This document shows, one piece after another, positions 1 to 64,000 of a stretch of DNA of 64,000 bases. Made by a program: the position numbers and the translations under genes. Source of the DNA: Halothiobacillus neapolitanus c2 (GTDB taxonomy: Bacteria > Pseudomonadota > Gammaproteobacteria > Halothiobacillales > Halothiobacillaceae). The notes under the pieces are model-generated. The model made no database searches. It was not told the DNA's origin and worked only from the letters and a program-made list of their open reading frames with translations. The stretch lies in the NCBI RefSeq assembly GCF_000024765.1, contig NC_013422.1, positions 639,501 through 703,500 of the forward strand, written 5' to 3'. How positions within the stretch are numbered: position 1 is the first letter of the stretch; every line of letters starts with the position of its first letter.

Positions 1-321
1 GGTTTGCTGCTGGTGACCATCATGGTGTTTGCACGCGCGATGCAACAAGTGGCAGGGGATGCGGGGATTTATGTACTGGCCGCCATTTCCGGTTTGGCGG
101 ATGTAGATGCCTTATCGTTATCCTTGGCCAAAATGGCCGCGGATGCTCAAGTAGCGCCTTCCGTCGCCACTCAGGCGATTGTCTTGGCGATTCTGGTAAA
201 CACGACGGTCAAGGCCGCGCTTGCCTATGTGATTGGCGGCAAAGTATTGGGGCTTAGAGTCGCCAGTGTGTTGCTGCCCGCAGTGGCTGTGGGTGGGTTG
301 CTCACTTTGTTTTCGTTTTAA
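1..321 (+). CDS. MgtC/SapB-family membrane protein, DUF4010 C-terminus (partial)
   Basis: This is the last 106 residues of a protein whose start lies before the window; the frame is open from base 1. The visible part is hydrophobic, with about three membrane segments. It contains the pattern ISGLADVDA followed by an NTTVKAALAY segment, which is characteristic of the DUF4010 domain found behind MgtC/SapB-type N-termini. The substrate of this family is not established. A hairpin terminator follows about 90 bases downstream. The family call is fairly secure; the physiological role is unknown. Confidence 0.75.
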   Translation, partial: GLLLVTIMVFARAMQQVAGDAGIYVLAAISGLADVDALSLSLAKMAADAQVAPSVATQAIVLAILVNTTVKAALAYVIGGKVLGLRVASVLLPAVAVGGLLTLFSF

Positions 322-411
322 TCGCAAAGACGCTGCCGCATCAGTCCATCAAATTTCTTTCAGGCGTCGATGGTGGAAAAAATCCACGTTGACTCTGGAG
401 TGATGCCCAAT

Positions 412-439
412 AAAAAACCTGCCAGTCGGCAGGTTTTTT
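412..439. terminator. Bidirectional rho-independent terminator
   Basis: AAAAAACCTGCC and GGCAGGTTTTTT form a perfect 12-bp stem around the loop AGTC. The A-run and T-run on the two arms let it end both the DUF4010 transcript on the plus strand and the convergent sqr transcript on the minus strand. Confidence 0.9.
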
Positions 440-458
440 GGTCTAAGCGGGATGTCGC

Positions 459-1736
459 TTATTTTTCGAGGCGGTTGATCCCGATGGCTCGCATCATGTA
501 CTTCTCGTACAGCGGTTCGGACGTGCCTTTCTTCATCTTGCGAATGAAGTATTTCTCGAAGGCGATCTTAGCCAGATGCACCCATTTGCCGGCAGCAAAC
601 CAGTTGACATTGCGTGGCGGGATTTGCGGAAGGGCGATGAATGCCGCACCGCGGTCACCGAAGTCAGCCAAACAAATGGCTTGCCAGGTGCCTTTGGAGT
701 CGGGTTCGCCGTGTCCAGTCAACTCGGCTTTGATGTTATGCACAATCGCGGTGACCATGGATTCGATCATGTAGCCGGTTTTCGGCGCGCCAACGGGTAC
801 CGGGGTCGGCTCGACCGGAGGTATGGCCACACAAACGCCAGCGGCGAAGATATTTTTGTATTCCGGATTGCGCTGGTATTCGTCGATCTTGACGAAACCT
901 TTAGGGTTGCACATCTCGGTGACGCCCGCCACGCAGTCCACGCCCGCAAAAGAGGGCAACATCATCGAGTGATTAAAGGGCAGTTCGTGTTGTTTGATGA
1001 CTTCGCCATTGCGGTCAAGCTCGTCGACGAACATCTTGCCGTCTTCAACTTTCGTTGTTTTGGCGTTGGTAATCCATTTGATGTCGTGGGCGCGCAGCTC
1101 GGATTCGAGCATGCCGTTGGAATCACCTACGCCGCCCAAACCCAGATGACCGATGTACGGCTCGGCCGTAACAAAGGTGATTGGCACTTTGTTACGGATT
1201 TTCTTTTTGCGCAACGCCGTATCAAGAATAAAAACATACTCGTAAGCAGGACCGTAGCAACTGGCTCCGGGCATGGCACCAACGATCACAGGTCCGGGTT
1301 TATCGAGCAATTGCTTGAAATTTTCATAACAATGCTCAGCGTGATCAACCGTGCAAATAGACTGAGTGTAGCCGCCATGTGGGCCTGAACCCTCAATGGC
1401 AGAGAACATCAACTTCGCGCCGGTAGTGATGATGAGGTAGTCGTAGGTAACGGTTTCACCGTTGGCGAGTTCGAGCCGATTTTCTGTCGGTACTATTTTA
1501 TCGACGCGTTGGGAAATCAGGTCGATGCCTTTGCGCTCAAGATACGGTGCAAGCGGGAAGGTGATGTCATCGCGGTTACGCCAACCGACAGCAACCCAAG
1601 GGTTGGACGGAATGAATTGAAAGTAGGTATCGGCTGTCACAACAGTGACTTTGTGCTCTTTACCCAACTCTTGTCGCACTTCATACGCGGCTGGCATGCC
1701 GCCAATGCCCGCGCCAAGAATAACGATATGTGCCAT
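459..1736 (-). CDS. sqr: Sulfide:quinone oxidoreductase, type I
   Basis: This flavoprotein oxidises sulfide to polysulfide/sulfur and passes electrons to the quinone pool at the cytoplasmic face of the membrane. The 425-residue product opens with the FAD dinucleotide motif GAGIGG (residues 8-13). It carries Cys128 (in QSICTVDHAE) and Cys160 (in GASCYGPAYEY), at the same positions as the redox cysteines of the Acidithiobacillus ferrooxidans enzyme. A third Cys in WQAICLADFGDRGAAF fits the remaining active-site Cys. The C-terminus is an amphipathic membrane-anchor type (EKYFIRKMKKG). I chose the ATG at 1736 because GAAGGAG lies about 8 bases upstream; an 18-residue extension is open but lacks a ribosome site. 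It is transcribed alone, with an AT-rich upstream region. Confidence 0.95.
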   Translation of the reverse strand: MAHIVILGAGIGGMPAAYEVRQELGKEHKVTVVTADTYFQFIPSNPWVAVGWRNRDDITFPLAPYLERKGIDLISQRVDKIVPTENRLELANGETVTYDYLIITTGAKLMFSAIEGSGPHGGYTQSICTVDHAEHCYENFKQLLDKPGPVIVGAMPGASCYGPAYEYVFILDTALRKKKIRNKVPITFVTAEPYIGHLGLGGVGDSNGMLESELRAHDIKWITNAKTTKVEDGKMFVDELDRNGEVIKQHELPFNHSMMLPSFAGVDCVAGVTEMCNPKGFVKIDEYQRNPEYKNIFAAGVCVAIPPVEPTPVPVGAPKTGYMIESMVTAIVHNIKAELTGHGEPDSKGTWQAICLADFGDRGAAFIALPQIPPRNVNWFAAGKWVHLAKIAFEKYFIRKMKKGTSEPLYEKYMMRAIGINRLEK

Positions 1737-2025
1737 GGTGCTAACTCCTTCGGTGGTGCCTTGGGCCAATCGCCAAGACCAAACTGTCAATTACTTCAGT
1801 ATCGCGGTGGCTATTGGACGGGCAATGGGGTTTCCATCGGGTGTCCAGCTTTTCTGTTGTTCATTTCTTTTGAGCGCATAGCCAACCAAACGATAGTCGA
1901 TTCTTGCGCGATTGCCAGTGGTTGGCAAGAAAATTCGGGTCAATTTTTCAATACAACCTGAGTGTGTATTTCTAACACAATGTTATATATGTGTTTTATT
2001 TTTTTATTTGTTTATTAAAAAAAAA
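1737..2025. other. Intergenic region upstream of sqr
   Basis: No gene is supported here. The half next to sqr carries its Shine-Dalgarno sequence. The half next to the prmB stop is very AT-rich and holds a run of nine A on the plus strand (T on the prmB strand) directly after the prmB stop, which may contribute to prmB termination, although I see no strong stem. The sqr promoter must lie here but no clear -35/-10 pair stands out. Confidence 0.5.
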
Positions 2026-3006
2026 TTAACCACGCCAGTTCGCAAGATCGGAGCATGCGATCGTGAACAGGGCCGCTTCCTGATTGTGCATTTCGATCCA
2101 TGAAAGCCGGTGCTGGGGCCAGGTTTGGTCTATCAGGCGTCGGCCATTGCCGACTTCGACAAAAAGATAACCATCCGGCGAGAGATGTTCGCCAGCCGTG
2201 TCGAGCATGCGCTCAACGAGGGCCAGGCCTTGATTCGGCGCATAGAGTGCCATGGCCGGTTCGTGGTGATATTCCTCTGGCATGTCCTCGGCTTCAGCCG
2301 GATCGACATAGGGCGGGTTGCTGATGATCAGATCAAAGCGCAGCGGGGCGTCGGTTTCATCCTTCAGGTTATCCAGAAGATCCGATTGGTAAAGCTCGAC
2401 ACGATCTTCGAGTTGGTAGTCTCTAACATTTCTGGCGGCGATACTGAGTGCGTCCATCGAAATGTCGCAAGCACTAATCATCGCTTCAGGAAAGTATTGA
2501 GCAAGGGCGATGGCCAGACAACCGGAACCGGTACCAATATCCAGAATCGATGCAGGTGGCGTGTCTGTGCCATACCAGGGCTCGAAATGCTGCGCGATCA
2601 ATTCGGCAAATGGCGATCGGGGTATCAGCACCCGTTCGTCCACATAATAAGGTTGCCCCATGAACCAGGCGCGATTGAGTAGGTAGGCGGTCGGGATGTG
2701 TTCGAGGCAGCGTCGGCGGATCAGACCCGTGACCAAGGTTATTTCACCGGGCGTAAGCTTGGCCGACCAATGCATCGCATCCAGATCAAGCGGAAGATGC
2801 AGGCTATCGAGCACGAGCCAGGCGGCTTCATCCCAGTACTGTTGGGTGCCATGACCGAGAAACACCTTTTGTTCATCCATCCGGCTGGTGGCCCAGCGCA
2901 CGAGATCCAAAATGGTGACCAGTTGTCTCGTGTCCTCGATCAACGGGTAAAGCGGATCGGTTTGGGCGTGGCGCCCTGCTGGCTCAGAATGTTGGGGTGC
3001 AGTCAT
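2026..3006 (-). CDS. prmB: Ribosomal protein L3 N5-glutamine methyltransferase
   Basis: PrmB methylates a glutamine of ribosomal protein L3 using S-adenosylmethionine. The 326-residue protein has the SAM motif DIGTGSGCLAIALA in its middle and the glutamine-binding NPPYVD motif typical of the PrmB/PrmC family. The N-terminal region with FLGHGT and the linker before the catalytic domain match PrmB rather than PrmC. Length is close to the E. coli protein (310). It diverges from psd; the roughly 95 bases between them hold both promoters. Confidence 0.93.
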   Translation of the reverse strand: MTAPQHSEPAGRHAQTDPLYPLIEDTRQLVTILDLVRWATSRMDEQKVFLGHGTQQYWDEAAWLVLDSLHLPLDLDAMHWSAKLTPGEITLVTGLIRRRCLEHIPTAYLLNRAWFMGQPYYVDERVLIPRSPFAELIAQHFEPWYGTDTPPASILDIGTGSGCLAIALAQYFPEAMISACDISMDALSIAARNVRDYQLEDRVELYQSDLLDNLKDETDAPLRFDLIISNPPYVDPAEAEDMPEEYHHEPAMALYAPNQGLALVERMLDTAGEHLSPDGYLFVEVGNGRRLIDQTWPQHRLSWIEMHNQEAALFTIACSDLANWRG

Positions 3007-3100
3007 ATTGTGTGCTTTGTCGGCCGGTCACATAGAGGTTGGCCCATTGTGGCAGAACAGGAGGTATCATGTCCCTGATTTCCTAACAATGTGAACGACG

Positions 3101-4012
3101 ATGACAGACCTGAACGCCCCTCCTGATGAAAACAAACCGGTTTCTCCTACCTTCGCTCAAAGCTTGTGGACGCTGGTGCAATATCTGCTGCCACATCACC
3201 TGATCTCGCGCTTGGTCTTTCGCGCCACTCGTTGGCGCACGCCGTTCACTACGGGTGTCATTCGCTGGTTCGTGCGCCGTTTCGGGGTGGATCTGAGCGA
3301 GGCCGTTGAGCCGGATCCCGCGGCTTACGCTACATTCAACCAGTTCTTCACCCGGGCACTGAAGCCGGGTATCCGCCCCATGCCGGATGATGCCGCTGCA
3401 TGGGTAAGCCCTTGCGACGGCCGCGTGAGCCAGTTGGGTGCGATTCAATCGGGCAATCTTTTACAGGCAAAAGGGCGCGACTACACCGTGCAGAGTTTGC
3501 TCGGTGGGGATGCGTCGTTGGCCCAACGCTTTGAACAGGGACAGTTTGCAACGATCTATCTTTCGCCCCGCGATTACCATCGCATCCATATGCCTTGCGA
3601 TGGCGAGTTGCGGGAAATGATTCATGTGCCGGGGCGGTTGTTCAGTGTCTCACCCGTCACTGTTCAGCAGGTGCCGGAAATTTTTGCGCGCAATGAGCGG
3701 TTGGTGTGCTTGTTTGATACGGCCCACGGCCCGATGGCACTGGTGCTGGTTGGTGCGATCAATGTGGCGGCGATTGAAACCGTCTGGGCAGGCATTGTGA
3801 CGCCACCGGCCGGAGTTGAAGTCAACCGTTGGCTCTACGGTGGCGATACCGGTATCAATATCTCTTTATCACGTGGTCAAGAGATGGGGCGCTTCAATAT
3901 GGGCTCGACCGTTATTCTGCTTTTGCCGGAGGGATTGGCTCTGGATTCGCGGTGGCAGCCACAGTCTGTTATTCAGCTCGGCGAGCGTTTGGCAAGTCCA
4001 CAGGCAGATTGA
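3101..4012 (+). CDS. psd: Phosphatidylserine decarboxylase proenzyme
   Basis: Psd converts phosphatidylserine to phosphatidylethanolamine at the inner membrane. The 303-residue proenzyme contains the self-cleavage motif NMGSTVI near its C-terminus; Ser269 of the GST motif would become the pyruvoyl cofactor of the alpha chain. The family signatures FNQFFTR, SPCDG and YLSPRDYHRIHMP are all present. It is followed by the PilZ-like gene and the fimX-like gene, the same order as in Pseudomonas aeruginosa (psd, unknown gene, fimX). It is probably transcribed separately, since about 135 bases separate it from the next gene. Confidence 0.95.
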   Translation: MTDLNAPPDENKPVSPTFAQSLWTLVQYLLPHHLISRLVFRATRWRTPFTTGVIRWFVRRFGVDLSEAVEPDPAAYATFNQFFTRALKPGIRPMPDDAAAWVSPCDGRVSQLGAIQSGNLLQAKGRDYTVQSLLGGDASLAQRFEQGQFATIYLSPRDYHRIHMPCDGELREMIHVPGRLFSVSPVTVQQVPEIFARNERLVCLFDTAHGPMALVLVGAINVAAIETVWAGIVTPPAGVEVNRWLYGGDTGINISLSRGQEMGRFNMGSTVILLLPEGLALDSRWQPQSVIQLGERLASPQAD

Positions 4013-4146
4013 TCCACAAAAATTTTTTGTCCTGAAATGGTCTATTTACAAGTGGATCATTTCCAAAGTTTTTTGTGCGCGCGCCTAAAACGTTTATATT
4101 TTTAGCTGGTTTCAGTTATCCAAACAGGGAAAAGGAAGGGATCGCC

Positions 4147-5775
4147 ATGACGCAGTCAACGGATTTGCATGGTCTGCTTGACCAGCTTTTGATGCGTGAG
4201 CCTCTGGATGCCGTGCGTCTGTTGGGTGAGGAATTCGTTAACATCAACTGGCAGGATCGCGATGAATCCGAGATCAGCGTGATTGTGGCCGACTTCCTGC
4301 CCTTTCTGACTCGCCTCGCGGGCCGGATTCGAACCGATTTGCGTCAATCGCCTTTGCCCTTGAGCGACAAGGGTCGTTTGCGGATTGATGCGTTGCTTCG
4401 TGTGTACCGCTACGCACAACTGATGCTGAACCTGAAATTGAACTCGCTCACTGAGCGTGTCGATAATGATTTCGGCTCCGAATATCTCGTGCGGGCGCAT
4501 CAGGAGCGAGTCGATTGGACAATCCGCATCATCATGGATTGTTATCTTTCCTACGTGGATGTACCCAAATCACTGTATGTCGATTTGCACCAGTTGGTCG
4601 ATTTGGCGCGTGGCGAATTGCAGGAAGCACATCCTGTGGGCTGGCAATCGATTTACCAGTGTTACGTGGCCATTTTGACGCTCGCCGTTATTAATCCCTA
4701 CGGGCTGACCCGGGAAGAAATGGAAGACAGCTGCGCCTGCCTGATTCAGGTGGGTAGCGCGATCAAATTGGTTCACGATGAACCGACCCCGACCAGTCGG
4801 TTCATCGATCTGACCGGAAAGATCATGCCGCATCTGGCTTTGAGGACGCGCACCAACCTGACCGAAGCGGGCTTTTTCCTTGATCTGGGTGGTTTATACC
4901 AACCTGAAATGACGGCCGGTTTATCGCCTGTTTGCAGATCACAGCTCTACCATCTGCTTGATCATCTGAAGTTCTTCTTCGTCGGGCGTGGTGATCGAGA
5001 GACTAAATCAACGCTGCCGGAACAAAGCAAACAGCACACCAGCCTGATTACCCTGGGGTTCTTGAGTGTGCATCATCGTCTGGAGCGACTGAGCCAGAAT
5101 GAAAGTCATCAGGAAAGCACCATTGCTCTTGCAGGGCTGGATTGGGAGGGCTTGGATCAACCAATCCGCGGAAAAGTGGCCTCGATCAGTGGTGTGGCCG
5201 ATTTCAAAATGGATATTCAGACCGGGAATTCGAAGGGGCAAGTAGACTGGGATGCGGACGTCGGTACTGGTCAAATTAGCAATAGACATCATCAACCAAT
5301 GAACGAGCCGGGTACTTGGGATGTGGTCAATTTCTCCGCCAGTGGATTTCGATTCCATTGGCGGTTGTCCTCCAACAGCCATGCGGCGGTTGACGATTTA
5401 TTGCTCGCGGAGTGGCCCGAGCAGGATAAAACAGGGTCAGCGATGGCCATCGGGATCGTACGCTGGGTGCGCCACATGGACGCAGAGCACAAAACCATTG
5501 ATATGGGCGTACAACGTTTTTCTGGTACCGTATTTGCCAGTTACGCGCGTGATTATCGGGCGGGAGAAACGCGTTGGAGCAAAAGTTGGCCCGTTATTGT
5601 TCAGTTGGATGAGCATGCAGTACCCATACGGATTATTCTCTCGACTGCGCTGGCAGTCGAAGCACAGGAACTTTTGGTCATGCAGGAAGAAGCGGAAATA
5701 CGGTTGCGCCTGGGCTCGGTTTGCCAGACAGGGCAGGATTTTTTGATGATGGAGGCGTGCCGTGTTGATGCGTGA
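4147..5775 (+). CDS. PilZ-like protein upstream of fimX, function unknown
   Basis: This 542-residue protein has no signal peptide or membrane segment. The first two thirds look alpha-helical and are not recognised. Near residue 400 it carries VVNFSASGFRF, which matches the (D/N)xSxxG half of the c-di-GMP-binding PilZ signature, followed by beta-rich sequence with GIVRWVR and DMGVQ, as in PilZ barrels; the upstream RxxxR half is not obvious. It occupies the place of the uncharacterised gene between psd and fimX in pseudomonads. The ATG at 4147 follows AAGGAAGG. Its end overlaps the fimX-like gene by 14 bases, so translation is probably coupled. A role with FimX in c-di-GMP sensing or type IV pilus control is inference. 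Confidence 0.7.
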   Translation: MTQSTDLHGLLDQLLMREPLDAVRLLGEEFVNINWQDRDESEISVIVADFLPFLTRLAGRIRTDLRQSPLPLSDKGRLRIDALLRVYRYAQLMLNLKLNSLTERVDNDFGSEYLVRAHQERVDWTIRIIMDCYLSYVDVPKSLYVDLHQLVDLARGELQEAHPVGWQSIYQCYVAILTLAVINPYGLTREEMEDSCACLIQVGSAIKLVHDEPTPTSRFIDLTGKIMPHLALRTRTNLTEAGFFLDLGGLYQPEMTAGLSPVCRSQLYHLLDHLKFFFVGRGDRETKSTLPEQSKQHTSLITLGFLSVHHRLERLSQNESHQESTIALAGLDWEGLDQPIRGKVASISGVADFKMDIQTGNSKGQVDWDADVGTGQISNRHHQPMNEPGTWDVVNFSASGFRFHWRLSSNSHAAVDDLLLAEWPEQDKTGSAMAIGIVRWVRHMDAEHKTIDMGVQRFSGTVFASYARDYRAGETRWSKSWPVIVQLDEHAVPIRIILSTALAVEAQELLVMQEEAEIRLRLGSVCQTGQDFLMMEACRVDA

Positions 5776-7849
5776 TGTGGCCAAACAGCGGGCTTTTGCC
5801 GTGCTTTACCTTTCAAATGAAATCAATGATGCAGTGACACTGCGTAGTCAGCTTCGTAACCACGGTTTTGCGGCCAATGTTTTACACGCAACATCCTTCG
5901 AAGAGGCGCTGACCCAGGCAGGCAAGAATACATTGGATGTCGTTTTGGTCGATTTTGGAAGTCATTCCGGCAGCGTGCTCGATACCATGCTGGAGGATAA
6001 CCATCGCCCGGTTTTTGATCGCCTGCCCAAACTGGTGATCGCCGATGTGGACGACGATGATCAGGTGTTGCCGTTGTATGAGTTGGGCGCCACGGCGGTT
6101 GTTACGCACGAGTCGCGGCTGATTCCCGTATTGGTTCGGGAGGTGGCTGCGTCCATGACCGAGCAGGAAAGGACGCTTTTCCAGAAAAAGCTGGCCAGCG
6201 CCGAAGGTCGTTGCCAAAAGCTGATTGATGGCTCCGGTGAGGCCCTCGCGTATATTCAGGATGGCCTGCACATTTATGCCAATCATGCCTATCTGAGCTT
6301 GATGGGCTTTAACGAACTCGAAGAGTTGATTGACGAGCCATTGCTGGATCGTGCCGTAGGCGATAGCGCGGCACGGCTCAAATCGTTTCTCAAAGAAGAC
6401 GAAGCCAGTGATGAGTTTGAATTGGAGACAGAGGGTGGGGACCGAATCAAAGTCATCATCTCTTCGTCGAAAGCAACTTTCGATGGCGAGGCCTGCCTGC
6501 AATTGTTTGTCGCCCCGAAGCAACAGAATTCGGCCGAAATCGAGGAACAACTCGAATTCCTGTCTCGACGCGATTTGTTGACAGGTCTATACAACCGTAA
6601 TTACTTCTTCGATCAGTTGCATGAGCGGATTGATCTGATCAAGCAGAGCGAAAATGAACAGGGCGTGTTGATGATGCTGGACATCACCAACAGCGAAGCC
6701 CTGAAGAAAATGATTGGAACCACGGGAGTGGATAGCCTCCTGACCGAGTACGGCAAGGAAGTGGAGGCGCTGGTCGGCGGCAAAGGATTGGTGGCGCGCC
6801 ATGGGGCGTACTCATTCCTGGCTCTGTTGGGTAAAACCGATTTGCCCCATGCCGAGCAGGTCGTGAACAGTCTGTTGGGCTATACCAAGGACTATATTTT
6901 TACCCTGGGAACGACATCGGTCACCATCAATATTTCCATTGGCTACACGTTGCTGGACATCAATGCGCCTGCAAATGTCATGGAATTGGTCGATCGTGCT
7001 GAACGGGCAACCAATAAGGCATCGGAGCAGGGTGTCAATCTGGCCGAGTTCTACAAGCCTGATCTCAAAACGGCCAGTGATGCAGAGCAAGAGGAGATAT
7101 GGGCTCGTCGAATCAAGGATGCGCTCAAGGAAAACCGCTTCTTTTTGGCGTTCCAGCCCATTGTCTCGTTACAGGGGCACCGCGATCTCAATCGGTTCGA
7201 GGTGTTCCTGCGGATGATCGATGAGCAGGGTAATCCATTGAAACCTATGGAATTTCTTGGCAAGGCAGAACGCGGCGATCTCATGCAGTCGATTGACCGC
7301 TGGGTCATTCTGAGTGCGATCAAGGAGGTCCATGCCGGATTGAAACGCGCTGAGAACATCAAGCTTTATCTGCGCATCAGTGAGCAATCGCTTCGTGATG
7401 AAGAATTTGCACAGTGGTTGATGAATCGACTCGCCAGTGTTCGTCTACCCGACCTGCTTCTGGTTATCCAGGTTCGTGCCGATACGGCGGGGTATCTGCT
7501 CAAACATCTCGAGAACCTGCGCGATACCATCGCCCCGCTGGGTTGCGGCTTGTTGATCGACGGTTTTGGGGAGGGTGCCGACTCCTACCGCCTGCTCGAC
7601 CACCTCAAAACCAAAGAGATCAAGATTTCGCGTGCCCTGCTGGAAAATTTCAGTCAGGAAGCGGCTCACCAAACGGCGGTAACCAAATTGCTGAACGAAG
7701 CCAACGCACGTGATGTTTCCGTGATCGTGCCCAATGTAGAAGACCCGGCCACACTGCAGTTGCTCTGGCCGATGGGTGTCGATCTGGTGCAGGGTGATTT
7801 TATTCAGAGTCCACGCAAGGGGCTTGAATTTGACTTTTCCCAGTTCTGA
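5762..7849 (+). CDS. fimX: FimX-type degenerate GGDEF-EAL c-di-GMP receptor
   Basis: The 695-residue architecture is receiver-like (about 12-130), PAS (about 150-250), GGDEF (about 275-420) and EAL (about 440-690), as in FimX, which positions type IV pilus assembly and twitching motility. Both catalytic signatures are lost: the GGDEF position reads HGAYSF and the EAL position reads EVF (in NRFEVFLRM). It is therefore likely a c-di-GMP-binding receptor and not an enzyme. The receiver-like domain retains VDFGSHSG but its phosphorylation is uncertain. I chose GTG 5762, 6 bases after GGAGG; ATG 5768 is the alternative. The order psd, PilZ-like, fimX supports the assignment. Confidence 0.85.
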   Translation: MLMRDVAKQRAFAVLYLSNEINDAVTLRSQLRNHGFAANVLHATSFEEALTQAGKNTLDVVLVDFGSHSGSVLDTMLEDNHRPVFDRLPKLVIADVDDDDQVLPLYELGATAVVTHESRLIPVLVREVAASMTEQERTLFQKKLASAEGRCQKLIDGSGEALAYIQDGLHIYANHAYLSLMGFNELEELIDEPLLDRAVGDSAARLKSFLKEDEASDEFELETEGGDRIKVIISSSKATFDGEACLQLFVAPKQQNSAEIEEQLEFLSRRDLLTGLYNRNYFFDQLHERIDLIKQSENEQGVLMMLDITNSEALKKMIGTTGVDSLLTEYGKEVEALVGGKGLVARHGAYSFLALLGKTDLPHAEQVVNSLLGYTKDYIFTLGTTSVTINISIGYTLLDINAPANVMELVDRAERATNKASEQGVNLAEFYKPDLKTASDAEQEEIWARRIKDALKENRFFLAFQPIVSLQGHRDLNRFEVFLRMIDEQGNPLKPMEFLGKAERGDLMQSIDRWVILSAIKEVHAGLKRAENIKLYLRISEQSLRDEEFAQWLMNRLASVRLPDLLLVIQVRADTAGYLLKHLENLRDTIAPLGCGLLIDGFGEGADSYRLLDHLKTKEIKISRALLENFSQEAAHQTAVTKLLNEANARDVSVIVPNVEDPATLQLLWPMGVDLVQGDFIQSPRKGLEFDFSQF

Positions 7850-7864
7850 TCAGGTGTGGATAGC

Positions 7865-8269
7865 ATGAGCGCGAAATTATCGACTGCGGATGACTGGGAC
7901 TGGATTGTCATTGATCAACTCGAATTCGATGCGATCATCGGTATCTACCCGCATGAACGGGAGCAGGTGCAGCCGCTAAGGGTAGACCTTCGACTGGGCG
8001 TGGAGCCCATCCACGCAGCAGTTCAAAGCGACGATATCTCTACTACCGTTGATTATCAGCGTGTTTGTGAAACTGTGATGGCACTGGCTCAATCAGGTCA
8101 GTTCAATCTGGTCGAGACACTGGCACAGCGGTGTGCCGACGCCCTGTTTGCGGCATTTCCAATTCAGGCGATTCAACTGTCCGTCAGCAAACCATTGGCT
8201 TTGCCGTACACGCGGGGCGTTGGCGTCGAGATTTTCCGCCGCCGTCCCGTTGTCGAGTTTGAGCTTTAA
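7865..8269 (+). CDS. folB: Dihydroneopterin aldolase
   Basis: FolB makes 6-hydroxymethyl-dihydropterin from dihydroneopterin in folate synthesis. The 134-residue sequence has the family pattern LEFDAIIGIYPHERE near the N-terminus, DYQRVCE in the middle, the conserved LVETLAQ helix and the closing SVSKPLALP. The ATG at 7865 is used here; an in-frame GTG at 7856 would add three residues, and neither has a strong ribosome site. It follows the fimX-like gene by about 15 bases. The folD gene of the same cofactor family lies far away, near 58 kb. Confidence 0.92.
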   Translation: MSAKLSTADDWDWIVIDQLEFDAIIGIYPHEREQVQPLRVDLRLGVEPIHAAVQSDDISTTVDYQRVCETVMALAQSGQFNLVETLAQRCADALFAAFPIQAIQLSVSKPLALPYTRGVGVEIFRRRPVVEFEL

Positions 8270-8295
8270 TAAATCTACCGACGCGATTCAAAGCG

Positions 8296-9492
8296 ATGAT
8301 GCCTGAGCCTGATTTCTCCCTGCCTGTTCCTTCGTCCGAAGACCAGATCAAGAGCATGACATTGATCGAACACCTGCAAGGCAGGATGATCGATGAGCCG
8401 TTATCCTTTTCGGATTACATGGCCGAGGTGTTGTATCACCCCGATTACGGCTATTACGGCAGCGCTCAGGTGCAATTCGGCGCCGGTGGCGATTTTGTCA
8501 CAGCGCCAGAGCGTTCGCCTTTTTTCGCGGCAGGCCTCGTGTACGAGTGGCAACAGATCCAGCGCGATTCCCCGGTTCGTCAGGTCTGTGAACTGGGCGC
8601 GGGTTCCGGCCAACTGGCCTTGGATTTCCTCCGTACGTGTGACACACGCGGTTGCATGCCCGATCAATATCTGATCTGGGAAATCAGCCCCGGACTGCGC
8701 AAACGGCAACAAACACGCCTGAAGGATGAGCTCAAACCCGAGCTGTGGTCGCGTCTGACCTGGGTGGAAGACAGGGAAGCAAAAGACTTGGCAGACATCT
8801 GGGCCGGAGGCATGGTGATCGCCAATGAAGTCGTCGATGCCATGCCGGCCTGCCGTTTTCGCTGGCGTCCCGGTCAGCTCGATACGCTCGAGGAACTGAA
8901 AGTCGGTTGGGTTGGGAAGCGATTCGGATGGGTTGCCGATACAGCCTCCCCCGAGTTGCGAGCCGCTCTGGCCGATTGCGCCGGACTATGGCCGCTGGAC
9001 GATCTTGCGCCTGAACCGGTCGCTGCGGAAATCAATCTCGACTTATCGCGATGGTTGGCATCCATCCGTACGCTGTTTGGCCACCCGGAAGCGGCAAGCA
9101 TTCTGTATCTTTTCGATTACGGCGGACATACTGCCGAAGTCTATCGTCCGGATCGCGTGGATGGCACCCTGCGTTGCCATTACCGCCATCGTGCGCACGA
9201 CGATCCGTTCGTCTATCCCGGCTTGCAGGACATCACCACCTGGGTCGATTTTGAACGGCTCGCCCGTTTGGCACGGGAAGGGGGCTTTGTCGTCGATGGT
9301 GAACGCAGCCAAGCGGCGTGGCTGCTGGGCACCGATGTGCCGGATAGCTTTTCCCGGCAGATGCAGGCTGTGACGGATCGATCGGCCAGCGCGCGCATTG
9401 CCCAGGGCTTCAAGGAACTGGTCATGCCCACCGAAATGGGCGAACGGTTCCGCGTATTGCGTTTGCGAACGCCCGAACCTTCGTTGCGGTGA
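8296..9492 (+). CDS. MidA/NDUFAF7-like SAM-dependent methyltransferase
   Basis: This is a 398-residue class I methyltransferase of the COG1565 family, relatives of mitochondrial NDUFAF7/MidA, which methylates an arginine of a complex I subunit. Visible signatures are the N-terminal FSDYMAEVLYHPDYGYY, the substrate-pocket region FGAGGDFVTAPERSPFF, the SAM motif CELGAGSGQLALDFL and the late GVVIANEV-like stretch MVIANEVVDAMP. The bacterial substrate is not known from sequence. It starts 26 bases after folB and is probably in the same transcript. Confidence 0.85.
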   Translation: MMPEPDFSLPVPSSEDQIKSMTLIEHLQGRMIDEPLSFSDYMAEVLYHPDYGYYGSAQVQFGAGGDFVTAPERSPFFAAGLVYEWQQIQRDSPVRQVCELGAGSGQLALDFLRTCDTRGCMPDQYLIWEISPGLRKRQQTRLKDELKPELWSRLTWVEDREAKDLADIWAGGMVIANEVVDAMPACRFRWRPGQLDTLEELKVGWVGKRFGWVADTASPELRAALADCAGLWPLDDLAPEPVAAEINLDLSRWLASIRTLFGHPEAASILYLFDYGGHTAEVYRPDRVDGTLRCHYRHRAHDDPFVYPGLQDITTWVDFERLARLAREGGFVVDGERSQAAWLLGTDVPDSFSRQMQAVTDRSASARIAQGFKELVMPTEMGERFRVLRLRTPEPSLR

Positions 9493-9529
9493 TCGTCGGA
9501 GTTTTTTCAGGTTGATTTAGGGGGCGCAC

Positions 9530-9643
9530 ATGCCCAGATGTCAACTGATGGCCTATCATGTCGGGCAACGTGTTTCGTTGCTGCACCGCTATTGCGTCGG
9601 CGAACCACAGATTTTCCCGTTTTTTGAGCCACTGCCCTTATGA
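9530..9643 (+). CDS. Possible 37-residue ORF coupled to tatD
   Basis: A short frame starts at ATG 9530, 6 bases behind AGGGGG, and ends with TGA overlapping the tatD ATG (ATGA at 9640-9643). The product would be a 37-residue peptide with two Cys and no recognised family. The good ribosome site, and the lack of one in front of tatD, suggest it may be translated and hand ribosomes to tatD. It could equally be chance; conservation in relatives would decide. Confidence 0.35.
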   Translation: MPRCQLMAYHVGQRVSLLHRYCVGEPQIFPFFEPLPL

Positions 9644-10449
9644 ACCTGTTCGATTCCCATTGCCACCTCGACAAGCTCGATTTGACGCCATTTGACGATT
9701 CGTTCGATCAATTCATGATGGCCGCGTTCGAAGCCGGTGTGCGCCGCATGTTGTGCGTGGCGATTCATCCCGACCGCTGGTCGGATATGGCCGAATTGGT
9801 CGCACCTTATGCGCATCCGTGCGAGGATCGTCCGCAAGTCTGGCTTTCGTTCGGTATCCACCCCACCGAAGACCCCGACTATGACCTTGAAGCCGAGGCC
9901 ATCGTGGCGTATGCGCGCGCGAGTCCTTATTCCGGGCAGATCGTGGCCATCGGCGAGACCGGTCTCGACTACTTTCGCAGCGGCGAGGCCGAACGTTGGC
10001 AGCATGAGCGTTTCAGAGCCCACATTGCGGCGGCGCTTGAACTGAAAAAACCGGTCATCATCCACACGCGTGCGGCGGCCAAGGACACCATCGACGTGCT
10101 GCGATCGGAAAATGCCCGTGATTGCGGCGGGGTGATGCACTGTTTCGTCGAAGACTGGGATACGGCAAAAAAGGCACTGGATCTCGGGTTTTATATTTCC
10201 TTTTCCGGCATTCTCACCTACAAATCGGCCGCCGATCTGCGGGAAACGGCCAAGAAAGTACCGCAAGACCGGATACTGATCGAAACCGATGCGCCTTATC
10301 TCGCGCCCGCACCGCATCGCGGCAAGCCCAATACGCCAATCTATGTGACGCACACTGCGCAAACGCTTGCCGATGTGCGGGGTGAAACGCTCTCTACCGT
10401 GGCTGAATACACCGATGCAAATACCCGGCGTTGGTTGAATCTGCCCTGA
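9640..10449 (+). CDS. tatD: TatD-family metal-dependent hydrolase/DNase
   Basis: The 269-residue TIM-barrel protein belongs to the TatD/YcfH/YjjV group of metal-dependent nucleases. Metal ligands are visible: DSHCHLD at the N-terminus, GETGLDY in the middle, IIHTR, MHCF and the terminal ETDAPYLAP. It shares a transcript with thiL and pgpA, 18 bases upstream of thiL. Which TatD paralogue it represents (TatD, YcfH or YjjV) cannot be settled here; the sequence is YcfH-like. Confidence 0.9.
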   Translation: MNLFDSHCHLDKLDLTPFDDSFDQFMMAAFEAGVRRMLCVAIHPDRWSDMAELVAPYAHPCEDRPQVWLSFGIHPTEDPDYDLEAEAIVAYARASPYSGQIVAIGETGLDYFRSGEAERWQHERFRAHIAAALELKKPVIIHTRAAAKDTIDVLRSENARDCGGVMHCFVEDWDTAKKALDLGFYISFSGILTYKSAADLRETAKKVPQDRILIETDAPYLAPAPHRGKPNTPIYVTHTAQTLADVRGETLSTVAEYTDANTRRWLNLP

Positions 10450-10467
10450 TGGACCTGACTTGTTGTC

Positions 10468-11439
10468 ATGAATGAATTTGAACTCATTGCGCGCTACTTT
10501 TCCCGCCCGTGTGCGGATGCATCAGTGGTGTTGGGGGTGGGGGACGATTGCGCCGCATTGCGGGTGCCCGAAGGGGAGCACTTGCTGGTCAGTACCGACC
10601 TGCTTGTTGAAGGACGACATTTTCCCGAATCGACGGCCGCCTTCGATGTGGGTTACAAGGCCATGGCGGTAAATCTTTCTGATCTCGCCGCGATGGGTGC
10701 TCGGCCTTTGGGCGTAACGCTGGGGTTGGCTTTGCCGTCTATCGAACCGGATTGGCTGGAGGCATTTGCGAAGGGTTTTTATACCTTGGCTGAGCAACAC
10801 GGTATTTGTCTTGTCGGTGGTGATACGGTCAAGAGCCCGGTTCTTTCCTTGGCGGTTACGATCATGGGCAGCGCCCCACCGGATCGAATGCTCACGCGCT
10901 CGGGCGCACAGTCCGGTGATCTGATTGCCGTAACCGGTACACTCGGCGATGCGGGTCTGGGTCTGCGTTCGATTCAGCGTCCCGAATCCATGCCTCCCTC
11001 CTTGAATCCGGAGGACATCGACTTCTTGCAGATGCGCCTGAATCGCCCCACGCCGCGAGGGGAGGAGGGCAGGCGGCTTGCCGAGGTGGCCCATGCCGCT
11101 ATCGATATCTCCGATGGCTTGTTGCAGGATTTAGGGCATATTTTGCGCGCCAGTCATGTGGGTGCCGTTGTTGAGGCCGATCGCCTGCCGATTTCACCCG
11201 CCGCCCGCGCATGGCTTGCCGCCGACCCAACACAACATAACCTTCCCTTGACGGCGGGAGATGACTACGAGCTGTTGTTCACCATTGCGCCCGATCAGTG
11301 GGCAATGCTGGATGTGCCCGCCACCGTGATCGGGCGAATCACCCAAGATAAGCGCCTGCGGGTACTGGACGCACAGGGACATGACATGCCGGTACACGTG
11401 CAGGGGTTCGATCACTTCGCGCCGGTAAATTTGGATTAG
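10468..11439 (+). CDS. thiL: Thiamine-monophosphate kinase
   Basis: ThiL phosphorylates thiamine monophosphate to the active diphosphate. The 323-residue protein begins MNEFELIARYF and has the Mg/ATP motif GVGDDCAAL, STDLLVEGRHF, the NLSDLAAMGARP helix and GGDTV, all diagnostic of the ThiL branch of the PurM-like ATPases; DISDGLLQDL is the second substrate-loop signature. The pgpA start lies three bases after its stop, an arrangement common in gammaproteobacteria. Confidence 0.96.
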   Translation: MNEFELIARYFSRPCADASVVLGVGDDCAALRVPEGEHLLVSTDLLVEGRHFPESTAAFDVGYKAMAVNLSDLAAMGARPLGVTLGLALPSIEPDWLEAFAKGFYTLAEQHGICLVGGDTVKSPVLSLAVTIMGSAPPDRMLTRSGAQSGDLIAVTGTLGDAGLGLRSIQRPESMPPSLNPEDIDFLQMRLNRPTPRGEEGRRLAEVAHAAIDISDGLLQDLGHILRASHVGAVVEADRLPISPAARAWLAADPTQHNLPLTAGDDYELLFTIAPDQWAMLDVPATVIGRITQDKRLRVLDAQGHDMPVHVQGFDHFAPVNLD

Positions 11440-11442
11440 GTC

Positions 11443-11985
11443 ATGAGTTCACATCAGAAAAATCCGCCGATTCCTCATCTTGCCCGCCGTGTGTGGCGCG
11501 ATCCTGTATTGTGGCTCGCCTTCGGATTTGGCAGCGGTTTGGCGCCAAAGGCACCGGGCACGTTCGGAACCTTGCCGGGCATCGCCCTGGCATGTGGCAT
11601 TGGCGTGCTCGCCACCAGTCTGGCCGTGCCAGCGGGATATTTGATGGCAGCCGCTGTCCTTCTACTCACACCCATCGGTGTGTTTCTTTGCGGCAGGGCC
11701 AGTGAAAAGCTCGGTGTGCACGATCATGGCGGCATCGTGTTCGATGAAATTGTCGGCGTGTTGATCCCGTTCATCCTGATTCCGGTGACACCGCTCAACC
11801 TGCTTTGGGGGTTTGTGGCTTTCCGCGTGTTCGATGTGCTCAAACCCTGGCCGATCAGCTGGCTGGATCGTCGTGTATCCGGAGGATTGGGCATCATGGT
11901 TGATGACCTGCTGGCCGGAATATTTGCCCTTGCTGCCCTGTTGATTCTGTCCAGAATCTTTCCTGCTGCTTTTTTTGCAGGCTAA
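11443..11985 (+). CDS. pgpA: Phosphatidylglycerophosphatase A
   Basis: PgpA removes phosphate from phosphatidylglycerophosphate to form phosphatidylglycerol in the inner membrane. The 180-residue sequence has four hydrophobic segments and the family signatures FGSGLAPKAPGTFGT, the metal-binding DEIVG and the conserved FDVLKPWPI. The ribosome site TTAGG overlaps the thiL stop, so the two genes are closely coupled. Confidence 0.95.
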   Translation: MSSHQKNPPIPHLARRVWRDPVLWLAFGFGSGLAPKAPGTFGTLPGIALACGIGVLATSLAVPAGYLMAAAVLLLTPIGVFLCGRASEKLGVHDHGGIVFDEIVGVLIPFILIPVTPLNLLWGFVAFRVFDVLKPWPISWLDRRVSGGLGIMVDDLLAGIFALAALLILSRIFPAAFFAG

Positions 11986-12056
11986 TGATGCGGGTTCGAA
12001 ACTTTCTGCTTATCGATGTGGCCTAACATTCCCAATCTTGGAAAAGGAGCGTGACG

Positions 12057-12530
12057 ATGAACATGAGACGTTTATATTCCTTGGTTATTGCCGGTGCCTT
12101 GATCAGCACCCCAATGGTTTGGGCTGCGGGGCCGACTGCCTCCGAAGAACCCGCAATCAAGTCGCTGACGCCAGCTGAGGTCGCCTCGGGCGCTTTGACG
12201 CCGCAGGTTCAGGGTGGTGTGCATTTTGTTTCCGGCGGATTCGGTGTCGAAGAGCGTGCTTGGTTGGCGGCCCATGCGCGAGAATTCAATACCCATTTGA
12301 CCTTTGCGGTCGTGCCGGGCGGTGAATTCGTCGCCGATGTCCCGGTGCGGATCAGTGACGCGAAGGGCGCGTCAATCCTTGAGGCGACGTCAGACGGGCC
12401 GCAGATGTTTGTTCAGTTACCGGTAGGTAAATATCAGGTCGAAGCAACCCATGACGGGCAGGCCATCAAACGTTCCTTTACCGTGGCTAACGCACGCTCG
12501 GTACAGATCACGATTGGATTTAAAAAATAA
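12057..12530 (+). CDS. Exported carboxypeptidase-regulatory-like (beta-sandwich) protein
   Basis: The 157-residue product has a typical signal peptide (basic MNMRR, hydrophobic core, AAG cleavage region near residue 24). The mature part is rich in beta-strand and ends with a segment like carboxypeptidase-regulatory or Cna-B folds (PVRISDAKGASIL, LPVGKYQVEATHDGQ). It is probably periplasmic or outer-membrane associated. Start ATG 12057 lies 7 bases after AAGGAG; a GTG two codons earlier is too close to that site. No function can be assigned. It follows pgpA by about 70 bases. Confidence 0.7.
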   Translation: MNMRRLYSLVIAGALISTPMVWAAGPTASEEPAIKSLTPAEVASGALTPQVQGGVHFVSGGFGVEERAWLAAHAREFNTHLTFAVVPGGEFVADVPVRISDAKGASILEATSDGPQMFVQLPVGKYQVEATHDGQAIKRSFTVANARSVQITIGFKK

Positions 12531-12575
12531 TCAGCCAGAGACGAAAATCAGTAGAAAATATATGGCATAAGGCGT

Positions 12576-12601
12576 AAAAAAGCCGAGCAATAAGCCCGGC
12601 T
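12576..12601 (-). terminator. Terminator for the SoxK-like gene, beyond a MITE
   Basis: On the minus strand the arms AGCCGGGC and GCTCGGCT (one mismatch) around TTATT are followed by six T. It ends transcripts of the gene at 12759-13085. A MITE sits between the gene and this terminator. Confidence 0.8.
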
Positions 12602-12608
12602 CATATTA

Positions 12609-12718
12609 GGGAAGCTCGAAAAACCAGTCATTCCCGCGTAGGCGGGAATCCGGCGCCTTGATTTTTCTGGGTTCCCGCTTTCGCGGGAACGACGAATAAC
12701 GGGTATTTCGAAGTGCCC
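12609..12718 (+). mobile_element. MITE copy 1 (dRS3-like core), 110 bp
   Basis: The element runs from GGGAAGCTCGAAAA to a terminal inverted copy ending AAGTGCCC. Inside are two hairpins, ATTCCCGCGTAGGCGGGAAT and GTTCCCGC..GCGGGAAC, linked by the conserved CGCCTTGATTTTTCTGG. It is flanked by the direct repeat ATTA (12605-12608 and 12719-12722), the expected target duplication. The ATTCCC-N8-GGGAAT core matches the neisserial dRS3 repeat. It has no coding capacity, so a transposase must act in trans. Confidence 0.85.
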
Positions 12719-12758
12719 ATTAAGATGTTGCGCTTAGAGCGATCGTTCTTGAACGATA

Positions 12759-13085
12759 TTAACGCGAAGGCTTGTATGGCCCAGGATTAGGCTGGCTCTT
12801 CCACTCTTTAACTGCAATGGGCTGTAGGCTGGCGATGTAATTCGCATATTTAATCGCACCTTCGAAGTCACCTTTTTTAGCCAGCTGATCTGAGTGATCC
12901 AGAATTGGTTTTTTCGCTTTGGGGTTCCAAGGCGCAATACCTTCGGCTTCAACTTTCTTGACTTCTGCCATGGCAGCGGTCTTGGCCTTTTCATAGTCAG
13001 CCATGTTAGCTGCATTGGCAGCACTGATGCCGACAAAGAGGGTGGCTGCGGTTACTGCTGTGGCTATCTTCTGAGCTTTTTTCAT
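12759..13085 (-). CDS. Periplasmic helical protein, SoxXA-binding protein-like
   Basis: The 108-residue protein begins with a clear signal peptide (MKKAQKIATAV...; cleavage near ANA-AN, residue 26). The mature part is helical, with the pattern DYEKAKTAAMAEVKK, a conserved Trp (APWNPK) and GDFEGAIKYANYIASLQ. This resembles SoxXA-binding protein (SoxK/SAXB) of thiosulfate-oxidising bacteria, which helps the SoxXA cytochrome; the match is by pattern only. A neighbouring sqr gene 11 kb away fits a sulfur oxidiser. The start has GGAGAAATCAAG upstream. Its terminator lies beyond MITE copy 1. Confidence 0.6.
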   Translation of the reverse strand: MKKAQKIATAVTAATLFVGISAANAANMADYEKAKTAAMAEVKKVEAEGIAPWNPKAKKPILDHSDQLAKKGDFEGAIKYANYIASLQPIAVKEWKSQPNPGPYKPSR

Positions 13086-14706
<1,621 letters not shown>

Positions 14707-14733
14707 TTCGGTCGCTATGATTGCACTAAACCG

Positions 14734-14753
14734 CAGCGGCCGCTTGGCCGCTG
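14734..14753. terminator. Hairpin after guaB
   Basis: CAGCGGCC and GGCCGCTG form a perfect 8-bp stem around GCTT, 28 bases after the guaB stop. It is followed by TCTGCTTTAG and not a T-run, so it is at most a weak terminator, and may serve as a 3' stabilising or attenuating hairpin between guaB and guaA. Confidence 0.5.
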
Positions 14754-14762
14754 TCTGCTTTA

Positions 14763-14909
14763 GGAATCTCTGATTCAATCAGACGTTCCGTGCGGCACAA
14801 GGATGTGCCGTCATAAACAATAATTTAAATTATTGTTTATGAAGAAAATCGAAAATCGCATTTTTTGATTTTCGCCCTCTGAAAATTCCAGGATGGAATT
14901 ATTCAGAGC
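14763..14909 (+). repeat. Five-hairpin repeat copy 1 (guaB-guaA intergenic)
   Basis: Five stems occur in order: CTGAT/ATCAG (14770-14782); CGGCACA/TGTGCCG with tetraloop AGGA (14793-14810); a perfect 30-base palindrome (14812-14841, arms beginning CATAAACAAT); CGAAAATC/GATTTTCG (14850-14874); and CTCTGA/TCAGAG enclosing AATTCC/GGAATT with loop AGGAT (14877-14908). Hairpin 2 contains ACAAGGATGT (14797-14806), identical to the core of the CsrA/RsmA in vitro selection consensus. The repeat ends about 9 bases before the guaA ribosome site AAGGAA, so it lies in the guaA leader if the genes are cotranscribed. Confidence 0.85.
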
Positions 14910-14930
14910 TTATTTTAAGGAAACAGACGA

Positions 14931-16517
14931 ATGACTTCACACGCAGCCGATATTCATGCCGAACGCATCCTGATTCTGGATTTCGGTTCGCAATACACCC
15001 AGCTCATCGCTCGTCGCGTGCGCGAGTGCGGTGTGTACTGCGAAATTCATTCCTGGGAAGTAGATGATGCGTTCGTGCGCAGTTTTACACCGCAAGGCAT
15101 CATCCTTTCCGGCGGGCCGGAATCAGTTATCGAAGCGACGCCGCCCGCTGCGCCTCAGGCCGTGTTCGAATTGGGCGTGCCGGTGCTGGGTATTTGTTAC
15201 GGCATGCAAACCATGGCGGCGCAACTCGGTGGCGTGGTCGAAAATGCCGATCATCGTGAGTTTGGCTACGCCTCCGTGCGTGCACGGGGTCATACGGCGC
15301 TGTTGAAAGACATCGAAGACAGCGTCACGCCGGAAGGCTTTGGTATGCTGGATGTCTGGATGAGCCATGGCGATCATGTCATCGAACTGCCAACTGGCTT
15401 CAAACTCATGGCATCGACCGATAACGCGCCCATCGCCGGCATGGCCGATGAAACGCGCCGGTTTTATGGCGTTCAGTTCCACCCCGAAGTCACGCATACG
15501 CGCCAGGGCCACCGCATTCTGGAGCGATTCGTCCGCCAGATTTGCCAGACGCACGGCCTGTGGAAACCCGACAACATCATTGACGACATGCTCGCACGTA
15601 TCCGCGATCAAATCGGCGGCGACGAGGTGATTCTGGGGTTGTCAGGTGGCGTCGATTCTTCCGTGGTTGCCGCATTACTGCACAAAGCAATCGGCGACCA
15701 GCTCACCTGCATCTTCGTCGACAACGGCCTGCTGCGGTTGAATGAAGGCGATCAGGTCATGAGCACCTTTGCCCAGCACATGGGCGTGCGCGTGATTCGC
15801 GTCGATGCCGAGGCGCGCTTTCTTGCCGCGCTGGAAGGTGTCGCCGATCCAGAGGACAAACGCAAAATCATTGGCGGCATCTTTGTCGAAATCTTCGAAG
15901 AGCAGGCCAACCTGCATAAAAATGCAGCCTGGCTGGCTCAAGGCACGATTTATCCCGACGTGATCGAGTCCGCCGGTTCCAAGACCGGCAAGGCGCACGT
16001 CATCAAGTCGCACCACAACGTTGGCGGTTTGCCCGCGCACATGCGTCTGAAACTACTGGAACCGCTGCGTGAATTGTTCAAGGACGAGGTCCGCAAGATC
16101 GGTGTCGAGCTCGGCCTACCGAGCGAGATGGTGTACCGTCATCCGTTCCCCGGCCCGGGCCTTGGCGTGCGCATCCTGGGTGAAGTGAAAAAACACTACG
16201 CCGACCTGCTGCGCCGCGCCGATGCCATCTTCATCGAAGAACTGCGTGCTGCGGATTTGTACGACAAAGTCTCGCAGGCTTTCGTCGTCTTCCTGCCGGT
16301 CAAATCCGTCGGCGTGATGGGTGACGGCCGCAAGTACGACTACGTGGTAGCCATGCGCGCGGTGGAAACCATCGACTTCATGACCGCCCGCTGGGCGCAC
16401 CTGCCGTATGAATTCCTCGAGCGCGTTTCTTTGCGCATCGTCAACGAGATCAACGGCATATCTCGAGTCGTGTACGATGTGACCGGCAAACCACCGGGCA
16501 CCATCGAATGGGAGTGA
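14931..16517 (+). CDS. guaA: GMP synthase (glutamine-hydrolysing)
   Basis: GuaA aminates XMP to GMP. The 528-residue protein has an N-terminal glutamine amidotransferase domain with the nucleophile in GICYGMQ (Cys89) and the HPEVTHT His-Glu pair, the ATP-pyrophosphatase loop LSGGVDSSV near residue 237, and the GMPS dimerisation domain ending KPPGTIEWE. The ATG at 14931 is preceded by AAGGAA at 14917-14922. The five-hairpin repeats flank it on both sides in the sense orientation. Confidence 0.98.
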
Positions 16518-16570
16518 CGGGTACTGACCTCGTGTCAACTCAATCGTCCCGAACGCCACAAACAGGTTTA

Positions 16571-16721
16571 GGGAAGCTCTGATCTAATCAGAAATATCGT
16601 GTAGGGCGGGGATGTCTTGTCATGAACGATCACATAAGTGATTGTTCATGCAGATCATCAAAATCTCACGTTTTGATTCCCACCCTCTGACGTTGCAGGA
16701 TGGAATTATTCAGAGTCTTCC
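16571..16721 (+). repeat. Five-hairpin repeat copy 2 (downstream of guaA)
   Basis: The layout equals copy 1. Stem 1 is CTGAT/ATCAG (16579-16591). Stem 2 is AGGGC/GTCTT with loop GGGGAT and two G-U pairs (about 16603-16617). Stem 3 is CATGAACGATCAC/GTGATTGTTCATG with loop ATAA and one G-U pair (16621-16650). Stem 4 is ATCAAAA/TTTTGAT (16657-16677). Stem 5 is CTCTGA/TCAGAG with AGGAT at its apex (16685-16715). The ends GGGAAGCTCTGA and TCAGAGTCTTCC form imperfect terminal inverted repeats. The G-U pairs are possible only in RNA read from this strand. Confidence 0.8.
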
Positions 16722-16734
16722 GTCTACGACGGAA

Positions 16735-16878
16735 TTAAAAGCCGTGACCGAGTAATCCAAGGACACCAAGTACAATCAGATAGATTGCGACAATGTAGTT
16801 GAGAAGCTTAGGGAATATCAAAATGGCGATACCGGCTGCGAGTGAAATCAATGGCGCTAGCGTGATGTGAATGTTCAA
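16735..16878 (-). CDS. DUF3096 small membrane protein (TTG start)
   Basis: A 47-residue protein is encoded on the minus strand from TTG 16876-16878, six bases behind AGGAG. It reads MNIHITLAPLISLAAGIAIL followed by IFPKLLNYIVAIYLIVLGVL and GLLGHGF, which matches the DUF3096 pattern: a first hydrophobic helix, then P-x-LLNYIVAIYLI-x-x-G-x-x-GL. Two membrane helices are expected. Function is unknown. Its 3' end lies 14 bases from five-hairpin repeat copy 2. The gene is easily missed because it is short and lacks ATG. Confidence 0.85.
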   Translation of the reverse strand: MNIHITLAPLISLAAGIAILIFPKLLNYIVAIYLIVLGVLGLLGHGF

Positions 16879-17144
16879 TTTTTGCTCCTAAATCGAGGGT
16901 GGTTCTAATTTCAAATTTGGTTCACTTTGGTGCGTGATGCATTTGGCTGTCTTATTGCAAAATCTTCACGGCACGACAAACCATCGTACGCGATTTTTGA
17001 ACCTATCGATAAACATACTCATAAACAACAATATACAGACACACATTAACCATCTATTTTTGAAAAATCATTTGCCACTGCTGCGTTCCCAAGCGAGCCC
17101 GTCGTTTCCTTCAAGATGAGTATTTGAATTGGTATTGTTTAAAC
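16879..17144. promoter_or_regulatory. AT-rich divergent region between DUF3096 gene and tadA
   Basis: About 265 bases with no supported gene. The composition is markedly more AT-rich than the genes around it, especially 16980-17080. It must hold the promoters of both divergent genes, but I cannot single out -35/-10 elements. Confidence 0.4.
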
Positions 17145-17606
17145 ATGAAACTGCCTTCAAGCGTTGACCGTCAATTCATACAGCAAGCGCTAGATGAGGC
17201 AAATCTTGCCGCTGCGGACGGCGAGGTTCCGGTCGGGGCGGTGGTGGTTCGTCAAGGCAAGGTGATCGCCACGGGCCGAAATGCGCCGATCCGTCTGAAT
17301 GATCCGTCGGCACATGCCGAGATATTGGCGTTGCGTGCCGCGGGGATGGCGCTGGCCAATTACCGGCTGGACGATTGCACCCTGTATGTGACACTGGAGC
17401 CGTGCCCCATGTGCATGGCGGCCATTAGTCATGCACGGATTGCGCGGGTTGTTTTTGCCGCACCCGATCCGCGTGCGGGCGCTTGCGGCGGGGCGATTGA
17501 TCTGAATCGCGCGCCCTGGCATCACCATTCGGTTGTTGTCGATACCGGGCCTTGCGAGCAGGAAGCGGCCGAGTTATTAAGGCATTTTTTTCAGGAAAAA
17601 CGTTGA
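17145..17606 (+). CDS. tadA: tRNA-specific adenosine deaminase
   Basis: TadA deaminates A34 of tRNA-Arg(ACG) to inosine. The 153-residue protein has the zinc-deaminase signatures HAE (about residue 57, in PSAHAEILAL) and PCPMCMAAI (about residue 86), plus GEVPVGAVVV and the ending LLRHFFQEKR. ATG 17145 gives the usual length; an upstream in-frame TTG at 17124 would add seven residues, and neither has a clear ribosome site. Confidence 0.95.
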   Translation: MKLPSSVDRQFIQQALDEANLAAADGEVPVGAVVVRQGKVIATGRNAPIRLNDPSAHAEILALRAAGMALANYRLDDCTLYVTLEPCPMCMAAISHARIARVVFAAPDPRAGACGGAIDLNRAPWHHHSVVVDTGPCEQEAAELLRHFFQEKR

Positions 17607-17651
17607 TAGATCATCCCCGACTCGGCCTTGCCGTCAGAAGTATTCCGTTCG

Positions 17652-17761
17652 GGGAATCTCGAAAAACCCGTCATTCCCGCGTAGGCGGGAATCCAGCGCC
17701 TTGATTTTTCTGGGTTCCCGCCTGCGCGGGAACGACGAATCATGGGTATTTCTAGGTGCCC
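17652..17761 (+). mobile_element. MITE copy 2, left border of the hsd locus
   Basis: A 110-bp element in the same orientation as copy 1, beginning GGGAATCTCGAAAAACCCGT and ending AGGTGCCC. It contains the perfect ATTCCCGCGTAGGCGGGAAT hairpin and GTTCCCGCCTGCGCGGGAAC. Only a 3-bp flanking repeat (TCG at 17649-17651 and 17762-17764) is visible. Together with the inverted copy 3 at 24888-24997 it brackets the type I restriction-modification genes. Confidence 0.8.
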
Positions 17762-17893
17762 TCGGTTTGCGTGTCATTGTCTCAATGTGTCGGTCAGTAG
17801 CCACTTCGCCTTGCGGGGCCGCCAACCAATACCATGCGTTTTTTTGTTGGGCTATGATGCTGCCTGTTCCAGCCACTCGAAGCCCGAATTCCC

Positions 17894-19348
17894 ATGTTTG
17901 AACAAGCCTTTCGCAATATCGACAACGTGCTCTGGAAAGAAGCCGGTTGCACCACCGAGCTTGATTACACCGAGCAAACCTCATGGCTGTTGTTCCTGAA
18001 ATATCTCGATAGCCTTGAACGAGACAAGGCAATTGAAGCCCAGCTTGAGGGCAAAACCTACACCCCGATATTGGATGAAGCCTACCGCTGGGATGCCTGG
18101 GCCGCACCGAAGGATGCCACCGGCGTGATTGACCCCAATGCCGCGATGACGGGTGATGACTTGCGCGATTTTGTGGATCGCAAACTGTTCCCCTATCTGC
18201 ATGGCTTCAAGCAACGCGCCGCTGGGCCGAATACCCTCGAATACAAAATCGGCGAGATTTTCGGCGAAATCAAAAACAAGATTCACAGCGGCTACAACCT
18301 GCGCGAAATCATCGACCACATCGACGAACTGCGCTTCGGCTCGCAAATCGAAAAGCACGAACTCTCGCACCTGTACGAAGCCAAAATCAAAAACATGGGC
18401 AACGCCGGGCGCAACGGCGGCGAGTATTACACCCCGCGCCCGTTGATCCGTGCCATGGTGCGCGTGGTCGCCCCGCAAATCGGCGAGCGCATATACGATG
18501 GCGCCGTGGGCAGTGCGGGCTTTTTGTGTGAAGCCTTCGACTACCTCAAAAGCCAGCCGAACCGCACCACCGCCGACATCAAAACCCTGCAAGAGCGCAC
18601 TTTTTACGGTAAAGAAAAGAAATCGCTGGCCTACGTGATTGCCATCATGAACATGATCCTGCATGGCATCGAAGCGCCGAATATCGTGCACACCAACACC
18701 CTGGCCGAAAACCTTGCCGACGTGCAGGACAAAGACCGCTTCGACATCATCCTCGCCAACCCGCCCTTCGGCGGCAAAGAGCGCAAGGAAGTACAACAAA
18801 ACTTCCCCATCCGCACCGGCGAAACCGCCTTTTTGTTCCTGCAACACTTCATCAAGCTGCTCAAGGCCGGTGGCCGCGCGGCCGTGGTCATCAAAAATAC
18901 CTTTTTAAGCAACACCGACAACGCCTCAGTTTCCTTGCGCAAACTGCTGCTCGAATCCTGCAACCTGCACACCGTACTCGATATGCCCGGCGGCACGTTT
19001 CTAGGCGCAGGCGTGAAAACCGTGGTGCTGTTCTTCGAGAAAGGCGCACCGACACGGCAGGTTTGGTACTACCAGCTCGACCCCGGCCGCAACATGGGCA
19101 AAACCAACCCACTCAACGATGCGGATTTAGCGGAGTTCATCGAACTACAAAAAACCTTCGCCGATTCACCCAAAAGCTGGCGCGTGGATGCCGCGACACT
19201 CGACACCACCACCTACGATCTTTCGGTAAAGAACCCGAATGGCCAAGAGGAAATCATCCACCGCAGCCCGCAGGAAATCATGGACGAGATCGCCGCGCTG
19301 GATATGGAGAGTACGGATGTGCTGGCGAAGATTCGGGCGTTGTTATGA
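17894..19348 (+). CDS. hsdM: Type I restriction-modification DNA methyltransferase, M subunit
   Basis: HsdM methylates adenine in the target sequence and forms M2S with HsdS and R2M2S with HsdR. The 484-residue protein has the helical N-terminal HsdM domain (about 1-150), the SAM motif DGAVGSAGF (motif I) after GGEYYTPRPLI, and the catalytic NPPF at about residue 289 in LANPPFGGKE. The ATGA overlap with hsdS shows translational coupling. ATG 17894 has no strong ribosome site. Confidence 0.96.
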   Translation: MFEQAFRNIDNVLWKEAGCTTELDYTEQTSWLLFLKYLDSLERDKAIEAQLEGKTYTPILDEAYRWDAWAAPKDATGVIDPNAAMTGDDLRDFVDRKLFPYLHGFKQRAAGPNTLEYKIGEIFGEIKNKIHSGYNLREIIDHIDELRFGSQIEKHELSHLYEAKIKNMGNAGRNGGEYYTPRPLIRAMVRVVAPQIGERIYDGAVGSAGFLCEAFDYLKSQPNRTTADIKTLQERTFYGKEKKSLAYVIAIMNMILHGIEAPNIVHTNTLAENLADVQDKDRFDIILANPPFGGKERKEVQQNFPIRTGETAFLFLQHFIKLLKAGGRAAVVIKNTFLSNTDNASVSLRKLLLESCNLHTVLDMPGGTFLGAGVKTVVLFFEKGAPTRQVWYYQLDPGRNMGKTNPLNDADLAEFIELQKTFADSPKSWRVDAATLDTTTYDLSVKNPNGQEEIIHRSPQEIMDEIAALDMESTDVLAKIRALL

Positions 19349-20550
19349 AAGGGAAGGTCGTACCACTTAAGGATCTTTTTCAAATTGGATCTAGCAAGCG
19401 TGTTTTGAAGTCACAGTGGAAAGCAGAAGGAGTGCCTTTCTATCGCGGACGCGAGGTCACGCGATTAGCAATGGATGGCTTCGTAGACAACGAGCTGTTT
19501 ATTTCTGAGGCTCATTATGCAGAGCTTGCAAATCAGTATGGAGCTCCGAGAACTGACGATATAGTCATCACAGCGATCGGAACTATTGGCAATTCGTACA
19601 TCGTCCAGGATGGCGACAGGTTCTATTTCAAGGATGCCAGCATCCTTTGGATGAAGAGAATCAGCGATGTCAGTAGCAAGTTCGTCAATTTTTGGTTGAA
19701 ATCCACCATGTTTCTCGATCAACTGGATCATGGGAATGGGGCAACCGTAGACACGCTGACGATTCAAAAACTCCAGAGCGTCCAGATATGGGTTCCCCCC
19801 ATTGCCGAACAACACCGCATTGTCTCCATTCTCGACGAAGCCTTTGAAGGCATCGCCAAAGCCCGAGCCCATGCCGAACAGAACCGCCAGAACGCCCGCG
19901 CCTTGTTTGAAAGCCACCTGCAATCCGTGTTCACGCAGCGGGGTGAGGGGTGGGCGGAAAAGTCGCTTGAGGAAGTGGTAGATGCGCAATGCACACTTTC
20001 ATATGGCATCGTTCAGCCGGGTCACGAATACGCTAAAGGAATGCCGATTGTTCGTCCTACGGACTTGACGGCAAAATTGATTACGCTTAACGGATTGAAA
20101 CGTATCGACCCAAAGCTGGCCGATGGCTATCGCAGAACTACGCTGCGTGGCGGCGAACTTCTGCTCTGTGTTCGAGGAAGTACCGGAGTGTTGGCGGTCA
20201 CATCCTCAGAACTTGCTGGCGCTAACGTAACGCGCGGCATAGTTCCGATCATGTTTGATCCATCGTTACTTAGCCAAGATTTTGGCTATTTCCTGATGAC
20301 TTCAGAGGCAGTGCAGAGCCAAATCCGCATCAAAACTTATGGAACAGCGCTAATGCAAATAAACATTGGGGATTTGAGAAAAATTGCTGTCTCATTTCCT
20401 CCGCTAAAGGAACAGGAAAGGATGACGGCACAACTCGAAGAGTTGTCTGCCGAAACCCAACGCCTGGAATCAATCTACCAACAAAAACTCGCTGCCCTCG
20501 ATGAACTGAAAAAATCCCTGCTGCATCAAGCCTTCTCCGGCTCACTTTAG
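19345..20550 (+). CDS. hsdS: Type I restriction-modification specificity subunit S
   Basis: HsdS recognises the two halves of the target site. The 401-residue protein shows two target-recognition domains (about 1-150 and 205-355), each ended by a conserved helical spacer: PPIAEQHRIVSILDEAFEGI with a coiled segment, and FPPLKEQERMTAQLEELSAET ending LLHQAFSGSL. Start ATG 19345 overlaps the hsdM stop (ATGA). The two recognition domains differ, so a bipartite asymmetric target is expected. Domain swapping is common in this family. Confidence 0.93.
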   Translation: MKGKVVPLKDLFQIGSSKRVLKSQWKAEGVPFYRGREVTRLAMDGFVDNELFISEAHYAELANQYGAPRTDDIVITAIGTIGNSYIVQDGDRFYFKDASILWMKRISDVSSKFVNFWLKSTMFLDQLDHGNGATVDTLTIQKLQSVQIWVPPIAEQHRIVSILDEAFEGIAKARAHAEQNRQNARALFESHLQSVFTQRGEGWAEKSLEEVVDAQCTLSYGIVQPGHEYAKGMPIVRPTDLTAKLITLNGLKRIDPKLADGYRRTTLRGGELLLCVRGSTGVLAVTSSELAGANVTRGIVPIMFDPSLLSQDFGYFLMTSEAVQSQIRIKTYGTALMQINIGDLRKIAVSFPPLKEQERMTAQLEELSAETQRLESIYQQKLAALDELKKSLLHQAFSGSL

Positions 20551-20562
20551 GATGCCAATACG

Positions 20563-21981
20563 ATGATTACCCTCGATACCCTTACACGCTGGCTCTCGGC
20601 GCCTACAGAGTCCGAACACCTTGAATTCAAGGAGGCCAAACTGCAATTCGACACCACAAAGTTACTGCGATACTGCGTAGCTTTAGCCAATGAAGGCGGC
20701 GGGCATCTGGTACTAGGTGTGTCCGACAGGCTGCCTAGGCGCGTAGTCGGTTCGCAGGCATTCGCGGTGACATCAAATCTCAACGATATCAAGGCGCGCA
20801 TTGTCGACAAGCTGCACATTCGTGTGGATGCGGTGGAGCTGGCGCATCCCGAGGGTCGGGTGTTGGTGTTTGATATTCCCACGCGTCCTGTCGGTCAGCC
20901 TCTAGCTTTTGACGGGGCTTACCTGATGCGGGCGGGTGAGGATTTAGTGCCAATGACACCCGATCAACTGCGGCGCATTTTCGCAGAAGGCCAGCCCGAT
21001 TGGTTCTCGCAACTGGCTAGACAAGATGCCAGCGCTGATGAAGTGATCGCTCTGCTCGATACCCAGGCCTATTTCGAGTTGTTACAGTTACCGTATCCGA
21101 CAAACCGGGAGGGTGTGCTAGCTCGCTTGAGTGGTGAGGAGCTAATCACACAAACCGCGTCAGGCTGGAATATCTCCAATTTAGCAGCGATTCTGCTCGC
21201 CAAAAAACTGGATGCCTTTTCGCTAACTCTTGCCCGCAAGGCACCTCGCGTAGTGTTTTATGAAGGTACGGACAAAACCCAAACTCGAGAAGATAAACCG
21301 GGTAACAGAGGCTATGCGGTGGGGTTCGAGAACCTTGTCGATTTTGTCCATTCGGCAGCTCCGCAAAATCGCAGCATTGAACAGGTGGTGCGTGAGGAAG
21401 TGAAAATGTTCCCGAAACAGGCATTACGGGAGCTGATTGCTAATGCATTGGTGCATCAGGACTTTCATGCTTCAGGGGCCTCGGTCATGATCGAGATGTT
21501 TTCGGATCGAATTGAGATTTCCAACCCAGGTACCCCGCCGATCAAGGTTGAACGCTTTATCGATGAATATCGTTCACGTAATGAACATTTGGCAGATTTG
21601 ATGCGGCGACTTGGCATCTGCGAGGAAAAAGGTAGTGGTGTCGACAAGGTTGTCAAAGCCGCTGAGGCATTCCAATTGCCTGCCCCCGATTTTCGCGTTG
21701 GGGAGTTGCGGACGACAGCAGTGCTTTTTGCGCATCAAGATTTTTCAGCCATGAGTAAATCGGATAGGCTTCGTGCGTGTTATCAGCACTGTTGCTTGAT
21801 GTATGTGAGTAACCAACGCATGTCCAACCAGTCGCTGCGCGCTCGTTTTGGCGTTTCCGAATCAAAAGCAGCAACGGTGTCTCTTGTGATTGGCGCAGCC
21901 AAAGAAGCAGGCTTGATTAAAACGGATGAGTCCGACACGAGTTCAACGCGTTATGCTCGCTACTTACCCTTCTGGGCTTGA
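20563..21981 (+). CDS. AlbA_2 / divergent-AAA (RecG-like regulator) protein in hsd operon
   Basis: The 472-residue protein has an N-terminal AlbA_2 (Schlafen AAA_4) domain with ESEHLEFKEAK and ANEGGGHLVLGV, and a C-terminal half with a HATPase_c_4-like part (QALRELIANALVHQD, then EEKGSGVDKV) and a helix-rich tail that could bind DNA. Such proteins are annotated as RecG-like helicases or transcriptional regulators although helicase motifs are absent. It lies 12 bases after hsdS and before hsdR, so it is probably cotranscribed. Related genes often occur inside type I restriction loci; whether it regulates the system or adds its own defence function is unknown. Confidence 0.8.
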   Translation: MITLDTLTRWLSAPTESEHLEFKEAKLQFDTTKLLRYCVALANEGGGHLVLGVSDRLPRRVVGSQAFAVTSNLNDIKARIVDKLHIRVDAVELAHPEGRVLVFDIPTRPVGQPLAFDGAYLMRAGEDLVPMTPDQLRRIFAEGQPDWFSQLARQDASADEVIALLDTQAYFELLQLPYPTNREGVLARLSGEELITQTASGWNISNLAAILLAKKLDAFSLTLARKAPRVVFYEGTDKTQTREDKPGNRGYAVGFENLVDFVHSAAPQNRSIEQVVREEVKMFPKQALRELIANALVHQDFHASGASVMIEMFSDRIEISNPGTPPIKVERFIDEYRSRNEHLADLMRRLGICEEKGSGVDKVVKAAEAFQLPAPDFRVGELRTTAVLFAHQDFSAMSKSDRLRACYQHCCLMYVSNQRMSNQSLRARFGVSESKAATVSLVIGAAKEAGLIKTDESDTSSTRYARYLPFWA

Positions 21982-22063
21982 GTGCTTTAATACAAACCCA
22001 TGGCCTGTGTTAATTTTTACTTTACTCCTTAATAAACAATGAATTGAGTGCTTTAATGCAAAT
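21978..22063 (+). repeat. Imperfect 19-bp direct repeat after the AlbA_2 gene
   Basis: TTGAGTGCTTTAATACAAA (21979-21997) recurs 65 bases later as TTGAGTGCTTTAATGCAAA (22044-22062), with one difference. The first copy overlaps the stop codon of the AlbA_2 gene. The two copies bound a short AT-rich stretch, which suggests a small duplication or a remnant insertion scar. Confidence 0.6.
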
Positions 22064-22281
22064 CGTGCTTGCAGAATGGGTGTGGCAAAACAGATCGCCT
22101 AAGCCTGTGAGACAGTGCTCCCCAGAAAGCGAAAAGCCCCGATGTATCTCACCGAGGCATAAACGCCGACCGGGACCCCCCTGTCCACTTACGGGAAAGT
22201 GTAAAGTGTTCAAGCGATTGGCGAAACGGCTCAATGGGATTATGTTCATAACCGGGTTTTGATAATGGATGCTGCAACACG
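21982..22281. other. 300-bp gap between AlbA_2 gene and hsdR
   Basis: No gene is supported. Besides the direct repeat at its left end, the stretch holds sequence around 22180-22240 (GGGACCCCCCTGTCCACTTA and following) that looks like debris of a former insertion, but I cannot assign it. hsdR has no clear ribosome site or promoter of its own here. Confidence 0.4.
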
Positions 22282-24633
22282 ATGAACGAAGCCGAAACCC
22301 GCGCCGAACATATCGACCCTGCCTTGGCTGCTGCCGGATGGGGCGTGGTGGCCGGTTCACGCATTCGGCGAGAATACCCGATTACCTTGGGCCGCATTGA
22401 AGGCGCGGGTAAACGCGGCAAGGCGCTGACGGCCGATTATGTGCTGGAGTACCGCAATACCAAGTTGGCGGTGGTCGAGGCCAAGGCGTGGAATAAACCA
22501 CTCACCGAGGGCGTGGGCCAAGCCAAGGATTATTCCGGCAAACTCGCCATCCGTTTTGCGTATGCCACGAACGGTCAGGGCATTTATGGCATCGATATGG
22601 AATCCGGCGTCGAAGCCGAGCTCGCAAATTATCCATCCCCGGATGAATTGTGGGCGCGCACCTTTGCCAGCCAGAATATTTGGCGTGATCGCTTCGCGGA
22701 GGTGCCGTTCGAGGATCGGGGCGGGTACTTTCAAAGTCGGTATTATCAAGACATTGCCATCGAGCGCGTGCTGGCGGCAATCGCCGATCATCAATCGCGC
22801 ATTTTGCTCACCTTGGCGACCGGTACGGGCAAAACCTTTATTGCCTTTCAACTGGCGTGGAAGCTGTTTCATAGCCGCTGGAACTTGCGCGACTGGCAGC
22901 GTGAAGCCGAACCGAGCCGCCGCCCGCGTATTTTGTTTTTAGCCGACCGCAACATTCTCGCCAATCAGGCCTTCAATGCCTTTTCGGCGTTCCCGGAAGA
23001 TGCGTTGGTACGGATTGATCCTGCCGATATTCGCAAGCAGGGAAGGGTGCCGAAAAACGGCAGTCTGTTTTTCACGATTTTCCAGACATTCATGAGTGGG
23101 CAGGATGCCGAAGGCCAGCCTGCACCGTACTTTGGCGATTACCCGCCGGATTTTTTCGATTGCATCATTATCGACGAGTGCCATCGCGGTGGCGCGAACG
23201 ATGAAAGCAACTGGCGCGGCATTCTGGCGTATTTCGCGCCCGCCGTGCAGCTTGGCTTGACCGCCACGCCCAAGCGCAAAGACAACGTGGATACCTATCA
23301 ATACTTCGGCGAGCCGGTGTTTGTGTATTCATTGAAGGACGGCATCAATGATGGTTTTTTGACTCCGTTCCGAGTGAAGCAAATCGCCACCACGCTCGAT
23401 GAATATGTGTACACGCCCGATGACACGCTGGTGGAAGGCGAGATTGAAGCGGGCAAGCGCTACGAAGAAGCCGACTTCAACAAGATCATCGAGATCAAGG
23501 AACGTGAGCAAAAGCGTGTCGAGATTTTCATGGCGCAAATTGACCAGCGCGAGAAAACCATCGTGTTTTGTGCCACCCAAGAACATGCCCTGGCCGTGCG
23601 GGATTTGATCAACCAGATCAAGTCCAGCAGCAACCCCGATTACTGCCAACGGGTAACCGCCAATGATGGTGCGCGGGGTGAACACTATCTGCGCGATTTT
23701 CAGGACAACGAGAAAACTATCCCGACGATCCTGACCACATCGCAAAAGCTCTCGACCGGCGTGGACGCCCGCAACGTGCGCAATATCGTGCTGATGCGCC
23801 CCGTCAATTCGATGATCGAATTCAAACAGATTATCGGGCGCGGCACGCGGCTGTATGACGGCAAGGATTACTTCACCATCTATGATTTCGTGAAGGCGCA
23901 CCATCACTTCAATGACCCCGAATGGGACGGCGAGCCGCTGGAACCAGAGCCAACCGACCCCCGCCCACCCCAACCGCCGAGTGAACCAACCCCGCCCGAT
24001 GGCGTGCGTGAACCCAGTTCGTCTTATGAGCGCAAGCCCAAAGTGAAAGTGCAGCTTTCCGATGGCAAGGCCCGCACCATCCAGCACATGATGAGCACGA
24101 GCTTCTGGCACCCGGACGGTACACCGATGTCTGCCCAGCAGTTCATGGAATCGCTGTTTGGTCGCTTGCCGGAGTTTTTCAAGGACGAAGACGAATTACG
24201 GGCCCTGTGGAGTGACCCCGAAACCCGCAAACGCTTGCTCGAAGGGCTGGCCGAAAAAGGCTTCGGTACGGATCAACTGCGGGAAATGCAAAAGATCATC
24301 GATGCACAAAATAGTGATCTGTTCGATGTGTTGGCTTATGTGGCCTACGCCCAAACGCCGCTGAGCCGGGAAGATCGCGCGGATCGTGCCATGGCGCTCA
24401 TCAGCAGCCACTTCAACAGCAAACAGCAAGTGTTTCTGGATTTCGTGCTTTCGCAGTACATCAGCGTGGGGGTGGAGGAGTTGGACAAAACCAAACTCGG
24501 CAGTTTGCTCCGCCTGAAATACCACGACTCCATCAACGATGCTATCGCCGACCTCGGCAAGCCCGATGAAATCGGCCAGATGTTTAGCGGGTTTCAGAAG
24601 TTTTTGTATCAGCCAGTGCAAGCGAAGGTTTAG
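22282..24633 (+). CDS. hsdR: Type I restriction endonuclease, R subunit (EcoEI-like)
   Basis: HsdR translocates DNA with ATP and cleaves far from the site. The 783-residue protein matches the short EcoEI-type R subunits. It has an N-terminal nuclease domain (ADYVLEY then VVEAKAW near residue 65, the D...ExK pattern), Walker A ATGTGKTF near residue 180, DECH near residue 297, LTATPKRKD, the helicase motif VI region QIIGRGTRLYDGKDYF, a Pro-rich linker around residue 560 and the EcoEI C-terminal domain. All motifs look intact, so the system is probably active. Confidence 0.95.
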   Translation: MNEAETRAEHIDPALAAAGWGVVAGSRIRREYPITLGRIEGAGKRGKALTADYVLEYRNTKLAVVEAKAWNKPLTEGVGQAKDYSGKLAIRFAYATNGQGIYGIDMESGVEAELANYPSPDELWARTFASQNIWRDRFAEVPFEDRGGYFQSRYYQDIAIERVLAAIADHQSRILLTLATGTGKTFIAFQLAWKLFHSRWNLRDWQREAEPSRRPRILFLADRNILANQAFNAFSAFPEDALVRIDPADIRKQGRVPKNGSLFFTIFQTFMSGQDAEGQPAPYFGDYPPDFFDCIIIDECHRGGANDESNWRGILAYFAPAVQLGLTATPKRKDNVDTYQYFGEPVFVYSLKDGINDGFLTPFRVKQIATTLDEYVYTPDDTLVEGEIEAGKRYEEADFNKIIEIKEREQKRVEIFMAQIDQREKTIVFCATQEHALAVRDLINQIKSSSNPDYCQRVTANDGARGEHYLRDFQDNEKTIPTILTTSQKLSTGVDARNVRNIVLMRPVNSMIEFKQIIGRGTRLYDGKDYFTIYDFVKAHHHFNDPEWDGEPLEPEPTDPRPPQPPSEPTPPDGVREPSSSYERKPKVKVQLSDGKARTIQHMMSTSFWHPDGTPMSAQQFMESLFGRLPEFFKDEDELRALWSDPETRKRLLEGLAEKGFGTDQLREMQKIIDAQNSDLFDVLAYVAYAQTPLSREDRADRAMALISSHFNSKQQVFLDFVLSQYISVGVEELDKTKLGSLLRLKYHDSINDAIADLGKPDEIGQMFSGFQKFLYQPVQAKV

Positions 24634-24887
24634 GGATAATTGGGCTCTTTCGTTTGAGCTTCAGCCCATGCATAAGATGACAAGAACACCTTGAAAAACC
24701 GTCACAGGTTTACGCCAGCTTAATGCGAAGCAGACCCAAGCCCGCGTTCAGTAGGTTTTCGAGGTGCACCGTTGTCATTTGCAAGCGCCGCAACCCCGCA
24801 AATGAGCTCTTGGCTGCACGCCCAAACGGGGCTTGCGGGCAAATCCACAAGCCAGAGGCACCATCGAGTCATGCAGAAGTTCCATCA
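24634..24887. other. Non-coding stretch after hsdR
   Basis: About 250 bases without a convincing gene. A minus-strand frame of about 50 codons ends at 24710 but has no start with a ribosome site and no recognised family. The region may hold the remains of an older insertion at the right border of the restriction locus. Confidence 0.4.
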
Positions 24888-24997
24888 GGGCACCTCGAAA
24901 TACCCGTGATTCGTCGTTCCCGCGAAAGCGGGAACCCAGAAAAATCAAGGCGCTGGATTCCCGCCTACGCGGGAATGACGGGTTTTTCGAGGTTCCA
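24888..24997 (-). mobile_element. MITE copy 3, right border of the hsd locus
   Basis: A 110-bp element in reverse orientation relative to copies 1 and 2, beginning GGGCACCTCGAAATACCCGT and ending in ACGGGTTTTTCGAGG plus an eroded TTCCA. It has both internal hairpins intact (GTTCCCGCGAAAGCGGGAAC and ATTCCCGCCTACGCGGGAAT). No target duplication is visible. The tRNA-Arg 3' end lies only 9 bases away. Confidence 0.8.
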
Positions 24998-25006
24998 TAA
25001 GTAATA

Positions 25007-25083
25007 TGGTGTCCACGGAGGGATTTGAACCCCCGACCTGCCCCTTAGGAGGGGGCTGCTCTATCCAGCTGAGCTACGTAGAC
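25007..25083 (-). tRNA. tRNA-Arg (anticodon CCT)
   Basis: The 77-base minus-strand gene folds as a full cloverleaf. The acceptor stem is GTCTACG/CGTGGAC with one G-T pair and an encoded CCA end (25007-25009). The D-arm is GCTCAGCTGGATAGAGC, the anticodon stem GCCCC/GGGGC has the loop CTCCTAA with anticodon CCT, and the T-arm contains GGTTCAAATCC. It reads AGG codons. Confidence 0.97.
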
Positions 25084-25128
25084 GGCGGTCGAATGCTACC
25101 ACAGCACTAAGGGCGTATGAACAGTACA

Positions 25129-25317
25129 CTAGTCCATTTCCGGTTCGACCCAGACCTCCGGTTCGTCGTATAGGAAGGAAACATGGACGATGATCGGGCG
25201 GCAGCACACGCTGCAGTCTTCAATGTATTCCTGCGTGCCGGCGCTGGCGTCCAGGAGAAGATCGATCGTTTCCCAGCAGTAGGGGCATTGAACGCTGACT
25301 TCGGGTTGAAGGTCCAT
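25129..25317 (-). CDS. CPXCG-motif cysteine-rich protein
   Basis: The 62-residue protein has two Cys pairs, CPYCWE near residue 11 and CSVCCRP near residue 35, as in the small CPXCG zinc-ribbon-like family. It ends in an acidic tail. Function is unknown; metal binding is expected. Start ATG 25317 follows GGAAG; a 45-residue upstream extension is open but reads through the region near the icd terminator and is not supported. Confidence 0.82.
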
Positions 25318-25393
25318 GGGATGCTTCCGGTTCTTGTGGTGCCGCTCGGTCGTTTGATCGAGAACAGGCGAGTTGGTTAATCGAGTATGGACG

Positions 25394-25430
25394 AAAAAGC
25401 CCGCTCCGGAAAAGTACCTCGGGCGGGCTT
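25394..25430 (-). terminator. icd terminator
   Basis: On the minus strand AAGCCCGC and GCGGGCTT form an 8-bp stem followed by TTTTTC, 39 bases after the icd stop. The loop is 18 bases and can pair further. Confidence 0.75.
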
Positions 25431-25468
25431 GCTCGATCGGACGGTCGGGCACCGTTTTCTGTCGACGG

Positions 25469-26734
25469 TCAGTTCATGTATTTGATCATTTCATCGCCGA
25501 AGGCATCGCTGCCGATCTGGGTGGCATCGTCCATGAGACGGGCGAAGTCGCCGGTGACGCGTTTGTTGGCAATCGCGCCTTCGACCCCTTTAATGACGAG
25601 ATCGGCGGCTTCGATCCAGCCCATGTGGCGCAGCATCATTTCGGCGGATAGAATCAGCGAGGCTGGATTGGCCAAGTTTTTCCCGGCGATGTCGGGTGCG
25701 GTGCCGTGGGTGGCTTCGAACATGGCGATGGAATCGGACATATTCGCGCCGGGCGCGATGCCGATGCCGCCAACCTGTGCTGCCAGCGCGTCGGAGATAT
25801 AATCGCCGTTGAGGTTTAAGGTGGCGATCACGTCGTAGTCCTCCGGCTTGAGCAGAATTTGTTGCAGGAAGGCGTCGGCAATGCCGTCTTTGATGGTGAT
25901 TTTACGGCCGGTTTTTGGATTGGTGCATTGGTACCAGCCGCCACCGATTTCGGCCGCGCCGAATTCTTTTTTCACCAAGTCGTAGCCCCATTGTTTGAAG
26001 CCACCTTCGGTGAACTTCATGATGTTGCCCTTGTGTACGAGCGTCAGCGAGCTGCGATCGTTGTCGATGACGTATTCCATCGCCTTGCGCACCAGCCGCT
26101 CGGTGCCTTCACGCGAGACGGGTTTGATGCCGATACCGGAGCTTTCGGGGAAGCGAATCTTGGTGACGCCCATTTCGTTCTGCAAAAAGTCGATGACTTT
26201 TTTGACTTCCGGCGTACCCGCCGCCCATTCGATGCCGGCGTAGATGTCCTCGGAGTTTTCGCGGAAGATGACCATTTCGGTCTTTTCCGGATGTTTGAGT
26301 GGGCTGGGCGTGCCGGTGAAGTAACGCACGGGACGCAGGCAAACGTATAGGTCAAGCTGTTGGCGCAGGGCGACGTTGAGGGAACGAATGCCGCCGCCGA
26401 CGGGGGTGGTCAGCGGGCCTTTGATGGACACGACGTAATCGCGCACGGCAGCCATGGTTTCGGCTGGCAGGCCGCTCTTATCGTCGGCATAGACGGTGGT
26501 TGCCTTCTCGCCTGCATACACTTCCATCCATGCAATTTTCTTCGTATCGCCATAGGCCTTGGCGACGGCCGCATCGATCACCTTTTTCATGACGGGGGTG
26601 ATGTCGACACCGATGCCGTCGCCTTCAATGAACGGAATGATGGGTGTATTCGGCACGGTGATCGATCCGTCCGGATGGGCGACGATGCGTTCGCCTTGAG
26701 GGATTTTGATGTGCTGGGACGCAGAGTTGGTCAT
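25469..26734 (-). CDS. icd: NADP-dependent isocitrate dehydrogenase
   Basis: Icd converts isocitrate to 2-oxoglutarate in the TCA cycle. The 421-residue protein has [10 protein letters not shown], the substrate loop [13 protein letters not shown] (with the Ser equivalent to the E. coli phosphorylation site), [19 protein letters not shown] and the metal-binding GDYISD. ATG 26734 is chosen; the frame stays open for 37 more codons, but that extension is translated from the five-hairpin repeat and does not belong to the family. The leader therefore probably contains that repeat. Confidence 0.96.
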
Positions 26735-26805
26735 ATTAGTGTGTGCCTCTGATAAGGATAAGAACCGAGTAAAACTGAGCTTTTCATCAGTATATCTTGG
26801 TAAAT

Positions 26806-26952
26806 GCTGATTTATTCCATCCTTGGAATAAATCAGCGCGCTCATCGCGGTACCCGCCCGCGATGGCGCTCACGAATCAAAGACTGACCGTCTTTGTTCG
26901 TGTTGGGGCGTCCTGCCCCAAACGGGAAGCACTGAATAAATCAGCGCTTCCC
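26806..26952 (-). repeat. Five-hairpin repeat copy 4 (icd leader)
   Basis: Read on the minus strand: GGGAAGCGCTGA/TCAGTGCTTCCC (one G-U pair), TTGGGGC/GCCCCAA with loop AGGAC, ACGAACAAAGAC/GTCTTTGATTCGT (one bulge), CATCGCGG/CCGCGATG, and a perfect 13-bp stem GCTGATTTATTCC/GGAATAAATCAGC with loop AAGGAT. Both GGA loops are intact. It lies 72 bases before the icd start, in the sense orientation, and between icd and the divergent groES promoter. Confidence 0.85.
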
Positions 26953-27003
26953 TTGAAGTTTTATTGAAACAGCCCGCTTTTTGTACCCGAATGAAATTTC
27001 ACT

Positions 27004-27031
27004 CTTGAAATTCAAAACAGCACCCCCATGT
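27004..27031 (+). promoter_or_regulatory. Sigma-32 heat-shock promoter of groESL
   Basis: CTTGAAA (27004-27010), a 13-base spacer and CCCCATGT (27024-27031) match the sigma-32 consensus (CTTGAAA, 13-15 bases, CCCCATNT). It lies 83 bases before the groES start. No CIRCE inverted repeat is present. Confidence 0.9.
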
Positions 27032-27113
27032 TGAGCACTCGTTACTGGCGCGCATTGGTCTTGATCGACGGATGCGCAAATTTTTGACTTGAACTTGATA
27101 CGGAGTGATCTCA

Positions 27114-27404
27114 ATGAAAATTCGTCCCCTACATGACCGCGTCTTGATCAAGCGCGTGGAAGAAGAGCGCAAAACGGCGTTTGGTATCGTTCTGCCCGAT
27201 TCCGCCGCTGAGAAGCCGAATCGTGGTGAAGTCGTTGCCGCAGGTCCCGGTAAGAGCAACGACAAAGGCGAAGTTCGTCCTATGGGCGTCAAGACAGGCG
27301 ACCAAGTCCTGTTCAATCAATATGCCGGCACCAAGGTCAAGGTGGATGGCGAGGAACTGTTGATGATGGGCGAAGACGATCTGCTCGCTGTCATCGAAGG
27401 CTAA
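27114..27404 (+). CDS. groES: Co-chaperonin GroES
   Basis: GroES caps the GroEL cylinder. The 96-residue protein starts [10 protein letters not shown] and has the mobile loop [19 protein letters not shown] and the closing signature [21 protein letters not shown] 27114 follows CGGAG by eight bases. groEL follows after 51 bases. Confidence 0.99.
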
Positions 27405-27434
27405 TTTTCGCTTTATCGCAAACCTAATACCTAA

Positions 27435-29090
<1,656 letters not shown>

Positions 29091-29097
29091 TGCCCCT

Positions 29098-29172
29098 GAT
29101 CTCCGGATTGCCCGGAGATCGCCCGAAAAGACAAAACGCCCCGCACGCTAATAATGTGCGGGGCGTTTTTTA
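29098..29172 (+). terminator. groEL terminator with preceding hairpin
   Basis: GATCTCCGG/CCGGAGATC (29098-29120) is followed by AAAACGCCCCGCAC/GTGCGGGGCGTTTT (29133-29169) and a T-run. The second hairpin is a canonical intrinsic terminator. Confidence 0.9.
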
Positions 29173-29210
29173 TGCCAACTTCTTATCCATACGGCAAAAC
29201 CGGATGTGAC

Positions 29211-31787
29211 TTAGATCCACTTCATCAAGCCCAACTCGTAGGGATGGAGTTGAGCACTGTGATTAGGGACAATCCGGAATCTGAATTTTTGTAAACCGGC
29301 GAGCTGGATATTCAGGGTGAAACTGTATACCTGTGTCCCGTCTGAGGCGTCGTGTTCTGTAGTCGTTGCGGTAACGGTTGTACTGAAACGCTCAACGGTG
29401 GCCCAGTCTCCGCTTGGCGTATCCTGTCCGAACAGGCACTCGACTGCAATATCCTCTGGATTCAAACCATTGAGTGTGACGGCAACGTTCAGTGTGAGCG
29501 TGTCGCCGCTGTGAATTTGTGCCGGAACGTCAGAAATCAAAATGCCCGTCACGCCCGGCCATGCGGCAAGAACGCGGCGCTTGAAGTCTTCGAGAGAGAG
29601 CGCTTCGGCGCCGTTGTTTTGTCTCAAGCGACGCCCGTAGACTGATGCAGGCAGGTAATGCTGAGTCAGATAATCACAAACCATGCGGGCGGAGTTGAAT
29701 TGCGGCAGGATCGTGCGGATGGCCATCTTGGCGTATTTAATCCATCCATTTGGCAGGCCGTTCTGGTCGCGTTGATAAAACAGCGGCTTGACGTCGCTTT
29801 CCAGCAGCGTCAGTAAATCGCTGGCTTCTTCCGTGTCGCAATAGTCGTGGTTGAAGCTGCGGTTGTACGGTTTGATGGACCAGCCATTGGCTATTTGACC
29901 TTGCTTTTGGTAACCCTCGCCCCACCAGCCATCGGCCACAGATAGATTCAATACGCCGTTCAAACCAGCTTTCTGGCCCGAGGTGCCCGATGCTTCAAGC
30001 GGGTATTCCGGATTGTTCAGCCATACATCGCAGCCGGTAACCAGCTTGCGTGCCAGTGCCATGTCGTAGCCTTCAAGCAGCAAAATACGCCCCTGGAATT
30101 CAGGTTCGTTGGCCATTTGCCAGATTTCCCGGATCAAGCCCTTGCCCGGTTCGTCGGCTGGATGGGCCTTGCCCGCGAAGACGAACACAATCGGACGATT
30201 TTCATCAGACAGCAGTTTCGCGAGTCGTTCACGGTCGCGGAAGATCAGATTCGCTCGTTTATAGGTGGCGAATCGACGCGCAAAACCGACGAGCAGAACA
30301 TCGGACTCCGGACGATCCAGATAGCGCAAGGTGCGTTCTGTTCGGATGTCGCTCAGGCCGTCTTGCGAGAGTTGACGTGAGAGGCGCAGACGGATTTCCC
30401 GGATCAGTTCGGCCTTGAGCGCACAACGCACCGACCAGAATCGGTCTTCAGGGATGTCGTCGATAAAATTCCAGTAGCTTTTTTCACGTAAATTCCAGCG
30501 CCAATCCCGATGCAAACTGCTGAATAACTGTGAAAACTCCCGAGCCAGGAAGGTATCGACATGCACCCCGTTGGTGACGTGGGTGATCGGGTTTTCGTTG
30601 GCCGGTACCTCAGGCCAGAAATCACGGCTCATCTCCGCCGCAACCCGACCATGAATGGCGGAAACCCCGTTGTGTTGACGCGAGCCACGCAGCGCCAGCG
30701 CGGTCATGTTGAAACCGGAGCCTTCGGGTTCTCGCCCCAGAGCGAGAAACGATTCCTGATCGAGCTTGATTTGTGGCCAGAATGAACTGAAATATTCCGC
30801 CATCAACACGTCGGTAAATACATCGTGCCCTGCCGGTACGGGCGTATGCGTGGTGAACACCGTGGTTGAGGCAACCATTTCCAACGCAACGGTTTCGGTT
30901 TCACCCGATGACACATGTTCGCGCAGGCGCTCCAGAATCTGGAATGCAGCATGACCTTCATTAATATGCCAAGCCGTGGGGGCCAACCCGAGTGCGCGCA
31001 GTGCACGAACGCCGCCAATGCCCAGCACGATTTCCTGCTCGATACGTGTACGTCGATCACCGCCGTACAGCCGGTAGGTGATTTGTCGGTCATCAGTCGA
31101 GTTGCCGGGCAAGTCCGTATCCAGCAGGAACAAACGGATGCGCCCGATCATGGCAAGCCAGACCTTGACTTCGATAACACGGCCAGGAAAGTCCAGGCGG
31201 ATGGTTACCGCGTTGCCTTTGGGGTCGGTGGCCGGTGCGATGGGCAACGTGGTGAAATCGATGTCCTGATAGGTGGCTATCTGGTTGCCTTGGGCATCGA
31301 TGGTCTGCTTGAAATAACCCTGTCGGTACAACAAGCCAACTGCTACGAACGGGATGCCGATATCAGATGCGGCCTTACAGTGATCCCCCGCCAGAATCCC
31401 CAGCCCGCCGGAATAAATGGGGAGTGATTCATGAAAACCATACTCCGCACAAAAGTACGCGATCAAGTCATTCGGCTGGATGCGCTTTGCTATTGACTCA
31501 GGCATGGGCTGAGCAAGGTAGTCATCGAAATGTCGACACGCGTCGTCATAATCGGCCAGAAATACCGGATCAGTAATCGCGGCATCCATTTTTGCCTGAG
31601 ATACCCTTTTCAGAAACAGTTTCGGATTGTCATCGGTCTGCTGCCAGCAAACCGGGTCGATCTGGCTGAATAGGTGCCGGATGGATCGCGTCCAGCTGTA
31701 ATAAAGGTTATTGGCTAGATCATCCAGACGCTTGATACGTGCTGGCAGGCGAGGGGTAATTTCTAAGGCATAAATCTGAGCGGTCAT
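29211..31787 (-). CDS. glgP: Alpha-glucan (glycogen) phosphorylase, long N-terminal type
   Basis: The enzyme releases glucose-1-phosphate from glycogen. The 858-residue protein has the DUF3417 N-terminal region (LANNLYYSWTRS), then a GT35 catalytic domain with FCAEYGFHESLPIYSGGLG, WHINEGHAAF, HTPVPAGHD and the pyridoxal-phosphate region NPEYPLEASGTSGQKAGLNG. The C-terminal ~100 residues form a beta domain. This is the TIGR02094-type phosphorylase and not the E. coli MalP/GlgP type. It stands alone, divergent from the flagellin promoters. Confidence 0.93.
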   Translation of the reverse strand: MTAQIYALEITPRLPARIKRLDDLANNLYYSWTRSIRHLFSQIDPVCWQQTDDNPKLFLKRVSQAKMDAAITDPVFLADYDDACRHFDDYLAQPMPESIAKRIQPNDLIAYFCAEYGFHESLPIYSGGLGILAGDHCKAASDIGIPFVAVGLLYRQGYFKQTIDAQGNQIATYQDIDFTTLPIAPATDPKGNAVTIRLDFPGRVIEVKVWLAMIGRIRLFLLDTDLPGNSTDDRQITYRLYGGDRRTRIEQEIVLGIGGVRALRALGLAPTAWHINEGHAAFQILERLREHVSSGETETVALEMVASTTVFTTHTPVPAGHDVFTDVLMAEYFSSFWPQIKLDQESFLALGREPEGSGFNMTALALRGSRQHNGVSAIHGRVAAEMSRDFWPEVPANENPITHVTNGVHVDTFLAREFSQLFSSLHRDWRWNLREKSYWNFIDDIPEDRFWSVRCALKAELIREIRLRLSRQLSQDGLSDIRTERTLRYLDRPESDVLLVGFARRFATYKRANLIFRDRERLAKLLSDENRPIVFVFAGKAHPADEPGKGLIREIWQMANEPEFQGRILLLEGYDMALARKLVTGCDVWLNNPEYPLEASGTSGQKAGLNGVLNLSVADGWWGEGYQKQGQIANGWSIKPYNRSFNHDYCDTEEASDLLTLLESDVKPLFYQRDQNGLPNGWIKYAKMAIRTILPQFNSARMVCDYLTQHYLPASVYGRRLRQNNGAEALSLEDFKRRVLAAWPGVTGILISDVPAQIHSGDTLTLNVAVTLNGLNPEDIAVECLFGQDTPSGDWATVERFSTTVTATTTEHDASDGTQVYSFTLNIQLAGLQKFRFRIVPNHSAQLHPYELGLMKWI

Positions 31788-31942
31788 GGACTTGCATACC
31801 CCTTGCTCGGTGATGGTTTCGAGAACAATGCCTTCGTATCAAGGTTGGCTAATACGGTTATACCGTTTTCATTTGAAGCTGTCATGTCCACGCGAACTAT
31901 TTCTAGTCACTATGACTTCTGACCTGGATTGTGGATCGGGGC

Positions 31943-31969
31943 TCAAGTTTTTCATCCCGTTGCCGATAA
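31943..31969 (+). promoter_or_regulatory. Upstream sigma-28 (FliA) promoter
   Basis: TCAAGTTT, an 11-base spacer and GCCGATAA match the FliA consensus TAAAGTTT-N11-GCCGATAA with one deviation. It lies 163 bases before the flagellin start. Confidence 0.8.
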
Positions 31970-32041
31970 GCAGTTTGCGGACGAATTGATGGCATGGGAA
32001 ACCGGTAAATCAAGGGTCGAAAAAATTTTTTAAAAAAGTTC

Positions 32042-32068
32042 TAAAGTTTTTTCAAAGGCCGCCGATAC
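32042..32068 (+). promoter_or_regulatory. Proximal sigma-28 (FliA) promoter of fliC
   Basis: TAAAGTTT (32042-32049), 11 bases and GCCGATAC (32061-32068) match the FliA consensus at all but the last base, with the correct spacing. It lies 64 bases before the flagellin ATG and 99 bases after the other FliA promoter. Confidence 0.92.
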
Positions 32069-32131
32069 AGCAACTACAGATCGAGTTCATTGGCATGTTG
32101 CCAAGCAAAAACCCACGAGAGGATCGAGATC

Positions 32132-32995
32132 ATGAATGTAATCAACACCAACATTCTTTCCCTGCAAACTCAAAACGCATTGCGCGCCAATGGCAATGCC
32201 ATGCAGACTGCAATGCAGCGTTTGTCTACCGGTTTGCGTATCAACAGCGCCAAGGACGATGCGGCGGGTTTGGCTATCAGCGACCGTATGACCACACAAA
32301 TCAACGGTTCCAATGTGGCTGCGCGAAATGCTAACGACGGTATTTCGCTGGCGCAAACCGCTGAAGGTGCAATGGGTGCTTTGACCTCTACTCTGCAGCG
32401 GATGCGTGATCTGGCTGTTCAGTCTGCCAACGCCACCAATAGCACCTCTGATCGTCAAAACCTGCAAACCGAGTTCGTTCAACTTCAGAGCGAGTTGGGC
32501 CGAATCATTGGTAACACCCAGTTCAACGGTAAAAATGTATTGCAGGGTGGCCTGAGTGGTTCTGCCAATGCCAAGTTCCAAGTTGGTGCCAACACCGGCG
32601 CTACAAACCAGATCGCATTCTCGATTAACAACCAGTCTGCCCGCGGTACAGCAAGTGGCGGGATCAAGTCCGCTCTGGCGAATACTGTGTCTATCGGTAG
32701 TAAAGCGACCTTCACCAAAATCATGAGTGGCATTAGCCTCATCGATAAGGCGATCACCTCGATCGACACCACCCGCGCCAAGCTGGGTGCGGTACAAAAC
32801 CGGTTCCAGATCACCATCGATAACCTGAACACCTTTGTGGTCAACCAGTCACAAGCGCGTTCACGAATTCTGGATACCAACTTTGCTGCAGAAACTTCTA
32901 ACCTGTCTAAGGCTCAGATTCTGCAACAAGCAGGTAACGCCATGTTGACCCAAGCAAATCAGGCACCACAAGCTGTGCTGAGCCTGCTCCGTTAA
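32132..32995 (+). CDS. fliC: Flagellin
   Basis: The filament subunit is 287 residues, a short flagellin with essentially only the D0 and D1 domains. The N-terminus MNVINTNILSLQTQNAL and RLSTGLRINSAKDDAAG and the C-terminus QAPQAVLSLLR are canonical. The short middle is Ser/Asn/Gly-rich (about 155-195), a plausible glycosylation surface. ATG 32132 follows AGAGGA. It is transcribed from FliA promoters. The Maf glycosyltransferase and legionaminic genes downstream suggest the filament is glycosylated. Confidence 0.97.
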   Translation: MNVINTNILSLQTQNALRANGNAMQTAMQRLSTGLRINSAKDDAAGLAISDRMTTQINGSNVAARNANDGISLAQTAEGAMGALTSTLQRMRDLAVQSANATNSTSDRQNLQTEFVQLQSELGRIIGNTQFNGKNVLQGGLSGSANAKFQVGANTGATNQIAFSINNQSARGTASGGIKSALANTVSIGSKATFTKIMSGISLIDKAITSIDTTRAKLGAVQNRFQITIDNLNTFVVNQSQARSRILDTNFAAETSNLSKAQILQQAGNAMLTQANQAPQAVLSLLR

Positions 32996-33018
32996 TCCAC
33001 TGGTGGACTAACAATGGG

Positions 33019-33034
33019 TGATCAGGGATGATCA
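33019..33034 (+). promoter_or_regulatory. GGGA-loop hairpin just after fliC
   Basis: TGATCA-GGGA-TGATCA forms a 6-bp stem with a GGGA tetraloop, 24 bases after the flagellin stop. The GGA in a loop resembles a CsrA/RsmA site, but the flanks do not match the consensus closely. Confidence 0.4.
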
Positions 33035-33053
33035 TGTAAACCTAAGAAAGCTT

Positions 33054-33079
33054 GGAAGGCGTCCGACGGGACGTCTTCC
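33054..33079 (+). terminator. Hairpin between fliC and flaG
   Basis: GGAAGGCGTC and GACGTCTTCC form a 10-bp stem with one G-T pair around CGACGG. There is no T-run after it, so it is more likely a 3'-end-stabilising or partial termination hairpin that lowers flaG-fliD relative to flagellin. Confidence 0.55.
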
Positions 33080-33098
33080 GGGTTGAGGGCTGAGCATC

Positions 33099-33506
33099 AT
33101 GAGTGCCATAAATAACATCGTCAGTTCAAGCATCCATCCTGCGGTCGCGGGACAGGATGCTTCGTCGTTTTCACAGGCTTCCACCCCGACCAGTGTGGTT
33201 ACTCTGCCCGCCGATCCGAGGCTTCAGGCGAATGCCTCGGCGGGATCTGCGAATAGCCGGAAACCGACAAAGGAAGAAGTGAATCAGGTGCTTGAGGGTT
33301 TAATCAAGCGTCAACAGGGTTCGCCGACATCGGTTCAGTTTTCGGTGGATGAAAAACTTGATCAGGTCGTCATTAAGGTGGTGGATCCCACTACTCAGAA
33401 GGTGATCAAGCAGATTCCGTCTGAGGCTATTATGAAAATGCGTGAAGATATGTTGGCTTTTGAGTCAAAATCATCAACCGGCCTGCTGCTGTCGGAAAAG
33501 ACGTAG
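33099..33506 (+). CDS. flaG: FlaG-family flagellar protein
   Basis: The 135-residue protein has a disordered Ser/Thr/Ala-rich first half and the FlaG domain in the second (SVQFSVDEKLDQVVIKVVDP..KVIKQIPSE), which is diagnostic. FlaG proteins affect filament length. It lies between fliC and fliD as in Pseudomonas and Vibrio. Confidence 0.92.
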   Translation: MSAINNIVSSSIHPAVAGQDASSFSQASTPTSVVTLPADPRLQANASAGSANSRKPTKEEVNQVLEGLIKRQQGSPTSVQFSVDEKLDQVVIKVVDPTTQKVIKQIPSEAIMKMREDMLAFESKSSTGLLLSEKT

Positions 33507-33552
33507 CAAATATAAAATCCAGTCCCGATATATAGGGGCGGAGGAGTTAGAC

Positions 33553-34959
33553 ATGTCTACTACGGTATCTACCACGAGTTCGACCTCCCCAAGTGGAATT
33601 TCCTTTTCCGGACTGGGTTCGGGTTTGGATATTCAGGGCATCGTCACACAATTGGTGAATGCTGAGGGAGCACCCCAGCAGCAAATTCTCACGAATCGGC
33701 AAACAGCCTTCAATACGACTTTGTCGGCACTCGGTCAGCTTAAGAGTAGTTTGTCGAGTATCCAGACGGCGGTTGACGCATTTCAAAATCTGGATACTTT
33801 CCGGACACGGACGGCGACAGTTTCCAATAGCAGTATTTTGAGTGCTTCTGCTATTCCCGGAACGGCGCTAGGGACTTATCAGGTTGAAGTGGATCAATTG
33901 GCCACAGCACAGAAGATGGCTTCGGCTGGTTATGCTTCGGCAACGAGTACTGTGGGATCCGGGACACTTAACTTTACTGTCGGTAGTGGCTCATTCTCTG
34001 TCAGTGTTGCGGCCACCGATACCCTCACGAATATTCGGGATAACATCAATGCTGCCACTGGCAACACGGGTGTGCAGGCGTCAATCATCAATGTGGATAA
34101 TGGCAGTGGCGGAACAGTTTCTAAGTTGGTGATGACCGCGCTGAATACGGGCACGAGTAATGGCTTCACGGTTACCGCAGTGGATTCTGATGGCAATAAC
34201 ACGGATGCCGTCGGATTATCTGCTCTTGCATCCAACAACCTGACGCAAATTAGTGCGGCTCAAGATTCCATCATTAAAATCGATGGTATGCAGGTAACCA
34301 GTGCATCCAATAGTGTGAGTACGGCCGTTACCGGTTTGACTTTGAATCTCACGCAGGCTCAAGTGGGTACCAGCGTGGCGGTGACGGTGGGGACGGACAA
34401 CAGCCCCATCACCACCGCGTTACAGACGTTGGTGACCAATTACAACAAATATCAGTCAACCAATGCCAGTCTGACCTCTTATGATCAGACCGCTAATCAG
34501 GCTGGGGCGTTGTTGGGCGATGTGACAGCCACTGGGGTCAACAATGCCTTGCGTTCACTGATGGGGCAGAATTACACAACGGGCAGCACTACCATTCAAA
34601 ACCTGGCGGATATCGGCATTCAAGTGGACAAGAATGGAGTGATGTCGCTGGATACCACCAAGTTGAATCAAGCTCTTGCCGCTGATCCTAATGTGGTCAA
34701 GACGTTGCTGACCGACCCAACGAATGGTGTGAGTGCCAAAGTAGACAGCGTGCTCAATCCTTATTTGCAATATAACGGCGTCTTTGATTCCCGCACGGCA
34801 AGCATCAATAGCCAATTGAAAACAATCACGACGCAGCAGGCTGATCTACAAGCTCGCTTGAATCAGTATCAGACATCGTTGATGGCACAATTCACCGCGA
34901 TGGATTCTTATGTTGCTCAGATGAATCAATCGATGAGTTTTCTGTCGAAACTGAACTGA
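33553..34959 (+). CDS. fliD: Flagellar filament cap protein FliD
   Basis: FliD caps the filament and inserts flagellin. The 468-residue protein has the N-terminal signature SFSGLGSGLDIQGIVTQLV and the C-terminal coiled region (LNQYQTSLMAQFTAMDSYVAQMNQSM, given in part) ending in SFLSKLN. The centre is Ser/Thr/Asn-rich beta domain. ATG 33553 follows GGAGGAG; an upstream 37-codon extension is open but overlaps flaG and is not supported. Confidence 0.95.
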   Translation: MSTTVSTTSSTSPSGISFSGLGSGLDIQGIVTQLVNAEGAPQQQILTNRQTAFNTTLSALGQLKSSLSSIQTAVDAFQNLDTFRTRTATVSNSSILSASAIPGTALGTYQVEVDQLATAQKMASAGYASATSTVGSGTLNFTVGSGSFSVSVAATDTLTNIRDNINAATGNTGVQASIINVDNGSGGTVSKLVMTALNTGTSNGFTVTAVDSDGNNTDAVGLSALASNNLTQISAAQDSIIKIDGMQVTSASNSVSTAVTGLTLNLTQAQVGTSVAVTVGTDNSPITTALQTLVTNYNKYQSTNASLTSYDQTANQAGALLGDVTATGVNNALRSLMGQNYTTGSTTIQNLADIGIQVDKNGVMSLDTTKLNQALAADPNVVKTLLTDPTNGVSAKVDSVLNPYLQYNGVFDSRTASINSQLKTITTQQADLQARLNQYQTSLMAQFTAMDSYVAQMNQSMSFLSKLN

Positions 34960-35004
34960 ACGGGCTCAAGATTTTCGATTGTTGGTCGATAACCTCCGTA
35001 GCCG

Positions 35005-35036
35005 CGCACACATAGAAATATGTTACATCGTGTGCG
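35005..35036. promoter_or_regulatory. Hairpin upstream of fliS
   Basis: CGCACAC and GTGTGCG form a 7-bp stem around an 18-base loop, between fliD and the fliS ribosome site. No T-run follows. It may be a processing or translation-control hairpin. Confidence 0.35.
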
Positions 35037-35068
35037 TGTAGCCCATGTCTTATTGGAGTTCGAATATC

Positions 35069-35491
35069 ATGTACGCCAAAGCTTACGCCCAAAATTATCG
35101 CCAAATCGATCTTGTTGCTGAGGTCGAACAGGCTTCGCCACACCGTTTGGTTGCCATGCTGTTTGAGGGGTTCCTGACTCACGTGGCAAAGGCCAAGGTG
35201 GCCACCCAGACCATGGACTATGAAGCAAAGGCTCGCAATGTGCAGTTGGCGATGGATATTCTGGTCGGCCTGAAGGGCGGGTTGAGTAATGATGCCAGCC
35301 CGGAACTGGCCGAGCGCCTGTTTGAGTTGTATGACTACTGCGAGCGCCGGTTGCTGGACGCCAGTGCTCGCCGTGATATCTCGGGCTTTGAGGAAGTGGA
35401 TATGTTGATTCGCCAAATCAAGGAAGCTTGGGATGCAATCGAACCGCAAGTCGCCACGGGGCAAGCGGTGAAAATGGCCGCCACCGCCTGA
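35069..35491 (+). CDS. fliS: Flagellin export chaperone FliS
   Basis: FliS binds flagellin in the cytoplasm and prevents early polymerisation. The 140-residue helical protein begins MYAKAYAQNYRQ, the normal FliS start, and has EQASPHRLVAMLFEG and LFELYDYCERRLLDAS. ATG 35069 follows GGAG; an upstream in-frame ATG at 35045 lacks one. Confidence 0.94.
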   Translation: MYAKAYAQNYRQIDLVAEVEQASPHRLVAMLFEGFLTHVAKAKVATQTMDYEAKARNVQLAMDILVGLKGGLSNDASPELAERLFELYDYCERRLLDASARRDISGFEEVDMLIRQIKEAWDAIEPQVATGQAVKMAATA

Positions 35492-35514
35492 ACGGGCAGC
35501 TACGTATCCACGTT

Positions 35515-35880
35515 ATGGCTGCGCCCCTGCCTAGTGTTCTAGTCGACCGTTTGTCCTTGCTTCAGCGGCTGGGTTCCGAAGTGGACGCCGAAGCTGTGCT
35601 TTGGTTGGCGGATCGAACGGGTGCTCATGACGAAACCGCGTTGAACTCTATTGCCGAAGCCCGGCGCATGATTGAGCTCACAGTGGATATGGCGATGGCC
35701 GCCGACTACGCCGAACACCCCATGGTTCTGGCCATGCGGGACGAGTGGGAGCAGCGGTTTGCCCGCATCAAGATCGAGATGAAGGATAAATACAAAAGCC
35801 TGGCTGACTCACTTCAGCAACAGGCCCAGCAGACTCGGGCCGTCAGGGCTTATATGAGCACACAAGGGGCCAGCTTCTAG
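35515..35880 (+). CDS. FliT-like flagellar chaperone candidate
   Basis: The 121-residue protein is predicted mostly helical (RLSLLQRLGSEVDA, then WEQRFARIKIEMKDKYKSL), ending in a Gln-rich helix. It occupies the fliT place immediately behind fliS. Sequence similarity to FliT is too weak to confirm by eye; the call rests on size, helicity and position. ATG 35515 has only a weak ribosome site. Confidence 0.6.
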   Translation: MAAPLPSVLVDRLSLLQRLGSEVDAEAVLWLADRTGAHDETALNSIAEARRMIELTVDMAMAADYAEHPMVLAMRDEWEQRFARIKIEMKDKYKSLADSLQQQAQQTRAVRAYMSTQGASF

Positions 35881-35967
35881 TCTCCTGCACGTTTAAATTG
35901 GATCATTGGGCGGTTTCGTCTTCTGCGATCCAATCATGGATCCTCTGTTATCGCACACTAAAATTCC

Positions 35968-38583
35968 TTAAGGTGCTTCTTCTCTGAGCGCCAATAATTC
36001 TTCTTTTAGCCCCGATTGTTCCGATGGATTGCAATATGTGATCAGCGCGAGGCATTGCTGGAAACCCTCTTCTATATCGAGGGTGTTAAATATCATCGCG
36101 AGTTGACGAATGGTGTGCGTATCCCCAGGGAAACGTGCCAAATAATGAGAGTAGGCTTCAACGGCATGACCATAGTCGCCGCGTAACGCGGCCAGTTGAC
36201 CGCTCAAACGCCAATGACTGGGGTTGATGAGTGCTGCTGTATCCAAGGCTTGGTTGGCCTGTACCGGGTCGCCTAGTTCCAGACTGACGGCAGATACCCG
36301 AGTCAGACAGTGATCCAGTAGGAGTGAGTCTCGTTCGGAATCGGCATGGTTGAGGACTTGTTCATAAGCTGTCATGGCTTCAGGCAGTTCATGATTCAGC
36401 TCTGACAGTAGGCCTGTCAAATAGGCGGCATATGGCTGTGCTTGTTGGACGTCCGGGTGGTTGGTCAGCGCGTGCACCAATGAATTCAGCGCCTTTTTGT
36501 TGTGCTGAGAGAAGTGCATTTCTGCCAAACGTAGGCTGGCTTTGGGGGATCTTCTTTCCTCATTGCGCTTTTGATCGGCAGTCAGAAGTGCTTTGAGTTG
36601 CTGGTCGAAAACTTCAGCCGTTTTTGCGGTGATTTCCGGCGGTAGATTCCAGTTGGCTGCCAACCACAGCACACGTTCGGGTTCACCGGCTTCCACGTAA
36701 CGTTCAAGAATTGTCTCAGGGTTCTGCTGTCGATTCTGTTCGAGTAAGCGGGTTTCAAGTCGAAAAATTATGTTCTTGAAGATGGGTAGCAGTTTTTGCG
36801 CTGCTTGTTGAATATGTGCATAAAACAGGTTGGCCAGTGCTTCTGCCTGCTGGGCGTCCAGAGCAAAAAAATCGTTTGGCAGGTCGGTAGCAACAAGTTC
36901 GCGATGGGCCATGGTTTTGACCAGATGCTCCGCCTGAGGCAACTGTGATCGCATCAAGCGATCAATGGCGCGCATTCGCCGCTTATGAAGGACCTGTCGG
37001 TTCGGGTTGATCATGTTGAAGAAGGCCCGATTCGACTCCAGAGCCAGTTGTGCCAGATGCTCGATCTTGCGCACGTCTTCGACCATGGTGTTGATGGCAG
37101 TCTGGACACGGTTCAGATGTTCGACAACTGCCTGCGAGGAAGTTGTGATGGCTTTATCCAGCGGTTTTCGATCAAAGGGTTCTTCTGACCAGTCGATCTG
37201 CTCAAGGGGTTTAAAAACGACACCCTTGATGGCGGCGGCGTCCGGCGAGGGGTTGATCAATGTTACACCCAGTGGCGCCAAGTGCTCGGCCATGCCTTCC
37301 AGCGTTTCAATGCCGGCGAAGTAGTCGGGCGTCGTCCAGGCCGTTTGCCCTGTATTGGTGGTGACCTTGACCGCTGTGTAATCGAGCAATGGCCCTGCCG
37401 CCGCCTCGCTGCTACCTTGAGCGTGGGTCTGGCCATTGGGTGCATGACACAGATCAAGTCCGGCAAAGGCGATTTGCGTGAACCCCAGGTAGGTCGCGAG
37501 CATCACGCAGGTATGGGTGACGGTCGGGCCGACGGAGACGAGATTACCGGTGGGATTGATTGGTTTCGCTTGCTCATCGGCCTGGAGATCGGGAGCGAGT
37601 GGTGGCTCGTCCCATGGTAGCAGTAGGTCAGTGTGCAGCATCCGATGTGGCCAACGATTCACGATGCCGGGATAGGCATGATTTCCTGCAATCAGAATAG
37701 TTTCCGGCCCAAAGTCGAACATCTGGCGGCTCACGGTCAGGCTGACGGGGTAGGGGTCAACTGTGGCGATCATGTCGGGGTTGATTCCTGCTGAAAGCAG
37801 GCGCGCGCTGATGCGTGAAACCGCGATGAGAAAGAGTTGGGATCGGTGGGTTTTGATCCATTCGATCTGATCGTCCAGTGAAGGGCCGCCAGCGAGAATC
37901 AGCGCCTTTTTTCCCTTGAATATGCCTTTCAACGGAACGAGATTGGCAAAAAAGCTGGGGGTATTGGCAAGTTGGGCGGTCAAAAATGGTGCCGTGCCCA
38001 GGTTGGCGGTAGTCACGTAACGCCGACGGGTCAGCTCGGCATCGAATTGATCGACCAGTTCCAGATAATCTGCAGTGGGGTGGTCGAGTGCGGCCAGCGA
38101 ACGGTCGAAGGCAACGCCATTGATACGGAAGTAGTCGTTCAGCAGGAGTAGTTCGGCGGTTTGAGTCCATTCATCCGGGGTGATGAGATGGACGTAATCG
38201 TCAAGCAGACTGGCGATGGCAGGTGTTTGCCGAAGCGCTTCGGCCAAGGCAGTGGGTTCAATGAAAATCCAGCGCGAGCCTCGGGGTAATGGCGTCTTTT
38301 CTTTGACGAATCGTATGAGCTGTCCCGAATCGCTGCCGATGATGACGTATAACCGATCTTGCGCGTGCAGCCGATTTTTGAAGTGCGCACTCAATACCTG
38401 TTGTGCGAGGCTGGTTCCGGCACTCGCTGGTTGGTTGGGTTGCGCGCTGAAATGAAGGCCGTTGAGTGTCGGAAAAATCCAGTCGCCCGAGATCGTCTGG
38501 ACAAGTTCTGGACGCTGGGTATCGGAATCCCATCCTGTCGGCGAAAATTCGGAGGCGTCGGGCATCAGGGTCGTTTCAGTCAT
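35968..38583 (-). CDS. Motility-associated factor (Maf) flagellin glycosyltransferase, DUF115
   Basis: Maf proteins transfer nonulosonic acids (pseudaminic or legionaminic) to flagellin. The 871-residue protein has an N-terminal Maf region, the DUF115/6-hydroxymethylpterin diphosphokinase-like domain near residues 220-450 (GKKALILAGGPSLDDQI, ATVDPYP, AGNHAYPGI, GLDLCH), and a long helical C-terminal part with TPR-like repeats (about 680-870). It is convergent to fliC-fliT and divergent to the legionaminic genes, so a role in glycosylating this flagellin is a strong inference. Confidence 0.9.
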   Translation of the reverse strand: MTETTLMPDASEFSPTGWDSDTQRPELVQTISGDWIFPTLNGLHFSAQPNQPASAGTSLAQQVLSAHFKNRLHAQDRLYVIIGSDSGQLIRFVKEKTPLPRGSRWIFIEPTALAEALRQTPAIASLLDDYVHLITPDEWTQTAELLLLNDYFRINGVAFDRSLAALDHPTADYLELVDQFDAELTRRRYVTTANLGTAPFLTAQLANTPSFFANLVPLKGIFKGKKALILAGGPSLDDQIEWIKTHRSQLFLIAVSRISARLLSAGINPDMIATVDPYPVSLTVSRQMFDFGPETILIAGNHAYPGIVNRWPHRMLHTDLLLPWDEPPLAPDLQADEQAKPINPTGNLVSVGPTVTHTCVMLATYLGFTQIAFAGLDLCHAPNGQTHAQGSSEAAAGPLLDYTAVKVTTNTGQTAWTTPDYFAGIETLEGMAEHLAPLGVTLINPSPDAAAIKGVVFKPLEQIDWSEEPFDRKPLDKAITTSSQAVVEHLNRVQTAINTMVEDVRKIEHLAQLALESNRAFFNMINPNRQVLHKRRMRAIDRLMRSQLPQAEHLVKTMAHRELVATDLPNDFFALDAQQAEALANLFYAHIQQAAQKLLPIFKNIIFRLETRLLEQNRQQNPETILERYVEAGEPERVLWLAANWNLPPEITAKTAEVFDQQLKALLTADQKRNEERRSPKASLRLAEMHFSQHNKKALNSLVHALTNHPDVQQAQPYAAYLTGLLSELNHELPEAMTAYEQVLNHADSERDSLLLDHCLTRVSAVSLELGDPVQANQALDTAALINPSHWRLSGQLAALRGDYGHAVEAYSHYLARFPGDTHTIRQLAMIFNTLDIEEGFQQCLALITYCNPSEQSGLKEELLALREEAP

Positions 38584-38870
38584 GGTTAACGCTTTTAGGT
38601 GGCGGGCAAAAATCGTTGAAAGGCTATCATAGCGGAGTCAGCGACATAGCCTGTATTGTGCACTGTGTGCGGACAGCCCGGATGAATCAAGTTCTGTGGC
38701 CATTCTCGTCGAGTTGGTTCGATATTTGTTTAGAAAGTGCGCCCGGTTTTCGGTGGCGCTATATTGGTGTTCGGTTGGTTGTGTTCGAAGCCGAATTCTT
38801 TAATGATGGGCCTGGATTACGAACAGGATCAGGCGCCCTGTAATCGCCCTTTTAACTGATGGATTGTTTC
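38584..38870. promoter_or_regulatory. Divergent region between maf and legB
   Basis: 287 bases with no supported gene. It must carry the promoters for maf and for the seven-gene legionaminic set. I looked for sigma-28 and sigma-54 elements and saw none that fit the consensus. Confidence 0.4.
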
Positions 38871-39875
38871 ATGTCTGAACCGGATCTTTTGGAATCACCA
38901 CGTGCTCTTGTTACGGGGGCAGATGGATTTATCGGCTCTCATCTCGTCGAGATGCTGGTTTCCCGCGGTTACACCGTGCGGGCGCTGGCTCAATACAACA
39001 GCTTCAACCATTGGGGTTGGCTGGAAGATGTGGCGTACAAGGACGCCATCGAGGTCGTTGCCGGTGATATTCGCGACGCCCATTTCTGCCGACACATGAT
39101 GAAGGATGTCGATGTCGTATTTCATCTGGCGGCACTGATCGCCATTCCCTATTCGTATATCGCCCCGGATAGTTATGTGGATACTAACGTGCGCGGCACG
39201 TTGAATGTCTGCCAAGCGGCCCTGGATGCGGGTGTGAAGCGGGTTATCCACACCTCGACCAGCGAGGTATATGGCACGGCGCGGTATGTGCCGATCGACG
39301 AAAAGCATCCGCTTCAACCGCAGTCGCCTTATAGCGCATCCAAAATCGGTGCCGATGCGATCGCCCAGAGTTTCCAGAACAGTTTCAGCTTGCCGCTCAC
39401 AGTCGCCCGGCCATTCAATACCTACGGGCCGCGCCAGTCTGCCCGTGCAGTGATTCCGACCATCATCAGCCAGATCGCTTCCGGCAAACAGCGGATCGAG
39501 TTGGGCGATTTATCGCCGACGCGTGATTTCAATTATGTCGAAGACACCTGCCGTGGGTTTATCGCTCTTGCCGAGAGTGACGCGACGGTCGGCGAGGTGG
39601 TCAATATCGGCTCGAATTTCGAGATTTCGATCGGCGACACCTTGCACCTGATCCGAGAATTGATGGGCAGCGATATCGAAGTGGTTCACGACGATCAGCG
39701 CGTTCGGCCCGCCAATTCTGAAGTGTTCCGTCTGTGGTGCGACAACAGCAAGATTCACTCATTGACCGGGTTCAAACCCGAGGTCGATATCCGGCAAGGG
39801 CTTGCGCGCACGATCGATTGGTTCACGAATCCGGACAACCTGCGCCGCTACAAGACCGATATCTACAATGTGTGA
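38871..39875 (+). CDS. legB: LegB: nucleotide-sugar 4,6-dehydratase
   Basis: LegB catalyses the 4,6-dehydration of GDP- (or UDP-) GlcNAc, the first modifying step to legionaminic acid. The 334-residue short-chain dehydrogenase has TGADGFIGSH (NAD binding), HTSTSEVYGT and the catalytic YSASK (about residue 155), with RPFNTYGPRQSARAVIPT and the ending DIYNV typical of this subgroup. ATG 38871 is chosen over one four codons upstream. Its end overlaps legC by eight bases. Confidence 0.92.
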   Translation: MSEPDLLESPRALVTGADGFIGSHLVEMLVSRGYTVRALAQYNSFNHWGWLEDVAYKDAIEVVAGDIRDAHFCRHMMKDVDVVFHLAALIAIPYSYIAPDSYVDTNVRGTLNVCQAALDAGVKRVIHTSTSEVYGTARYVPIDEKHPLQPQSPYSASKIGADAIAQSFQNSFSLPLTVARPFNTYGPRQSARAVIPTIISQIASGKQRIELGDLSPTRDFNYVEDTCRGFIALAESDATVGEVVNIGSNFEISIGDTLHLIRELMGSDIEVVHDDQRVRPANSEVFRLWCDNSKIHSLTGFKPEVDIRQGLARTIDWFTNPDNLRRYKTDIYNV

Positions 39876-41022
39876 TGAATTCATCCAGTTTGTCCGGGCA
39901 CTGTACGAGGAGCCATCGGCCCCGATCCCGCTGCATGTGCCCGTCATGGGTACTCCTGAGAAAGAAGCCGTCGCTGCGGCGATCGATTCGACCTTCGTCT
40001 CCAGTGTCGGTGCGTTTGTTACCGAATTCGAACGCGATGTTGCCGAGTTTTCGGGCGCTAAATACGCCGTGGCTACGGTCAATGGAACGGCGGCATTGCA
40101 CATCGCACTTCTGGTTGCGGGCGTGCAGCCGGGCGATCTGGTCATCACCCAGTCGCTGAGCTTTATCGCCACCTGCAACGCCATCCACTACTGCGGTGCC
40201 GACCCTCTGTTTATCGATGTGGACGAACACACGCTCGGTTTGTCACCCAGTGCACTTCGAAGCTGGCTCGAACGTCATGCGGAATGTCGGATGGAGGGCA
40301 CTTTCGAACGGGCGACGGGGCGACGAATTCGCGCTTGCGTGCCGATGCATACCCTCGGGCATCCGACGGATATCAAAGCCATAACGACCATCTGTGACGA
40401 ATGGTCGTTGACGCTGGTCGAGGACGCAGCGGAGTCGCTCGGCAGCTATGTTGGCAATGCGCACACCGGCACTTTCGGGCGAATGGGTGTGTTCAGCTTT
40501 AATGGCAACAAGGTCATCACCACGGGCGGCGGCGGCATGATCGTGACCGATGACGAGCAGTTGGCCGTGCGGGCGAAACATCTGTCGACAACGGCGAAAA
40601 AACCTCACCCCTGGGCGTTCGAGCATGATGAGGTGGGATACAACTACCGCCTGCCGAACCTGAATGCGGCGTTCGGCGTCGCACAAATGTCTCGGCTGCC
40701 CGGCTTACTCGCTAGCAAGCGTGAAGTGGCGTCCCGATATGCGCAATGGTGCGAGGCCAACGGTTGGACATTCGTGAGTGAACCTCAGGGCGCGCGAAGC
40801 AACTACTGGCTCAATGCAGTGCGCATGTCCGATCGGGAAACGCGCGATGCCTTTCTTGCCGCCACAAATGCCGCTGGTGTGATGACCCGGCCCCTGTGGA
40901 CGCCGATGCACCGTTTGCCGATATATGCTTCGGGGCTGCGCGACCCATTGCCGGTCACGGAAGCCTTGGCGGGTACGCTGGTGAACATCCCCAGTTCTGC
41001 CCTGGCCAACGGTCGCTCGTGA
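39868..41022 (+). CDS. legC: LegC: PLP-dependent aminotransferase
   Basis: LegC adds the 4-amino group to the keto-sugar formed by LegB. The 384-residue DegT/DnrJ/EryC1-family protein has NGTAALHIALLVAGV, the DAAESLGS cofactor site and the PLP lysine in FSFNGNKVITTGGGG. ATG 39868 overlaps legB, and the stop shares one base with the legG start, so the block is tightly coupled. Confidence 0.93.
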   Translation: MCDEFIQFVRALYEEPSAPIPLHVPVMGTPEKEAVAAAIDSTFVSSVGAFVTEFERDVAEFSGAKYAVATVNGTAALHIALLVAGVQPGDLVITQSLSFIATCNAIHYCGADPLFIDVDEHTLGLSPSALRSWLERHAECRMEGTFERATGRRIRACVPMHTLGHPTDIKAITTICDEWSLTLVEDAAESLGSYVGNAHTGTFGRMGVFSFNGNKVITTGGGGMIVTDDEQLAVRAKHLSTTAKKPHPWAFEHDEVGYNYRLPNLNAAFGVAQMSRLPGLLASKREVASRYAQWCEANGWTFVSEPQGARSNYWLNAVRMSDRETRDAFLAATNAAGVMTRPLWTPMHRLPIYASGLRDPLPVTEALAGTLVNIPSSALANGRS

Positions 41023-42200
41023 TGCGCAGAATCGCGGTCATCACCGGTACGCGAGCCGACTACGGTCTGCTGTACTGGTTGATTCACGACCTGCATCATG
41101 CAGAAGACATTGAGTTGCAATTGATTGTGACCGGCATGCACCTGATGACGGAATTCGGCCACACCGTCGATGTGATTGAACGGGATGGGTTTCCGGTCGC
41201 CGCTCGTGTTGATTTGCAGTTGTCGTCCGACAGTCCGCAGGCGGTCGCCCGTGCGATGGGCGTTGGGATGATCGGGTTCGCGGACGCGCTGTCGCGTTTG
41301 GCGCCCGATATGGTCGTGATTCTGGGCGACCGGTTTGAAATGCTGGCGGCGGCCAGTGCGGCGTTCACCTTACGCATCCCGATTGCCCATATTCATGGCG
41401 GAGAGGTGACGGAAGGTGCTCTGGATGAAGGTTTCCGTCACGCCATTACAAAGCTGTCTGCGGTGCATTTCACGGCGGCAGAAACCTATCGGGAGCGCGT
41501 GATCCAGATGGGCGAACAGCCGGATCGCGTGTTCAACGTCGGCGCGCCCGGCCTGGATCATCTCCGCCGCACGCCGTTATTGAATCGCGAGGATCTGGAA
41601 GCGGCCCTCGACTTTCGCCTGGGCGCGCTGAATTTCCTGGTCACCTTTCATCCGGCCACGCTCGATATCGAGGACGCTGTCAGCCAATGTCGGCAGATGT
41701 TGGCGGCACTGGATGCCCTCCCCACGGCCCACATCGTGTTCACGCTGCCCAATGCCGATCCCGGCGGGCGGGCCATCATCCCCGAGCTTGAGGCTTATGT
41801 GGCGAGGCATCCCGACCGTTGCCGCCTTTATGCATCGCTGGGGCAGTTGCGCTATCTTTCGCTGATGCGCCAGGTGCAGGTCGTGATCGGCAACTCGTCC
41901 AGTGGCATTATCGAGGCCCCGACGTTCGGGGCGGCCACGGTGAATATCGGCGATCGCCAGAAGGGCCGGCTGCGTGCCCGAAGCGTCATCGATTGCGCAC
42001 CTGAATGTCTTTCGATTGAACACGCGATTTCGCGGGCCCTGGAACCGGCATTCCAGTCACTGTTGCCGACGATGGAAAACCCCTACGGCGCGGGCGATGC
42101 ATCGGGCCGGATGTTGGCTGTATTGCGGTCGGTTAACCTCGTGGAACTGGGGCGAAAACCGTTCTTCGATCTGCCCGATTCGGCCAGTCGGGTGTCGTAA
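41022..42200 (+). CDS. legG: LegG: hydrolysing sugar-nucleotide 2-epimerase
   Basis: LegG inverts C2 and removes the nucleotide to give 2,4-diacetamido-2,4,6-trideoxymannose. The 392-residue protein is of the NeuC/WecB type: TGTRADYG at the N-terminus, GDRFEMLAAA, HIHGGEVTEGALDE, FHPATLD and NSSSGIIEAPTFG. The start ATG 41022 follows GTG 41019, which could also serve. Context makes the Leg assignment better than NeuC. Confidence 0.92.
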   Translation: MRRIAVITGTRADYGLLYWLIHDLHHAEDIELQLIVTGMHLMTEFGHTVDVIERDGFPVAARVDLQLSSDSPQAVARAMGVGMIGFADALSRLAPDMVVILGDRFEMLAAASAAFTLRIPIAHIHGGEVTEGALDEGFRHAITKLSAVHFTAAETYRERVIQMGEQPDRVFNVGAPGLDHLRRTPLLNREDLEAALDFRLGALNFLVTFHPATLDIEDAVSQCRQMLAALDALPTAHIVFTLPNADPGGRAIIPELEAYVARHPDRCRLYASLGQLRYLSLMRQVQVVIGNSSSGIIEAPTFGAATVNIGDRQKGRLRARSVIDCAPECLSIEHAISRALEPAFQSLLPTMENPYGAGDASGRMLAVLRSVNLVELGRKPFFDLPDSASRVS

Positions 42201-42266
42201 ATTTACGTTCATGAGCAGGGAAGAACAGAACATGCGCCACGATCACCGGCCAACAGAGGAGTTTTC

Positions 42267-43346
42267 ATGAGTCAACCGTTGATCATTGCCGAAGCGGGTG
42301 TGAACCATAATGGCCAAACTGATCTGGCGTTCGCCTTGGTTGAAGCGGCCGCCAAGGCCGGTGCTGATGTGGTCAAGTTCCAGACCTTCAAGGCCGAATT
42401 GCTCGTCACCGCAGATGCCCCCAAAGCCGAATACCAGCAACGTGCGACGGGCGCAGGTGAGTCGCAGTACGCGATGCTCAAGCGGCTTGAACTCTCTCCC
42501 GATCTTCATCACGAACTCAAGCGTGAGGCCGAGCGGTTGGGTTTGGAGTTTCTTTCGACCGCCTTCGATTCGCAAAGCCTGCGATTCTTGGTTGACGAGG
42601 TGGGCTTGAAGCGTCTGAAACTGCCTTCCGGCGAGCTGACCAATGCGCCCTTCGTGCTCGAACATGCACGCACGGGTGCCGAATTGATCGTTTCCACGGG
42701 CATGGCGAATCTGGCGGAGATCGAACAGGCGCTTGGGGTGATCGCGTTCGGCCGAATTGCGGGCGCGGATGACCGTCCGTCCGTGGATGCATTCAAGGCG
42801 GCCTATGCCTCGGCGGAAGGTCAGGCGGCCTTGAAGTCGGGCGTGACTCTTATGCATTGCACCAGTGATTATCCCGCCGCACCGCAAGCCATTAATCTAC
42901 GCGCCATGGACACGCTCTCGGCGGCGTTCGGGTTGCCGGTCGGTTATTCCGATCACACGCTGGGCACCGCCATGAGCATTGCCGCCGTGGCGCGCGGCGC
43001 GCGGATCGTTGAAAAGCATTTCACGCTCGATCGAACGCTTGAGGGGCCGGATCATGCGGCATCGCTGGAACCGGATGAATTAACCCAAATGATTCGCGGC
43101 ATTCGGGATGTCTCCGCGGCATTGGGCGACGGCATCAAACGCCCGCAACCGGCGGAGCTTTCCACGGCCCGTGTGGCACGCAAGAGTTTGGTCGCGCGGG
43201 TGCCGATTCGTGCGGGTGAGCCTTTTACGACAGACAATTTGACCGTGATGCGCCCGGGCACCGGGTTATCGCCCATCGGATATTGGGCGTTGCTCGGCAA
43301 AACAGCCAGGCAGGACTACCCGGCAGGGAGCTTGATCGTTGACTAA
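42267..43346 (+). CDS. legI: LegI: N,N'-diacetyllegionaminate synthase
   Basis: LegI condenses the mannose derivative with phosphoenolpyruvate. The 359-residue protein has a NeuB TIM-barrel (IIAEAGVNHNGQ, KFQTFKAE, SGELTN, STGMANL, GYSDHTLG, EKHFTLDR) and a C-terminal SAF antifreeze-like domain (about 295-359, KSLVARVPI). A 63-base gap with GGAG separates it from legG. It overlaps the next gene by eight bases. Confidence 0.94.
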   Translation: MSQPLIIAEAGVNHNGQTDLAFALVEAAAKAGADVVKFQTFKAELLVTADAPKAEYQQRATGAGESQYAMLKRLELSPDLHHELKREAERLGLEFLSTAFDSQSLRFLVDEVGLKRLKLPSGELTNAPFVLEHARTGAELIVSTGMANLAEIEQALGVIAFGRIAGADDRPSVDAFKAAYASAEGQAALKSGVTLMHCTSDYPAAPQAINLRAMDTLSAAFGLPVGYSDHTLGTAMSIAAVARGARIVEKHFTLDRTLEGPDHAASLEPDELTQMIRGIRDVSAALGDGIKRPQPAELSTARVARKSLVARVPIRAGEPFTTDNLTVMRPGTGLSPIGYWALLGKTARQDYPAGSLIVD

Positions 43347-43974
43347 ACCCTTCATCATTCTGGGCGCGGGGGGGCATGCCGCTGTGATCCGCGATCTGAT
43401 CGAGTGCCTGGGACACGAGGTTGCGGGCGTACTGACGCCTGAATTTTCGGCGGGCAGCCATTGGCAGGGTCTGCCCGTGTTGGGTGCTGATGATTTTCTG
43501 GATCAACCGGCTGCTGCGGATTATGTCTACGCGCTGGGCGTCGGCTTGATGCCGAATCAGGCCCGTTTACGTTCGACGCTTTATGCCGAGTTAATTACTA
43601 AAGGTTTGGAAGTGCCCACCCTCGTCCATCCTTCGGCCGTGGTGGCACGCAGTGTGCGCTTGGGGCGGGGGGTGCAGATACTGGCCGGTGTGGTAGTGCA
43701 GGCTCAAGCGGTGATCGGTGATAACGTGCTGATCAACACACGGGCTTCTGTCGATCATCATTGTCATCTGGGTGCTCATAGTCATGTCGCGCCCGGGGCA
43801 GTGCTCTGCGGCGGGGTGAGGACCGGCGAGGGTGTGTTTGTCGGCGCCGGTGCCACGGTCATCCAGGGCTTGGAAATTGGTTCGCGCGCCGAGGTAGGCG
43901 CCGGGGCGACGGTGCTTCGATCCTTGCCTGCAGACACCCGTTTCATTCCGGAACGCCCGCATCAAGGAATCTAA
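43339..43974 (+). CDS. NeuD/PglD-family sugar O/N-acetyltransferase (TTG start)
   Basis: The 211-residue protein has an N-terminal Rossmann-like PglD domain (ILGAGGHAAVI) and a left-handed beta-helix with hexapeptide repeats (HPSAVV, LINTRASVDHHCHLGAHSHVAPGAVLCGGV). It starts at TTG, overlapping legI. It is the only acetyltransferase in the set, so it could be the N-acetyltransferase (LegH role) acting on the 4-amino sugar, or an O-acetyltransferase decorating the product; sequence does not separate these. Confidence 0.85.
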   Translation: MTKPFIILGAGGHAAVIRDLIECLGHEVAGVLTPEFSAGSHWQGLPVLGADDFLDQPAAADYVYALGVGLMPNQARLRSTLYAELITKGLEVPTLVHPSAVVARSVRLGRGVQILAGVVVQAQAVIGDNVLINTRASVDHHCHLGAHSHVAPGAVLCGGVRTGEGVFVGAGATVIQGLEIGSRAEVGAGATVLRSLPADTRFIPERPHQGI

Positions 43975-43985
43975 GGAGAAGTAGA

Positions 43986-45047
43986 GTGAGCGAGCAATGG
44001 CAAAAAATTCGGTTGCGTGTGTCGGATTCGCTGCATCGGGCGATCGAGGTCATCGACCAAGGTGCCAAACAAATCGCCTTGGTGCTGGATGATGACGGGC
44101 GACTCATCGGTACGGTGACTGATGGCGATATCCGGCGCGGTATCCTGCGGCATCTGTCGTTGGAGGCGCCTGTTTCGGAGGTCATGAACGCCAAGCCGCG
44201 GAGTCTGGCGGCAGGTTATAGTCGAGCCGAGGCGCTGCAACTTCTGGGCAGTGCTCAGGTGTTGCAGGTGCCGATCGTCGATCGTGACGGCAAGTTGGTC
44301 GGGCTTGAAACCATGACCGATCTGATGAAGCGGCCGCGGCTGGAAAACCCGGTGTTTCTGATGGCGGGCGGCTTTGGCACTCGGCTGCGGCCCTTGACGG
44401 ATTCCTGCCCCAAGCCGATGCTGAAGGTGGGCGGCAAACCGATGCTGGAGCACATCCTGCAGGATTTGATCGACTACGGCTTCTATCGTTTTTACATCTC
44501 GGTGCATTACCTGCGCGAGCAGGTGATCGAGCATTTCAAGGACGGCAGCCGCTTCGGGGTGTCGATCCAATATATCCACGAAGACACGCCGCTTGGCACG
44601 GCGGGGTGTTTGGGGCTCTTGCCGCGCGATGCCGTGCAGCGCCCGATCATCGTCGTTAATGGCGACATCATGACCCGCGTAAATTACGAGGCGCTGTTGC
44701 AGGATCATGATCGCCACACGCCCGCCGCGACGGTTTGTACCCGTCAATATGATTTTCAGGTGCCGTACGGCGTGATCGAGCATGAAGATCAGCGCATCAC
44801 CAACATCACTGAAAAACCCACGCAGCACTTCTTTGTGAGCGCGGGTATTTATGTGCTGGCGCCACAGGTGGTGCATTCGATGGCCGCCGATACGCGGGTC
44901 GATATGCCGGATCTGCTGAAATCCGAAATCACCGCCGGACGTTCCGTGCGGATGTTCCCGGTGCATGAATACTGGCTGGATATCGGTCGGATGAATGACT
45001 TCGAACTGGCGCAGAACGACGCGGCATCGGTGTTGCAGCGTGTCTGA
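43986..45047 (+). CDS. PtmE-like CBS-domain sugar-phosphate nucleotidyltransferase
   Basis: The 353-residue protein has two CBS motifs (about 1-118) joined to a nucleotidyltransferase domain (LMAGGFGTRLRPLTDSCPKPML, in part at 123-143; VVNGDIMTRVNYE). This is the architecture of Campylobacter PtmE, which makes GDP-glucosamine for legionaminic acid synthesis. It therefore suggests the GDP-linked route is used here. The CBS pair may sense adenine nucleotides or the end product. It overlaps the next gene by eight bases. Confidence 0.85.
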   Translation: MSEQWQKIRLRVSDSLHRAIEVIDQGAKQIALVLDDDGRLIGTVTDGDIRRGILRHLSLEAPVSEVMNAKPRSLAAGYSRAEALQLLGSAQVLQVPIVDRDGKLVGLETMTDLMKRPRLENPVFLMAGGFGTRLRPLTDSCPKPMLKVGGKPMLEHILQDLIDYGFYRFYISVHYLREQVIEHFKDGSRFGVSIQYIHEDTPLGTAGCLGLLPRDAVQRPIIVVNGDIMTRVNYEALLQDHDRHTPAATVCTRQYDFQVPYGVIEHEDQRITNITEKPTQHFFVSAGIYVLAPQVVHSMAADTRVDMPDLLKSEITAGRSVRMFPVHEYWLDIGRMNDFELAQNDAASVLQRV

Positions 45048-45726
45048 CATCGGATCGGTGCTGGCGCTCATTCCCGCGCGGGGCGGGAGCAAGGGCTTGC
45101 CCGGCAAGAATATCCGCCCTTTGAAGGGCAGGCCGTTGATCGGTTGGAGCATCGAGGCTGCGCGCACCAGCCGTTATGTTTCGCGGGTTGTGGTTTCCTC
45201 GGACGATGAGGAAATTCTGGCCGTCGCCCGCGATCAAGGGGCGGAAACGCCCTTTCGACGCCCCGCGTCATTGGCGGGTGATGCCACGCCGAGCATGGAT
45301 GTCGTGCTGCACGCGCTCGACCAGCTTGCCGAGTTTGAGTGGGTTGTCCTGCTTCAACCCACATCCCCTTTACGGCTGTCCGCGGATATCGATGCGGCGA
45401 TCGAGCAATGCCTGAAAACGAATGCGCCTGCCTGTGTCAGCGTTTGCGAAGCGCCCGCCAGCCCGTGGTGGATGTTTGAGGTCGGCGCAGAGTGCCGTAT
45501 GCGTTCGTTTCTTCCTGCCGAACAACGGCCGGTACGGCGGCAGGACTTACCGGATCTGTATGCACTGAATGGCGCGGTTTACGTGGCGAAAACCGAATGG
45601 CTGCGAACCTCGCGCAGTTTTCTGACCGAAGAAACCGTGGCCTATGTCATGCCGCCCGCCCGCTCGGTAGACATCGATACCCTGTTCGATTTCCAGCTGG
45701 CGGAGTGTCTGCTGGGAAATCACTGA
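45040..45726 (+). CDS. legF: LegF: CMP-legionaminic acid synthetase (GTG start)
   Basis: LegF activates legionaminic acid with CTP for transfer by Maf. The 228-residue protein has the CMP-sialate synthetase-type motif LIPARGGSKGLPGKNI near the N-terminus, STDDEEI-like VVSSDDEEILAVA and LLQPTSPLR. The GTG at 45040 overlaps the upstream stop. It is also called PtmB in Campylobacter. It ends the cluster; proS is convergent. Confidence 0.9.
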   Translation: MSDIGSVLALIPARGGSKGLPGKNIRPLKGRPLIGWSIEAARTSRYVSRVVVSSDDEEILAVARDQGAETPFRRPASLAGDATPSMDVVLHALDQLAEFEWVVLLQPTSPLRLSADIDAAIEQCLKTNAPACVSVCEAPASPWWMFEVGAECRMRSFLPAEQRPVRRQDLPDLYALNGAVYVAKTEWLRTSRSFLTEETVAYVMPPARSVDIDTLFDFQLAECLLGNH

Positions 45727-45811
45727 GGAGGAGGGCAGTCCTTCTCGCCCTCGCTCGCTGCACGATCCATTACTCCTGTGTGATGAGGTAGCAGGGTTGG
45801 AACGAGGCTCC

Positions 45812-47518
45812 TTATTTCAGGTTCTGGCCAATCCACGCCAGAAGTTGATCGGCGATGATGCTCTTATTCTCACTCTCCCAGCGCAGGCGGGTTTCATATT
45901 CCCCTGCTGCTAAGCCGCGCTCGCTCACCACGATGCGCAAGGGTATGCCGATGAGCTCCATATCGGCAAACGCGACGCCGGGGCGCAGGCCGCGATCGTC
46001 GAGCAGCACGTTAAACCCTTGGGCGGTTAGTTCGGCTTCCAGTCGTTCGGCTTCGGCTTGAACCGCTGGGGCGCGATGGCCGTTGATCGGCACGATGGCG
46101 ACTTCGAACGGGGCGAGGGGCACGGGCCAGACAATGCCGTTGTCGTCGTGATTCTGTTCGATGGCAGCGGCCACGATGCGTGAGACACCAATGCCGTAGC
46201 AGCCCATGATCGCGGTGGCGGGTTTGCCGTGTTCGTCGAGGAATTCGCAATGCATTTTCTCGCTGTAGGTGGTGCCCAACTGGAACACATGCCCCACTTC
46301 GATGCCTCTTGCGATGGCGAGCTTATCCTGACCATCCGGTGCCGGATCGCCTTCGACTGCGTTGCGCAGGTCCGCGGTTTCTGGTTCGGGCAGGTCGCGC
46401 CCCCAGTTCACGCCGGTTATGTGCCAGCCATCTTCGTTGGCGCCGCAGATAAAGTCGGCGCAGTCAGCCGCCGCAAAGTCGGCGATGACGGGGATGTTCA
46501 GGCCGATCGGGCCGAGGGAACCGACATTCGCCCCCGTGTGTGTGAACGCTTCCGCTGGAGGGATGAACTCAAACGGGTCGGCGATCAGCGGATGCTTGGT
46601 GGCCTTGATGTCGTTCAATTCGTGATCGCCACGCAGGATGATTGCCACAACTGGGGTTTCTTTTCCGCGAACGAGCAGGGTCTTGAGAATCTTTGTGGCG
46701 GGCGCGTTCAAGAAGGCAGCAACTTCGTCGATGGTTTTGGCATTAGGCGTCGCCACGCGCGTCAGGCTGGCTGTTGCGGGGGCGCGGCCGCCCTTTAAAG
46801 GAAAGGTGGGCGCCATTTCTACGTTGGCGGCGTAGTCGCCATTGACTGCATAGGCAATAGCATCCTCGCCCGAATCGGCCAGCACGTGGAACTCATGGGA
46901 GCCTTTGCCGCCAATCGAGCCGGTATCGGCCTCCACCGCGCGGAATTTCAAACCCAGGCGGGTGAAAATGCGTGTGTAGGCGTCATACATGGCTTGATAG
47001 GTGACGCGCAGAGATTCGACATCGGCATGAAACGAGTAGGCATCCTTCATGATGAATTCTCGGGCGCGCATGACGCCGAAGCGCGGACGAATCTCATCGC
47101 GGAACTTGGTTTGAACCTGGTAGTAGCAGATCGGTAATTGGCGGTAGCTTTTGAGCTCTCGACGGGCGTAGTCGGAGATGACTTCTTCATGCGTTGGGCC
47201 GACGCAGAACTCACGATCATGCCGATCTTTGACGCGCAGCAATTCGGGGCCGTACTTTTGCCAGCGACCGGATTCCTGCCACAGCTCAGCCGGTTGAATG
47301 GCGGGCATCAGCAGTTCCAGCGCGCCGATGCCTTCCATTTCTTCGCGAACGACCGCTTCGACTTTGCGCAAAACGCGCAGACCCAGCGGGCTCCATGTAT
47401 ACAAACCGGAAGCGAGGCGGCGGATCATGCCGGCGCGCAGCATCAATTGATGGCTGATGATTTCGGCTTCGGTTGGCGTTTCTTTCAGGGTATTTAGCGG
47501 GAATTGCGAGCTGCGCAT
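45812..47518 (-). CDS. proS: Prolyl-tRNA synthetase
   Basis: The 568-residue class II enzyme has the bacterial-type layout: motif 2 region [21 protein letters not shown] (part), an inserted editing domain (about 220-400, [11 protein letters not shown]) and the anticodon-binding C-terminus ([12 protein letters not shown]). Length and order match E. coli ProRS. It is likely monocistronic. Confidence 0.97.
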
Positions 47519-47741
47519 GTGTGCTTGGTCTCAAAAAGGTCAGTTGCGTGAGGCTTTGGTATACGGGATGCGGAAATCTACGGCCCCATTAGGATATAAG
47601 CGCAGTATTTTGACATGATTTGTCGAATGTTGCCGAGGGCGATTGCGTTTGGATAGCCCACGCCGGTGCGCTTATGAGCGTATGCCTACTATCTCTGTTT
47701 TTGAACAGCCATGAGAACGGCCCCGAAGAGCCGCGGGGATA

Positions 47742-48209
47742 TTATTTGACGCAGGCCTTGTTGGCTACATCCTGCGCCTGTTTGAGACGGCTGGCGATTT
47801 CTTCTGATGTCAGTGGGCGGTATTTGCCGTCCGCATCCTGAGTCATCAGTTGGTTTTGCGTATTCTGCAGCATTTTGATTTGAGCGTTTGCCGCTTCGCA
47901 GGCTTTTGCCGCTTCTTTTTTATTTATTGCCAAAACGGGCTGGTCTGGTGCCAAGGGCTTCTTGGTTTCATCCTCGGTTTTTTCAGCAGGTGCAGCCTGA
48001 GCATCCTCGTTATTGCCAGAGGTAGCGTAGTCCGGGTTGACGATCTGGGCTTCGCCTTGTTTCGGTGGGAGCTGGCTGAAATGTGTTTCACCGTTCTTGT
48101 CCACCCATTTATATATCTGGGTCGAACCATCGGCCTGACTGGCTGCGGAAAACATGACTGTTGCCGCGGCTGTTAATGCAATCAATGCTATTTTCCTTGA
48201 GCCTCGCAT
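47742..48209 (-). CDS. DUF4124 exported protein
   Basis: The 155-residue protein has a signal peptide (RKIALIALTAAATVMF; cleavage near ASQA-D, residue 26) followed by the DUF4124 motif IYKWVDKNGETHFSQLPP. The middle is low-complexity and acidic, the end is helical with two Cys. Proteins of this type are periplasmic with unknown function. It diverges from the lysR gene across a region with repeated 9-mers. Confidence 0.85.
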   Translation of the reverse strand: MRGSRKIALIALTAAATVMFSAASQADGSTQIYKWVDKNGETHFSQLPPKQGEAQIVNPDYATSGNNEDAQAAPAEKTEDETKKPLAPDQPVLAINKKEAAKACEAANAQIKMLQNTQNQLMTQDADGKYRPLTSEEIASRLKQAQDVANKACVK

Positions 48210-48252
48210 AATCTCGCGTCCTTTTGATGTGTGAGAACGCTAGCATAACGTT

Positions 48253-48269
48253 TTGAACCAATTGTTCAA
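48253..48269. promoter_or_regulatory. Palindrome upstream of the DUF4124 gene
   Basis: TTGAAC-CAATT-GTTCAA is a perfect 6-bp inverted repeat 44 bases upstream of the DUF4124 start. It could be an operator; no binding protein is implied. Confidence 0.4.
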
Positions 48270-48298
48270 CTGGTCTGAGTGTTAACGGAAATTCCACG

Positions 48299-48411
48299 CT
48301 ATTTATCAAAAAACAAAAAAACCGTACCTTCGATAAATAGCCGCGTATGTCCATGACTCAGTGGCAGGAAAATGGTTGGTTTGATGCAGTAATGTCGCAA
48401 ATGATAAATAG
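48299..48411. promoter_or_regulatory. Three 9-mers CTATTTATC/GATAAATAG, candidate LysR operator
   Basis: CTATTTATC (48299-48307) and GATAAATAG (48332-48340) form a perfect inverted repeat with a 24-base gap, and a third GATAAATAG lies at 48403-48411, 46 bases before the lysR start. Repeated half-sites between a LysR gene and a divergent gene are typical of LysR operators, but the T-N11-A box is not obvious. Confidence 0.5.
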
Positions 48412-48457
48412 GCTTGATACACTATCTGGATTCACAAAACTAAAGTGAGTTTTCTTC

Positions 48458-49396
48458 ATGGCAGATCGACGTCTTAAGGTGTTCAACACCGTCGCGCGCT
48501 TGTTGAGTTTTACCAAGGCAGCCGAGGCCTTGCACACGACCCAGCCAGCAGTCACGTTTCAGGTTCGTCAGTTAGAGGAGCATTTTGATACGCGACTGTT
48601 TGACCGAACCCATAACCGTGTGACGCTGACGGACGTGGGGCATGTGGTGTACGAAATTTCTGAACGCATGTTCGAGCTCTATGATGAGATGGATCGACGT
48701 GTTAAAGAGATGACGGGCGAAGTTGGCGGTTCACTCAATATTGGCGCAAGTACGACCATTGCTGAAAACATGTTGCCAGCGCTGCTCGGTAAGTTCCGTT
48801 TAAAACATCGGGATCTTGCCGTTCGCTTAAAAGTGGGTAATACCGAAGCAATCGTATCCATGGTTGAACACAATGTTGTTGATTTGGCGATTGTCGAGGG
48901 AACGGTTGGAAATAAGAATCTGTTGGTCGAAACCTGCCGCCGTGATGAGTTGGTCGTCATTTTGCCGCCTGATCATCAATTGGCCGGTTTAGAGTCTGTT
49001 TCCCTTGACCAGCTAATGTCCTATGACTTTATCTGCCGCGAGGAAGGCTCCGGCACGCGTGAAATGGTACTGAACTATTTGATCGAGCACGGTTATTCAG
49101 ACGGTTGGGATGTTTGCATGGAGCTTGGGAGCCCCGAAGCGATCAAGGGTGCAGTTCAAGCGGGCATGGGATTGTCCATCATGTCTGCTTCCGGTATTAC
49201 CAAAGAACTCAAGCTCGGGCTGCTCAAAGCAGTGCCGCTGAGTCCGCGTTTGTTCCGTGATTTTTCTTTTGTCCGTCAGCGGCACAAGTTCCGTCTGCCC
49301 GCGATGGAAGATCTTCTGGAATTTTCTCGCGATTACTGTAGCAATAGTTCTCCAATGCATGACCTGGAAAGCATTCAAGCGAAAAACGCTACTTGA
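48458..49396 (+). CDS. LysR-family transcriptional regulator
   Basis: The 312-residue protein has an N-terminal winged helix-turn-helix (RLLSFTKAAEALHTTQPAVT and LEEHFDTRLFDR) and a periplasmic-binding-like effector domain (about 92-295). It resembles CysB/CysL-type and other sulfur- or selenium-linked LysR proteins only in general pattern, so the target is not assigned. It diverges from the DUF4124 gene. Confidence 0.85.
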   Translation: MADRRLKVFNTVARLLSFTKAAEALHTTQPAVTFQVRQLEEHFDTRLFDRTHNRVTLTDVGHVVYEISERMFELYDEMDRRVKEMTGEVGGSLNIGASTTIAENMLPALLGKFRLKHRDLAVRLKVGNTEAIVSMVEHNVVDLAIVEGTVGNKNLLVETCRRDELVVILPPDHQLAGLESVSLDQLMSYDFICREEGSGTREMVLNYLIEHGYSDGWDVCMELGSPEAIKGAVQAGMGLSIMSASGITKELKLGLLKAVPLSPRLFRDFSFVRQRHKFRLPAMEDLLEFSRDYCSNSSPMHDLESIQAKNAT

Positions 49397-49460
49397 CCTG
49401 ATTGGTTCAGCTCGGGATGACACCGGTTTTTCGGTGATTCTTTCCAGCAACCATCAACAC

Positions 49461-49494
49461 AAAAAACCCACCCTTTTCAGCAGGGTGGTTTTTT
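49461..49494 (+). terminator. Terminator of the lysR gene
   Basis: AAAAAACCCACCCT and AGGGTGGTTTTTT pair around TTTCAGC, with one bulged C. The T-run follows directly. It lies 65 bases after the stop. Confidence 0.85.
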
Positions 49495-49525
49495 ATTGCC
49501 TAGGTTTGGTCGTGCATCGACCACA

Positions 49526-49790
49526 GAATCTCTAATTATATTTGAGCTTCCGTGTGGCACAGTGATGTGCCGCCATGAACGAAGACATAAGGGCACCTCG
49601 AAATACCCGTGATTCGTCGTTCCCGCAAAACGGTAACCCAGAAAAATCAAGGCGCTGGATTCCCGCCTACTTGGGAATGACGGGTTTTTCGAGCTTCCCA
49701 TAAGTGATTGGTCATGAAGAAAATCAAAAATCATATTTTTTGATTTTCGCCCTCTGAAAATTATAGGATGGCATTGCTCAGAGGATTCCC
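49526..49790 (+). repeat. Five-hairpin repeat copy 3, split by a MITE
   Basis: The left part (49526-49590) holds GTGGCACA/TGTGCCGC with loop GTGA and the first arm CATGAACGAAGAC of hairpin 3. The right part (49700-49790) holds the second arm GTGATTGGTCATG, hairpin 4 (AAAATCAAAAA/TTTTTTGATTTT) and hairpin 5 (CTCTGA/TCAGAG with TAGGATGG inside). The loop of hairpin 2 has lost GGA, and hairpin 3 no longer pairs well, as expected for a disrupted, decaying copy. The terminator just before it suggests it is not efficiently cotranscribed with lysR. Confidence 0.8.
49591..49699 (-). mobile_element. MITE copy 4 inserted into a five-hairpin repeat
   Basis: The 109-bp element begins GGGCACCTCGAAATACCCGT and ends CGAGCTTCCC. 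It is flanked by ATAA on both sides (49587-49590, 49700-49703). Removing it and one ATAA restores the loop ATAA of hairpin 3, as found intact in copy 2 of the five-hairpin repeat. One internal hairpin has decayed (CCCGCAAAACGGTAAC). Confidence 0.88.
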
Positions 49791-49811
49791 AAAGATAAAA
49801 CGACAGGCAAT

Positions 49812-49842
49812 AAAAAACCTCGGAGCTACCCGAGGTTTTTTT
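49812..49842. terminator. Bidirectional terminator beside the DUF302 gene
   Basis: AAAAAACCTCGG and CCGAGGTTTTTTT pair around AGCTAC. It serves the minus-strand lipoprotein gene and would also stop plus-strand read-through. Confidence 0.88.
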
Positions 49843-49874
49843 ACATTAGCCGGTGGAGATCACCGGCAGTCGGA

Positions 49875-50444
49875 TCAGAATCCGCCGTGTGCGCCCGCTT
49901 CCATCATCTTCATCATGGAATCACGAACGTGCTGAGCGTTGGATTTGAATGGCTCTGGCATATTTTTGCCGCCATGAACAAACATGTCCATGTTCAAACC
50001 ATACAGCCAGTAACGACCTTCTTTGTCTTCGACAACAGCGATACGGCAAGGCAGGTAGGCCGAGAAGTACGGGCTGAAATCAACCGCTTGACGTGCAATG
50101 GAAGGGCTGCAGTACTGATAAATCATCAGGTAGCGTTGTTTTTTGCCCGTTTCCAGTTCCAGCTGCTTGGACAATGGCATTTCACCAACGTTTTTCAGAC
50201 CGGTGCCGACAGAAGCTGATTCAATACTTTGTTTGATGTCGTCAGGGCCGAGGCCTTTGTCGACTTCCATGCGCCAAACGGTAGCAGCGCCCAAGTCGCC
50301 GCCGCTACTGACAAAGCGGTCATACATGCCGCTGTATACGTCCATAGCTTGCGGATCGAGCTTGTCTTTGATCGATAGGAAGCCGCAGCCAGAAAGAGAC
50401 ATGATTGCCACACCCAGTACGGATGCCTTCAAGAGATTACGCAT
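49875..50444 (-). CDS. DUF302-domain lipoprotein
   Basis: The 189-residue protein has a lipoprotein signal (MRNLLKASVLGVAIMS then the lipobox LSGC with Cys20). The mature part contains a DUF302-like domain with EMPLSKQLE, YQYCSPSIARQ and YLPCRIAVVEDKEGRYWLY, the latter typical of DUF302. It would be anchored in the inner or outer membrane facing the periplasm. Function is unknown. Confidence 0.82.
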   Translation of the reverse strand: MRNLLKASVLGVAIMSLSGCGFLSIKDKLDPQAMDVYSGMYDRFVSSGGDLGAATVWRMEVDKGLGPDDIKQSIESASVGTGLKNVGEMPLSKQLELETGKKQRYLMIYQYCSPSIARQAVDFSPYFSAYLPCRIAVVEDKEGRYWLYGLNMDMFVHGGKNMPEPFKSNAQHVRDSMMKMMEAGAHGGF

Positions 50445-50688
50445 TAACTCACCCCGTTTTGTTTGTTTCTATCTATGTAGCCTATTCATTGTTACTGCAT
50501 TAGTAAACGCTGACAAACTGATTTAGTTCATCAAGAATAAACACGCTTAATATAGCAAACTTCTAATAAACAAAGTTCAACACTTGGACTTTACACCCAT
50601 GCAGTGTGATGGTGTCGGTTTTTATGTCCCCTGTTCGGGGATAAATCCTCTAGAATCGGACCCATCGATACATTCACGCGAAGGCCAT

Positions 50689-51222
50689 ATGCAAACTCAG
50701 TTGATCGTAAACCTGTTCGGCCCGATGGGTACTTCCCATCTGGCTGATCTTCTGGCCTTGATTCAACAGCAGCAGTGTCATGCCCTCGATAGCCATATGT
50801 TGTCGTTTGAACAACGCATGGTGTTGGCCCTGCGTATTTCCGGTAACTGGGATCGGGTAACGCGAGTTGAGTCGGTCCTGCGCGAGTTCGCGCAGCGGGC
50901 AGGTATTGATATGCATGTTCACCATGAACAAAACATTGCCGAACGTGAGGCGGTTCTTCCCTATGTTGTCGATGCCATCGGTCTGGCATCCGCCGACATC
51001 GCGGCTGTTATCACTCGTTTTTTTGCTCAGCAGAAAGTAGATATGCGGGAGTTGTCCACGCGGACCTATCGTCCGGCCCGCAGTAGCGAACGATTGATTC
51101 AAATGCGGGCACAGATCGATATCCCGGCGCGCTGCCATCTGGGGCAATTCAAGTCGGATTTTTTTGATCTCTGCGATAACCTGAACCTTGATGCCGCCAT
51201 TGAACCGGAACGTAGCTTTTAA
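50689..51222 (+). CDS. gcvR: GcvR-like ACT-domain regulator
   Basis: The 177-residue protein has two ACT-like halves (about 1-80 and 90-175; VNLFGPMGTSHLADLLALI and VDAIGLASADIAAVITRFF), as in GcvR, the glycine-cleavage repressor partner. It lies directly before bcp, as in E. coli (gcvR-bcp). ATG 50689 follows AAGG; an open upstream extension has no ribosome site. The regulatory target is inferred. Confidence 0.85.
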   Translation: MQTQLIVNLFGPMGTSHLADLLALIQQQQCHALDSHMLSFEQRMVLALRISGNWDRVTRVESVLREFAQRAGIDMHVHHEQNIAEREAVLPYVVDAIGLASADIAAVITRFFAQQKVDMRELSTRTYRPARSSERLIQMRAQIDIPARCHLGQFKSDFFDLCDNLNLDAAIEPERSF

Positions 51223-51255
51223 GGTGTGTTTTTTATTGATTCCCGGAGGAGAACA

Positions 51256-51732
51256 ATGTCTGAGTTGATTAAAGGATCGGTGGTACCTTCATTTACAGGC
51301 GCAACCACCGATGGTGGACAAATTTGCGAAACGACCTATTCGGGCAAGTGGCTGGTTCTTTACTTTTATCCTCGTGATAACACACCGGGTTGCACGACCG
51401 AAGCGCAGGATTTTCAGCGTTTGCTGCCGTCATTCGATGAAGCCGATGCCGTGGTTGTTGGTGTGTCGAATGATGATCAGGCAAGTCATGCCCGATTCTG
51501 TGCCAAACAGGGGCTGAGCTTTCCGTTAATTGCCGATACGGAACAAACGGTTTCACGGGCGTTCGATGTGATTCGGGAAAAATCGATGTACGGCAAAACC
51601 TTCGAGGGCATCGAGCGCAGTACTTTTTTAATCGCGCCCGATGGACAGATTCATACCGTATGGCGCAAAGTGAAGGTGCCCGGCCATGCCGAGGCGGTGC
51701 TCGCGGCCATTCGGGAAGCCGGTCGCAGCTAA
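51256..51732 (+). CDS. bcp: Peroxiredoxin of the Bcp/PrxQ family
   Basis: The enzyme reduces peroxides via thioredoxin. The 158-residue protein has the peroxidatic motif YPRDNTPGCTTEAQDF near residue 46. The resolving Cys found five residues later in E. coli Bcp is absent (Ala-Gln here), so it may act as a 1-Cys enzyme or use the Cys in HARFCAKQG. ATG 51256 follows GGAGGAG. It is 33 bases behind gcvR. Confidence 0.93.
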   Translation: MSELIKGSVVPSFTGATTDGGQICETTYSGKWLVLYFYPRDNTPGCTTEAQDFQRLLPSFDEADAVVVGVSNDDQASHARFCAKQGLSFPLIADTEQTVSRAFDVIREKSMYGKTFEGIERSTFLIAPDGQIHTVWRKVKVPGHAEAVLAAIREAGRS

Positions 51733-51778
51733 ACGCGTATTTTTATTCTTGTCAGCAGCCCGGGAGGCCGAGTAGTCG

Positions 51779-53209
51779 ATGATTAACAACACGCGCCAGA
51801 GAAAGTGCCTGTTTGTACTGGATACGAACGTATTGATGCACGATCCGACGTCCATTTTCCGCTTCATGGAACACGATATCTATCTGCCGATGATGGTGAT
51901 CGAAGAGCTGGACAATGGAAAGAAAGGCACCAGCGAAACCGCGCGTAATGTGCGTCAGGTCAGTCGTTTTCTCGACGACTTGTTGCAGGATGCCGATCTG
52001 GACAACATCAATCAGGGCTTGCCGATACAAAGCCCGTTGCTATCGAAAAATAACGAGCGGTCTTCGGAAGCCGGGCGTCTGTTCCTGCAAACCCAGAACG
52101 AGTCGATCGAACTGCCCGCGAACATGCCGGGTGGCCGTCCGGATAACCAGATTCTGGGCGTCACACTGGCATTGCGCCATCGGATCAAGGATCGTGATGT
52201 CATCCTCGTTTCCAAAGATATCAATCTGCGGATCAAGGCGACCGCGTTAGGTCTCAAAGCCGAGGATTACCATAACGATCAGGTACTGGATGACGTATCG
52301 CTGCTGCATAGCGGGATCGTGCAGTTGACCGATGATTTTTGGGACAATCACGGCAAGGCGCTGGAATCCTGGCAGGAAGAGGGGCGGGCGTTCTATCGTG
52401 TCCACGGCCCGCAGACGGCTGAATGGTATGTGAATCTGTGCGTGTTCATCGAGGGGGCGACGCCGTTTTCCGGCATCGTGCGCGAGATTGCGGCCGACGG
52501 TTCGGCTGTGGTCGAGAGCGCGGTTAATTTTCAGCACGAACGGCAATCCGTCTGGGGCATCACGGCACGCAATCGCGAGCAAAGTTTTGCCCTGAATCAT
52601 CTGATGGACCCCGAAGTGGATTTCGTTACCTTGCTGGGTCAGGCAGGCACCGGCAAGACGCTGTTGACACTGGCGGCAGCGCTTGCGCTCACATTGGAAA
52701 AGAACCGGTACAGCGAGATTATCATGACGCGGGTCACGATCCCGGTGGGCGAAGACATCGGTTTTCTCCCGGGAACCGAAGAAGAGAAAATGACGCCGTG
52801 GATGGGCGCGCTGATGGACAATCTCGAGGTGCTCTCGAAAACCGACTCGGGGAACGAGGGCGGCAGTTGGGAGCGTGCGGCCACCAACGACCTGTTGCGC
52901 TCACGAATCAAGATCCGCTCACTCAATTTCATGCGCGGGCGCACCTTTCAGAACAAGTTCGTCATTATCGATGAAGCGCAGAACCTCACCGCCAAGCAGA
53001 TGCGTACCTTGATCACGCGCGCGGGGCCGGGTACGAAAATGGTCTGTTTGGGCAACGTGGCGCAAATCGATACGCCGTATCTGACCGAGACCTCATCCGG
53101 TTTGACCTTTGTGGTCGATCGCTTCAAGGGCTGGCCGCATGGTGCTCATATCACGCTGGCGCGTGGCGAACGGTCACGCCTGGCCGAACATGCGGCGGAA
53201 GTGCTGTAG
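51779..53209 (+). CDS. PIN-PhoH fusion protein (PhoH2-type)
   Basis: The 476-residue protein joins an N-terminal PIN RNase-like domain (FVLDTNVLMHDP, DNQILGVTLAL, VSKDINLRIKA with the acidic ligands) to a PhoH ATPase (LLGQAGTGKTLLTLA near residue 288, then FVIIDEAQNLT). Such PhoH2 proteins couple RNA cleavage with ATP-dependent unwinding. Start ATG 51779 lies 46 bases after bcp, so cotranscription is possible. A terminator follows. Confidence 0.9.
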   Translation: MINNTRQRKCLFVLDTNVLMHDPTSIFRFMEHDIYLPMMVIEELDNGKKGTSETARNVRQVSRFLDDLLQDADLDNINQGLPIQSPLLSKNNERSSEAGRLFLQTQNESIELPANMPGGRPDNQILGVTLALRHRIKDRDVILVSKDINLRIKATALGLKAEDYHNDQVLDDVSLLHSGIVQLTDDFWDNHGKALESWQEEGRAFYRVHGPQTAEWYVNLCVFIEGATPFSGIVREIAADGSAVVESAVNFQHERQSVWGITARNREQSFALNHLMDPEVDFVTLLGQAGTGKTLLTLAAALALTLEKNRYSEIIMTRVTIPVGEDIGFLPGTEEEKMTPWMGALMDNLEVLSKTDSGNEGGSWERAATNDLLRSRIKIRSLNFMRGRTFQNKFVIIDEAQNLTAKQMRTLITRAGPGTKMVCLGNVAQIDTPYLTETSSGLTFVVDRFKGWPHGAHITLARGERSRLAEHAAEVL

Positions 53210-53239
53210 GTTTCGTTCCGTAAACGGAGCGTGAAAGAC

Positions 53240-53271
53240 AAAGCCCCGTCGAGGATTCGGCGGGGCTTTTT
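53240..53271. terminator. Terminator between phoH and metE
   Basis: AAGCCCCG and CGGGGCTT pair around 12 bases and are followed by a T-run on the plus strand; an A-run precedes it, so it may also act for metE on the minus strand. Confidence 0.85.
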
Positions 53272-53301
53272 GCTGTGAACGATTGAACGGTGTTCGGTTG
53301 A

Positions 53302-55587
53302 TCAGCCGTGTTCTTTTCTCAGTTTACGGGCCACTGCAACCATGGCTTCCAATGAAGGAATCACTTCTTTCCAGCCGCGGGTTTTCAGGCCGCAATCGGG
53401 GTTGATCCATAAACGCTCTGCCGGGATTTTTTCTAGCGCGAGTCGAACGCGGGGTTCGATCTCTTCCATGGTTGGAATCTGCGGCGCATGAATATCGTAG
53501 ATGCCGGGGCCGATGGCGTTGGGGTAGTGGAAGTCCGAAAAGGCATCCAGCAGTTTCATGTTCGAACGCGTGGTCTCGATGGTGATCACGTCGGCATCCA
53601 GCGCGGCAATCGCTTCGATGATGTCATTGAATTCGCTATAGCACATGTGGGTGTGAATCTGCACGTCGTTTGGTGCATCGACCACGGCGTGCTTGAAGGC
53701 ACGCACCGCCCAGTTCAGATACGGAGCCCAGTCCTTCCGGCGTAGCGGCAAGCCTTCGCGGAACGCGGGTTCATCGACCTGAATCATGCCGATACCGGCA
53801 GCGGCGAGATCGTTGATCTCTTGTCGTAACGCCTCGGCAATCTGGTAGCACACGGCCTCGCGGGAAAGATCATCGCGCACGAACGACCAGAACAGAATCG
53901 TCACCGGGCCGGTCAACATGCCCTTGACCGGGCGCTGGCTCAGCGATTGCGCATAGCGTGCCCACGCTACCGTCATCGGGCGGCTACGTTGCACGTCGCC
54001 CCAGATAATGGGCGGTTTGACGCAACGCGAACCGTAGGACTGTACCCAGCCTTCCTGGGTGAAGGCAAAGCCATCGAGCTGCTCGCCGAAGTATTCGACC
54101 ATGTCGTTGCGCTCGGCTTCGCCATGCACCAGCACATCCAGACCAATCTTTTCCTGAATCTCGATCACATGGCGGATTTCGTCCTTCATGCTGGACTCGT
54201 ATTGTTCCTCGGAGAGTTCCCGGTTTTTGAAGGCCTTGCGTGCCGCACGGATTTCATGCGTCTGCGGGAAAGAACCGATGGTCGTGGTCGGCAGCAGCGG
54301 CAGGTTGAAACGTGCCTGTTGCGCGGCAGCCCGCTCGGCGAATGCCCCGCGGCGGTTCGGCTCGGTTGCGGCAATAGTTTCCGTCTTGGCACGTACTGTG
54401 GATGAATTGCGACCCGGCTGGCGATCGAGTTCGGCACGCGCTGCTGCCGCCTGATTGAGTTCCAGGGCGATACTGTCCAACCCCTCGCTGAGCCCTCGGG
54501 CAAGCAGATTCAGTTCGGTGAGTTTTTGTCGGGCATAACTCAGGTTATTGCGCAGAAACTCTGGGAGTTTTGTCTCGAAGGCGGCGTCCAGCGGAAGATG
54601 CAGCAAGGAGCAGGACGGGGCCAGCCACAGGCGTTCCTTAAGACGGGCATACACGGGTGCCAATCGCTGCAACATAGGCGCCAGATCGGCGCGCCAGATC
54701 GAGCGTCCATCGAGAATGCCGACGGAAAGCACTTTGTAATCCGGCAGGCGGTCGGCCACGGCAATCAGATCGCGCGTCATGGTCGCGTCAATGTGCAGGC
54801 CATCCACCGGAAGATTGGCGGCGAGCGCCACATTGCCGTTCAAATCGCCGAAATAGGTGGTCAGCAGGAGCTTGATTCCGGGTACTTTCAGGCGGTGGTA
54901 GGTCGGTTCGAAGGCTTGCAGCCAGTCAGCGGGCAGATCAAGCGTCAAAATGGGCTCGTCGATCTGCACCCAGGCAACACCGAGGGCTTTGAGCTCGTTC
55001 AACAACAACTGATACCCGGCGGCCAGCGCTTCGGCCTTGGCGAGCCTGCCGGCTTCATCCAGACCGCGGCTCAGATAGAGGAAGGTCAGCGGACCGACCA
55101 GAACGGGCTTGGCCGCCGGATTCGCCGCCAACGCCTCGCGCACGAGATCAAGATAGCGTGCGGCATCCAGCGCGATGGGTTGATCCGCTTCCAGTTCCGG
55201 CACCAGATAGTGGTAGTTGCTGTTGAACCATTTTTTCATCGCCAGCGGGGCGATGTTCTGCCCAGCGACATTTTTGCCGCGCCCGAGTGTGAACAGGTTG
55301 TCCAGCGTGTTGGCCGTGCTGCCGAACCGGTGTGGCACTTGCCCGAACAACAGGGCGGTGTCGGCCATGTGGTCGTAAAACGAAAAGTCGCCGACGGGCG
55401 GATGGGTGATACCAGACTCTTTGTGGGCGTGAAATGTTTGCGCGCGCACGCTTTTTGCGGTCGCTTGCAGCGCTTGGGCAGACGATTCGCCCCGCCAGTG
55501 CGATTCCAGTGCCCACTTGAGCGCGCGGCGTTCGCCAATGCGGGGGAACCCCAAGGTATGAGTGATGATGTTTGATGAAGTACTCAT
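53302..55587 (-). CDS. metE: Cobalamin-independent methionine synthase
   Basis: MetE methylates homocysteine with methyl-tetrahydropteroyl-triglutamate. The 761-residue protein starts THTLGFPRIGERRALK, and the C-terminal catalytic barrel has the zinc ligands in IHTHMCYSEF and WINPDCGLKTRGW. Length matches E. coli (753). No cobalamin or SAM riboswitch is apparent in the 175-base upstream region. Confidence 0.97.
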   Translation of the reverse strand: MSTSSNIITHTLGFPRIGERRALKWALESHWRGESSAQALQATAKSVRAQTFHAHKESGITHPPVGDFSFYDHMADTALLFGQVPHRFGSTANTLDNLFTLGRGKNVAGQNIAPLAMKKWFNSNYHYLVPELEADQPIALDAARYLDLVREALAANPAAKPVLVGPLTFLYLSRGLDEAGRLAKAEALAAGYQLLLNELKALGVAWVQIDEPILTLDLPADWLQAFEPTYHRLKVPGIKLLLTTYFGDLNGNVALAANLPVDGLHIDATMTRDLIAVADRLPDYKVLSVGILDGRSIWRADLAPMLQRLAPVYARLKERLWLAPSCSLLHLPLDAAFETKLPEFLRNNLSYARQKLTELNLLARGLSEGLDSIALELNQAAAARAELDRQPGRNSSTVRAKTETIAATEPNRRGAFAERAAAQQARFNLPLLPTTTIGSFPQTHEIRAARKAFKNRELSEEQYESSMKDEIRHVIEIQEKIGLDVLVHGEAERNDMVEYFGEQLDGFAFTQEGWVQSYGSRCVKPPIIWGDVQRSRPMTVAWARYAQSLSQRPVKGMLTGPVTILFWSFVRDDLSREAVCYQIAEALRQEINDLAAAGIGMIQVDEPAFREGLPLRRKDWAPYLNWAVRAFKHAVVDAPNDVQIHTHMCYSEFNDIIEAIAALDADVITIETTRSNMKLLDAFSDFHYPNAIGPGIYDIHAPQIPTMEEIEPRVRLALEKIPAERLWINPDCGLKTRGWKEVIPSLEAMVAVARKLRKEHG

Positions 55588-55762
55588 GTCATTAATTCCG
55601 TAAAGTGTCGTGTATGATTAACAACGTTCACGATACGCGAACCAAACATGATTTTGGTTGATGATATTTGTATGAAATGATGAGCCAACAGCATGAAGTT
55701 GGCATGCCAATCGAACAGATTGTTTGTTCTTGGGCAATCGGGAAAATTATGGAGTGTACGCA

Positions 55763-56113
55763 GTGGGTTGGTTGATAACGAAGTATCTGGTCACGGCCGG
55801 AGTCATTGTCCTTGTATCCGAGATCGCCAAACGCAGTGACAAGCTCGGCGGCTTGCTCGGCGCGTTACCGCTGGTGACCATTATGGCCTTGATCTGGCTG
55901 CATGTCGGGCAGCAGTCCGAAGAAAAAATCGCCAACCACGCCTGGTACACCTTCTGGTATGTGCTGCCGACCTTGCCAATGTTCCTGGTTTTCCCAGCCT
56001 TGTTGCAGCGCATCGGTTTCTGGCCGACGCTCATTGTCTGCATTGCTCTGACCATGGTGATCTTCGGTATGTTCGCGCTGGTGATGCGACGTTTTGGTGT
56101 GAACTTGCTCTAA
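55763..56113 (+). CDS. DUF3147 membrane protein (GTG start)
   Basis: The 116-residue protein has four hydrophobic segments and the pattern SEIAKRSDKLGGLLGALPLV with WYTFWYVLPTLPMFLVFPALL (part), typical of DUF3147. Start GTG 55763 lies eight bases after GGAG; longer starts lack one. Function is unknown. It diverges from metE. Confidence 0.82.
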   Translation: MGWLITKYLVTAGVIVLVSEIAKRSDKLGGLLGALPLVTIMALIWLHVGQQSEEKIANHAWYTFWYVLPTLPMFLVFPALLQRIGFWPTLIVCIALTMVIFGMFALVMRRFGVNLL

Positions 56114-56199
56114 CGGCGGTTGCTTGGCCGTGCTGTGTGCGATGCAAATCTTAGGTATTTTTGATGTCTGCGGCCCGATCTAACCAAGCAAAATCATCT

Positions 56200-57120
56200 T
56201 CAAGGATGAACCGTAACAACGTGCTGATCGGGTGTTCCCCCGCCTTGGCCCACTTGTTTGTCCGATGTCACATGATCCGCAAACGTCACGATTTTCTCCA
56301 GGATGGGCGATTGCGACGACAGTAGATTGGAAACCACCCCGATTAACATGGGATGGCTCAAATCATCCACCATGAATTTTTCGACCGGCCCACCATTCTT
56401 TTTGATTTTGGCATACAGATTACGGGTGTTTTTCGGGTAGACGATTGTGTCAGCGCGGCTTTCGATCAACAGCATGGGCGGGTTGGTGCCATCGGCCCAA
56501 TGAATGGGCTGTGTGATGGGGTATTGGCTGGGTGGGCCGAAAATGGCTTTGAGGTCGGGCTCGACCAAGGGCAGGAAATCATACGGGCCGCCTAGGCCGA
56601 TCATGCCGCGAATCCATTGACGCGGCGAACCACCCACGGCATGAAGGTAAGCCGGGTCCAGGGCCAACATCGCTGCATTGTACGCACCGGCGGAATGGCC
56701 CATCAATACGATTTCGTTTGGGCTGCCACCGTACTGGCTGATATGTTCATGCGTCCACGCTACGGCCTTGGCCGAGTCGTTCACAAAGGCCGGAAAGGTG
56801 ACATTGGGATACAGCCGATAGTTGGGGATGACCACGACAAAGCCTTTGCTGGCGAGCTCTGCACCCACGAAACGATACATCGATTTATCGCCATCTTCCC
56901 ACCGACCGCCCCAGAAAAAGACGATCACCGGTGCGGCATGCGCATTTGTCGGACGGTATACGTCCAGTTTCAATTGATGCTCGCGATCAAACACGATCGA
57001 GCGGGTCACTTGAACACCATCCCGGGGCGACAAGGTGTTCAGTATGGTCACCCCCGAGCAACCCTGTAGACCAAATGAGAGCGATAGAATAATCAGTACG
57101 GACCACCAGGGTTTTTTCAT
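56200..57120 (-). CDS. Alpha/beta hydrolase (esterase) lipoprotein
   Basis: The 306-residue protein has a lipoprotein signal (WWSVLIILSLSFGLQGC; Cys near residue 21) and an alpha/beta-hydrolase fold of the BD-FAE/carboxylesterase type: VIVFFWGGRWEDGDK (oxyanion region), the nucleophile GHSAGAY, and late SRADTIV (Asp) and LSHPML (His). It would act in the periplasm or at the membrane. Substrate is unknown. ATG 57120 is chosen; upstream in-frame TTG is unlikely. Confidence 0.85.
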   Translation of the reverse strand: MKKPWWSVLIILSLSFGLQGCSGVTILNTLSPRDGVQVTRSIVFDREHQLKLDVYRPTNAHAAPVIVFFWGGRWEDGDKSMYRFVGAELASKGFVVVIPNYRLYPNVTFPAFVNDSAKAVAWTHEHISQYGGSPNEIVLMGHSAGAYNAAMLALDPAYLHAVGGSPRQWIRGMIGLGGPYDFLPLVEPDLKAIFGPPSQYPITQPIHWADGTNPPMLLIESRADTIVYPKNTRNLYAKIKKNGGPVEKFMVDDLSHPMLIGVVSNLLSSQSPILEKIVTFADHVTSDKQVGQGGGTPDQHVVTVHP

Positions 57121-57249
57121 CAAAACTATCCAAAACAATAAAAGGAACGCGATAAGAGACGGGCATCGACGCAGGTATATACGAAGGACGGCGCCCTTTG
57201 GATGCAGGCGGCATCCAGATAAGAGCTTAGTTCATCAATCGTGTGGTGG

Positions 57250-57990
57250 TTATTTTGTGGGGTTGACCGGGTTCGGCGTGCGCATGGCGGCGCGGCCGCT
57301 GCTGGTGGAGAAGTGATTGATGATGCGGCAGAACAACTCGGCGGTTTGTTCGGCATCGTAGAGTGCGCCGTGGGCCTGTTGGCTGTCCCACTCAAGGCCG
57401 ATGGCCTCCAGCGCTTTGGCGAGCACGGTTTCACCGACGGCCAATGCCGATAGGGTCACGGTATCGAAGGTTGAGAAGGGGTGGAATGGGTTTTTCTTGT
57501 TGCAGGTGCGTTCGCAGGCGGCGTTGATGACTGCAAGATCGAACGCTGCATTGTGGCCGACCAGTACCGCACGACGTGCGCCGTTGAGTTTGACGCGTTG
57601 GCGAATCGGCTGAAAGAATTGTTTGAGCGCTTCGGCTTCGTCCAGCGCGCAGCGAAACGGATGATCGATATCGATGCCGTTTATTTTCATCGATACAGGG
57701 TTGAGGTTGGCCCCTTCAAACGGTTGCACATGAATCTGGATGCGATCGACGGGAATGATCTTGCCGTTGGCATCGACATCCAGCAGCACGGCGGCCAGTT
57801 CGAGCAGGGCATCGGTTTGTGGATTCAAACCACCGGTTTCGACATCGACCACCACCGGCATAAAGCCGCGAAAGCGCCGTGCGATGTTCCAGTCGTTTTT
57901 TTTGGATGTGGTGAGCGCCGTGGCAATCTCGGTGAAGTCGGGCGTGTCCTGTTGCACAGGGTTCGGGCCACTCAAGCTTTGATTACTCAA
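57250..57990 (-). CDS. rnt: Ribonuclease T
   Basis: RNase T trims 3' ends of tRNA and other stable RNAs. The protein has DEDDh exonuclease motifs: VVVDVETGG (D, E), [12 protein letters not shown] and [13 protein letters not shown] (H, D). The core [18 protein letters not shown] matches RNase T. The start is uncertain: TTG 57990 overlaps the folD stop (246 residues); GTG 57957 gives 235; E. coli has 215. Coupling to folD favours the longer form slightly. Confidence 0.88.
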
Positions 57991-58847
57991 GAGCAGGCCA
58001 CCCGCTCGCGCCAGGATTGCACGGTGTTGTGCATCAGCATGGCGATGGTCATGGGGCCGACACCGCCGGGCACCGGCGTGATCCACGCAGCGCGTTCGGC
58101 GGCAGCGGCAAAATCGACATCACCGCACAGGCTGCCGTCTTCTTGTCGGTGAATGCCGACATCGACCACGATCGCACCGGGTTTGATCCAGTCGCCACGC
58201 ACCAAACCGGGCTTGCCTGCCGCAACCACAAGCAAATCCGCGCGGCGCACATGCGCTTCAAGATCACGGGTGAAGCGGTGGGTGATGGTAACGGTCGCGC
58301 CCGCGAGCAGCAATTCGAGCGCCATGGGTCGGCCGACGATGTTGGAGGCGCCCACAACGACCGCTTCCATGCCATACAAATCCAGCTTTGCTGTTTGCAA
58401 AAGTTTCATCACACCAAAGGGCGTACAAGGACGCAGCGCGGGCTGACGAATGGCGAGCTTGCCGATGTTCTCCGGGTGAAAGCCGTCCACATCCTTGTCG
58501 GGGTGAATGCGTTCGATGATTTCTGCGGCACTCAGATGGGCGGGCAGGGGAAGCTGAACCAGAATGCCATCAATGGACGGGTCGGCGTTGTATTCATCCA
58601 CCAGCGCATTGAGCTCAGCCTGAGAGATATCGGCTTTGAGATCCTTGGAAACGGAATACATACCGATCTTTTCGCAGGTTTTGCGCTTATTCGCGACATA
58701 CACGCTGGAGGCCGGGTCTTCGCCCACTTGGATTACCGCCAAGCCCGGCGGGCGAAGGCCGGTTGCGACAGCGGATGTGATCTCGTCTGCGAAACCTGCT
58801 TGCAGTGCGGTCGAGAGTGCGCGTCCATCCAGTATCTGTGCTGTCAT
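57987..58847 (-). CDS. folD: Methylenetetrahydrofolate dehydrogenase/cyclohydrolase
   Basis: FolD interconverts methylene-, methenyl- and formyl-tetrahydrofolate. The 286-residue protein has the family signatures [40 protein letters not shown] and the NADP loop [17 protein letters not shown], with [15 protein letters not shown] near the end. Active-site Lys lies in YVANKRK. The rnt start overlaps its stop. Confidence 0.97.
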
Positions 58848-58913
58848 GAAGTGGTTTGCTCAAATAGTATTTTATTAGTTGCCGGATATTGTCTCATGGA
58901 GCAGGCGCGCCGC

Positions 58914-59951
58914 TCAACGCAACCACTCGAAGATCGGTGCGAGGTCTTTTAGTCCATGTTGGGCGAAGTAGATCAGCACAATAATGATGCCGATCGACAG
59001 CCCCCAGAACGTAAATGCCCAGCGCGATGATTTTTTGGCGCGGCTTTTATCGGGCCAGCGTCGGGGCGTTACGCCACGAAAAACGAGAATCAGCTTGGCC
59101 GATAAATTGATGGCCGTAATGTTGATGAACAGCAGCAGCAACGCCTGGCCAGCCTGGGTCCATTGGCCCCAGCCCAGAAACAAACCCAGCGCCACGGCTG
59201 GCGGCATTAAAGCCACCGCGACCATCACGCCCACAAGTCCGGTCGCCACGCCGGCCAGCAGGGAGAGCACGGCGGCAGCACCGGAGGCCAATGCGAGAAT
59301 CAAGGCGCCATAGGACACGACGGTGCGTGCTTCCAACTGCGCATTGCTGGTCGGATCGATCAAAAACGAGATGAGAAAAGCAACCCCAATGGCCAGCCCC
59401 AACCCCACCAGATTGGCGATGCTCGCTTTTCGGGTCAGTGTGGTTTCGCCCAGCGTCGAGCCGAGCGCCAGCGCAAGATTGGGCCCGAGCAAGGGGGCAA
59501 TCACCATCGCGCCAATCACGGCGGCCACGCTGTTTTCGACCATGCCGATGGCCGCGACAATGGCTGAGAGTGCCGTCAGCAGCAAATACGTCTGATTGAG
59601 TTCGCTACCGGTTTCGACTTGCTCGAACAACTCCTCGCGGGTCAATCCGTTGCTTTTGCCGGGTTCTTCTTCGGTCTGCGGGTCGGGTTCCTCTTCCTCT
59701 TCGATTTTCGGCAGGGTCGCGTCCACGCTGTGAATCATCACGCGGGCATCTTTGCAGTGGTCGAGGATTTGTTGCAGCGCATCCAAAACCGTTTGCACGT
59801 TGTCGGGTTTCACCATCATGCTGGTGGAAAAGCGTTCATCATCAAACGGCGAGGAGCGCCACCAGTCCACCACCTCGTCGCTGTTGGTGACCTGTTCGAT
59901 GGCCTCAATCTCGGCCTTGGGTGAAATAATCTCCAGTACCTTAAGCCCCAT
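58914..59951 (-). CDS. DUF389 (TIGR00341) membrane protein
   Basis: The 345-residue protein has a soluble N-terminal part with an acidic stretch (EEEEEPDPQTEEEP, about 85-97), then six to seven membrane segments with ALSAIVAAIGMVENSVAAVI, GAMVIAPLLGPN and the GATIG-like VAVALMPPAVALGLFL, typical of DUF389. Function is unknown. It starts two bases after the yoaA-type gene stop and is certainly cotranscribed with it. Confidence 0.88.
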   Translation of the reverse strand: MGLKVLEIISPKAEIEAIEQVTNSDEVVDWWRSSPFDDERFSTSMMVKPDNVQTVLDALQQILDHCKDARVMIHSVDATLPKIEEEEEPDPQTEEEPGKSNGLTREELFEQVETGSELNQTYLLLTALSAIVAAIGMVENSVAAVIGAMVIAPLLGPNLALALGSTLGETTLTRKASIANLVGLGLAIGVAFLISFLIDPTSNAQLEARTVVSYGALILALASGAAAVLSLLAGVATGLVGVMVAVALMPPAVALGLFLGWGQWTQAGQALLLLFINITAINLSAKLILVFRGVTPRRWPDKSRAKKSSRWAFTFWGLSIGIIIVLIYFAQHGLKDLAPIFEWLR

Positions 59952-59953
59952 GA

Positions 59954-61969
59954 TTATTCTGCCTTGCTTGCCTTGAGCGCATTGGTCGCTTGATCGTATT
60001 GGAAGAAATCGTGTATCTCATCGATTGAGTGACTGCGGCGCATCGGCGGCAGGGCATCCAGTATTTGTCGACCAAAGCCGGTGCGCTGCAAGCGCGGGTC
60101 GCAGAGCACGAGCACGCCTCGGTCGGTGACATCGCGAATCAACCGGCCCACGCCCTGTTTGAAGGTGATAATGGCTTCGGGCAAGGCCATGGCCGCGAAC
60201 GGTGAATGACCCGATTCCTTGATTTGTGCCTCACGGGCGCGGCGAACTGGGTCATCGGGCGAGGCGAAGGGGATGCGATCGATCATCACAACAGACAACG
60301 CCTCACCGCGCACATCCACGCCTTCCCAGAAACTCTGCGTGCCGAGCAACACGCCGTTGCCCGATTGCCGGAACTGTTCAAGCAAGGCCGCCTTGGCCTG
60401 CGTGCCTTGCACAAACAACGGAAACGGCAGTTTGCCTTCCAAAATATCGGCGGCTTTCTTCAGCTCGCGATGGCTCGTGAACAGCAAAAAGGCCCGCCCG
60501 CCGCTGGCCTTGAGCACCGGGAACACGGCACGCAAAATCTTGAGCGTGTAGTCGGGGTCTGTTTTGGGGTCCGGCGGGTTCGGTGGCAGATACATAATCG
60601 CCTGATTCGGATAATCGAAGGGCGAGGGTGTTTGCTGGCACAGCGCGAGATTCAAATTCAAACGGCGGGTGAAGTGGGAAAAATCCTTGCCCGCAGCGAG
60701 CGTGGCTGATGCAAACACCCAGGCGCGCGGCTGGCTTTCAACCACATCTGAGAATGTTTGGCCCGCATCCATCGGCGTGATGTTGAGGGTAAAGGATTTC
60801 TCGCGGCGTTCGAGCCAGCGGACTTCAGTTGTGATTTCCTCGCTGCGGCGGAAATGCGACAGCGATTGGCGCATTTGTATGGCGCGTTCATGGCAGCTGG
60901 CTAAACCCTTGCCACGCGGCGCGGCGAGTTCCAGCGCGGCGGTCAGGTCGGCTAGTCGGGTTTCGAGCGTATCGAAAGCCGCTTGAATGGTTTTATCCTC
61001 CCGCAATTCCTGCCAGGCAATGCGGTCGGTGCGGGCATTTTTCAGTGCCAAAACGCAAGGATCTATGGCCAATTCAAATTGATGCACCACGCCAAGCAGA
61101 TCGGACATGTCTACCGCTTCGGCCTGTTGTTCGCGCACGATATCGCGCAACAGATCAATCATCTGCCCGCTGCTGAGGGCCGAACCGAAAAACAAGCTGG
61201 CGATCTCTGGCAGTTGATGGGCTTCATCCAAGACCACCACATCCGCTTCAGGCAACAGTTGGGCAAAGCCGCTCTGGCGAATGGCAATATCGGCGCAAAA
61301 CAGATGATGGTTGATGACCACGAGATCGGCCTCATGCGCGGCCTCGCGGGCTTTCACCACAAAGCACTCATCGAAGACCGGGCATTCCTTGCCCAGACAA
61401 TTCTCGTTGGTGGAGGTAACCAGTGGCCAGATGCCATGCTCTTCGCTCACGGCATCGCAACGGGCAATGTCGCCGTCGCGCGTACGTGTGCTCCAACCCT
61501 TGATGGTGTGCAGCGCCGTGACCCAGTCCGGGCTTTTGAGCCGCCCTTCGGTCATCGCGCGTTCCAAGCGGTGCAGGCACAGGTAGTTCGAGCGCCCTTT
61601 GAGCAGTGCCGTGCGCGTGGTCGAACCCATCAGTTGCTTGATTTGCGGCAAGTCCCGGCTGAAGATCTGATCCTGCAAATGCTTGGTGCCGGTGGACACG
61701 ATCGCTTTGCGACCGGCGAGCAGAATCGGGGCGAGATAACCGAAGGTTTTGCCCACCCCGGTGCCCGCTTCGATCACGACGGTACGCGAATCGGTGATGG
61801 CGTCGCGGATGATCTCGGCCATTTGCAACTGGCCCGCGCGCGGCTGATAACCACTGAACGCAGCGGCAAGAACCCCGCTTTCACCAAAGACGTCTTGCAG
61901 CGTGCTTGGTTTTGAAGGCGTAGGTGCCGTGGACAGTGTGTCCGCCGCTTCCGTGTTCACAGGATGCAT
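59954..61969 (-). CDS. yoaA: YoaA/DinG-family iron-sulfur DNA helicase
   Basis: The 671-residue XPD-like helicase has Walker A EAGTGVGKTF near residue 69, four Cys expected to hold the 4Fe-4S cluster (NYLCLHR, then CLGKECPVFDEC), DEAH (LDEAHQLPE), and motif VI RLIRDVTDRG. Size and spacing fit YoaA (636 in E. coli) better than DinG. It acts in DNA repair or replication-fork rescue. It is 49 bases behind the lpoP-like gene. Confidence 0.9.
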   Translation of the reverse strand: MHPVNTEAADTLSTAPTPSKPSTLQDVFGESGVLAAAFSGYQPRAGQLQMAEIIRDAITDSRTVVIEAGTGVGKTFGYLAPILLAGRKAIVSTGTKHLQDQIFSRDLPQIKQLMGSTTRTALLKGRSNYLCLHRLERAMTEGRLKSPDWVTALHTIKGWSTRTRDGDIARCDAVSEEHGIWPLVTSTNENCLGKECPVFDECFVVKAREAAHEADLVVINHHLFCADIAIRQSGFAQLLPEADVVVLDEAHQLPEIASLFFGSALSSGQMIDLLRDIVREQQAEAVDMSDLLGVVHQFELAIDPCVLALKNARTDRIAWQELREDKTIQAAFDTLETRLADLTAALELAAPRGKGLASCHERAIQMRQSLSHFRRSEEITTEVRWLERREKSFTLNITPMDAGQTFSDVVESQPRAWVFASATLAAGKDFSHFTRRLNLNLALCQQTPSPFDYPNQAIMYLPPNPPDPKTDPDYTLKILRAVFPVLKASGGRAFLLFTSHRELKKAADILEGKLPFPLFVQGTQAKAALLEQFRQSGNGVLLGTQSFWEGVDVRGEALSVVMIDRIPFASPDDPVRRAREAQIKESGHSPFAAMALPEAIITFKQGVGRLIRDVTDRGVLVLCDPRLQRTGFGRQILDALPPMRRSHSIDEIHDFFQYDQATNALKASKAE

Positions 61970-62018
61970 CCTCGAAAGGTACGCGGGGCATCAAGCCAGC
62001 GCGTTTTTTCTTCGTTCA

Positions 62019-62615
62019 TCAGCCTTGAGTCTGACCGGGCACGAAACCGGCCTTGCGACGGGCTTCGGCGGCACCTTTTGTGTCGCCCTGGGCTTGTCGA
62101 GTCTTTGCGACCATCTGCCATGCGGCACTGACTTCCCGATTGTTTTGAGCGTATTGCACGGCACGAAGGGCGAACTGTTCGGCCTGTGCGGGTTGCTTTT
62201 GGGCTAGTCGCAATTGCGCAAAATCGAGCCAGAGTCGGGTATTGTGCGGTTGAATCTGGACGGCGCGTTCCAACGTGGCCTCGGCCCCGCCAAAATCACC
62301 GGACTGCGTTTGTGTCTCGGCGCGGGATACCAGTGCCAGAACAGCCGGGGTGCTGGCTGTTTGAACCGCTTGGGGCGGTGTGTTCGATGTTGAATTGCCA
62401 TTGGATTGCGGCAGGGTTTTTTCTTGTAATCGCGGGATGTTCAGTGGGTGTGCCTGCACGGAGGGCGGCACAGGGGGCTGCTTGATGACCATGCTCGGGC
62501 GCGGCGGGGGCGTGCCGGCGCAACCAGCCAACATCGCAACGGTTATGGCAAGAAAGGCGACTGCCCCCATTTTGAGTCCGTGGGTCGGGTGTTTCATCTG
62601 TATCCGGTTTGGCAT
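62019..62615 (-). CDS. lpoP: TPR lipoprotein, LpoP-like PBP1b activator
   Basis: The 198-residue protein has a lipoprotein signal (MGAVAFLAITVAMLAGC), a Pro/Gln/Thr-rich linker (about 37-90) and tetratricopeptide repeats in the C-terminal half (SGDFGGAEATLERAVQIQPHN, in part). A TPR lipoprotein directly downstream of mrcB is the arrangement of LpoP, the PBP1b activator of Pseudomonas. The same job here is an inference from position and layout. ATG 62615 is chosen; the longer open frame starts inside the five-hairpin repeat. Confidence 0.75.
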   Translation of the reverse strand: MPNRIQMKHPTHGLKMGAVAFLAITVAMLAGCAGTPPPRPSMVIKQPPVPPSVQAHPLNIPRLQEKTLPQSNGNSTSNTPPQAVQTASTPAVLALVSRAETQTQSGDFGGAEATLERAVQIQPHNTRLWLDFAQLRLAQKQPAQAEQFALRAVQYAQNNREVSAAWQMVAKTRQAQGDTKGAAEARRKAGFVPGQTQG

Positions 62616-62689
62616 GGGGTCTGTCCTGCTGGGTGTTGTTGCGATCAGTCGTCGGTGCGCGCAAATTGGCAAGTTTTTCCTATGTAAAT

Positions 62690-62835
62690 GCAGATTTATT
62701 CCATCCTTGGAATAAATCTGCTCGCTCATCGCGGTACACGCCCGCGATGACTCTCACGAATCAAAGACTGATGTCTTTATTCGTGTTGAGGCATCCTGCC
62801 CCAAACGGGAAGCACTGAATAAATCAGCGCTTCCC
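62690..62835 (-). repeat. Five-hairpin repeat copy 5 (mrcB-lpoP intergenic)
   Basis: Read on the minus strand it matches copy 4 closely. Hairpin 1 is GGGAAGCGCTGA/TCAGTGCTTCCC. Hairpin 2 is TTGGGGC/GCCTCAA with loop AGGAT and a G-U pair replacing G-C. Hairpin 3 is ACGAATAAAGAC/GTCTTTGATTCGT. Hairpin 4 is CATCGCGG/CCGCGATG. Hairpin 5 is GCAGATTTATTCC/GGAATAAATCTGC with loop AAGGAT, where the third pair is A-T instead of T-A in copy 4. It begins seven bases after the mrcB stop. Confidence 0.88.
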
Positions 62836-62842
62836 TATCCCG

Positions 62843-64000
62843 TTATCGGAAAAAATTCAAAATCGGGTTGAGTGGATTGCCGTTTGTCCCGCCGCCCCGA
62901 TCGGTATTCCCGGAGTCGGTCGAGTTGCCGTTGCAATCGAGAATGGTTTTGGGTTCGAAACCGCTCATAAATGGCATCAGGATGCCGGGGCACTGGCTGG
63001 GAACGCGCGCCTGCTGCGCCACATCGACATTGACGAAATCGATGCCTTTGGGCGGTGTCATGTCCCGTGGCTTGTTGTAGAGCGGTTTGAATGCCGCTGC
63101 CCATAAAGGCAATGCACCGCTGGCACCGGTCAGGCTGGTGGGCTTGTCGTCATCGCGACCGACCCAAATTACCCCGACCCGATTGCCCGTAAAGCCGGCG
63201 AACCAGGCATCCCGGCTGTCGTTGGTGGTACCTGTCTTGCCGGCTACACCCACCGACGGGGGAATGGTGCGGTTCAAGGCGCGTGCCGTGCCGTTATTCA
63301 CCACACCTTGCATGGCGTATTGCAGCAGATAGAGCGCATCGGGATCGGCCACTTTGGTGACGGTCAGCGGGTAACGCGTCAGCGGTTTGCCTTCGGCATC
63401 CACCACACTGCGAATGGCGCGCAGCGGACTGTAAAAGCCGTCTGAGGAGAGCGTTTGGAAGATTTGTGCGACATTAAATGGACTCATCGTCATCGAGCCG
63501 AGCAGCATCGAGGGATAAAACGGCTTGATGTCTGGTCCGCCCAGTCGGTGCAACATGGCCGATACATTATCCAAGCCAACGCTCAAGCCAAGACGGATAC
63601 TCGGCACATTGCGCGATTCGGCCAAATCAGTGTACAGCGGCGTGGGGCCGAGGAATTTACGGTCGTAGTTTTCCGGTTTCCAGGGTTTTGAGCCGGGCTG
63701 ATCGACGGTCAAGGGGCTGTCGTCCAGTGGCGTGATCAGTGAGTACTTAGCCGGATCGGAGAGCGCTGTCAGGTAAATGGTGGGTTTGATCAGCGAGCCG
63801 ATCTGTCGCTGGGCATCCAAAGCGCGGTTGTAACCCTCATAGGTTGGATTGCGCCCGCCGATCAACGCTTCGACTTCACCGGTACCGATCGAGGTGATGA
63901 TGCCCGCGGTCTCCAGGGAGTCGGGCTTGTAATGACGGGCTTTTTCAATCGCATTCAGTGCTGTGACCGAGTGCTCAAGCGCTGCCTGAACACGGGGCTG
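62843..64000 (-). CDS. mrcB: Penicillin-binding protein 1B, C-terminal part (partial)
   Basis: The gene enters from the right edge; 385 residues of the C-terminal part are present and the frame is open to the last base. The transpeptidase motifs are SLIK (in QRQIGSLIKP), SRN (in AESRNVPSIRLG) and KTGT (in VGVAGKTGTTND), matching the class A enzyme PBP1b, which polymerises and cross-links peptidoglycan. The C-terminus is Gly/Asn-rich. An LpoP-like gene follows. Confidence 0.93.
   Translation of the reverse strand, partial: QPRVQAALEHSVTALNAIEKARHYKPDSLETAGIITSIGTGEVEALIGGRNPTYEGYNRALDAQRQIGSLIKPTIYLTALSDPAKYSLITPLDDSPLTVDQPGSKPWKPENYDRKFLGPTPLYTDLAESRNVPSIRLGLSVGLDNVSAMLHRLGGPDIKPFYPSMLLGSMTMSPFNVAQIFQTLSSDGFYSPLRAIRSVVDAEGKPLTRYPLTVTKVADPDALYLLQYAMQGVVNNGTARALNRTIPPSVGVAGKTGTTNDSRDAWFAGFTGNRVGVIWVGRDDDKPTSLTGASGALPLWAAAFKPLYNKPRDMTPPKGIDFVNVDVAQQARVPSQCPGILMPFMSGFEPKTILDCNGNSTDSGNTDRGGGTNGNPLNPILNFFR

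Follow-up and report, generated by a model that had tools for sequence, protein, structure and literature searches.

A MITE very probably nested in the loop of a mobile five-hairpin repeat in Halothiobacillus neapolitanus c2

At one locus of Halothiobacillus neapolitanus c2, two short repeated elements lie one inside the other, and this arrangement raises the questions of how it arose, why a single hairpin loop was struck, and what the interrupted element is. The locus belongs to a stretch of 64,000 nucleotides, here called the window (G000:C1:639501-703500, G000 being the organism's own genome), of a single-contig genome of 2,582,886 bp. The outer element, R, is a decayed mobile repeat of five hairpins (49525-49789, forward strand) and is split by M, an IS5-type MITE of 109 bp (49591-49699, forward strand). 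We consider it very probable that the whole is a nested insertion, a MITE within a MITE-like repeat. In the proposed history, R, with its IS5-type ends and 4-bp YTAA-like duplications, would have inserted downstream of a gene which we take to be of the LysR type, and M would later have inserted in trans into the hairpin-3 loop of R, duplicating ATAA.

The window copy of R is located between the end of that gene (48458-49396) and an opposite-strand reading frame (49875-50444), and the segment 49520-49800 folds beyond chance expectation (z = -5.55). Its parts, all on the forward strand, are hairpin 1, a terminal hairpin at the left end (49525-49551, 9/12 pairs kept), hairpin 2 (49554-49573, 7/7 pairs, with an AGTGAT loop lacking GGA), the left arm of hairpin 3 (49574-49586), the left copy of the target-site duplication ATAA, which is the hairpin-3 loop (49587-49590), M with its ends GGGCACCTCGAAA.../...TTTCGAGCTTCCC, the right copy of the duplication (49700-49703), the right arm of hairpin 3 (49704-49716, 10/13 pairs left with the left arm), hairpin 4 (49719-49748, 12/12 pairs), and hairpin 5 (49752-49783, 10/13 pairs, AGGAT retained in the loop). 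The 4-bp duplication bordering M is exact; the outer duplication of R is no longer clear, with CCAC on the left and CAAA on the right. Removal in silico of M and one ATAA yields a 155-nt R copy which aligns over its full length with 23 intact copies. This bears out the original prediction, in which such a removal rebuilt a repeat resembling a "copy 2" with the hairpin-3 loop ATAA. That copy was not specified and could be either of two intact copies on the forward strand of the window, both matched by the covariance model described below: the one at 16569-16722 (E 1.5e-31) has the loop ATAA, whereas the one at 14760-14915 (E 1.7e-50) has a different loop centre. Further M copies are present in the window at 12609-12718 and 17652-17761 (reverse strand) and at 24888-24997 (forward strand).

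The core pattern of M has 85 matches in the genome, 37 forward and 48 reverse, and the reversed control pattern has none. At 74 of the 85 sites, the flanks carry a 4-bp duplication matching at three or four positions (at all four in 49 cases), and the remaining 11 are without it. Removal of two sites of odd length from these 74 left the set of 72 used below, one of which is the inner member of a tandem M array near 515,448-515,834, so that its 4-bp match is not necessarily a true duplication. In this array (G000:C1:515448-515834; L069, L122), four M copies are arranged head to tail with a period of about 92 bp and share their ends. The ends of M, GGGCACCTCGAAAAACC, recur on a 1277-bp insertion sequence (IS) of which the genome holds two identical copies, and which encodes a 345-residue transposase scoring 307.9 bits against the IS5-family model NF033581 of NCBIfam, above the curated cut-off of 140. 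M thus has the terminal inverted repeats and short direct target duplications of an IS5-family MITE, and the transposase places the partner IS in the family. Judged from the shared ends and the 4-bp duplications, M is a non-autonomous derivative of this 1.28-kb IS and would presumably be moved by its transposase. Neither copy of the IS shows a duplication at its own ends in this genome, which therefore offers no direct view of its transposition. Scanning genome contigs gave 132 relatives of the transposase, the best 80 of which lie in 79 loci, mostly from beta- and gammaproteobacteria according to the record titles. In 53 of the 79 loci, 54 end pairs were recognised, with an exact 4-bp duplication at 26 distinct sites. 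The covariance model of R found no copy of R in 256 kb of the flanks of these IS relatives (65 of the 79 loci). A third repeat of about 250-320 bp with the inverted ends GGAACCTCTGATTGAATC occurs at L055, L056, L057, and L059 of G000 and is seemingly another IS5-type MITE.

M has entered the same loop more than once. It occupies hairpin 3 of R in the window copy (forward, duplication ATAA), at L002 (forward, AAAT), and at L018 (reversed, ATAA with one change), and the corresponding loop of R2, a second sequence family, at L006/L083 (reversed, ATAA). In a fifth repeat (L014/L089), M lies in hairpin 4 of R. A related element of about 168 bp with M-type ends occupies the hairpin-4 loop of an R copy in the relative G005 (L193, G005:C66:44587-44884) and is flanked by the duplication ATTC; at hairpin 5 of the same copy there is a palindrome of about 44 bp that has M-type ends and a loop with GGA. 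The locus L209 in a second relative, G009, had also been considered as an M insertion in hairpin 3 and was not counted, since only a fragment there is M-like.

The bases around the 72 M sites form a weak palindrome leaning towards AC-NNNN-GT (A at -2 in 54%, C at -1 in 47%, G at +1 in 49%, and T at +2 in 65%, around the 4 bp duplicated), and the 26 sites of the IS relatives lean the same way (15/26, 14/26, 16/26, and 19/26, respectively). The sequence of the hairpin-3 loop, AATCAC-NNNN-GTGATT, matches this lean. Under a target matrix built solely from the 67 M sites outside R-type repeats, 16 of the 17 hairpin-3 loops outscored more than 98% of window positions, and the last one stood at 91%. 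Among 72 insertions, the matrix predicted between 0.09 (all positions) and 0.19 (non-coding positions) in hairpin-3 loops, and four were observed; these numbers are approximate, as the test is rough, with 13 empty R loops listed by hand and coding regions crudely masked, one of the four occupied loops being of the R2 kind and empty R2 and R3 loops being left out. The roughly twentyfold excess over the matrix prediction may reflect something beyond independent base preferences.

One candidate for this something is that the transposase recognises R in its extruded form, as a hairpin or cruciform, a structure-directed choice of the kind one may suspect of insertion sequences targeting REP palindromes. 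It would account for four M copies in hairpin-3 loops and one in hairpin 4 (L014), for the related element in the hairpin-4 loop of G005, and for the excess over the sequence matrix. Palindromy at the other sites gives a divided answer: among the 67 sites outside R-type repeats, at least six mirrored pairs occur in 3, against 2.6 expected from matrix-weighted window positions, whereas comparison with matrix-simulated sites gives a borderline excess (p = 0.04 for the count, p = 0.02 for the mean). A general preference of M for palindromes outside R-type repeats is thus unsupported against weighted positions and borderline against simulated ones. The 26 sites of the IS relatives show no excess palindromy (p = 0.46), and 67 of the 72 M copies lie outside R-type repeats altogether. 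We therefore regard recognition of the extruded structure as unlikely to be the explanation. Since the matrix ranks the loops high and the other sites show no clear palindromy, the loop was, we infer, struck mainly for its sequence rather than as a hairpin as such, with an additional effect of the hairpin on M insertion being possible. At L127 (G000:C1:761161) and L144 (G000:C1:241427), both counted among the 67 sites, M lies within about 10 bp of the ends of R-type repeats and not in a loop.

The interrupted repeat is itself, to judge by its flanks and ends, a mobile element. Of 24 R copies given, three lack a recognisable end, and of the 21 that could be placed, 19 carry 4-bp duplications (TTAA, CTAA, and similar) in which three or four bases match; for three pairs of the 21, the flanks in G005 and G009 are nearly identical, which makes each pair one shared insertion. 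The ends of R, GGAACCTCTGATT, recur on an incomplete IS5-family element of G009 (L215), which is cut by the contig end so that one end is present, and whose transposase scores 284.5 bits against NF033581. R accordingly has the flanking 4-bp duplication of an IS5-type MITE and ends in common with an IS5-family element. R-type candidates with other ends were seen at L387 (G034), L379 (G035), and L399 (G048), the ends of L387, which does not have exactly five hairpins, resembling those of the IS of M; such differing ends suggest that transposon ends have been exchanged.

The five-hairpin plan of R was examined by comparison of its copies. Across the intact copies (23 in all), pairing holds in 94.4% of cells, and both sides have changed in 19 of 57 pairs. 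Four of five covariation measures exceeded all 500 shuffles and the fifth was reached by 4/500, with all slid versions lower, a comparison which is not a probability because the copies are related. A covariance model built from the 23 intact copies also matched, over the full length, R3 (66-73 bits) and two copies of R2 (56-58 bits, E 2e-16 and 1e-15); for scale, up to 39 bits are reached on the wrong strand of R, since the hairpins are palindromic. R3, which occurs twice on the reverse strand of the window (26798-26954, E 6.7e-19, and 62682-62837, E 7.1e-21) and also in G009 (L167, 326-481, and L204, 179-334), has the five-hairpin layout and the GGA loops of R with different stems and ends. 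At E <= 1e-6, the model found R-like elements in 22 of 76 genomes, its own included. Five of the 22 belong to the genus (G000 among them), a further six to the family, and the other eleven to different families of the class; in five of the eleven there are from 7 to at least 39 matches, the best 39 candidates per genome having been scored. When 27 elements from 20 of the 22 genomes (one to three each, G002 and G040 omitted) were folded unguided, 24 formed exactly five hairpins, and whole-length identity to an R copy of G005 was as low as 55%. Rfam returned nothing but a tRNA at gathering score in the window, and at five loci with R, R2, or R-type copies it gave no match at gathering score, including to TwoAYGGAY and to CsrB/Rsm-type families. 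The best permissive Rfam match, mir-7131 (E 0.003, 29.7 bits against a gathering score of 74), corresponds to the terminal palindrome of R2 and was rejected. No description of the R plan, of M, or of a CsrA-binding MITE was found among the papers listed from open-licence PubMed Central text, including the accessible portions of PMC4679880 and PMC4853749. Among mobile structured repeats, the R family appears to be an undescribed variant.

The loops of hairpins 2 and 5 raise the question of whether R has been kept as a functional RNA with two GGA hairpins like CsrA/RsmA sites, this copy having been inactivated by M. In the 24 five-hairpin elements, GGA falls inside the loop or no more than two bases from it at hairpin 2 in 22 and at hairpin 5 in 23, compared with 0, 2, and 0 at hairpins 1, 3, and 4, a count that is not independent because the loops are part of the model by which the elements were retrieved. 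Among the 23 R copies, hairpin 2 has GGA in 20, ACARGGAYGU in 12, and the exact ACARGGAUGU in 3, and hairpin 5 has GGA in all 23. The consensus selected for CsrA by SELEX is RUACARGGAUGU with a six-base loop, and most of the selected hairpins have four or fewer contiguous pairs, as stated in the available excerpts of PMC7652899. R loops 2 and 5 resemble CsrA sites and are putative sites of this kind, predicted from sequence. The pairs changed on both sides, the likeness to the SELEX consensus, and the recurrence of the GGA loops across divergent elements speak for a functional RNA, but the stems of R are longer than those of most SELEX hairpins in the same excerpts (PMC7652899), two relatives lack R at three orthologous loci, and the window copy has lost pairs in hairpins 1, 3, and 5. 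Nor is there an orientation bias of R relative to genes, since among the co-directional neighbours of 42 copies, as given by simple calls of open reading frames of 100 amino acids or more, 10 copies are sense and 8 antisense; a role of R as a cis-acting mRNA leader was rejected on the same count. We consider retention as a functional RNA doubtful. Equally tentative is the broader proposal that R constitutes an undescribed gammaproteobacterial family of mobile five-hairpin RNA cassettes, in which the two CsrA/RsmA-type GGA hairpins are kept while stems change and ends are exchanged, with the result that different IS5-type transposases move them, and which would act as a transposable Csr decoy or regulator, broken time and again by M-type MITEs at hairpin 3.

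The original prediction had further proposed that hairpin 3 and the GGA loop of hairpin 2 decayed after the disruption, that hairpins 4 and 5 are better kept, and that the copy is a natural loss-of-function control. The described pattern is partly present, as hairpin 3 has lost pairs, the hairpin-2 loop is without GGA, and hairpin 4 is intact; hairpin 5 is not better kept, having lost as many pairs as hairpin 3, and hairpin 1 is worn as well. GGA is also missing from hairpin 2 in 3/23 intact R copies. For hairpin 3, the window copy has lost 3/13 pairs against 9/299 in the intact copies (p = 0.010), and the three M-carrying copies pooled have lost 5/39 (p = 0.015). The other four hairpins of the window copy have lost 6/44 pairs (p = 0.066), and given these losses outside hairpin 3, the copy is to be seen as worn in several hairpins. 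The other two M-carrying copies keep 11/12, 7/7, 11/13, 10/12, and 13/13 pairs in hairpins 1 to 5 (L002) and 11/12, 7/7, 13/13, 11/11, and 12/13 (L018). The data thus weakly suggest decay specific to hairpin 3 after insertion; that the disruption caused the decay is not borne out, since other hairpins are worn too and L018 is fully paired in hairpin 3 despite carrying M. The description as a loss-of-function control is likewise unsupported because R is a mobile repeat with at most a putative function.

Whether R and M arrived separately can be judged from the other interrupted copies and from orthologous loci. For the M copies in the five repeats, the nearest relatives are found elsewhere; ranked by similarity to the M of the window, those of the other compound copies stand 7th to 43rd of 71. 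The R parts of the three R compounds compared are nearest to intact R copies, that of L002 being 92% identical to L037 and 68-70% identical to the two other R compounds. That several R-type copies of the genome carry M at the same loop could mean that R and M spread together as a single compound element, the alternative named in the original prediction as the one that would overturn it, but the opposite orientations of M (in the hairpin-3 cases, two forward and two reversed), the two kinds of duplication (ATAA in three and AAAT in one), and the separate kinships of the M and R parts at different loci contradict it and make it extremely improbable. The ordered nested history, with M entering the loop of a pre-existing repeat, is upheld by the exact duplication, the rebuilt R, and the independence of the events. 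The window locus lacks both R and M in G005, where the flanks are 91-93% identical, and in G009, and both are likewise absent from the loci of L002 and L018 in these two relatives; we infer that R was gained by insertion at the window locus rather than lost in the relatives. An empty site with an intact repeat, anticipated as confirmation for the window locus, was instead found at the sister locus L006, where G009 has an uninterrupted repeat of the R2 kind (L369) with the loop GTAA and G000 carries M. This R2 copy has no evident hairpin 1 and scores 31.7 bits with the covariance model, below the wrong-strand score, so that its identity rests on the DNA match to the G000 locus.

Taken as a nested insertion, the locus represents ordinary transposon biology, and the interrupted repeat R is its more interesting part. 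It provides a clean case in which an IS5-type target preference largely explains repeated strikes on one loop of a repeated hairpin, and it exposes a repeat family with a fixed five-hairpin plan, fixed places of the GGA loops, and changing stems and ends. If the loops of R bind CsrA, a mobile element would be spreading binding sites of a global regulator.

With IS5-family insertion sequences and their MITEs, M shares the transposase family, the terminal inverted repeats, the 4-bp duplications, and the many short non-autonomous copies; both the link between M and the 1.28-kb IS of this genome and the lean towards AC-NNNN-GT come from the present analysis, and neither is described in any paper listed for the genus. 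Insertion sequences that target REP palindromes include IS1397, ISKpn1, and IS621 and, within the IS5 family, ISNm1106, according to the accessible part of PMC1525189. Like M, these insert recurrently into a repeated intergenic palindrome, in one case at the axis of palindromy (PMC1525189, same part). In contrast to them, M is a MITE with 67 of 72 copies outside R-type repeats, and the loop fits its short target motif; with 5/72 copies in R-type repeats, M does not insert exclusively or mostly into a palindromic repeat. Among small mobile repeats of bacteria, Correia/NEMIS, ERIC/RU-1, and RU-2 are, in the excerpts available from PMC2229807, short and non-autonomous like R, some with RNA structure motifs. 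Unlike those repeats, R has five separate hairpins with GGA mostly in the second and fifth, and its relatives have several kinds of ends. Correia elements are defined by characteristic ends and a TA duplication, which sets apart both R, with ends GGAAC... and YTAA-like duplications, and M, with ends GGGCACC.... Finally, CsrA/RsmA-binding RNAs have hairpins with ANGGA loops (PMC7652899, available excerpts), as does hairpin 2 of R with ACARGGAYGU in 12/23 copies, and R differs from them in having two predicted sites, on long stems, in a mobile repeat that is inserted without orientation bias.
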